Of a stretch of DNA of 34,484 nucleotides, positions 1 through 34,484 are shown one piece after another. This stretch comes from Acholeplasmatales bacterium. GTDB taxonomy: Bacteria > Bacillota_I > Bacilli_A > Acholeplasmatales > Acholeplasmataceae. The stretch covers positions 1-34,484 of the forward strand of contig JAITXJ010000049.1 in NCBI GenBank assembly GCA_031284745.1. The letters are read 5' to 3'. Both the position numbers and the translations under genes were made by a program. The notes beneath the pieces were generated by a model that saw nothing but the letters and a program-made list of their open reading frames with translations, ran no database searches and was not told the DNA's origin. Every line of letters begins with the position of its first letter. The stretch's first letter is position 1.

Positions 1-1
1 C

Positions 2-1435
2 ACTTTTTCTTTGGATGGTGAATCCAGTCCGAAAGAAGGTCTGCCAGGAACTAGTGTTTTTACAGGTTGTAGCAACATTGCGGGTATAATTAAAATTAAA
101 GTCGAAAAACAATATAGTGATACCCTTGCTGCCAAAATTGTGGCCTATATTGAAAATAATGATAACAAGGCCCGTAGCGAAAAATTTATCACCAAGTTCG
201 CCCGCATCTACACCAAATTTGTCGTCGTCTTAGGTTTAATCATCGCCTTTTTAATTCCGGGAATCCTCAGTCTAGTCACTAAAAATCCCTATCTTAGTTA
301 TTTAACTGGCGATAATGGTTATCTCCATAAGGGGTTGATATTTTTAGTCGTTAGTTGTCCTTGTGCCTTAGTGCTTAGTGTGCCATTAGCCTTTTTTATT
401 GGCATTGGCGTATCTTCTAAAAATCGAATTTTAGTTCGTTCCAGTTCCGATATCGAACAACTAACTTTAATTAAACACTTTGTTTTTGATAAAACTGGGA
501 CCCTCACCAAGGGCTCATTAATCATTAGTAAAATAGTCAATAATTCCGACCTATCCAATGAAGACTTTATTTATTATTTAAGTGTGGCCGAAAACTATAG
601 CCTCCATCCGATAGCAAAAATTATTAATTCGATGAATAAAATTAAAATCTCGGAAAGTAATTTTCAAAGTTATCAAGAAATAGAATCTCGCGGGGTCGAG
701 TGTACCTACAAAAATCAGCATATTTTAGTAGGAAACGCTAAATTAATGAAAGAAAGGCACATTTCCTTACCTGAAGGACAAAAAAACACTATTTATTTAG
801 TAATCGAAAATACCCTTATGGGATATCTAGAATATCAAGATGAAGTTAAGGAACATTCCAAATTAACGATCGAAGAATTACGTTTTCGCAATAAGAAAGT
901 GTCGATGGTGACGGGGGATAATCCTGATAGTGCCAATTTAGTAGCTAAACAAATTGGGATTGATGATGTTTACACTAACTGTTTACCGCTTGATAAAGTT
1001 GGGGTAATCGGTAAAATTAAAGCCAAAGATAATCTCGTGCTTTTCATGGGTGATGGAATCAATGATGCACCAGTGCTCATCAACGCCAGTGTTGGCGTTT
1101 CGATGGGACAAGCGGGCAGTGATTTAGCTATTGAATCTAGTGATATTATCATTATGAACGATGACCCCTATAAAATTATTGATGCGATCAACATTGCAAA
1201 AAAAACCAAAACGATTGTCATTGAAAATATTGTATTTTCGATTCTTATTAAGGCGATCGTGATGATTCTTTCTTTGATCCCTGGAGTTAATGTGATGATG
1301 TGGTTAGCAGTCTTCGCTGATGTGGGGGTCAGTATACTTTGTGTTGTTAATTCTCTTAGAATAATGCTTTATAAAAGTAAAATTAAGCAGTTTGGAACAT
1401 TGGAGAAAAAAGAAAGCCCATCCGTTATTTCTTAA
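2..1435 (+). CDS. cadA: Heavy-metal P1B-type ATPase (Zn2+/Cd2+/Pb2+ exporter), 5' part cut off by window edge
   Basis: ATP-driven export of soft divalent metals across the cytoplasmic membrane. The frame is open from base 2, so the N-terminal metal-binding region and first membrane helices lie outside the window. The visible protein starts in the actuator domain (LDGESSP) and contains the transmembrane metal site CPC (SCPCALVLSVP), the phosphorylation loop DKTGTLT (Asp codon near 488), the P1B-specific HP dipeptide (SLHPIAKI), the ATP-hinge GDGINDAP, and a last helix with the Asp of the P1B-2 group (FADVGVS followed by NSLRI). CPC plus this Asp points to Zn/Cd/Pb rather than Cu. The actuator motif reads DGES instead of the usual TGES. 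It converges on the next gene, with a terminator between them. Family assignment is firm; the exact metal is inferred. Confidence 0.93.
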   Translation, partial: TFSLDGESSPKEGLPGTSVFTGCSNIAGIIKIKVEKQYSDTLAAKIVAYIENNDNKARSEKFITKFARIYTKFVVVLGLIIAFLIPGILSLVTKNPYLSYLTGDNGYLHKGLIFLVVSCPCALVLSVPLAFFIGIGVSSKNRILVRSSSDIEQLTLIKHFVFDKTGTLTKGSLIISKIVNNSDLSNEDFIYYLSVAENYSLHPIAKIINSMNKIKISESNFQSYQEIESRGVECTYKNQHILVGNAKLMKERHISLPEGQKNTIYLVIENTLMGYLEYQDEVKEHSKLTIEELRFRNKKVSMVTGDNPDSANLVAKQIGIDDVYTNCLPLDKVGVIGKIKAKDNLVLFMGDGINDAPVLINASVGVSMGQAGSDLAIESSDIIIMNDDPYKIIDAINIAKKTKTIVIENIVFSILIKAIVMILSLIPGVNVMMWLAVFADVGVSILCVVNSLRIMLYKSKIKQFGTLEKKESPSVIS

Positions 1436-1490
1436 TTAATAAATAATAATAACCAACCAAAAAATTGCAGTTATAACCTTGTTACTAATA

Positions 1491-1519
1491 AAAAAAACCT
1501 AAATTAATAGGTTTTTTTT
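1491..1519. terminator. Bidirectional intrinsic terminator
   Basis: An inverted repeat, AAAAAAACCTA (1491-1501) against TAGGTTTTTTT (1508-1518) with a 6-nt loop, forms a hairpin flanked by an A-run and a T-run. It lies between the convergent ATPase and SAP-repeat genes and can serve both strands. Confidence 0.85.
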
Positions 1520-1547
1520 ATTTGGAAAAAAAAGAAACAGAAAGGAT

Positions 1548-2672
1548 TTATGCAAAGAAAACGAAATAAATAACTAAGAGTAAAGCAACAACTTGGAGAA
1601 TTAAAAGGACAGCTAATAAAATTCTTAAACCAACAGACCCACCAGTTTTTTCTGGTTCGGTTGCAACAGTCTCGACAATAACTTCATCATTACCGGCTGT
1701 AGGAACTTCTTTTTCTACTATTCTTTCAACAATAACTTCTTTTTCAACTACTCGATCAACATAGACAATTTCTTTTGAAGCGGCAGTAGGTACGGTAGGA
1801 ACCAATTCTTCTTCCACATAGGCTTTAACATCAACTAAGCCATAAGTTTCTCTTTGTTCATCAGTAAAGTAATAAGCTTTCTTCGAATAAGGACGACGAT
1901 AATCAGCCGCGGATACTTCCGAGTGTTTTAAAATATATTCAATAATTTCTTCTTTCTTAATATCTTGCGAAACCAAAATATTATTGTCTTTAGCAAACCT
2001 CGTAATTAAGGTTGGTGGAAGAGTAGCCAAATTAGCCCGCAGATTTTCTCTTTCATCATCGGCTAAAGATGGGAAATAAGAAAGAATATAGTCAATTAAT
2101 TCCGCTTTCTTAAGTCTTTTAGGTACTTCTACCCCATATTTTAAGCCTAATTCCCGAATTTCTTCATTCAAAGAAGCATGATAGAGAACCGGTCTTAATA
2201 AATCTACATCTAAAGCATCAAAAGTATGATCAATATCTTCAAAAATACTATCCAAATCGCGATCAATTTCATGAATACTAGCTGGATTGTTCTTAGATTT
2301 AGCCGCTAAAACTGGCTCTAAAATATTGGAATCAACTAAAGCCTCTCTAATAGCATTAAATAGCTTAACAAGATATAGTTCTTCTAATTCCTTATCTTTA
2401 AGACTAAAAAGCAAATTTTGGAGTTGATATTCCGAATAAATGGTAAAAAAACCTAAACGATATCTCGTATCATCGGCGGTTCCCTCTTTTTCCTTTCTCT
2501 TGCTGGCAACAATTTCACCTAAAACTTCTTTTAAGACATTAGATCTTAAATTTTTTTCCAGTTTTATTTGATTGTCTTTTAACAATTTCGAAAACACACC
2601 ATAGTTTTTAATTTTTGTAGCTACTTCATTCACTGAATTTTCGCCAACATTTGTTTTTACATCTTTACTCAT
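1548..2672 (-). CDS. Tail-anchored protein with two SAP/Rho_N-like repeats (function unknown)
   Basis: I do not recognise a named family. The protein (374 aa) has a soluble N-terminal two-thirds and a C-terminal hydrophobic helix (VGLRILLAVLLILQVVALLL) ending in a few residues, which is a tail-anchor layout with the bulk in the cytoplasm. Two similar segments, LGLKYGVEVPKRLKKAELID and FAKDNNILVSQDIKKEEIIE, match the short helix-extended-helix pattern of SAP/Rho_N/HeH domains, which often bind nucleic acid. Between the second repeat and the membrane is an acidic, valine/glutamate-rich linker (VDRVVEKEVIVERIVEKEV). I chose the ATG at 2672 because GAGGAG lies 4 nt upstream; a TTG start at 2684 would precede this site. 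The leader contains an inverted repeat abutting the ribosome site. DNA or RNA tethering to the membrane is an inference. Confidence 0.75.
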   Translation of the reverse strand: MSKDVKTNVGENSVNEVATKIKNYGVFSKLLKDNQIKLEKNLRSNVLKEVLGEIVASKRKEKEGTADDTRYRLGFFTIYSEYQLQNLLFSLKDKELEELYLVKLFNAIREALVDSNILEPVLAAKSKNNPASIHEIDRDLDSIFEDIDHTFDALDVDLLRPVLYHASLNEEIRELGLKYGVEVPKRLKKAELIDYILSYFPSLADDERENLRANLATLPPTLITRFAKDNNILVSQDIKKEEIIEYILKHSEVSAADYRRPYSKKAYYFTDEQRETYGLVDVKAYVEEELVPTVPTAASKEIVYVDRVVEKEVIVERIVEKEVPTAGNDEVIVETVATEPEKTGGSVGLRILLAVLLILQVVALLLVIYFVFFA

Positions 2673-2682
2673 ATATCTCCTC

Positions 2683-2726
2683 AATAGTTGATGTTCGTAA
2701 TTGGTACAGCACGGGTATCAACTATT
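2683..2726 (-). promoter_or_regulatory. Leader hairpin abutting the ribosome-binding site of the tail-anchored gene
   Basis: A perfect 10-bp inverted repeat, AATAGTTGAT (2683-2692) and ATCAACTATT (2717-2726), has a 24-nt loop. On the minus-strand mRNA its 3' arm ends exactly where GAGGAG (2677-2682) begins, so folding could affect ribosome access. A second copy of TCAACTAT follows in tandem (2718-2733). A plausible promoter lies just upstream on the minus strand (TATAGT or TATATA near 2731-2738). The regulatory role is inferred. Confidence 0.45.
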
Positions 2727-3312
2727 CAACTATATACGTAAATATTTTATCACAAAATAAAAAAAAATAATAAAAAATAAAAAAACAAATAATAACGCCA
2801 AATTTAAAATATTACATAAGTATTATTAAAATAATACTTAAAAATCGACTTTTTGGTCTTTTTTTGGTCTTTTTTAAGCTCAAAAATCAAATTTTTTACT
2901 AAAAAAAGGCAAATTATCACAAATTTGGCCAATAATTATCGTTAGATTCAATCAAATATAAGAAAAAGTAACTGACACTTTGGTGATTATAAAGCCATTT
3001 TTTAATTTTTACCCATCAAATTTTACTATTAAGTAGTTTTATGACTAATTTTTACAAAAATCATCACAAAATCGGTTAGGTTGATTTCTTTATTGAGGAA
3101 ATTTAAATCATAAAAACTCTCATTTTCCCAGAAACTTTCCCCATTTTCTCTTATGATTCCTAAATATTTTTCTTAGACGGAATAATTATAAAAAAATAAG
3201 AGTTAAATTCTTTGTTTTTAGGATATTTAAAAACTACAAATTTGTTAAATATTAAATTTAAAGACTTTAATTCAATTCTAGTAAAAGATTCTAAAATTAT
3301 CGAACAAAAAAA

Positions 3313-3350
3313 GTAATAGCTGCATTGTATGCACAATTAATAACTATTAC
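3313..3350. repeat. Imperfect nested palindrome
   Basis: Outer arms GTAATAG (3313-3319) and CTATTAC (3344-3350) enclose inner arms ATTGT and ACAAT, which in turn flank ATGC. A shifted palindrome TGCATTGTATGCA overlaps the centre. No T-run follows immediately on either side, so this is not an obvious terminator. It could be a protein-binding site or an RNA hairpin. Confidence 0.4.
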
Positions 3351-3450
3351 CAATGATATTCTATCATATTATTTGATTTAAGGAAAATTTTAGTGAAATT
3401 AAAAATTTTTCATGCAAAAACTTATTGAAGAAAGTATGCTCGGAGGCTAA

Positions 3451-3486
3451 ATGAGGTATTTTACTTTATCGTTATTTATATGCTAA
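3451..3486 (+). CDS. Possible 11-residue small ORF or leader peptide
   Basis: GGAGG (3442-3446) is followed 4 nt later by an ATG that encodes MRYFTLSLFIC and then TAA. The spacing is acceptable for translation. Nothing else supports expression, and the next gene starts about 115 nt downstream from its own promoter. It may be chance. Confidence 0.2.
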   Translation: MRYFTLSLFIC

Positions 3487-3565
3487 ATGCAAACACATTT
3501 ATACTTTATTTAAATAAAAAGCCGGAAATAATAATTGACAATTTTTTATCATTATATCCGATTAA

Positions 3566-3594
3566 TCGATAAAACGCTCAAGTAGTTATATAAT
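3566..3594 (+). promoter_or_regulatory. Promoter of the RNase H-helicase gene (predicted leaderless)
   Basis: The -10 hexamer TATAAT (3589-3594) is preceded at 17 bp by TCGATA, a 4/6 match to the -35 consensus. Six bases separate the -10 from the ATG at 3601, so the expected start of transcription coincides with the A of the start codon. No Shine-Dalgarno sequence is present. Confidence 0.7.
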
Positions 3595-3600
3595 ATAATT

Positions 3601-5586
3601 ATGAGGAAGAAATATTACGCCATCAAAAAAGGAATAAAAACGGGAATAGTTGAATCATGGGAAGCTTGCCAGCAATTAGTTCATGGGTATCCGGGAGCCA
3701 TATTTAAAAGTTTTAACCTCTTAGAAGATGCTACCAAATATCTCGAAGACAACTTAGATGAATTACCAAGTCAAGAACTTGGTGATCAAGATGCCATCAT
3801 TTATAGCGATGGAGGATTTAATCAACAAATCTTAAGAGTTGGTTATGGGGCCATTATTTTTACCAAAAACAATAAATACGAATTATTTGGTTCAACCACA
3901 AAATGGCTCGACTTTCAAAATGTTAGTGGGGAAATACTCGCTATTACGGAAAGTTTAAATTTTCTTATCAATAATCATTACAAGCATATTACCATCTATC
4001 ATGATTACTCAGGCTTAGCTAAATTTGCGTCTGGAGAATGGAAGGCCAAAAATGCCGTTACCAAATGGTATCAAGAAAACCTACAAAAATATTCCTTAGT
4101 AGCAAAGATTAATTTTATTCATGTGAAGGGTCATGCTGGAAATTTTTACAATGAGGAAGTTGATCGCTTAGTTAGAAATTCTTATGATACTGAGGAAACG
4201 ATTATTAATGTGGCGAGAAATTCCCAAAATAACCGGCCGAAAGCGGAGCCTGCATTAATAAAAGAGATAATAAGTAAAAACTTAAATTTTACCCTTCCAG
4301 ATCCATGCTCTAATGTAATCTTAATTACTGGCCGGGCCGGCACCGGCAAATCTACGCTCATCAAAAAACTCGAAGCCGATTTTACCGAGCATAATATTAA
4401 CACTTGCCTTGGTGCTCCTACTGGTATCAGTGCGATTAACATTAATGGGTCAACTATTCACCATTTATTTCACTTAAAGACCGGTTTGTTAGAAGTGGAA
4501 GAACAAAAAAATACGCAAAATGAAGAAAAGATCTATGCTAAAATGGATGTTTTAATACTGGATGAAATTTCCATGGTTAGAGTCGATGTAATGGAGAGTA
4601 TTAATCGAAAATTACAATTGGCTCTGAAAAACGATTCTGCCTTTGGGGGGATAGTTGTTATCTTGTTTGGTGATCTTTACCAATTACCACCGATTGTCAA
4701 TGAACGTGAAGTTATTCGATATGACAATAATGTAACCATTGGGGTTTTACAATATTTAAATGAGACCTTTGGCGGAATTTATTTTTTTAATGCTCCAGTT
4801 CTAGTCGAAACCAAAATTATCGCTATCGAATTAAATCAGGTTTATCGGCAAACAGATCTTAATTTTATTAGAATCTTAGATCATTTAAGAATGGGTAATA
4901 TTTTAGACTCCGACTTACAAGAATTAAATAAGCGGCGGCTGATCCCCAAGAATTCCCAGATTCTACATTTGACAACGACTAACCAATCAGCCAACCTCAT
5001 CAATAATAAAGCCTTAGAACAAATCAAGGAAGAAAGTCAATGTTATGAAGCAAGTTTTGATGGTTCCTTTGAGGAAGAACCCTTTAAAAGTCTTAAGGAA
5101 CTCAAGTTAAAAGTCGGAGCTCAAGTCATGCTTTTAAAAAATACTAGTAAATACCAAAATGGGACCATCGGAGAAATTGTCGCCTTAGCTAAAAATATCA
5201 TCACCATTAAATGTGCAGATGAAATACTGAACATTGAAAGAACGAAATGGGAAAAATATGAATATCGTTATAACGCCCAAGAAAGTCGTTTAATTAAAGT
5301 AGTTCAGGCCGTCTTTGAACAATTCCCCCTCAAATTAGCTTGGGCGATCACTATTCATAAGTCGCAAGCTCAAAGTTTTGAAGAAGTTTACCTGGATTTA
5401 TCTAGTCAAACTTTTACCACCGGCCAAGCCTATGTAGGGTTAAGTCGTTGTCGAAGCTTAGAAGGGTTATATTTAAAAAATAACTTAAGACCTCAAGATA
5501 TCATGGTGGATGCTAATATTACCAATTATCTAGAAAAATTAAAAGTTCAACAATGTTATTATGTTATGCAAGGAGAAAATAAATGA
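3601..5586 (+). CDS. Viroplasmin-RNase HI-Pif1-family helicase fusion protein
   Basis: One 661-residue chain with three modules. Residues 1-48 are a viroplasmin (Cauli_VI) hybrid-binding domain, as at the front of eukaryotic-type RNase H1. Residues about 64-195 are RNase HI with its full catalytic set: Asp70 (YSDGG), Glu111 (SGEILA), Asp135 (YHDYSG), His178 and Asp188 (VKGHAGN, EEVDRL). From about 235 on is a superfamily 1 Pif1/RecD-like helicase: Walker A GRAGTGKS (244-251), Walker B LILDEIS (318-324), motif III GDLYQLPPI, and motifs V/VI (TIHKSQAQSF, YVGLSRCRS). Each part is well known alone; the combination suggests coupled unwinding and RNA cleavage at RNA:DNA hybrids (inference). The gene ends in TGA overlapping the rsmH ATG. 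The start is the first codon after the promoter and appears leaderless. Confidence 0.9.
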   Translation: MRKKYYAIKKGIKTGIVESWEACQQLVHGYPGAIFKSFNLLEDATKYLEDNLDELPSQELGDQDAIIYSDGGFNQQILRVGYGAIIFTKNNKYELFGSTTKWLDFQNVSGEILAITESLNFLINNHYKHITIYHDYSGLAKFASGEWKAKNAVTKWYQENLQKYSLVAKINFIHVKGHAGNFYNEEVDRLVRNSYDTEETIINVARNSQNNRPKAEPALIKEIISKNLNFTLPDPCSNVILITGRAGTGKSTLIKKLEADFTEHNINTCLGAPTGISAININGSTIHHLFHLKTGLLEVEEQKNTQNEEKIYAKMDVLILDEISMVRVDVMESINRKLQLALKNDSAFGGIVVILFGDLYQLPPIVNEREVIRYDNNVTIGVLQYLNETFGGIYFFNAPVLVETKIIAIELNQVYRQTDLNFIRILDHLRMGNILDSDLQELNKRRLIPKNSQILHLTTTNQSANLINNKALEQIKEESQCYEASFDGSFEEEPFKSLKELKLKVGAQVMLLKNTSKYQNGTIGEIVALAKNIITIKCADEILNIERTKWEKYEYRYNAQESRLIKVVQAVFEQFPLKLAWAITIHKSQAQSFEEVYLDLSSQTFTTGQAYVGLSRCRSLEGLYLKNNLRPQDIMVDANITNYLEKLKVQQCYYVMQGENK

Positions 5587-6491
5587 AACACTATTCTGTG
5601 ATGTTGAAAGAAACTATCGATGCTTTGAATGTAAGTCGCGGGGGGATCTATGTTGATGCTACAACGGGAGGTGCGGGTCACTCCCAAGAAATCTTAAAAA
5701 GACTGGCCGCAAGTCCCAATGGTGGTTTCTTATATTGTTTCGAAATAGATGAAGTAGCTATTCAAATTATCAAAGATAATCTTGCTCAATGGACAGGTCA
5801 TTTCGAAATTATTCCGGCTAATTTTAAAGATTTAAAAGCCGAACTACAAAAAAGACAAGTTTCTCAAATCGATGGAATTATTTACGATCTCGGACTTTCT
5901 AGTTTTCAAATCGATGACCCCCAGCGGGGATTTTCCTATATGAATAACGGCGTCATTGATATGCGAATGGATTTATCTAGTAATTTCAGTGCTCTGGATA
6001 TTATCAATACTTATACTTATGAACAACTAAGAGATATTTTCTTTAAATATGGCGAAGAAGAAAATTCCATAATAATTGCAAAAAGAATTATTGAGCATCG
6101 ACCACTGCAATTGACAAATGAATTAGTGGAGATTACCGATAAGGTAAATCGTGGACGCAGTGGTCATAGTGCTAAAAAAATTTTTCAAGCCTTAAGAATA
6201 GCCACCAATGATGAACTTAATAATCTCCAATCGAGTCTCGACCAAGCCTTAGCGCTCTTGCGTAGTGGTGGTATTATCGCCTGCCTAACTTTTCATTCCT
6301 TGGAGGATCGAATCGTTAAACATTTTTTTATGGATCAGGCCAAAATCGATATGCCTTTAAACATCGATATAAGAGGCTTGATCCCGCCCTTGGAAATAAT
6401 AACCAAACATCCCCTTCTTCCGAGTGAAAGCGAAAAAAAAGAGAACTCTCGTTCTCTAAGTGCTAAATTAAGAGTCGCTCGTAAAAATTAG
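5583..6491 (+). CDS. rsmH: 16S rRNA (cytosine-1402 N4) methyltransferase RsmH
   Basis: Methylates the exocyclic N4 of C1402 in the 16S rRNA decoding centre, using S-adenosylmethionine. At 302 aa it has normal family length. The SAM-binding motif DATTGGAGHS is at residues 25-34, followed by the family signatures YDLGLSSFQ with DDPQRGFSY and, near the end, LTFHSLEDRIVK. The start overlaps the TGA of the helicase gene (ATGA) and has AAGGAG seven bases upstream, so it is translated with that gene. It is not next to mraZ, ftsL or other division/cell-wall genes, where it usually sits. Its 3' end overlaps the convergent Fur-like gene by 4 nt. Confidence 0.96.
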   Translation: MKHYSVMLKETIDALNVSRGGIYVDATTGGAGHSQEILKRLAASPNGGFLYCFEIDEVAIQIIKDNLAQWTGHFEIIPANFKDLKAELQKRQVSQIDGIIYDLGLSSFQIDDPQRGFSYMNNGVIDMRMDLSSNFSALDIINTYTYEQLRDIFFKYGEEENSIIIAKRIIEHRPLQLTNELVEITDKVNRGRSGHSAKKIFQALRIATNDELNNLQSSLDQALALLRSGGIIACLTFHSLEDRIVKHFFMDQAKIDMPLNIDIRGLIPPLEIITKHPLLPSESEKKENSRSLSAKLRVARKN

Positions 6492-6910
6492 CCCTTGCGA
6501 CGAATCAAAACATTCAATCCATTAATACCAAAATCTTTGTATTCTGGAAGATTTTTAATGTATTCAATCACACTATCATTGACTTCTTCATAAGCTTCTT
6601 GATTAGTTTCATCCAGCACGTAGATGATATCTTTGGAATAACGATTAGCTTTATCCAAAATTATTTCATAATAACGATTGTCTTTATCGAAAAATATTTC
6701 TCTAATGGCGTATTCTTCTTTCAAAAATTGAATATTATTATAGAAAGTGGAAAGATTTTCATTTCCTTCATACTTACAAGCTTGGTAAAGCTTTTTAAAT
6801 TCATAAGGATGTGAACAAAGAATTTCTAAAATAGCCCTTCGAGCTTTAGTAATTCTTTTGTTCTTCTTTTTTAGTTGCTGGTAAAATGAATTAAGTATGA
6901 ATTTAGTCAT
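6488..6910 (-). CDS. Divergent Fur-family transcriptional regulator
   Basis: At 140 aa this has Fur/PerR/Zur size. Residues about 15-75 fit the winged helix of the family (RITKARRAILEIL, then LSTFYNNIQFLKEE in place of the usual TVYR...L recognition helix). The C-terminal half has the alternating strand/helix look of the dimerisation domain, but I see none of the His-x-His or Cys-x-x-Cys ligands that bind regulatory or structural metal; the only His is in SHPYE. It may sense something else or have lost metal response. A Per-box-like palindrome overlaps its own -10 element, suggesting autoregulation. It diverges from nadD and converges on rsmH. Family placement is moderately sure; the effector is unknown. 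Confidence 0.7.
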   Translation of the reverse strand: MTKFILNSFYQQLKKKNKRITKARRAILEILCSHPYEFKKLYQACKYEGNENLSTFYNNIQFLKEEYAIREIFFDKDNRYYEIILDKANRYSKDIIYVLDETNQEAYEEVNDSVIEYIKNLPEYKDFGINGLNVLIRRKG

Positions 6911-6911
6911 C

Positions 6912-6926
6912 TTGTAATAATTATAC
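6912..6926. promoter_or_regulatory. Per/Fur-box-like operator overlapping the -10 of the Fur-like gene
   Basis: TTGTAATAATTATAC matches the 7-1-7 Per box TTATAATNATTATAA at 12 of 14 positions. On the minus strand it contains TATAAT (6925-6920), which lies 9 nt before the ATG at 6910. Binding here would block transcription. Caution: part of the match comes from the -10 hexamer itself. Confidence 0.45.
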
Positions 6927-7084
6927 TATAGAATATATTTTTTATGAATAAAATGATAAAAGTATTTTGGGCTAAATTGGCAATCCGAAAGGACCCAAAT
7001 TTACACCAAATTTTCTTTATTTTTTTAAAGAAATTAACGATTTAGTGAGTCATACCGCGGAAAATAGCCATAAAGAAGAGTTTT

Positions 7085-7093
7085 TGATATAAT
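7085..7093 (+). promoter_or_regulatory. Extended -10 promoter of nadD (predicted leaderless)
   Basis: TGATATAAT is an extended -10 element (TGn + TATAAT). No -35 is seen at 17 bp. Six bases separate it from the ATG at 7100, so transcription should start at the initiation codon. Confidence 0.75.
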
Positions 7094-7099
7094 TATTGT

Positions 7100-7654
7100 A
7101 TGAATATAGTCTTTGGCGGATCTTTTGATCCCATTACCCGGGCCCATCAAGATATTATTGAATTCATCATAAAAAAATATCAACCAGAATATTTTATTAT
7201 CGTGATCGCTGGCGTAACCTATTATAAACAATATGTAACCTCGTGGAACGACCGCCTTAATATGATTAAACTAGCCTGTAGCCGTATTCGTGGAACCCAT
7301 CTTATCTACAGTGATATTGAAAAGGACCAATATCTTGGTACTCTCAATACCCTGAATATCTTAAGTAAAGAATATCCCAATTTAACCTTTTTATTGGGCG
7401 CTGATCAATTCATCAAACTAAAAACCTGGATCGATTATGAAAGTTTAATTAAAAATTATTCATTTATTGTCCTTGATCGTCAACATCTTCTAACCGCTCA
7501 AATAAAAAAAGACATAACTAAACAAAATGAGGGTAATTTTTCCTTTTTAGCATATAATAATAAAGGGGCAGCTAGTGATTTTCGTAAGACACGAAAGGCA
7601 AAATTAGTTGATCCTCAAGTTTGGTCTTATATTAAAGAGCACCAACTTTACTAA
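7100..7654 (+). CDS. nadD: Nicotinate-nucleotide adenylyltransferase NadD
   Basis: Converts nicotinate mononucleotide and ATP to deamido-NAD, the step before NadE. The 184-residue protein opens with the nucleotidyltransferase motif GGSFDP (6-11), continued as ITRAH where the family usually has H-x-G-H. Residues 100-104 (GADQF) followed by a Trp fit the NadD signature. The C-terminal SDFRKTR stands in for the usual S-T-x-I-R. I considered CoaD because of the PIT-x-x-H pattern, but GGSFDP, GADQF and the adjacent nadE favour NadD. No HD domain (YqeK) is fused or adjacent. It is the first gene of a nadD-nadE-mnmA-recD2 run. Confidence 0.88.
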   Translation: MNIVFGGSFDPITRAHQDIIEFIIKKYQPEYFIIVIAGVTYYKQYVTSWNDRLNMIKLACSRIRGTHLIYSDIEKDQYLGTLNTLNILSKEYPNLTFLLGADQFIKLKTWIDYESLIKNYSFIVLDRQHLLTAQIKKDITKQNEGNFSFLAYNNKGAASDFRKTRKAKLVDPQVWSYIKEHQLY

Positions 7655-7663
7655 GGAGTACTA

Positions 7664-9532
7664 ATGTACAAAAATGGTTTTTTAAAAGTAAGTTTAATAA
7701 CTCCCGAGATTCGTAGTGCTGATATTTCACATAATGTACAGGCTATTTTAAAATATTTACAAAGTGACCAGGTGGCGAGTATTTCCTTATTTCCCGAATT
7801 GTGTATTTCTGGTTATGAAATCCATGATTTAGCTTTTAATGCAGACTTTTTAGAAGAAGTTTTACAAGCTGTTCAAGAAATTATTACCAAGAGTAATTAC
7901 CAAGGCCTTTACGTACTAGGGGCTCCATTAAGGGTGAATTCTTTGGTCTATAATTGTGCAATTGCTGTTTTTGGAAAAAAAGTTTTAGGAATTGTTCCCA
8001 AAAGTTATTTACCCAACACCCATGAATTTTATGAAAAAAGATGGTATTCGACTCTGCCAGCTAAAGCAAAGCCCTTTCTTATTCCTTTTTTAGGAAAAGA
8101 AGTTTACTTTGGTAACATCATCTTAGAAGATCCCAAAAAAGAAATCAAAATTGGCATCGAAATTTGTGAAGACATGTGGAGTATATATACCAAAGGTGAT
8201 GATTATGCTCTTCAAGGCGTCAATATCATGCTCAATTTATCGGCTTCTCCGGAAAGAGTCGGCAAGCATACCATTCGACGAGAAACAATAAATAGTCAGT
8301 CCCGCAAGGGAGTGATGGCCTATCTTTATTGTGCCACTTCCTGGCAAGAATCCACAAGTTGTGTGGTTTATGGCGGCGCCAAACTAGTTAGTGTTTGCGG
8401 AGTTACGCAAGGAGAAGTTAAACCCTTTGAAGAACTTAATGTTTTAAATATGGATTTAAATGTCGACTATATTAATTATGCTAAGCGTCAAGAGTCTAAC
8501 CTTCGTAGCGATTATAATGAGGTTCGTTACCATTACAAAAAAATAGGCATTAATTTTGGCGAAGAAGAAAGCCCCAAAAATTCATCCTATAGTTTTTTTA
8601 AACCACTCAACCAGGATCCATTTTTACCGAAAAATAACGAAGAAACCCAGTTAATCATCAACATTTTAGTTGAATCTCTCATCACTAAATTACATAATTT
8701 AAAGGATTATAATAAAATTGTCTTAGGCTTATCCGGTGGACTCGATTCCACTTTAGCCCTTCTTTTAGCCGATATCGCTATTAAAAAGATGAAACTCGAT
8801 CCGCAAAAACAAATCATCGCCGTAACAATGCCTTCGCAAGTTACTTCCAACTTTACCTTAGAAAATACCAAAAAACTAGCCAGTGGCTTGAAAGTACCGC
8901 TGCGAGTAATCCCCATTACCGAAGAACAGGAAATTCACCAAAGAACCATTGGCGCAAATTTAAATATTACCAAAGAAAATATTCAAGCCCGAATTAGGAC
9001 AATGGTTTTAATGAACATTTCTAATGAGGAAAAAGGCTTCGTTTTAGGAACGGGGGATTTAAGTGAAATTGCTTTAGGATGGATGACCTATAATGGCGAT
9101 CAAGCCTCGATGTATGCAATTAATAGTGGAATTCCTAAAACCTTAGTTAGGTATTTGGTTCAATACTTAGCTAATTCCACCTATTTAGAAATCCAAAGCT
9201 TACTGCTAACGATTGCTAATCAAACCATTACCCCGGAATTACTAAGCAATCAAAAGACCGAAGACATTATCGGAAAATATCCAATCAATGATTTTATTCT
9301 TTATCATTTCTTACACTTAGGAGAAAAGGAAAAAACCATCGCTTGGCTTTTAGAATTAGCTTTTTCTTTGAGTAGCGAAGAAGCTAAAAATTATGTTAGC
9401 TACTTCATGGAACGTTTCTATCACAATCAATTTAAACGGACCACGCTTCCCGATGGAGCAAAGGTTTTTTCCTTTAGTCTATCAGCTCGTGGTGACTATC
9501 GTCTTAACAATGACACATGGCGAAAAAAATAG
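7664..9532 (+). CDS. nadE: Glutamine-dependent NAD+ synthetase NadE (two-domain)
   Basis: Amidates deamido-NAD to NAD+, with ammonia released from glutamine. The N-terminal nitrilase-type glutaminase domain shows the Glu-Lys-Cys triad: Glu45 (FPELCISG), Lys in VPKSYLPN (about 113) and Cys in GIEICEDMW (about 168). The C-terminal synthetase domain has the ATP pyrophosphatase loop LGLSGGLDS (about 353-361) and GTGDLSEIALGW. At 622 aa it is a full-length large-form enzyme. AAGGAG precedes the ATG by 5 nt, and nadD ends 9 nt upstream, so the two are cotranscribed. Its last 16 nt overlap mnmA. Confidence 0.96.
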   Translation: MYKNGFLKVSLITPEIRSADISHNVQAILKYLQSDQVASISLFPELCISGYEIHDLAFNADFLEEVLQAVQEIITKSNYQGLYVLGAPLRVNSLVYNCAIAVFGKKVLGIVPKSYLPNTHEFYEKRWYSTLPAKAKPFLIPFLGKEVYFGNIILEDPKKEIKIGIEICEDMWSIYTKGDDYALQGVNIMLNLSASPERVGKHTIRRETINSQSRKGVMAYLYCATSWQESTSCVVYGGAKLVSVCGVTQGEVKPFEELNVLNMDLNVDYINYAKRQESNLRSDYNEVRYHYKKIGINFGEEESPKNSSYSFFKPLNQDPFLPKNNEETQLIINILVESLITKLHNLKDYNKIVLGLSGGLDSTLALLLADIAIKKMKLDPQKQIIAVTMPSQVTSNFTLENTKKLASGLKVPLRVIPITEEQEIHQRTIGANLNITKENIQARIRTMVLMNISNEEKGFVLGTGDLSEIALGWMTYNGDQASMYAINSGIPKTLVRYLVQYLANSTYLEIQSLLLTIANQTITPELLSNQKTEDIIGKYPINDFILYHFLHLGEKEKTIAWLLELAFSLSSEEAKNYVSYFMERFYHNQFKRTTLPDGAKVFSFSLSARGDYRLNNDTWRKK

Positions 9533-10632
9533 TTCTCGGCTTAAGCGGCGGGGTCGATAGTGCCGTTAGTGCCCTTTTATTAAAAGAAAGTGGTTGGGAT
9601 GTAACTTGCGTCTTTATGCGAAATTGGGATGCTAGTGCGAATTATGATATTTCTGGTAATCCCACCATTGATGATGAAATTTGTCCGCAAGAACAAGATT
9701 TTTTGGATGCACAAAAAGTCGCCGATCAATTAGGTTTAAAATTAATTAAAGTCAATTTTACCCAAATCTATTGGGACAAAGTTTTTAACTACTTTCTCAG
9801 TGAATACGCTAAAGGAAGAACTCCTAATCCCGATGTCTTATGTAATAATGAAATCAAATTTAAGGCCTTTATCCAATGGGCTCAAGAAAACCTCGAGACC
9901 GATTACATTGCGATGGGACATTATGCTACTATTAAAGAGGTAAATGGCGTTTGTCAACTGGCCCGCAGTAAGGATGCTCTTAAGGATCAAACCTATTTTT
10001 TATCTAATCTAAGCTTGCAACAAATTCAAAAAGTCGTCTTTCCCATTGGTAATTTATTAAAAGAAGAGGTGCGAGCCTTAGCGATTAAAAACAATCTGGC
10101 GGTGGCCACCAAAAAAGATTCCACCGGCATTTGTTTTATTGGCGAGAGAAATTTTAGTTTATTTTTAGCTAATTACCTTCAACCAGTAGTTGGTGATATT
10201 CGCTCATTGGATGGTACCTTTTTAAAAAAACATCAAGGATTAATTAATTATACCATTGGACAAAGAAAAGCCCTCGGCCTCGGTGGTAGTCGTGATTCCA
10301 CTAAGCCTTGGTATGTCGTTAAAAAAGATTTATCAACGAATACTCTATATGTCGAAAGAGAGGGTCATCCTTATCTAATTTCTAATAATGCAATTTTAGA
10401 ACAAGTTGTCTTACGAATGCAACCAACCCAAAAATTAACTTGCAAGTTCCGCCATCGAGGAGCATACGTTAATTGTTCTTTGAAAGTCCTAGAAGATAAT
10501 AAAATACATATTTTTTATGATGATAGTAAGGCTGTTACGCCAGGACAATTTTGTAGTATCTATCAAGATGATATTTGTCTAGGTTCCGGAATCATTGACT
10601 TAGTTTTTTATAACGATGAAGCCCGCGCTTAA
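9517..10632 (+). CDS. mnmA: tRNA-specific 2-thiouridylase MnmA
   Basis: Places the 2-thio group on wobble uridine 34 of Lys, Glu and Gln tRNAs in the cytoplasm. The 371 aa chain has the PP-loop SGGVDS (10-15) and both conserved cysteines: Cys109 in NPDVLCNNE and Cys206 in STGICFIGER, which carry the persulfide chemistry. The gene begins inside the end of nadE (16-nt overlap) with no clear Shine-Dalgarno sequence, so translation is probably coupled. The stop TAA is directly followed by the recD2 ATG. Confidence 0.96.
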   Translation: MAKKIVLGLSGGVDSAVSALLLKESGWDVTCVFMRNWDASANYDISGNPTIDDEICPQEQDFLDAQKVADQLGLKLIKVNFTQIYWDKVFNYFLSEYAKGRTPNPDVLCNNEIKFKAFIQWAQENLETDYIAMGHYATIKEVNGVCQLARSKDALKDQTYFLSNLSLQQIQKVVFPIGNLLKEEVRALAIKNNLAVATKKDSTGICFIGERNFSLFLANYLQPVVGDIRSLDGTFLKKHQGLINYTIGQRKALGLGGSRDSTKPWYVVKKDLSTNTLYVEREGHPYLISNNAILEQVVLRMQPTQKLTCKFRHRGAYVNCSLKVLEDNKIHIFYDDSKAVTPGQFCSIYQDDICLGSGIIDLVFYNDEARA

Positions 10633-12759
10633 ATGGATATCGTTGCAAAAATTAAAAAAATTATTTATCATAATCTCAGTTCTAATTACTGGGTTTTAAA
10701 TATTATCGAGGAAAATGGTCAAGAAACAGTCGTCATCGCGAAAGAAGGTACTTTTTTAATTAAAGAAAATTACCAATTTAGTTTAGTCCACACCTTAAGT
10801 GCGAAATATGGCGATCAATGGGAAGTCACCAAAGCCTATCGATTAGATAAACCGTCAATTGAGGGAATAAGTAAGTATCTGCTTAGTTTAAAATTAGCCG
10901 GTATCGGTAAGATTAAAGCCAACTTTATTGCAACTACGCTTGGAGAAACCTTTTTTACCAAAGGGACGCAACAGCTTAGTGATTATCCAAATTTAAGAGA
11001 AAAACTTAGTGAAAAGCAAATCATGGAATTAACCAAAGTCTTAGCCTTCAACTCCCAAGTTGAAGAATGTAAAAGGGTGCTTTTTACTTATGGTCTAAGC
11101 CAGCGGATCGTTGCAAAATTAGTTGAACTTTGGCCACTTGAGGCCTTAGAAAAAGTGCAAAATAACCCTTACATCTTAATTGATGAAATTGATGGTATTA
11201 GTTTTAAAAAAGCTGATGAAATTGCTTTAAAAGTTGGAATTGATGAAAGTAGTAGCGAACGTTTTAAAGCGGCTATTTTACATATCTTAAAAGAACAACA
11301 TCTAGTAGGCGGTCATTCTTATGTTTTTTTAGATGATATTGCTCGGGGTTTTCGTGAGTTAATCAACATTGAGTGTCCGATCGCTGAGATTCTGGCCAAA
11401 TTAGAAAAAGAAAATAAAATTGTCATAATTGATAATAAGTACTATTTAACAATTGTTTACGCAACGGAACGAAAGCTGGCAAAAAAATTACTTAGCTTGC
11501 AACAAGAAACTCAACTCTTTGATAATGCTGATGAGTATATAGAAAGTATCCACCAACTCGAACAACGTTATCATATTACCTATACACCCACTCAGAGCGC
11601 GGCGATTAGTACTGCTCTGAAAAATAAAGTTGCCATTATTACGGGTGGACCAGGAACCGGAAAGACCACCATCACTAAGGCTATTTTGGAAATTTATTTA
11701 AAAAATAATCCCCAAAAAAAATTTAAACTTTGTGCCCCTACGGGAAAAGCGGCTAAAAGATTAGCCAGTTTAATTCAAGCCAAAGCCACCACCATCCATA
11801 TGATGTTAGAATTTGATAAATATGGAAAATTTAAATATGATGAGAATCATCACCTTGATGTTGATTTTTTAATCATCGATGAAGCCTCGATGTTAGATTT
11901 GTATTTAGCCAATAGTTTATTTGCTAGTTTAAACCCGCAGACTAAAGTCTTGATCATTGGTGATGTTAACCAGCTTCCCAGCATTGCACCTGGCCAAGTG
12001 CTCTATGATCTCATTAACTCCCAATTATTTGCTTGTGCTTATCTCAAAGAAATCATGCGCAACTCAACGGCCTCTAATATTCCGCTTCTGGCTAGCCAGT
12101 TACTAAATAATACTTTGAAAATAACTAGCTTTAGAACAAATGATGTGGTGATCAAAAGATTAGATACCAGCGAGGTTATAGCTTGGCTGAAAGCTTTTTA
12201 TCTTGATCAAATCCAAAAGAATTTAGCTCAAAAGACCTTAATTCTGGCCCCTAAAAGAAATGGGGTTTTAGGTATTGATAATATTAATAAAGAAATTCAA
12301 GATTTCATCATTACCAATAAAGAAAAATATTTTCTACATTATGGTAATAAATTTTATCCCCAAGATATGATCATTCAAACCCGTAACGATTACACCAATT
12401 TTATTATGAATGGTCAAATTGGAAAAATTCAAAGCCTTAAAATACTTAATGATGAACCGATAGTCGAAATAGATTTCGGGGAAGATGGCGCATCCGATCT
12501 ACATACTTACCCCACTGCCCTCATTCAAGATATTGATTTAGCCTATGCCTTATCGATCCATAAATCACAGGGTAGCGAAGCTGATGATGTCGTTTTAATC
12601 ATTTCGAAAGAAGCCCAATTTATGCTTAATCGCGAATTAATTTATACGGCTATTACCCGGGCCAAGAAAAAATTATTTATCCTAGGAGAACCTGGACTAA
12701 TAAGTTATTATATGCGAAAAATTGCTCTTCGCCGCCGCACCAGCTTATTTTTAAATTAG
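10633..12759 (+). CDS. recD2: RecD2-type 5'-3' DNA helicase
   Basis: A superfamily 1B helicase of the RecBC-independent RecD2 (YrrC) type. The N-terminal half carries helix-hairpin-helix-like segments (KYLLSLKLAGIGKIKANFIA, LIDEIDGISFKKADEIALKV) that replace the RecD/RecC-binding part. The motor has Walker A GGPGTGKT (338-345), Walker B LIIDEAS (Asp416-Glu417), GDVNQLPSI and the C-terminal motifs ALSIHKSQGSE and YTAITRAKKK. At 708 aa it is slightly shorter than typical Firmicutes forms (about 740 or more). It starts at the base after the mnmA stop, with no ribosome site, implying termination-reinitiation. Confidence 0.93.
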   Translation: MDIVAKIKKIIYHNLSSNYWVLNIIEENGQETVVIAKEGTFLIKENYQFSLVHTLSAKYGDQWEVTKAYRLDKPSIEGISKYLLSLKLAGIGKIKANFIATTLGETFFTKGTQQLSDYPNLREKLSEKQIMELTKVLAFNSQVEECKRVLFTYGLSQRIVAKLVELWPLEALEKVQNNPYILIDEIDGISFKKADEIALKVGIDESSSERFKAAILHILKEQHLVGGHSYVFLDDIARGFRELINIECPIAEILAKLEKENKIVIIDNKYYLTIVYATERKLAKKLLSLQQETQLFDNADEYIESIHQLEQRYHITYTPTQSAAISTALKNKVAIITGGPGTGKTTITKAILEIYLKNNPQKKFKLCAPTGKAAKRLASLIQAKATTIHMMLEFDKYGKFKYDENHHLDVDFLIIDEASMLDLYLANSLFASLNPQTKVLIIGDVNQLPSIAPGQVLYDLINSQLFACAYLKEIMRNSTASNIPLLASQLLNNTLKITSFRTNDVVIKRLDTSEVIAWLKAFYLDQIQKNLAQKTLILAPKRNGVLGIDNINKEIQDFIITNKEKYFLHYGNKFYPQDMIIQTRNDYTNFIMNGQIGKIQSLKILNDEPIVEIDFGEDGASDLHTYPTALIQDIDLAYALSIHKSQGSEADDVVLIISKEAQFMLNRELIYTAITRAKKKLFILGEPGLISYYMRKIALRRRTSLFLN

Positions 12760-12807
12760 TTAAGTAAAAAAGAAGATTTCTGCTTATTATATAATAAGGA
12801 GAGATTT

Positions 12808-13305
12808 ATGAAAAAATATATTTTAATCATTGTCATTGCTTTTGTTTCTTGTTTAGGTTTATCAATCTTTTTAGCTCGTCCCAAAAATGTGGGCGAAGAA
12901 ATTAATTACCCAACTAATATCATTAAAATTAAATTAGAAGGAGCTATTGTTTTTCCCAAGGAATATAGCGTCATCAGTGGAACAAAACTAAATGAAGTTA
13001 TCGCGCTAGCAGGCGGTTTTAGTGAAGATGCCGATACAAATAAACTCAACACTAATGAGGTCTTGACTAATTCCAAGACCATATCGATTCCTTTTGTGGC
13101 TCAGTATCTGCGGGAAAAAGTTAACATCAACACGGCTAAATTTGAAGTCCTCCTATCGATCCCTTATATTACCGAGCAAAAAGCCGCCTCAATTATTATC
13201 TATCGCCAAACCTATGGTTATTTTAAGCGAATTGAAGAGATAGTCAATGTCAAATATATCGGAAACGCTACTTTCGATAAAATCAAAGATTACATCACAA
13301 TCTAA
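12808..13305 (+). CDS. comEA: ComEA-like DNA-uptake receptor
   Basis: A membrane-anchored DNA-binding protein of the competence machinery. The N-terminal hydrophobic segment (ILIIVIAFVSCLGLSIF) anchors it; residues about 45-100 form an SLBB-type domain (IKLEGAIVFPKEYSV... ALAGGF); the C-terminal 60 residues are the helix-hairpin-helix repeat (VNINTAKFEVLLSIPYI, TYGYFKRIEEI) that binds double-stranded DNA. AAGGAG lies 6-7 nt before the ATG. It overlaps comEC, the channel it serves. At 165 aa it is a little shorter than Bacillus ComEA (about 205 aa). Confidence 0.9.
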   Translation: MKKYILIIVIAFVSCLGLSIFLARPKNVGEEINYPTNIIKIKLEGAIVFPKEYSVISGTKLNEVIALAGGFSEDADTNKLNTNEVLTNSKTISIPFVAQYLREKVNINTAKFEVLLSIPYITEQKAASIIIYRQTYGYFKRIEEIVNVKYIGNATFDKIKDYITI

Positions 13306-15301
13306 AAATATTTTTCTGTTATCTCTACTGGCTTTAAATATTGTTCTGGTTTGGAATAACCTGTGGTTTTTACTACTTTTGGTGCCTTATTTTTGGTGGT
13401 GTCTAAAACACCTGAAATATTATTTATTGCTTATCGCCATCGTTATATCTGGACTTATTATCCTACTTGCCCATATTAAAACAGTTCCCCAAAGGATTGA
13501 TGGTAATTATTCAATCGTTAAAGTCGAAAAAAATACCTATAACTATTCTTATTTAATTCAATATCATAATATCTTTTTACACTTTTATAGCAATACTTAT
13601 TATAAAAGCGGTACCGTGCTTTATTTGCGAGCAGAGGTTCATCCACTAACCAAAAATACGATTCCCAATTTAGTGAATTATCAAAGATTCAATCAAGGTA
13701 AAAATATCTATGGGGAATTAAAGTTGCAGGAACTAAAAGTACAAAGACAAAACTTCTATCTGCCTAATCTTCTTCAAGAATTAATCAATCGCCATCAAAG
13801 CCCGATGAAGGAATTATTAAATAACTTCTTTTTTGGCGGGGAAAATGATTTATTTTTAAGCTATCTTGTTTTAAGTTCCTTAAGCATTAGTTTGATTCTT
13901 CAGGCAATTAAAAAAATCGGTTTTTTATTTGGGCTAAGGAAAAACACTAATTTGATTATTAATATCCTAATTTTATTATTATTCACCCAAATTAAAATTC
14001 ATAATTATTTAATCTGGCGCTTATTAATTTATTATATCCTCGTCTATCTTAATCAACAATTTCAATTAGATATCTCTCGTTCATCGTTGGTTCAACTATC
14101 TTTTGTCATAACTTTACTATTTATGAATGAATTAATTTTTAATGATTTTTGGCTTGCTTTATGGGTTTTTAATTCCTTATATTTTATGTTTTATCAAAAA
14201 TCCCAAAATAAGTATCTCAATCGTCTGCGAAGTGGTTTATTTTCTTTTTTTATTTTTAGTTTATTTAATCTAAACAACTTTCCCCAACTAAACATCCTGC
14301 AATTTTTAAGTTATTTAGTCTTTAGTACCTTCCTCGCTACCCCCCTCGTAGGAATCATTATGATTAGTATCTTTTTACCTTTTTTAGATTCCATATTAGG
14401 GGTTTTTGTCACGGTTTTTATCCAAGTCAACGAAAGTATCAATGCAGGCAACTGGCTCATTTATCTACCAAAAATCAATAATCTCGTCCTCGTTGGTTTA
14501 ATTATTGGTTTTATGGCTTTTTTTATTCTACCTAAAAAAATGAAAATAATCGCTTTGGGAACCATTAGTTTAGTTTTTATGAGTATTTTTTTATATCACC
14601 CACTAGCTAATGGGGTTTATTTTTTAGATGTTGGACAGGGTGATTCAAGTGTGGTTTTGAAAAACAATCATGCGATGGTGATTGATGCCTATGGGGGAAC
14701 TTTTGACTTTTTAATTCGTAATAATATCACCCAAATTGATTATTTAATCCTTAGCCATAATGACAATGACCATATCGCTGATGCTCCTTTAATAATTAAA
14801 TATCTTCATCCAAGCAAGATTGTTATCAGTCCTTATTTAGATTATCATTTAAACACCCCAACCATTAGTTATCTACCCGCCGAAAAATTTGATTTTCAAG
14901 GAGTAGAAATTATAATGCTTGGTCCTCTAAGAAACTCGAACTCCGCTAATGACAACTCAATTGTCTTCAAGTTTCAATATTTGGATTATCAATTTTTATT
15001 TACTGGCGATATCTCATCGAAGGTGGAATTAGATTTAATTCAAAGTTATAGTGCTTATTTAGATATTGAGGTCTTAAAGGTGGCTCATCATGGTTCGAAT
15101 ACTTCCACAAGTAAAGAATTTGTTAATATATCTAGTCCAGACTTTGCGGTTATCTCCTTAAAGCTTTCTAATACCTGGGGCTTTCCTCACCAAGGAGTCA
15201 TTAACAACTTAAATAGTTTACATATTAAAATATATTTAACTAGCGTCGATGGAACGATTGTTTTTTTAGCCAAAAAGAAAATTAGAACTTATCGCCCCTA
15301 A
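13247..15301 (+). CDS. comEC: ComEC/Rec2 DNA-uptake channel with metallo-beta-lactamase domain
   Basis: Transports one DNA strand into the cell. The 684 aa protein has N-terminal membrane helices, a soluble OB-like segment (about 85-165, with NLVNYQRFNQGKNIYGEL), a central multi-helix competence domain and a C-terminal metallo-beta-lactamase-fold domain with intact metal motifs (LDVGQGDS, HNDNDH, TGDIS, AHHGSN), thought to be the nuclease that degrades the non-transported strand. The chosen ATG lies 59 nt inside comEA; no later ATG, GTG or TTG precedes the first membrane helix. A weak GAAGAG is upstream, and coupling is likely. The pair suggests retained natural transformation; pilus genes are not in this window. 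Confidence 0.93.
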   Translation: MSNISETLLSIKSKITSQSKNIFLLSLLALNIVLVWNNLWFLLLLVPYFWWCLKHLKYYLLLIAIVISGLIILLAHIKTVPQRIDGNYSIVKVEKNTYNYSYLIQYHNIFLHFYSNTYYKSGTVLYLRAEVHPLTKNTIPNLVNYQRFNQGKNIYGELKLQELKVQRQNFYLPNLLQELINRHQSPMKELLNNFFFGGENDLFLSYLVLSSLSISLILQAIKKIGFLFGLRKNTNLIINILILLLFTQIKIHNYLIWRLLIYYILVYLNQQFQLDISRSSLVQLSFVITLLFMNELIFNDFWLALWVFNSLYFMFYQKSQNKYLNRLRSGLFSFFIFSLFNLNNFPQLNILQFLSYLVFSTFLATPLVGIIMISIFLPFLDSILGVFVTVFIQVNESINAGNWLIYLPKINNLVLVGLIIGFMAFFILPKKMKIIALGTISLVFMSIFLYHPLANGVYFLDVGQGDSSVVLKNNHAMVIDAYGGTFDFLIRNNITQIDYLILSHNDNDHIADAPLIIKYLHPSKIVISPYLDYHLNTPTISYLPAEKFDFQGVEIIMLGPLRNSNSANDNSIVFKFQYLDYQFLFTGDISSKVELDLIQSYSAYLDIEVLKVAHHGSNTSTSKEFVNISSPDFAVISLKLSNTWGFPHQGVINNLNSLHIKIYLTSVDGTIVFLAKKKIRTYRP

Positions 15302-15314
15302 AGAATGAGAACTT

Positions 15315-15323
15315 TGATATAAT
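15315..15323 (+). promoter_or_regulatory. Extended -10 promoter of holA (predicted leaderless)
   Basis: TGATATAAT at 15315-15323 is six bases before the holA ATG at 15330; the same arrangement precedes nadD. It lies in the 28-nt gap after comEC. No Shine-Dalgarno sequence is present. Confidence 0.75.
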
Positions 15324-15329
15324 TTTAAT

Positions 15330-16256
15330 ATGAGTAAAGTGGATTATTTAGTAGGCACCAATAAATTTAAAATTCAAAAATTTTTAAATAACCGGAAGGA
15401 TGATCTGGTAGCCCTTAGTACTTGGGATTTAGCCGAGGACAATAGTGACAATATTAATCTTTTTGAAGATCTTAGTAGTTTTAGTTTATTTACCACCAAG
15501 AAATTGATCATCATTAAAAATGCTCAACTCCTGGAACATAAATACCCCGAACAGCTACCTATTTTAATTAATTTTATTCATCAAGAAGAACCAGATATTG
15601 AACTCATTTTGCTTTCCGATACCCCCTTAAGTTATCAACCCAATCCCAACGACGCCATTTATGTAGATGATTTTAGTGAAGATGAACTCAAAAGTGAAGT
15701 AGAGGAAATGGTTAAAAATCATGGTCTTAGTATCGAAGCCAACGCTCGAAAATCTTTAATCGAACGGCTCGATGGGGAATTATTTGATATTGGTAATTAT
15801 ATTGATATTATCAGTAATAGTATAGATACTAAAATAATTACCTTAAGGAACGTTGAAGCGATCGTACCCAAAAAAATCGAAGATAAAATTTATATTTTAA
15901 CCGATGCCTTGATTAAAAATCATAAAAATGCTTATGAAATTTATTTAGATCTCTACCGTTGTTTTAATAAGGATATGGGTCGTTTATTATTGAGTATTGC
16001 TAAAGCGGCTCTCAATTATATTTTATTAATTAAATATTTAGATCAACAGTTGTCGGACGACCAAATTGCTACAAAGTTAAATTTTAAAAGTAGTGCTCGA
16101 GTATATATGATGCGTAAAGATATCAAAGCTAACACCTATGAACTTTGTTGCAAATTATATCACCAATTAGCCAATTTGGATTATAATCTCAAATCTACTG
16201 GCGAATTTAGGGAAGTGGGTCTTGATTTAATTATTTTAGAATATCTTAATCATTAA
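15330..16256 (+). CDS. holA: DNA polymerase III delta subunit
   Basis: The clamp-loader subunit that opens the beta sliding clamp. The 308 aa sequence fits HolA: a short opening YLVGTNKFKIQKFL, a central SLFTTKKLIIIKNAQLLEHK segment typical of the domain I strand, LERLDGE-like helix SLIERLDGELFDIGN, and a C-terminal collar domain (SIAKAALNYILLIKYL). It lacks a strict Walker A, as expected for delta. comEC-holA-rpsT is a recurring order in Firmicutes and supports the call. It has its own leaderless-type promoter and shares a terminator with the convergent rpsT. Confidence 0.9.
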   Translation: MSKVDYLVGTNKFKIQKFLNNRKDDLVALSTWDLAEDNSDNINLFEDLSSFSLFTTKKLIIIKNAQLLEHKYPEQLPILINFIHQEEPDIELILLSDTPLSYQPNPNDAIYVDDFSEDELKSEVEEMVKNHGLSIEANARKSLIERLDGELFDIGNYIDIISNSIDTKIITLRNVEAIVPKKIEDKIYILTDALIKNHKNAYEIYLDLYRCFNKDMGRLLLSIAKAALNYILLIKYLDQQLSDDQIATKLNFKSSARVYMMRKDIKANTYELCCKLYHQLANLDYNLKSTGEFREVGLDLIILEYLNH

Positions 16257-16258
16257 AT

Positions 16259-16285
16259 AAAAAATCGGTAATTTACCGATTTTTT
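16259..16285. terminator. Bidirectional intrinsic terminator between holA and rpsT
   Basis: A 12-bp perfect stem, AAAAAATCGGTA (16259-16270) and TACCGATTTTTT (16274-16285), has a 3-nt loop. The A- and T-runs let it end transcripts from both sides. Confidence 0.95.
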
Positions 16286-16286
16286 A

Positions 16287-16550
16287 TTATTGAAGAGCAT
16301 TAACTTTTAATTGTAATTGAGATTTATGCCGAGCGACAAAATTCTTATGGTAAACGCCTTTTGCAGCTGCTTTATCAAGTTTTTTGAATGCATAGGATAA
16401 TTTAATTAAAGCTAAGTCATGATTCTTTTCTAAAGCGGCCGCATTCACGGACTTTAGAGCACTCTTAACGCTGGATTTAAAGCTTGAGTTGGCTTGTCTT
16501 CTTTTTTTATCTTGTTTTACTCTTTTTTGTTGTTGTTTAATATTAGCCAA
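16287..16550 (-). CDS. rpsT: 30S ribosomal protein S20
   Basis: A primary 16S rRNA-binding protein of the small subunit. Read from the TTG at 16550 it begins ANIKQQQKRVKQDKKRRQ, the expected S20 N-terminus, and is 87 aa, the normal size. An upstream TTG (16562) would add four residues and consume the Shine-Dalgarno GGAGGA (16555-16560), so the internal TTG with 4-nt spacing is preferred. A UUG start is also used by E. coli rpsT, where weak initiation is part of autoregulation (established there, inferred here). Leader of about 20 nt. Confidence 0.95.
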   Translation of the reverse strand: MANIKQQQKRVKQDKKRRQANSSFKSSVKSALKSVNAAALEKNHDLALIKLSYAFKKLDKAAAKGVYHKNFVARHKSQLQLKVNALQ

Positions 16551-16576
16551 AATATCCTCCAAAATAATACTCTAAA

Positions 16577-16585
16577 ATTATACCA
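16577..16585 (-). promoter_or_regulatory. Extended -10 promoter of rpsT
   Basis: On the minus strand TGGTATAAT is an extended -10 element. The predicted transcript starts near 16570 and gives a 20-nt leader with GGAGGA, unlike the leaderless genes nearby. Confidence 0.75.
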
Positions 16586-17070
16586 TATTTTTTCGTATCT
16601 TCAAATTTAATGAAATTATAATGAATAAAGTGTTTAATTAACAATCAAATCATCATAGACCACCATATAAGATAAATAAATGGTATAACGTTATCTTCGG
16701 GCTTACTTACTGCAGCATCAAGATTATAGTTAAAAAGCTATTTAATGCTATTTTCGAAATAAGAATAAAATGAATCTTCTCTACACGCAAAAAGGTATTT
16801 TCTAGCTCTAAAATAATAGTTGTTTTTAAAATTAAAGCCACAAAATCAGAAGAGGTAGAAGGTCTAATATCAGTTCCTACGACCCACCTGGTAATATTTA
16901 GGAGTTTATGAAACTAAGTCAGGGTCTCCTTTACAATAGCCTTATTCTTTTCATCGACCACTCAAGCTTAAACTTCAGATAATAATATTATAGGAAAATC
17001 TTAATAATGAAATATTCCAGGTAAAAGGTTGTAAATTTAAATCAATATTTAGTCATAAATTGGGCTTATT
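16586..17070. other. Intergenic region of about 485 bp
   Basis: No intact gene, tRNA or terminator is seen. The base composition is less extreme than in the 2.7-3.6 kb gap (GGTCTAATATCAGTTCCTACG and similar stretches near 16860), which hints at former coding sequence. A minus-strand frame with one interrupting stop is listed separately. Confidence 0.5.
16707..16961 (-). pseudogene. Possible decayed coding remnant (identity unknown)
   Basis: On the minus strand, starting at GTG 16961, the frame reads VVDEKNKAIVKETLT, then an in-frame TAG, then 66 open codons (FHKLLNITRWVVGTDIRPST and onward) to TAA at 16707. The Trp-x-x-x-x-Asp-Ile stretch faintly recalls DDE transposases, but I cannot make a real alignment. 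No start site or promoter is evident. A 66-codon open run in AT-rich DNA is uncommon but can occur by chance. Confidence 0.2.
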
Positions 17071-17079
17071 TGATACAAT
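17071..17079 (+). promoter_or_regulatory. Extended -10 promoter of the flavodoxin gene (predicted leaderless)
   Basis: TGATACAAT, a one-base variant of the extended -10, lies six bases before the GTG at 17086. No Shine-Dalgarno sequence occurs between them. Confidence 0.65.
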
Positions 17080-17085
17080 TATTTT

Positions 17086-17532
17086 GTGTTAAGAACTATT
17101 GTAATCTATTGGACTGGCACCGGCAATACACAAATACTGGCGGAAGCTATTACAAAAAATCTTAAAGTTAATAATATCGATATTACAATAAAAAATGTAG
17201 GAGAGCTTCACCAGGATTTTTTTAATACCGATTATGATATTTACATCTTAGGCTGTCCCGCCATGGGAATAGAAGCCTTAGAGGAAGATGAATTTCGTCC
17301 TTTCTTTGAAAAACTCAAACCTCATCTAAATAATAAACCCCTAGCGCTATTTGGTTCTTATGCCTGGGGTTGGGGGGAATGGATGAAAAAATGGATAGAA
17401 GAATGTCTTAATGTTGGAGCCATCTTAATGACCGAGGCGCTCATCGTTAAATCTACTCCCTCGGCACATGACCTAAAATGTTGTGAGGATTTTTGTAAAA
17501 ATATCGAAAGAATGTTAGTGACCTATGCCTAA
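17086..17532 (+). CDS. Flavodoxin
   Basis: A small FMN electron carrier (148 aa, short-chain size). The N-terminal loop WTGTGNT (9-15) binds the FMN phosphate; the two loops that flank the isoalloxazine ring appear as LGCPAMGIEALEEDEF and GSYAWGWGEWMKKW, as in clostridial-type flavodoxins. It starts with GTG; the -10 spacing places the transcript start on that codon. Its end overlaps the next membrane-protein gene by 8 nt, so the two are one operon. The redox partner is not visible in the window. Confidence 0.93.
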   Translation: MLRTIVIYWTGTGNTQILAEAITKNLKVNNIDITIKNVGELHQDFFNTDYDIYILGCPAMGIEALEEDEFRPFFEKLKPHLNNKPLALFGSYAWGWGEWMKKWIEECLNVGAILMTEALIVKSTPSAHDLKCCEDFCKNIERMLVTYA

Positions 17533-18676
17533 AAAAATTAAAGTTTCGCTTGCCATCTTAATATTTTGTGTTAGCTGCCTGTTAATCGGTGGTATCATTG
17601 CCTTGCTTAGTTATTATCAACTCTTAGAAAAAATTGGGGATTCTTTTCATAATACTTTCTTTTTGTGGGATATTATTTTTTGTATTTTACTTTTTTATGT
17701 CATCCTTCTGGTTCACGAATCTGGTCACGCGATGGTTTTCATTTTTTATAAAATACCTTTAAGAGGCCTAATTGTCCATATGATGGGCTTAAAAAGAAAA
17801 AAACATTTAGTCCCATTTTTTGATATTAAATTGTGGTGGTTTATTGGTGGAGTGGTAATTCCCCAAATCAAAGAAATTAACAATGATGATAACAAAAAAT
17901 CCTACAATCAAAGACGCCAAGTCATGAAACAATCAATTTTAGCGGGCCCCTTAACCAGTATTGCTGGCTGGTTGATCAATATAATCCTTAGTATTTTATT
18001 CATTATTTATCTAAATAGCGGAGTTTTAATAGTTTTTAGTGTTCTAAGTTTACTCCTGCACACTATAATGCTGGCGATTATCATCGCCTCATCACTGGCT
18101 CACAATGACAATGTCACTGGGGATTTTCCCGCTTACAAAAAGATTAAAAATGATGAAGCATTCTTCTTAAAAATTCTTTATCAATATTGTGATTTTGATA
18201 AAGATAGCGACGCCTTAATCCTCTTAAAAAAGAGTGAGGAGTTAAAGGACCATAAGGGAGGACTTATCGATCAAATGCCTGAGCCAGCCAACCTTTTTTA
18301 TCTCATTTACTATCTAATTTTAAACAACTATCAGAGTGATTTTTATGATAAATATCTAAATGATCTTTTGACTATTAAGCGAGATTTTTTCAATAGTGAA
18401 ATAACTTATTTCATAGGTGGCTTATGGGCTTTCTTATATAATTATCCCCTATTTATGAAAATTTTAACCTATTTTACAGGCGCTAATTCCCCTGATGCTT
18501 TGTTATTTAAAAAAGCTCTGGAATCTTTACAAACTCATGAGCTTTTTTTGAATGAATTTCAATTAAAAGTTGGAATAGAAAAGTATTTTATTGATTTCCC
18601 GCTGATCTTAAATAATGTTTGGCTAAAAGTCTTTAATACTCCAGCCGTTAAAATTGAGTTGAAGAAAGACTCTTAA
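17525..18676 (+). CDS. M50-like (site-2 protease-type) membrane metalloprotease, predicted
   Basis: A 383 aa integral membrane protein with helices at about 8-30, 47-64, 140-165 and 167-188, then a soluble region of about 190 residues. The third quarter of the second helix carries HESGH (64-68), the zinc motif HExxH inside the membrane, as in M50 enzymes. AGPLTSIAGW (140-149) resembles the conserved AGP loop of that family, but the usual downstream N/L-DG third-ligand motif is not obvious; HNDNVTGDFPAY may fill that place. It overlaps flavodoxin by 8 nt and the convergent pectinesterase by 29 nt. The protease call is moderately sure; its substrate is unknown. Confidence 0.65.
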   Translation: MPKKIKVSLAILIFCVSCLLIGGIIALLSYYQLLEKIGDSFHNTFFLWDIIFCILLFYVILLVHESGHAMVFIFYKIPLRGLIVHMMGLKRKKHLVPFFDIKLWWFIGGVVIPQIKEINNDDNKKSYNQRRQVMKQSILAGPLTSIAGWLINIILSILFIIYLNSGVLIVFSVLSLLLHTIMLAIIIASSLAHNDNVTGDFPAYKKIKNDEAFFLKILYQYCDFDKDSDALILLKKSEELKDHKGGLIDQMPEPANLFYLIYYLILNNYQSDFYDKYLNDLLTIKRDFFNSEITYFIGGLWAFLYNYPLFMKILTYFTGANSPDALLFKKALESLQTHELFLNEFQLKVGIEKYFIDFPLILNNVWLKVFNTPAVKIELKKDS

Positions 18677-19535
18677 TTTTTTTTGCTACCAAGCGATGAA
18701 GTTTATGGGCTTGAACCAAACTGATTGCTTGGGATAACGGATCATCATAAAATGGTAATTCATAAAAGAAGAAATGCGCTTTTTCCCAGCTATCAAAACG
18801 TTTATCTAGATGAGCTTGAAAATTATTTTCTAAAAAATAAGCTTTACCATAATTGCGCCAAGGGCGGCCTAATAAGCTTTGGTCCGCATTTAAACTTTCA
18901 ATCCTGCATCGATAGAAGATAAAACCATACTTTGTGTTTGGGTAATGAGAAGGTGCACAAAGGTAGCCTTTTTGGCGTAAATTAATTTGGCACCGATCGA
19001 AGATCGCTGTACCGGAACCAAAGATAAAATCGACACTGCCTTCAATATTGGTTTGGGTAAAAATACTCAAGGTCGGGGATGGTTTTAATTGTCCAGGTAA
19101 CAGATAAGAGCGATATCTACTAATGAGATCGCGGGGGAGTGGTCCTAAAAATAAAGTATCTTGATGACCCAGAATTCTCCCTCTAATCATTTTAAAGTGT
19201 TTCCCATAAACACTTAAGGCGACGGCTTGATGTACTTCACTGGCTAATCCGGCGGTGTTTTCAATAATACAATCCACAAAAGTTACCTTATGGCCTAAAA
19301 CGCAGACACTGGAAGAACGAAAAGTGGTCCCTAAGTCGACAGGATTAATCTTTTTTGCATAATCATCAAAATAAATTCTACTCTTCCCCGGCACCCCAAT
19401 TATCGTTAAATTATCTCGATAAATGACTAATTTTTCATAATAATCTTGGGCTTTTAAATAAACGGTTAAATGTTTAACATGACGGTATTGGTTTAATAAC
19501 TGGGTTAAATTGTCTTGAGCATAAATAGTTTTCAC
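18648..19535 (-). CDS. Pectinesterase family protein (carbohydrate esterase family 8)
   Basis: Hydrolyses methyl esters of pectin (family knowledge). At 295 aa, the right-handed beta-helix signatures are clear: GHQDTLF (123-129, acid/base Asp126), GSVDFIFG (166-173, nucleophile Asp169) and LGRPWR (222-227, Arg and Trp of the active site). The N-terminus, MKTIYAQDNLTQLLNQYRHV, is not a signal peptide, so the enzyme looks cytoplasmic, which suggests action on imported oligosaccharides. Start GTG at 19535: a TGn-extended TATAAT lies six bases upstream, giving a leaderless message. It lies 17 nt after the Ig-repeat gene on the same strand. The 3' end overlaps the M50-like gene. Confidence 0.93.
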   Translation of the reverse strand: MKTIYAQDNLTQLLNQYRHVKHLTVYLKAQDYYEKLVIYRDNLTIIGVPGKSRIYFDDYAKKINPVDLGTTFRSSSVCVLGHKVTFVDCIIENTAGLASEVHQAVALSVYGKHFKMIRGRILGHQDTLFLGPLPRDLISRYRSYLLPGQLKPSPTLSIFTQTNIEGSVDFIFGSGTAIFDRCQINLRQKGYLCAPSHYPNTKYGFIFYRCRIESLNADQSLLGRPWRNYGKAYFLENNFQAHLDKRFDSWEKAHFFFYELPFYDDPLSQAISLVQAHKLHRLVAKKIKSLSSTQF

Positions 19536-19541
19536 CCAATA

Positions 19542-19550
19542 ATTATAACA
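19542..19550 (-). promoter_or_regulatory. Extended -10 promoter of the pectinesterase gene (predicted leaderless)
   Basis: The minus strand reads TGTTATAAT, then six bases, then the GTG start at 19535. Part of the element lies within 17 nt of the end of the upstream gene, so read-through from that gene is also possible. Confidence 0.65.
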
Positions 19551-19552
19551 AA

Positions 19553-21676
19553 TTAATGATGTTTATGCTTTTTCATAAAAAAATACAGACCAACGGCCAA
19601 GCCACTAAAAGCTAAAATAAAGGGGATGGTATTTAGAGCATTAAAATTAAAGGAATCTTGAACTTCCACTACTCTTTTAAAATAAGCGGCGTTCCCACTT
19701 TCATCAAGAACAAAGTAAGTAATATTATGAAATCCCAATTTACTGGTGTCAATACTGCTAGGATAGGCAACAATTTTATGACTAAGATCACCATCCCAAG
19801 GATCATTTACCACCAGATCATTCATGATCGAAAAATGAGAATTTCGCTTAATTTGGATATAATCCTTCCCTTTAAAAACTGGCAATGTGTCATCATAGAC
19901 ATAGATTAACAACACTTTGGTCGTATAATTGCTAGAAGAATCTTGCAGTAAATAAGTTGCTTGATAAAGACCAATTTGATGAGCAATAAAATTTGAACTA
20001 ATTTCTAAATTAATTTCATCTAAACTATAATTGTCATCAATTTTTTTGATATTACTATAAAGATCAATTTCATCATCAAAAACACTAATATAAAGAGTAT
20101 CGGTTTTTAAGGTGATTGTCGGCAGTTCATTATCGATGACAAAAACGCTGGTGAGAAAATCACTCATATTGCCGGACTTATCTTGAACAAAAAGGTGATA
20201 TTCATATTCCCCAACCACACTATAATCAACTTGGGAATCATCATAAGTGATGATGAATTCTTTATCATAATTATCTTTAATATCAAAATAGAAGATAAAA
20301 TTATGCCTCATAAAATCAAAAACAATTAATTCACTGCGTTGAATAACTTCCGCGGGAGTCGAATCAATGATCGCCACTAGAAAAATAAAACTGGCTTTGT
20401 TTTTGGCACTATCACTTAAATTAACTACTAATTGGTAAATCCCAATTTTTTTCATATCAACTTTTTCACTAAAAGTTGTCTCAATTTCACTTAACATGCT
20501 ATAGTTATCCAAATAGCCAAAATAAAAATACCAAACCGGTTCTTCACTAAAAACTTCAAAAGTTAAATCGGTGATTAACCAGCAAATCGGAGCTTCTAAA
20601 TCCGCTACACTCACTTTAAGGGTTTTCGAACTACGGTTATTAAATGGATCAGTCGCTTGATAGTAAATCTCATATTTCCCGGGAACATTAATATTAATAT
20701 TATGGGTTATTTCCAAAGTAATTTCCGACAATGTAGCATAATTATCGCTTAAATAAATAATATAAATTTGTAAATTATTTAAGGCTTCTTCATCGAAGAC
20801 ATTAATTTTCGGTTCGGATGAAATCAAAATGAGATTAGGCGCCTCTAAATCACGAACCCAAATACTGAAGGTCTCAAAGGAAGTATTGCCGGACTTATCT
20901 TTGGCTAAAATCGAAATCAAATAATTACCAATTTGCGTATAATTTACTAAAGTATCATCTAAAGTAATGTCTAAGACCGTATCATAATTATCCTTAATAT
21001 CAAAAAAAGTTAATAAATTGGGATGGGAATTAACATTGATCATTAAATCCTTAATCACGCGAATACTGGGTGCGATATTGTCAATAACGTAAACCACACT
21101 TTCCACGTCTAAATAATTATTCGACGTATCTACAATATGATAAGTGATCGGGTAAGCTCCAATATTATTATTTTTGATATTAGTTGTTCCAAAAACGCTG
21201 ACCCTTAAATCCTTTAGAGGATCATAGTTATCACTAAAGGCAATATAATTCAAATAATTAACACTACTTAAGGTGGTACCCAAAATAATAGTAATTGGTT
21301 CGACTTTCGTACAAACTGGGGGCGTAATATCGACGATATTAAAGGTTATTTCATGAACTGAAGCCAGGTCATAACTCGGAAAGTAAGCCCGATAATAAAT
21401 ATGATAGGCATTTAAATAGTTGGTCGAAATTACATGCAAGGTCGTATGATTGACTCCATATTCAATGTAACTATTCTCGTCAAAAACCTCCGCTCCATTG
21501 ACCCATAAATGGGCCGTTGGTAAGTAGGCATAATCATAAATATCCGATCCTAATGGCACATCAAAAGTATCAACGCTCCAAGTAATTTCGGGGGTTGCTA
21601 ACATTGTCTTAGTATTAACGGAGGTACTCAATTTAATAAAATTAAACAATTGTAAAAATAATAGAAGATAATTCAT
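19553..21676 (-). CDS. Surface protein with about seven Ig-like (DUF5011/Big_3-type) repeats and C-terminal membrane anchor
   Basis: A 707 aa extracellular protein. It opens with a hydrophobic segment (YLLLFLQLFNFIKLSTS) that may be a signal peptide, then a divergent first domain, then about seven repeats of roughly 75-85 residues. Each repeat has a hydrophobic strand, an acidic-aromatic core (DNYD, DNYS, DNYA), G-x-Y strands (IGNYLISI, PGKYEIYY, VGEYEYHL) and ends in D-x-x-x-P. The C-terminus is a membrane helix (IPFILAFSGLAVGLYFFM) followed by KKHKHH, so it is held by a transmembrane anchor with no LPXTG. I use ATG 21676 because GAGGTG lies 6 nt upstream. It lies 48 nt after an ABC exporter. 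A role in adhesion or binding polysaccharide is inferred. Confidence 0.82.
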   Translation of the reverse strand: MNYLLLFLQLFNFIKLSTSVNTKTMLATPEITWSVDTFDVPLGSDIYDYAYLPTAHLWVNGAEVFDENSYIEYGVNHTTLHVISTNYLNAYHIYYRAYFPSYDLASVHEITFNIVDITPPVCTKVEPITIILGTTLSSVNYLNYIAFSDNYDPLKDLRVSVFGTTNIKNNNIGAYPITYHIVDTSNNYLDVESVVYVIDNIAPSIRVIKDLMINVNSHPNLLTFFDIKDNYDTVLDITLDDTLVNYTQIGNYLISILAKDKSGNTSFETFSIWVRDLEAPNLILISSEPKINVFDEEALNNLQIYIIYLSDNYATLSEITLEITHNININVPGKYEIYYQATDPFNNRSSKTLKVSVADLEAPICWLITDLTFEVFSEEPVWYFYFGYLDNYSMLSEIETTFSEKVDMKKIGIYQLVVNLSDSAKNKASFIFLVAIIDSTPAEVIQRSELIVFDFMRHNFIFYFDIKDNYDKEFIITYDDSQVDYSVVGEYEYHLFVQDKSGNMSDFLTSVFVIDNELPTITLKTDTLYISVFDDEIDLYSNIKKIDDNYSLDEINLEISSNFIAHQIGLYQATYLLQDSSSNYTTKVLLIYVYDDTLPVFKGKDYIQIKRNSHFSIMNDLVVNDPWDGDLSHKIVAYPSSIDTSKLGFHNITYFVLDESGNAAYFKRVVEVQDSFNFNALNTIPFILAFSGLAVGLYFFMKKHKHH

Positions 21677-21724
21677 TTCCTTCACCTCATATATATAATA
21701 AGTTAAAGAATCTTCAATTACTCT

Positions 21725-23554
21725 TTAGATATTTTCTTCTAGGGAATTTAGACGTTCTTGCATGAATTGATTTTTATACAATTCAAAATAGAGTCCTCTT
21801 TGATTGATGAGTTCCTTATGGGTACCTTTTTCCGCAATTCGACCCTTGTCCATGACTATTATTAAATCAGCATTAATAATCGTCGATAATCGATGAGCAA
21901 CAACAATGTTCGTTCGATTGGCTAAAACAATTTTAGTGGCTTCCTGAATGATCGCTTCCGCTTGGGAATCAATCGAAGAAGTGGCTTCATCAAGTATTAA
22001 AATACGCGGATTCGCTAAAATTGCCCGAGCAAATGAGATGAGTTGTTTTTCCCCAACACTTAAAGAATTCCCCCCTTCCCCAACTAAAGTTTGATATCCC
22101 TCAGCTAGTCGCTCAATGAAATCAGCCGCACCAATAATTTTCGCCGCCGCGATACATTCTTCATCACTAGCTTCCAAACGACCATAACGAATATTTTCTA
22201 AAATTGACTGGGAAAAAAGTTGGGGTGCTTGTAAAACATAACCTAAGCGTTTATGCAACCAATGAATACTACGCTTTTGATAATCAACATCATCGATGAG
22301 AATCGTCCCACTTTTTGGCTGATAGAAACGCGAGATTAAATTAACAATGGTTGATTTACCACTACCAGTATGTCCAACAAGGGCAACAGTCGATCCTGCC
22401 TTAATTTCTAAACTAAAATTATCTAAAACAATCTCCTCACTTTTATAATAAAAGGTAACGTCCTTAAATTCAATTTTTCCGGCAATATCTTCCCAATTTT
22501 CTTCGTGATCATTTAAAAGGTCACCATATTGTTTAATCACTTCGGGGGTATCCACGAGATCGGGTTTGGTTTCTATTAGTCCAATAACTCTTTCCGCACT
22601 AGCTCCCGCTTGTAAAAATAAAGTAACACTCCGTGAAAGTTGCATTACCGGGTCCAAGAGCGAAACCGTATAGGAAATAAATAAGTAAATAGTTGTATAT
22701 GGGACAATTTTAGCTATCACCATTTTACCTCCGACAACATATAATACACCCACTACGATGTAACTAATGGTCAAAAGGACACTGATGAACATGGACGAAA
22801 AAGCTACCGCACGAATTGTCGATTTTCTTAAATTCTTGCTAATGTCTTCATATTCATGACGGCTAGTTTCTTCTATATTTAAAGATTTAGTGGTTTTGGC
22901 CCCCATAAAAGCTTCATTATATTTGGCGGTTGATTGGGAATTAAAGCGACGAGCAATTCGATTTTGTTTTAAGATTTTTCTATTAATAGCAAAACTAATG
23001 AGAAACATAATCGGTAATACGACCAAAAACCCCAAAGCTAGGCGCCAATCGGAAATAAATAACATAATCAAAATAAAAATGGCATAAGCAAGGGTCCAAA
23101 TAAGATCCACCAAGCCCCAAGATAAAATATTTGATAATTTTCGAGAATCACTAGTTAAACGAGCCATTAACCAACCATGCTGAGTTTTATCATAATAAGA
23201 AAAAGATAATCGTTGTAAATTCTCGAATGATTGCTTGCGTAATTCATAAGAAGTATAGGCCTCAATTTCTCCCGCTTTACTAATAAATAAGAAAACAAAA
23301 ACTCCAAAAACTAATGGTTGAGCAATTGCTAAAATTAAGAAAGTAATAAAATTTGATCCCAGATTAGTTTGAGAAACAAATTCACTCAGGGCCCATCTAA
23401 TTAATTGTTGATTAAGTACATCCAATAAACCAATAAAAATCGAAGCGATGATTAAAACAATAATTCTTTTTTTCGAACTAACGACAACTTTTAAAATCTT
23501 TTTCCAAACACTTAGTTTGAGCTTCGACTCAGTGTAGTCTTCTTCTTCAAACAT
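21725..23554 (-). CDS. ABC exporter half-transporter, BmrD/YheH-like
   Basis: A 609 aa polypeptide with an N-terminal six-helix membrane domain and a C-terminal ATPase. The nucleotide site has Walker A GHTGSGKST and Walker B with catalytic Glu (ILILDEATSSID), but a non-canonical signature, LSVGEKQ instead of LSGGQ. Its partner has the opposite set of defects, the hallmark of asymmetric heterodimers such as BmrCD/LmrCD/TM287-288. AAGGAG precedes the ATG at 23554 by 6 nt, and the start overlaps the partner gene by 8 nt. The likely role is drug, lipid or peptide export; the substrate cannot be told from sequence. Confidence 0.9.
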   Translation of the reverse strand: MFEEEDYTESKLKLSVWKKILKVVVSSKKRIIVLIIASIFIGLLDVLNQQLIRWALSEFVSQTNLGSNFITFLILAIAQPLVFGVFVFLFISKAGEIEAYTSYELRKQSFENLQRLSFSYYDKTQHGWLMARLTSDSRKLSNILSWGLVDLIWTLAYAIFILIMLFISDWRLALGFLVVLPIMFLISFAINRKILKQNRIARRFNSQSTAKYNEAFMGAKTTKSLNIEETSRHEYEDISKNLRKSTIRAVAFSSMFISVLLTISYIVVGVLYVVGGKMVIAKIVPYTTIYLFISYTVSLLDPVMQLSRSVTLFLQAGASAERVIGLIETKPDLVDTPEVIKQYGDLLNDHEENWEDIAGKIEFKDVTFYYKSEEIVLDNFSLEIKAGSTVALVGHTGSGKSTIVNLISRFYQPKSGTILIDDVDYQKRSIHWLHKRLGYVLQAPQLFSQSILENIRYGRLEASDEECIAAAKIIGAADFIERLAEGYQTLVGEGGNSLSVGEKQLISFARAILANPRILILDEATSSIDSQAEAIIQEATKIVLANRTNIVVAHRLSTIINADLIIVMDKGRIAEKGTHKELINQRGLYFELYKNQFMQERLNSLEENI

Positions 23555-25391
23555 GGCTCTCCTTAGCGATTAAATCATAAAATTCACTTTCCAATTTTCC
23601 TTGAATATCCCAAAGTTTTTGATATAATCCTGGTTGATTTTTTAAACTTTCATGATTGCCAATCGCCTCAACTTTATTTTTATCAATGACAATAATTTGA
23701 TCGGCTTCCTTGGCCGTTGTAATTCGATGAGTGATGATAATCATACTTTGTTGAGGAAAATGATTCCGGATAGCTTGACGAACTTCTAAATCAGTTTTAC
23801 TATCAAGGGCACTTAGGGCATCATCAAAAATTAAGAGTGGCTTGGTTTCCACTAAAACTCGAGCAATCGAAAGTCTTTGCTTTTGTCCTCCGGATAACGA
23901 TGAGCCTTTTTCCCCGACGATTGTTTCATAACCGTCCTTAAAATTAGCAATTTCCTCCGCCATTTGCGAAATTTGGGCAGCTAAGATAATTTGTTCTTCG
24001 GTGGCTTCGACACTGGCAATCGCAATATTTTGGCGAATGCTTTTTGAATAAAGAAAAGGTTCTTGAAAAACTGTTCCAATCATTCTTCGCAAATAGTGTT
24101 TTTCAATATCTTTAATCGAAACCCCATCGATGAGGATCTCTCCACTGGTAATTTCATACATGCGCAATAATAAATTAATAATGGTAGATTTTCCACTACC
24201 AGTACGTCCAATAAAGGCAACGGTTTGTCCACCCTTAATCGTGAAACTCATATCATCGATTAAGTAATCATCACTATCAGGAAATTTAAAGTAGACATGG
24301 CGGAATTCAATATTGCCAAAGATTGGGGGTTTCAATTGACCATTGATCAAAAATTCACTTTTTTCTTGAAAGATTTCACTTAACCTGCCCATCGCCACAT
24401 TGGACTTCGACAGACTGCCAACTAAACGACCCAAGCCTCGTAGTGGCCATATTAAACCACCAATTAGTCCAATACAAGCGATCACTTCCGTGAAAGACAT
24501 CACGCTTTTGGTCGATAAAACAATTGAGGCAATTAAAACGGCGGAATATTCTCCATAGCCAACTAAGTCCATAAAAGACCAAAACCAAGCGGATATATAA
24601 TTAACCTTTTTGGTTTTATCGCGAAATTTTTGAGACTTTTCATCTAATTTAGCGATTTCGTATTTCTCATTACCGAAAGCCTTAACGATCTTCATACACT
24701 GCAAATTCTCTTGAATAACAACGGTCATTTGGGATTCTGCTTTCTCATTTTCTTCATTAAGTTTGTCAATTTTTTTAAAATATAAAATAGGAAAGAAGAT
24801 ATTAATTGGTAGGGCGATGAGAGCGATCAATGCTATTTTTGGTTCTATCAGAAATACTTGAACAGCACTGCTAGCTACCGCCACAATCATCCAAATCGCT
24901 TCGCCTAAACCTTCGGACAAAAATTCTGTCGACGTATCAACATCGCTAGTAACTCTTTGAATTAAATCTCCAGTATCAACTTTATTGTGATAACGAAAGG
25001 ATAAGTCTTGAATATGATTGTATAGATCATTTCTTATATCTCGGCCGACACTTTCTTTTAATTTCCCTCTTAAATAACCTTCAAAAAAGATTAAAACATA
25101 GCGCATCATTTGAAAAATAATCATCGTCAAGGCGATGATGATAAAAACATCTGCTACTTGTCGATTATCCACAAAAAAGCTTGTCAGCCACCGTGGAAGG
25201 GTGGAATCAATAGCTCCTGGCGTTACAATACTAAGGCCAGTTTTCGCGGCATTTTCCATCACTCCTAAAACATAAGCCGTTAACAAAGGCACATATGTAT
25301 AGGTGATCGGCAAGACGATTGAGCATAACAAACCCAAGGCGAAGAAATGCCAGTATTTTTTTAAGTATTTGAATATTTTAAAAAACCTCAC
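23547..25391 (-). CDS. ABC exporter half-transporter, BmrC/YheI-like
   Basis: The 614 aa partner of the downstream half-transporter. It has a six-helix membrane domain and an ATPase with Walker A GRTGSGKST, a good signature (LSGGQKQR) and Walker B ending in Asp rather than Glu (LIFDDALSALD). Its own ATP site is therefore degenerate, while its signature completes the working site on the partner. It ends in TGA. The start is GTG at 25391 with GAGG about 8 nt upstream; the predicted leader is about 11 nt. It diverges from yigZ. Confidence 0.9.
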   Translation of the reverse strand: MRFFKIFKYLKKYWHFFALGLLCSIVLPITYTYVPLLTAYVLGVMENAAKTGLSIVTPGAIDSTLPRWLTSFFVDNRQVADVFIIIALTMIIFQMMRYVLIFFEGYLRGKLKESVGRDIRNDLYNHIQDLSFRYHNKVDTGDLIQRVTSDVDTSTEFLSEGLGEAIWMIVAVASSAVQVFLIEPKIALIALIALPINIFFPILYFKKIDKLNEENEKAESQMTVVIQENLQCMKIVKAFGNEKYEIAKLDEKSQKFRDKTKKVNYISAWFWSFMDLVGYGEYSAVLIASIVLSTKSVMSFTEVIACIGLIGGLIWPLRGLGRLVGSLSKSNVAMGRLSEIFQEKSEFLINGQLKPPIFGNIEFRHVYFKFPDSDDYLIDDMSFTIKGGQTVAFIGRTGSGKSTIINLLLRMYEITSGEILIDGVSIKDIEKHYLRRMIGTVFQEPFLYSKSIRQNIAIASVEATEEQIILAAQISQMAEEIANFKDGYETIVGEKGSSLSGGQKQRLSIARVLVETKPLLIFDDALSALDSKTDLEVRQAIRNHFPQQSMIIITHRITTAKEADQIIVIDKNKVEAIGNHESLKNQPGLYQKLWDIQGKLESEFYDLIAKESHV

Positions 25392-25408
25392 TAAAAAACC
25401 TCGATAAT

Positions 25409-25414
25409 ATTATA
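25409..25414 (-). promoter_or_regulatory. -10 element of the ABC exporter operon
   Basis: TATAAT on the minus strand, 17 nt before the GTG at 25391. The expected transcript start near 25402 leaves an 11-nt leader that keeps GAGG. It is divergent from the yigZ promoter, with 19 bp between the two -10 hexamers, so the two could compete or be co-regulated. Confidence 0.55.
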
Positions 25415-25433
25415 TCTTAATTCAGAAATATAT

Positions 25434-25439
25434 TATAAT
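25434..25439 (+). promoter_or_regulatory. -10 element of yigZ (predicted leaderless)
   Basis: TATAAT lies six bases before the ATG at 25446, with no Shine-Dalgarno sequence. There is no extended TGn and no clear -35. Confidence 0.65.
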
Positions 25440-25445
25440 ATTGTT

Positions 25446-26048
25446 ATGGTTGAACCAACATTTTATCTCCAAGAAAAAGCCAATTATGAATATTACTGTC
25501 GCAAATCTCGTTTCCTTGCTTATGGATTTTATCTAAATAATTTAACACAAATAATGGATTATATCTCTTCATTAAAAGCCCAGCATCATCAAGCTGCTCA
25601 TTTCCCATACGCTTATATTTTTCATGAACAGATTTTCGCCTCAGACAATGGAGAACCCGCTCATAGTGCCGCCGAAAATATCCTAAGTGCGCTTAAATCT
25701 TCGCATTTTAATAATATTTTAGTCGTTGTGGTACGTTATTTTGGAGGACTAAAACTGGGACTACCCACCTTGGGAAAGTGTTTTTACTGGACTACCCAAC
25801 AAATGCTTCAGGGGGCAATCAAATACCAATTAAAAGAAATATTCACTTATCAATTAAGGGTGACCTCAATTATGAGTGCTTCGTTATATAAGTATTTAAA
25901 TCAGAATAATATCAAAATCAAATCCACAGTTTGGGATGATGATTTGATAATAGAAGTAGAAAATATCGATTTAGAAGCAATCACCCCACTGGTCAAAGAA
26001 GCAAAACTACTAAGTAGGACCAATGAATTTACTAAATTAGAGTCGTAA
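25446..26048 (+). CDS. yigZ: YigZ/IMPACT family protein
   Basis: A 200 aa member of UPF0029. The N-terminal domain has the family stretch PYAYIFHEQ then SDNGEPAHSAAENIL (usually SDDGEP-x-G-T-A-G-x-P) and VVVVRYFGGLKLGLPTLGK; the C-terminal 70 residues form the ferredoxin-like domain. Eukaryotic IMPACT regulates Gcn2; bacterial roles are unclear. The Gly-Thr-Ala-Gly to HSAAEN change is divergent. Its 3' end overlaps the convergent ywzB-like gene by 17 nt. Confidence 0.9.
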   Translation: MVEPTFYLQEKANYEYYCRKSRFLAYGFYLNNLTQIMDYISSLKAQHHQAAHFPYAYIFHEQIFASDNGEPAHSAAENILSALKSSHFNNILVVVVRYFGGLKLGLPTLGKCFYWTTQQMLQGAIKYQLKEIFTYQLRVTSIMSASLYKYLNQNNIKIKSTVWDDDLIIEVENIDLEAITPLVKEAKLLSRTNEFTKLES

Positions 26049-26238
26049 ACGAAAAAAGATAAATCATTAGTCTAGCTAAGATAAAAGCAACGATGGTGCA
26101 AACTATAATATAAAATAGACGAATCTGTAAAACCTTATTCGGTTTAAAGATTTTTTCCACCTCGATTGCTCTCAGAACAATCCAACTAACACCGAAAAAA
26201 ACTATGAAAAAAATAATAAAATAGATTAATTCCCACAT
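26032..26238 (-). CDS. ywzB: DUF1146 (YwzB-like) small membrane protein
   Basis: A 68 aa protein with two membrane helices (about 4-22 and 41-63) joined by a short basic loop, AIEVEKIFKPNKVLQIRLFY, which fits DUF1146 (EK-x-x-K...QIR/QAR). It starts one base after the upp stop codon and shares its message. In Bacillus the family member lies near upp and the atp operon, which supports the call. Function unknown. Confidence 0.65.
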   Translation of the reverse strand: MWELIYFIIFFIVFFGVSWIVLRAIEVEKIFKPNKVLQIRLFYIIVCTIVAFILARLMIYLFSFTTLI

Positions 26239-26862
26239 TTATTTCGTGCCAAATAGACGATCACCACAATCGCCCAAACCCGGAACAATATAGCCTTTCT
26301 CATTTAAATGAGAATCCATTGCTGCTAAAAAAATTTCTACTTCCGGAAAGGCCGTTGAGAGATTATTGGCCCCTTGTGGAGCACCAACTAAACCAACATA
26401 GATTATTTCTTTCGCTCCGTGAGCTTTTAAAATTTCGACCGCTTTTTTAGCACTATTTCCGGTGGCCAACATCGGATCAACCAGCAAGACGACCGCCTCT
26501 TTAAGTTCTTTGGGAAACTTTTGATAATAAACAATCGGTTCTAAAGTTTTTTCATCACGATAAAGGCCGATATGGCCAATATGAGCATTAGGAATTAAAT
26601 TAATAATTCCTTCCACCATTCCCAGCCCAGCTCTTAAAATGGGAACAATGACTACTTCCGTTGCTAAAGTTTGAAAAACTCCCTCAGCTACGGGAGTTGT
26701 CACTTTAATTTTTTTGGTTTGAAAATTTTTACACACTTCGTAAGTTAATAAACTTCCAACCTCACTAACTAAGGAACGAAAATCCTTCGAATTGGTTTTA
26801 ATATCTCGAATAATAGCTAATTTGTGTTGAATTAAAGGATGATCAATAATATTAATTCCCAT
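26239..26862 (-). CDS. upp: Uracil phosphoribosyltransferase
   Basis: Salvages uracil to UMP with PRPP. The 207 aa sequence is a standard length and clear: MGINIIDHPLIQHKLAIIRD at the front, VPILRAGLGMVEG, the PRPP loop VDPMLATGNSAKKAV, and the uracil-binding end YIVPGLGDCGDRLFGT. AAGGTGA is upstream of the ATG, which directly follows the rpiB TAG. It is part of the prfA-to-ywzB operon. Confidence 0.98.
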   Translation of the reverse strand: MGINIIDHPLIQHKLAIIRDIKTNSKDFRSLVSEVGSLLTYEVCKNFQTKKIKVTTPVAEGVFQTLATEVVIVPILRAGLGMVEGIINLIPNAHIGHIGLYRDEKTLEPIVYYQKFPKELKEAVVLLVDPMLATGNSAKKAVEILKAHGAKEIIYVGLVGAPQGANNLSTAFPEVEIFLAAMDSHLNEKGYIVPGLGDCGDRLFGTK

Positions 26863-27294
26863 CTAACAGTCACCTTCTATTTTATTTATTCTTTGTAAGT
26901 GTCGACCATTTAAAAACTTAGCTTTCATAAAAACTTCTAGTCTTTTTTGCGCTTGAATGAGGGTCGTTGTCCGCCCACCAAAGCTAATAATATTAGCATT
27001 ATTGTGTTCCTTAGCTAACTTGGCAGTTTTCATGGAATAAGCCAGGGCACATCTAATTCCTTTATAACGATTACAGGCAATGCTGATACCAATGCCAGTA
27101 CCGCATAAAGCAATACCAAAATCATAGGCACCAGTTAAAATCTTCTGAGAAATGGCTTTTGCATAATCGGGATAATCGACGCTCGCTAAATCATTGGTTC
27201 CCAGATCTTCAACTTCATGAGATTGCTTTAAATAAGCAATTAAGCCTTCTTTTAATTCAAAACCCCCATGATCGCTCGTAATAACTATTTTCAT
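26863..27294 (-). CDS. rpiB: Ribose-5-phosphate isomerase B
   Basis: Interconverts ribose-5-phosphate and ribulose-5-phosphate, supplying PRPP precursor for the adjacent Upp. The 143 aa protein has SDHGG (7-11), Cys64 in ALCGTGIGIS (the catalytic base of type B) and GGRTT. GGGAGG precedes the ATG. The ATG overlaps the TGA of typA (ATGA). Confidence 0.96.
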   Translation of the reverse strand: MKIVITSDHGGFELKEGLIAYLKQSHEVEDLGTNDLASVDYPDYAKAISQKILTGAYDFGIALCGTGIGISIACNRYKGIRCALAYSMKTAKLAKEHNNANIISFGGRTTTLIQAQKRLEVFMKAKFLNGRHLQRINKIEGDC

Positions 27295-29111
27295 TGTTCC
27301 TCCCGATAATTTTTATTATTGCGTTTTCGTTCAATACTTGTCAAGTATAATTTTCTTAGGCGAATGCTCTTTGGCGTAATTTCAATTAATTCGTCTTCAT
27401 TGATAAAAGAAATGCATTTTTCTAAACTCATTTCGAGGTTTTTTCGTAAAACAATGGTCGTATCTTTAGAAGAAGAGCGCATATTGGTCTGCTGTTTCTC
27501 TTGGACACAATTGACAACTAAATCATTATCTTTATTATTCATCCCCACAATCATCCCCTCATAGACTTCTACTCGAGGTTCTAAAAACATGATCCCTCGA
27601 TCTTCTAAATGATGAAGAGCATAAGTGGTAGTTAGGCCACTTAACATCGACACAAGAGCCCCATTAACTCTTTCGCCGACGCTATAATTCGACCAAGGAC
27701 GATAGTCTAAAAAAGTATGATTAAGCACTCCATAACCTTTAGTAATGGTTAAAAAAAGCGTTTGTAAACCGATTAATCCACGAGAAGACATGATATAATT
27801 AATTCGTGCATAACCGGCGTTTTGGTGCATTGATACCAATTCACCCTTCCGATCACCGATCATATTCATGACATCACCCATCACATCAATGCTACAATCA
27901 ATTTGGACTTCTTCAAATGGTTCACAAACCTTTGAATTGATGACTTTAGTGATAACTTGGGGACGAGATATTTGAAATTCATAGCCTTCTCGACGCATAT
28001 TTTCAATTAAAATGCCTAAATGTAATTCTCCACGGCCACAAACCACCCATTCTTCCTTCGTACCACTTCTTTCCACTCGTAAAGCCACATCTTTTTTAGC
28101 TTCTTTAAATAAACGATCTTCGATTTTACTGGCGGTTACAAATTTTCCTTCTTTTCCTGCTAGTGGTGAATTATTGGTTAGGAAAGAGATTTTAACAGTT
28201 GGCTCATCAACAACTAGGATATCTAATCGCTTAGTAAAACCAAGAGTTGTAACGGTTTCTCCGACATTTAAATCTGGAAGTCCAGAAATTCCCGCGATAT
28301 CGCCAGTTTCTACGAGATCAACTTCGCTTTTCGATAAACCAAAGTACTGAAATAATTTTTGAATTCGGAAATTAACAGAACTTCCATCTAGTCTTAAACA
28401 AGTTACGATCTCTCCAGGCTTTAATTTCCCTTGACTAACCAAGCCAATTCCAATACGTCCAACATAATCGCTGTAATCCACTAAAGCACTTTGAAATAAT
28501 AAATAATCTTCACCATAATTAATTGGATCAGGGACATATTTAATGATCGTTTCAAAGATTGGTGTTAAATCAGTAGCTTCACTTAAATCGGCATTTAAAG
28601 TCGCATAACCCTGCAAACCTGAGGCATAAATAATGGGAAATTCCATTTGTTCATCGTTCGCATTTAAATCAATAAATAAGTCAAAAACCTCATTAATAAC
28701 CCTTTTTGGATCACTAAACTCTCGATCAACTTTATTGATAACTACGATAGGTTTAACGTTGGCTTCCAAGGCTTTTCGCAAGACAAACTTCGTCTGTGGC
28801 ATCACACCATCTACCGCATCTACTAAAAGTAAAGCCCCATCAACCATACTCATAATTCTTTCGACTTCTCCCCCAAAATCCGCATGACCAGGAGTATCTA
28901 GAATATTAATTTTATAGTCTTTATAATTGATAGCCGTATTTTTTGCGAGAATAGTAATTCCTCTTTCTCTTTCTAGATCATTAGAATCCAAAGCTCGTTC
29001 TTGAACTACTTGATAGTCCTTAATCGCATGGGATTGTTTTAATAACTTATCGACTAAAGTCGTTTTACCATGATCAACATGGGCAATTATGGCAACATTT
29101 TTAATTTTCAT
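27291..29111 (-). CDS. typA: Translational GTPase TypA/BipA
   Basis: A ribosome-associated GTPase used in 50S assembly and stress adaptation. The 606 aa protein has G1 HVDHGKTT (11-18), switch I ERGITI, G3 DTPGHADF, G4 NKVD, then EF-G-like domains and the TypA-specific C-terminus (SSRGLIGLQTLFLT, the YRPWSN stretch and the GERVNGALVS stretch). SD GAGG is upstream. It ends in TGA overlapping rpiB and begins 11 nt inside sua5. Placing typA between sua5 and rpiB differs from Bacillus. Confidence 0.97.
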   Translation of the reverse strand: MKIKNVAIIAHVDHGKTTLVDKLLKQSHAIKDYQVVQERALDSNDLERERGITILAKNTAINYKDYKINILDTPGHADFGGEVERIMSMVDGALLLVDAVDGVMPQTKFVLRKALEANVKPIVVINKVDREFSDPKRVINEVFDLFIDLNANDEQMEFPIIYASGLQGYATLNADLSEATDLTPIFETIIKYVPDPINYGEDYLLFQSALVDYSDYVGRIGIGLVSQGKLKPGEIVTCLRLDGSSVNFRIQKLFQYFGLSKSEVDLVETGDIAGISGLPDLNVGETVTTLGFTKRLDILVVDEPTVKISFLTNNSPLAGKEGKFVTASKIEDRLFKEAKKDVALRVERSGTKEEWVVCGRGELHLGILIENMRREGYEFQISRPQVITKVINSKVCEPFEEVQIDCSIDVMGDVMNMIGDRKGELVSMHQNAGYARINYIMSSRGLIGLQTLFLTITKGYGVLNHTFLDYRPWSNYSVGERVNGALVSMLSGLTTTYALHHLEDRGIMFLEPRVEVYEGMIVGMNNKDNDLVVNCVQEKQQTNMRSSSKDTTIVLRKNLEMSLEKCISFINEDELIEITPKSIRLRKLYLTSIERKRNNKNYREEQ

Positions 29112-29697
29112 TTTTTATTTTCCTCACAAACTCTAAAACATTCTCAAAAAGGATTGGCCCTTCGCGAAGTAGTTTAGGGTTATGCGAATCAGTCATATCA
29201 ATCACGGTGGAAGAAAGTCCGATATTATTGTAAATTCCATCATCGGAAATAATATAGTCAAAACATTCATAATAGGCTTCCGCAATATCTTTATAAGTAT
29301 TTAAAGGTTGGGAATCCGTCTTATTGACACTGGTCGTTTTCAAAGGACCATTGACTTTCAAAATTTTCTGGGCAATTTTATTATTGGGAATTCTAACTCC
29401 CACCGTATCCTCACCATAACAATCAAAGTACTTCTTTTTGGCCTTTAAAATTATTGTTAAAGGTCCTGGTAAAAATTCTTTAATAACGGCACGGATCACG
29501 CCATCAACCACAGCCACATTTTTAATCTGATCAAAAGAATAAAACAAACAGGCGATACGTTTATCAGGCGGTCTTTTCTTAGCAATGTATATTTGCTTAA
29601 GTGCCCCTAAATCATAAAGTTTTGCTCCTAAACCAAAAACAGTATCGGTAGGAAAAGCAATCGTTTGACCATTTTTTAAAACGGGAATTTTACTCAT
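29101..29697 (-). CDS. tsaC: L-threonylcarbamoyladenylate synthase (TsaC/Sua5 short form)
   Basis: Makes threonylcarbamoyl-AMP for the t6A37 modification of ANN-decoding tRNAs. The 198 aa sequence contains only the YrdC-like domain (no Sua5 C-terminal domain): AFPTDTVFGLGAKLYD, IYIAKKRPPDKRIACL, LPGPLTIILKAKK, DTVGVRIPNN and SSTVIDMT. It is in the usual prfA-prmC-sua5 order, starts 8 nt inside prmC and has GGAGG upstream of its ATG. Confidence 0.95.
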   Translation of the reverse strand: MSKIPVLKNGQTIAFPTDTVFGLGAKLYDLGALKQIYIAKKRPPDKRIACLFYSFDQIKNVAVVDGVIRAVIKEFLPGPLTIILKAKKKYFDCYGEDTVGVRIPNNKIAQKILKVNGPLKTTSVNKTDSQPLNTYKDIAEAYYECFDYIISDDGIYNNIGLSSTVIDMTDSHNPKLLREGPILFENVLEFVRKIKNEN

Positions 29698-30535
29698 TTT
29701 CGACCTCCTTCAACCTAACCAAGATCATGCGATCACGACCTTGAAAATCTTGATAACTATTAATTTCAATATTCGTCAAATATTGTTGAATTAATTTAAT
29801 TAAATTGTCCTTTTGATTGTACGCATGTTCAAATGCAAGAAGACCCCCATTTTTTAAGTGTTTACTCACAGATTTTAAAACTATTTCGTAACAATCAAGC
29901 CCCTTAGTTCCTCCAAAAAGCGCTAAAGCGGGATCATGGGCCACAATGGGGTCTAGTTTTTCCGCATTCGGAATATAAGGTGGATTACAAACAATGATAT
30001 CGTAAGCTTTAGTAATATTGGAAAACCAGTTAGATAAAACAAAATTTATATCGGCGTTCAAATTTTGAGCATTTTCTTTCGCAATCGCTAAAGCCTCAGG
30101 CGAAATATCACTAGCCTCAACCATCAATCTAGGTTCTTCTAATTTTAAAGCAATAGCAATCGCCCCCGAACCACAACCCAAATCCAAGACTTCCACCTGG
30201 CTTCGGGTAGCGTAAACTTGATCATATTCTTCTAAAACGAGTCCAACTAATTCTTCAGTTTCTTTTCGAGGTATTAAACAATTCTGATTAACTTTTAATT
30301 TATAACCATAAAAATAGGCATAACCTAAAATTTGTTGAATGGGCAGATGCTTTTGTACAAAGAGCTCAAAGCACTCAATAAAACGTGCTTCGACTTTGGA
30401 ATCAAGCGGTAAATCAAAATTAGCATAAAAATCACTTCCTGAAAGCTCGGTAATTTCTAAAAGTAAATAATTTAAATCTTGCGCCTTTTGCGGTGCTAAA
30501 GCCGCATATTTTTTAAGGAGATTATTAGCTGTCAC
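29690..30535 (-). CDS. prmC: Peptide chain release factor N5-glutamine methyltransferase PrmC
   Basis: Methylates the Gln of the GGQ loop in release factors. I start it at GTG 30535, where AGGAGG sits 5 nt upstream, giving 281 aa; a longer TTG frame from 30574 has no ribosome site and would extend the overlap with prfA to 50 nt. The SAM motif DLGCGSGAIAIA and the substrate-Gln motif NPPY (about 184-187) are intact. An 11-nt overlap with prfA, its substrate's gene, implies coupling. Confidence 0.96.
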   Translation of the reverse strand: MTANNLLKKYAALAPQKAQDLNYLLLEITELSGSDFYANFDLPLDSKVEARFIECFELFVQKHLPIQQILGYAYFYGYKLKVNQNCLIPRKETEELVGLVLEEYDQVYATRSQVEVLDLGCGSGAIAIALKLEEPRLMVEASDISPEALAIAKENAQNLNADINFVLSNWFSNITKAYDIIVCNPPYIPNAEKLDPIVAHDPALALFGGTKGLDCYEIVLKSVSKHLKNGGLLAFEHAYNQKDNLIKLIQQYLTNIEINSYQDFQGRDRMILVRLKEVENE

Positions 30536-31595
30536 TAAGACCTCCTGCAAGTAATTTCTTTTGATGATCCGCAATTAAAGCATCAATCACCAAATCAAGT
30601 TTTCCTTCCATCACATAATTTAAGCTTTGAATGGTAAAGTTAATCCGATGATCAGTTAGACGATTTTGGGGAAAATTATAGGTGCGGATTTTTTCCGCTC
30701 TTTCGCTGCGTTTAATAAACTTATGGCGAATTTGTGAATCTTCTGCTTCTTTCTTCGCAACTTGTTCATCAAATAAGCGAGTTTTCAATAATTTATAAGC
30801 GAGATCTTTATTTTCATATTGTGACTTGGCGACCTGTGAGGCCACTTGTAACCCCGTTGGTAAATAGGTCAAACGCACGGCGCTTTGGGTAGTATTAACA
30901 CTTTGGCCACCAGGACCACTCGAAGTCATGGTATCAATTCGAATATCCTTCCAATCCAAATCAAAATCTATCTCATCCGCCTCTGGTAAAACTAAAACCG
31001 AAGCTGTTGAAGTGTGCACTCGTCCTAAAGATTCGGTTTCCGGAACTCTTTGAACCCGGTGAACTCCTGACTCATATTTTAATAAAGAATAGATCGCCTC
31101 ACCACTAATCATAAAAGATAAATTAGAGTAGCCACCCATCGAACCCGCCGTTGCAGTTAAAACGCTAATTTTCCAACCCTTTGCATCACAATATTTCGAG
31201 TACATTCGAAATAAATCACCCGCAAATAGATCGGCCTCATCACCGCCTACCGCTCCTTTTATTTCGACCACCACATTTTTTTCATCCATCGGGTCTTTTG
31301 GTAAGAGTAAGATTTTTAATTCATCTTCTAAATTTAAAATCTCTTGACTTACTTCTTCTTTTTCACTTTCAGCTAAAGTTAAAATATCTAAATCATGTTC
31401 TGACTTAATTAATTCTTTCAGATCCGCTAATGCTTTAATTTTTCGCTGGTATTCTCGATAGCGTGAAACAATTTTTTCCATTTTTTTAATTTCTTTGGAA
31501 AGTTCAATCATTTTCTTATTATCGTTGATACCCGAGTTTAATTGCTCTTGCTTTTCAATATAATTTTTTTCTAATAAATCTAAATATTCAAACAT
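30525..31595 (-). CDS. prfA: Peptide chain release factor 1 (RF1)
   Basis: Releases peptides at UAG and UAA. The 356 aa sequence has the stop-codon tripeptide PET (185-187, the PxT of RF1 in RVPETES) and the catalytic GGQ (229-231 in SSGPGGQSVNTTQSA). First gene of a seven-gene operon down to ywzB. A -10 hexamer at 31614-31609 leaves only a 7-nt leader, GGGTCAT, which cuts into the Shine-Dalgarno-like GAGGG. The genome uses TGA as a stop, so RF2 must be encoded elsewhere. Confidence 0.98.
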   Translation of the reverse strand: MFEYLDLLEKNYIEKQEQLNSGINDNKKMIELSKEIKKMEKIVSRYREYQRKIKALADLKELIKSEHDLDILTLAESEKEEVSQEILNLEDELKILLLPKDPMDEKNVVVEIKGAVGGDEADLFAGDLFRMYSKYCDAKGWKISVLTATAGSMGGYSNLSFMISGEAIYSLLKYESGVHRVQRVPETESLGRVHTSTASVLVLPEADEIDFDLDWKDIRIDTMTSSGPGGQSVNTTQSAVRLTYLPTGLQVASQVAKSQYENKDLAYKLLKTRLFDEQVAKKEAEDSQIRHKFIKRSERAEKIRTYNFPQNRLTDHRINFTIQSLNYVMEGKLDLVIDALIADHQKKLLAGGLSDS

Positions 31596-31608
31596 ATGAC
31601 CCTCAATT

Positions 31609-31614
31609 ATTATA
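31609..31614 (-). promoter_or_regulatory. -10 element of the prfA operon
   Basis: TATAAT on the minus strand, 13 nt before the prfA ATG. The predicted start near 31602 leaves a 7-nt leader. No clear -35 is seen. Confidence 0.55.
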
Positions 31615-31774
31615 CTACATTGTCGTGATTACTTCTTAAAATTCGTTTTTTTATGCTTAATTTTTGGACTAAAAACGCCCTATTTTGCCCTTTTTTCCAC
31701 CATAATACCTCTTTAAATCCCAAAAATTACGATCAAATGGAAAAAATAACTTCTAAGAAATCTATTTCATATCT

Positions 31775-31794
31775 AAAAAATAATATCCAATATT
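31775..31794 (-). terminator. Weak candidate terminator after dnaC
   Basis: On the minus strand AATAT-TGG-ATATT is followed by ATTTTTT, a 5-bp all-A/T stem and a T-run directly after the dnaC stop. It is weak and may not be enough by itself. The 200-nt gap to prfA holds no other clear hairpin. Confidence 0.25.
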
Positions 31795-31798
31795 TTGG

Positions 31799-33280
31799 CT
31801 AAATATTATCTCTTTCTTTAATATTTTTATCGGGTTTAAAGCTTAATCCGCTTTGGATTAAAGTAAAGGAAAAATTCTGTCCGTTAAAATCGTATTCTTT
31901 AATCGTTAACTCACCAGCCGCCCCGTGACGATTCTTTTCCACTTTAATGCCAATTTTATTGATTTTTCTCTGGAAGGGTTCGTCGGTTCCGTTGGTTCTT
32001 AAAACTAAGTTGCTTGATTCATTACTATCACTAGGAATTTGATACATAATCATGACCACATCGGCATCTTGTTCGATAGCGCTCGACTCTGCTAAGTTAG
32101 CTAAAGAAGGACCGGTATTAGTTTTACTGCGCATTCCTTTACCCTGCAATTCCGAATCTCGATTTAATTGAGCCGCGACGATGATCGGAATATTTAAATC
32201 TTTCGCTACCCTTTTTAAATTTCGCGAAATATTGGCCACCTGTTCATGCCTTGGAGCTCCTCGTGAAGTATCTCGATCAGCCTTAATTAATTGTAAATAA
32301 TCAATTAAAATAATATCTAATCTTTCATTAGGATGCTGCCTTTTAATATCATTATTTTTTAATTTAGCCCGGGAAATAATGTCATTAACCGTCAGACCGG
32401 GGGTTGCATCAATAAATAACCGTAAACTCTTGGTCTTTTCAATATTAGCCTCTAAACGGGCCCAATCATCTTCATCTAAACGGTTTTCTCGAAAACTTTT
32501 CTGCTTCAACTGATCATTGAAGAGGACAGCATACCTTTGAGATAACTCATCGGTTGTCATTTCCAAAGAAAAAAACGCCACATTCTTTCTTCCTTCAGCG
32601 ATTACTTTTGCAATATTCATAATAAAAGCTGTTTTACCAACCCCGGGACGAGCCGCTACAACAATCACTTCTCCGTTATGAAAACCTGATAAAGTCGCAT
32701 CAATTTCGCGATAACCCGAAAGTAAAGGTCGCGAACCAACATCTTTTTTCAAACGATCTTCTAAATTTTCAAAAGCTTCGGTTAAACTAATAAAAGTATT
32801 AATATCTCGGCGCATCCGAATATTTTGTAACAATAAATCAGCCTCAGTTAAGGATTCTTGGGAATTAGTGGAAGCCACAATTGTTTTGGTTTTAATTTGT
32901 TCAGCTGCTTCCAGAATCGCTCTTTTTATGGAAAGGTCACGCACCGTATTGAGGGCTGAAGGCAAACTATTCAGACCAAAAGTATTATTAGTTAAATCAT
33001 TTAATTCTTCTAAAGTAACCAAACTAGAAGCTAATTTATCATTACTACCATCTAAATACATTCTTCCTAATTGCGCATATGTCGAATAAGGATCAATCGT
33101 CATATTTTGTTTTGCCTTAATCAGTTCAAAAGCTCGAAATATATAAGAAAAACGTTGATCCGAAAAATCTTGATGGCCAATTAAAATAAAAGCCTCATCA
33201 AAACCATCATCATCAACTAAGATCGAAGAAATTATAATTTCTTCCGCTTCTAAACTTGTTAAAGATAAGTCTTTAGACAT
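31799..33280 (-). CDS. dnaB: Replicative DNA helicase (DnaB family; Bacillus DnaC)
   Basis: The hexameric 5'-3' helicase of the replication fork. The 493 aa protein has an N-terminal helical domain (SLEAEEIIISSILVDD), a linker and a RecA-like motor with Walker A RPGVGKT (211-217), Walker B-type DIILIDYLQLI and the family motifs SLEMTTDELSQR and LAESSAIEQDADV. It begins 8 nt inside rplI with no good Shine-Dalgarno sequence, so it is coupled to L9. gdpP-rplI-dnaC is the classical Bacilli order. No stop, intein or frameshift is seen. Confidence 0.97.
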   Translation of the reverse strand: MSKDLSLTSLEAEEIIISSILVDDDGFDEAFILIGHQDFSDQRFSYIFRAFELIKAKQNMTIDPYSTYAQLGRMYLDGSNDKLASSLVTLEELNDLTNNTFGLNSLPSALNTVRDLSIKRAILEAAEQIKTKTIVASTNSQESLTEADLLLQNIRMRRDINTFISLTEAFENLEDRLKKDVGSRPLLSGYREIDATLSGFHNGEVIVVAARPGVGKTAFIMNIAKVIAEGRKNVAFFSLEMTTDELSQRYAVLFNDQLKQKSFRENRLDEDDWARLEANIEKTKSLRLFIDATPGLTVNDIISRAKLKNNDIKRQHPNERLDIILIDYLQLIKADRDTSRGAPRHEQVANISRNLKRVAKDLNIPIIVAAQLNRDSELQGKGMRSKTNTGPSLANLAESSAIEQDADVVMIMYQIPSDSNESSNLVLRTNGTDEPFQRKINKIGIKVEKNRHGAAGELTIKEYDFNGQNFSFTLIQSGLSFKPDKNIKERDNI

Positions 33281-33722
33281 TCTCAGCTAAAACCTCAATA
33301 TGGAAATTGGCTTTAATGTCTTTATATAGAGCGATACTAGCTTGATAAATTCCTAAAGAATTAATATCGCTTTCAATACTAATCTTTTTCTTATCTAATA
33401 AAATATTATGTTGAACATTGAATGCTTCCGCAATTTTTCCTGAAGTTACCGCTCCGAAAATTTTCAAATCCGCTCCAACTTGCATCTTAATAACTACCGT
33501 CTTGCCTTCAATGCTTTCCTTAGCTAGCAACATCGTTTTATAAATTTGTTCCGAAGCTTTTTTAATACTTTCTTGTTTTTCTTCCAGTTCTTTAACATTA
33601 TCTTTGGTTGCTAGAATGGCTTTTTTACCACTAATCAAAAATTGGGCATAACCAGGTTTAACCTCAATAATCTCATCAGCTTTCCCTTTATCTTTGATAT
33701 CCTCAATTAATATTACTTTCAC
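33273..33722 (-). CDS. rplI: 50S ribosomal protein L9 from an internal in-frame start
   Basis: Encodes 149 aa, the normal L9 length, from GTG 33722. The N-domain reads VKVILIEDIKDKGKADEIIE then VKPGYAQFLI, the expected L9 front with its 23S-binding GYA-x-x-x-L motif; a long helix (VKELEEKQESIKKASEQIYK) and the C-domain (FGAVTSGKIAEAF) follow. AAGGAG (33736-33731) lies 8 nt before the GTG, a standard ribosome site. The same frame continues upstream without a stop into the DHH phosphodiesterase, so L9 is a nested product as well as the tail of a longer protein. It overlaps dnaB by 8 nt. Confidence 0.9.
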   Translation of the reverse strand: MKVILIEDIKDKGKADEIIEVKPGYAQFLISGKKAILATKDNVKELEEKQESIKKASEQIYKTMLLAKESIEGKTVVIKMQVGADLKIFGAVTSGKIAEAFNVQHNILLDKKKISIESDINSLGIYQASIALYKDIKANFHIEVLAENV

Positions 33723-34484
33723 GTTTTTATCTCCTTCTTGAAATTCTTTATTGATTTCTTCCTTAATCATATTGAATAGTTCGCTCACACTATATTCTTT
33801 AGTAACCAAAGCCGCCGCGGTAAAATGCCCACCACCACTTAAATTAAGGGTCTCTAAAATTGATTGAACATTAACTGATTTTAAACTACGTGCGGAAACC
33901 TTGACTTCTGTTTCATTGATTTTGCTGATCGCAAAACTTGCCATAATACCTTGAACTTCTAAACCTAAATCACAAAGTTGCGACACTTCCACGGAAGTTA
34001 ATATTTCATTCGAAAGAATGAATAGGAATTTTTCTTCAAATCTAATTGCTTCACTAATAAAGCCATTAAATTTATTAATCTCTTCTAAATCTCGGCGTAG
34101 CCATTGTTTTACCACTTGCGTGTCTGAACCATTTTGAATGAGATATTTTAAAGCATCAAAGGTATTGGAAGATGTCTTATTAATAAGATTCTGTGTATCA
34201 ATAATAATCGCTGAATATAAAATATTGGCCTCTAAATCGGTGTAAGTAATGTTAACATCAATATAAGGTAATAAACCAGTTAATAATTCAATTACCGAAG
34301 AAGAATTGGTATCAATTAGATTGATCTTTCCTTTGATAGCATCCATATCACTACGATGGTGATCGACCACAATAACATTAGTAGCATGTTCAAGAAGAGT
34401 AGGACCTAAAACAATCGCTTTATTTTGCGTATCAACAATAATCAATAAAGAATCCTCATCAATGATTTGTAGGGCTTTCTTTTC
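33273..34484 (-). CDS. gdpP: GdpP-type DHH-DHHA1 phosphodiesterase fused in frame to L9 (5' part beyond window)
   Basis: The frame is open from the window end (34484) to 33273. The first 254 visible codons are a DHH/DHHA1 phosphodiesterase: VVDHHR with TSSNTFDAL and DTQN around the metal site, and the DHHA1 motif SGGGHFTAAALV. With rplI-dnaC next to it, this fits GdpP, which degrades cyclic di-AMP at the membrane. The usual N-terminal membrane, PAS and degenerate GGDEF parts would lie outside the window, so a shorter DHH protein cannot be excluded. Residues KEFQEGDKNVKVIL run straight across the expected gene boundary. Stops (TAA, TGA) lie at the junction in the other two frames, so one indel would separate the genes. 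Confidence 0.85.
   Translation of the reverse strand, partial: EKKALQIIDEDSLLIIVDTQNKAIVLGPTLLEHATNVIVVDHHRSDMDAIKGKINLIDTNSSSVIELLTGLLPYIDVNITYTDLEANILYSAIIIDTQNLINKTSSNTFDALKYLIQNGSDTQVVKQWLRRDLEEINKFNGFISEAIRFEEKFLFILSNEILTSVEVSQLCDLGLEVQGIMASFAISKINETEVKVSARSLKSVNVQSILETLNLSGGGHFTAAALVTKEYSVSELFNMIKEEINKEFQEGDKNVKVILIEDIKDKGKADEIIEVKPGYAQFLISGKKAILATKDNVKELEEKQESIKKASEQIYKTMLLAKESIEGKTVVIKMQVGADLKIFGAVTSGKIAEAFNVQHNILLDKKKISIESDINSLGIYQASIALYKDIKANFHIEVLAENV
33731..33736 (-). promoter_or_regulatory. Internal Shine-Dalgarno sequence for rplI
   Basis: AAGGAG on the minus strand, inside the gdpP reading frame (codons for Glu-Gly), 8 nt before the rplI GTG. Its strength equals that of other operon-internal genes here and supports internal initiation. 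Confidence 0.8.

Follow-up and report, generated by a model that had tools for sequence, protein, structure and literature searches.

The locus described here raises the question of whether a reading frame that joins a signalling enzyme to ribosomal protein L9 (bL9, rplI) is a genuine gene and, if so, whether it yields one protein or two. The window, meaning the whole stretch of DNA analysed, comprises 34,484 nucleotides of an Acholeplasmatales bacterium, and the frame lies at its end. An earlier note had claimed that a DHH-DHHA1 frame runs into L9 without a stop. This was confirmed, as 33273-34484 on the reverse strand is a single open frame of 403 codons with four Pfam domains in the order DHH, DHHA1, L9_N (residues 255-300) and L9_C (322-399), all above the cut-offs, and with zero stops before the end of L9. 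The features are as follows.

33273..34484, reverse strand: fused GdpP-L9 frame of 403 codons, cut by the contig edge (frame, Pfam and NCBIfam)
34206..34475, reverse strand: DHH domain, residues 4-93, carrying the DHH motif plus the aspartates of the second metal site (Pfam PF01368; alignment A1)
33750..34010, reverse strand: DHHA1 domain, residues 159-245, with GGGH (Pfam PF02272; alignment A1)
33723..33740, reverse strand: hinge between DHHA1 and L9, residues 249-254 (AlphaFold model; GGGH-to-L9 distance)
33731..33736, reverse strand: internal Shine-Dalgarno sequence AAGGAG (sequence; kept in relatives)
33720..33722, reverse strand: internal L9 start codon GTG, codon 255 (sequence; kept in relatives)
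33273..33722, reverse strand: ribosomal protein L9, whole, 149 amino acids (PF01281, PF03948; TIGR00158)
31799..33280, reverse strand: next gene, presumably a replicative DNA helicase (translation and the known gdpP-rplI-dnaB order in Bacilli)

The N- and C-terminal domains of bL9 both score above curated cut-offs over their whole length, and TIGR00158 matches L9 with 99.9 bits (cut-off 58.6). AAGGAG (33736-33731) and GTG (33722-33720), separated by 8 nt, stand at the L9 boundary as had been described, and initiation there would give the 149-residue L9. Two out-of-frame stops had also been reported at the junction; the TGA is found at 33721-33719 as given, while the TAA lies at 33729-33727 and not at 33727-33725.

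Judged by its domains and motifs, the upstream part is a putative c-di-AMP phosphodiesterase of the GdpP type. The catalytic residues D18, D41-H42-H43 and D96, as well as GGGH at 217-220, are invariant in alignment A1, and the first GdpP catalytic motif falls in the half absent from the window. The N-terminal TM, PAS and GGDEF parts and the start of DHH are missing from the frame because the window stops at the contig edge, and this N-terminal half was not found elsewhere in the same assembly. The genome also has a gene for a diadenylate cyclase. The fused L9 is the only one in this assembly, which is fragmented, 0.97 Mb in size and 90% complete.

A full-length relative, L126, is available from a separately assembled genome of the same genus (G001). 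It is 47% identical, its frame is open across the junction, and its layout consists of two hydrophobic segments, PAS_GdpP, GGDEF_GdpP, DHH, DHHA1 and L9. GdpP/YybT of Bacillus and Staphylococcus shares the TM, PAS_GdpP, GGDEF_GdpP, DHH and DHHA1 parts with L126, but the Bacillus protein stops before the L9 start, whereas the fused protein continues through L9. Conversely, bL9 is matched over its whole length (TM 0.88 to the L9 of T. thermophilus), but here its frame extends upstream into GdpP with no stop ahead of L9. AlphaFold modelling on alignment A1 (mean pLDDT 88, pTM 0.46) returned well-folded DHH, DHHA1 and L9 parts whose mutual placement the model does not fix, with the hinge adjoining the Shine-Dalgarno codons. 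In a Foldseek search, the best PDB match of the catalytic part was the GdpP catalytic domain, and L9 was also recovered.

The architecture is not new, as NCBIfam already names a GdpP-L9 family, NF011110 (PRK14538), an equivalog of 838 positions with a curated cut-off of 707 bits for the whole protein. The family, 'putative bifunctional signaling protein/50S ribosomal protein L9', has the same domain order and length as the protein described here. L126 at full length scores 716.6 bits, and the window fragment matches model positions 437-834, half of the model, with a score of 353 (E=3.3e-105). The statement that gdpP and rplI are separate genes in Bacilli applies to Bacillaceae, Lactobacillales and mycoplasmas, but the fused form has this named family of its own. 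The family name implies one bifunctional protein; the internal start and the duplicated lineages discussed below are absent from its description, and no account of the GdpP-L9 fusion was found in the open literature. The new element is comparative evidence that one gene gives two products, both under selection.

A search at phylum level brought up genomes of this one class only, so that the survey by family is confined to the class. L9 is present in 97 of 101 genomes of the order, nearly always in a frame of 800-860 amino acids and once per genome; comparison of the junction revealed the same in-frame fusion in nearly all sampled relatives of the order. The fusion also occurs in five families beyond it (f9, f16, f19, f23 and f24), usually as the only L9 gene, while the sampled members of f7, f8, f10-f12, f14, f15, f17 and f20-f22 carry L9 as its own frame. 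Named fused representatives are Acholeplasmataceae (probably family f1, an assignment that rests on the tree), onion yellows phytoplasma, Ca. Phytoplasma mali and australiense, Haploplasma modicum, Anaeroplasmataceae and Izimaplasma. The genes are separate in Haloplasmataceae, Ca. Bathyoplasma, Bacillaceae, Lactobacillales and Mogibacterium. Two f11 genomes with L9 in a 397-aa frame (L109 and L110) were rejected as fusions because the upstream part of this GC-rich, stop-free frame is not GdpP. No L9 was found in two f22 genomes (G306 and G404, 98-99% complete), in line with L9 being dispensable. One f9 genome of genus g87 (G179, 97% complete) has neither an L9 nor a GdpP-L9 match, although two copies of L9 are present in its genus mates; a loss of the locus is possible.

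On a gene tree of 113 sequences, the fused or separate state requires only two changes, either a gain plus a loss or else a pair of gains. All fused members fall in a clade of 82 rows, in which only three rows are separate, forming one family group (f7 and Ca. Bathyoplasma). The tree accordingly fits one ancient fusion with one reversal, or two fusions. The separate genes nested among the fused lineages (L202, L121 and L122) are a possible reversal, and L202 has an in-frame TAA one codon ahead of the L9 ATG. Because the genes are separate in f7, the fusion is either dispensable there or arose twice. In the outgroups Paraliobacillus (L216), Sporolactobacillus (L218) and Haloplasmataceae (L252), gdpP already carries the Shine-Dalgarno sequence of L9 at its 3' end, followed by an in-frame stop ahead of the L9 ATG. 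Losing this stop would suffice to create the fusion.

The internal start of L9 is kept in fusions that provide the sole L9 of their genome. Among 108 distinct genes of this kind, L9 opens with ATG in 101 cases and with GTG in 7, and no other codon was observed; elsewhere GTG makes up 10.9% of valine codons, and the product of the per-gene fractions is 1e-7. The mean Shine-Dalgarno energy of these 108 genes is -9.3 kcal/mol, compared with -9.4 for free L9 genes and -1.6 kcal/mol for 2563 other internal ATG or GTG codons used as a control. In an enlarged set of 145 distinct sole-L9 fused junctions, codon 1 is always ATG or GTG and 143 have a strong Shine-Dalgarno sequence. Two sole-L9 fused genes of genus g7 in the phytoplasma group (L014 and L137) have no clear internal Shine-Dalgarno sequence; in these reduced genomes, free L9 may be weakly made or made by other means. 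Compared with control positions within the same genes, the L9 start site has less structure (p=1e-18), and since the genes are related, such p-values overstate the number of independent observations. A synonymous-codon test of the Shine-Dalgarno sequence was weak per gene and significant only when genes were combined, because this sequence is largely dictated by the linker residues. Looking in the same genome for the 3' end of 16S gave no match, and hence no direct reading of the anti-Shine-Dalgarno sequence; several other genes in the window have good Shine-Dalgarno sites. In-frame internal initiation yielding two products per gene is known from infB (the IF2 forms) and cheA of E. coli. As in these genes, a Shine-Dalgarno sequence and a start within the coding frame would give a C-terminal product, but the short product in this case, a ribosomal protein, has its own gene elsewhere and is not a truncated form of the long one.

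Lineages with a second L9 provide a natural experiment. A separate L9 gene directly follows the fusion in two genomes of genus g17 (G062 and G454; loci L125 and L173/L174), 24 other genomes of which have one L9, and in three genomes of genus g87 (G349, G355 and G361; loci L145-L150). The fused copies of all five tandem genomes lack the internal Shine-Dalgarno sequence, and their codon 1 is ATG in two, AAG in two and ACT in one, so that the start is lost in three. The separate copies keep both signals. Start signals are thus present in 143 and absent from 2 sole-L9 fusions, compared with 0 and 5 for the tandem fused copies (Fisher p=4e-8), a contrast that reflects only two independent events. 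The tandem fused copies have also lost Gly24 (5/5; otherwise 99% conserved) and Gly90, both of which the separate copies keep, as well as the GY(A/G) motif. Gly24 and the GY motif are presumably residues of L9 that contact rRNA. Despite the separate L9, the fused-only L9 domain is still under purifying selection, with dN 0.086, dS 0.75 and dN/dS of about 0.12 in g17, and dN 0.17, dS 0.53 and dN/dS of about 0.32 in g87. The tandem lineages are an apparent division of labour after duplication.

Taken together, a nested gene with two selected products is considered probable. Translation from the upstream gdpP start would give a membrane-anchored PAS-GGDEF-DHH-DHHA1-L9 protein, and in-frame initiation at the L9 GTG or ATG, driven by the Shine-Dalgarno sequence within the linker codons, would give free ribosomal L9. 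The fusion would have arisen when the stop between the Shine-Dalgarno sequence and the L9 start, present in other Bacilli, was lost, probably once, in an ancestor of Acholeplasmatales and Izemoplasmatales-like lineages, and selection would keep both products. That both proteins are made, as the earlier note had proposed, is inferred from sequence comparison and well supported by the conserved start and Shine-Dalgarno sequence, the lack of stops across a deep clade and the selection on the fused L9.

Other explanations have to be weighed against this one. An assembly or sequencing error that joined two genes was a natural concern, as stops lie in both other frames at the junction and the source assembly is fragmented. 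The concern that a one-base error created the fusion is refuted by L126 and nearly all other relatives being open across the junction; the same in-frame junction recurs in well over 100 other genomes, complete chromosomes included, leaving practically no room for an artefact. It is also quite unlikely that only free L9 matters and that the gdpP stop was lost by accident, leaving an idle tail on GdpP. Such a tail would agree with L9 start signals that resemble those of an ordinary rplI, and with GdpP functioning without it in Bacillus and mycoplasmas (general knowledge; PMC10720645). However, about seven single changes to a stop are available within the last ten codons, and about 34 amino-acid substitutions per site have accumulated across the fused clade, so that an unconstrained tail would, by a rough estimate, have gained stops tens of times, compared with the one separate family observed. 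An idle tail also sits poorly with the purifying selection on fused-only L9 domains where free L9 is separately encoded. In 110 of 111 genes, 33-36 residues separate GGGH from L9.

Translation of the fusion only, with L9 joining the ribosome in fused form or being freed by a protease, would account for the open frame and for the fusion being the sole source of L9 in most genomes. It is very improbable nonetheless, as it leaves unexplained both the conservation of the exact start codon and Shine-Dalgarno sequence and the loss of these signals solely where a separate L9 exists. A more serious, though still rather unlikely, alternative accepts both products and has the fusion tether ribosomes to the membrane or sense them, coupling c-di-AMP to translation. 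The fused L9 does keep its fold, and sole-L9 genomes keep the conserved residues; this conservation is not independent evidence for tethering because the same codons make free L9. In both lineages where a separate L9 has freed the fused copy from supplying ribosomal L9, the presumed rRNA contacts have been lost while the fold remains under selection, and the earlier suggestion of a membrane enzyme tied to ribosomes is thus unsupported. With moderate confidence, a role within GdpP is favoured instead, because the presumed rRNA-contact residues decay once a separate L9 exists and the fold is kept. We infer that the C-terminal L9 domain of the two-product gene acts on GdpP itself, through stability, oligomerisation or activity. 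On balance, the L9 frame would have become a structural or regulatory domain of GdpP while still being expressed separately from within that gene, and duplication would have split the roles in two lineages, leaving an L9-derived domain that serves GdpP only and is independent of the ribosome; this fuller account is given a slight preference.

GdpP sets c-di-AMP levels, and a clade-wide, apparently selected fusion with a natural separation of roles makes the link between GdpP and L9 directly testable. For annotation, the locus carries a warning: the only L9 of these genomes, phytoplasmas included, is encoded within a signalling protein and is probably translated from a start of its own.

Expression data are available for species in which the two genes are neighbours. 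In Mycoplasma bovis, where gdpP and the L9 gene are separate, knock-out of gdpP lowers the expression of its neighbours, the genes for L9 and the helicase (PMC10720645), and in Streptococcus pyogenes gdpP is co-transcribed with the L9 gene (PMC3711813). Both data sets fit a single transcript and are uninformative on the fusion. In the window, the presumed helicase gene starts, with an ATG, before L9 has ended, so that the two overlap by 8 nt. Further downstream, beyond this gene, two ORFs on the reverse strand (29690-30574 and 30525-31595) overlap by 50 nt; from their translations, they are taken to resemble a glutamine methyltransferase and release factor 1.
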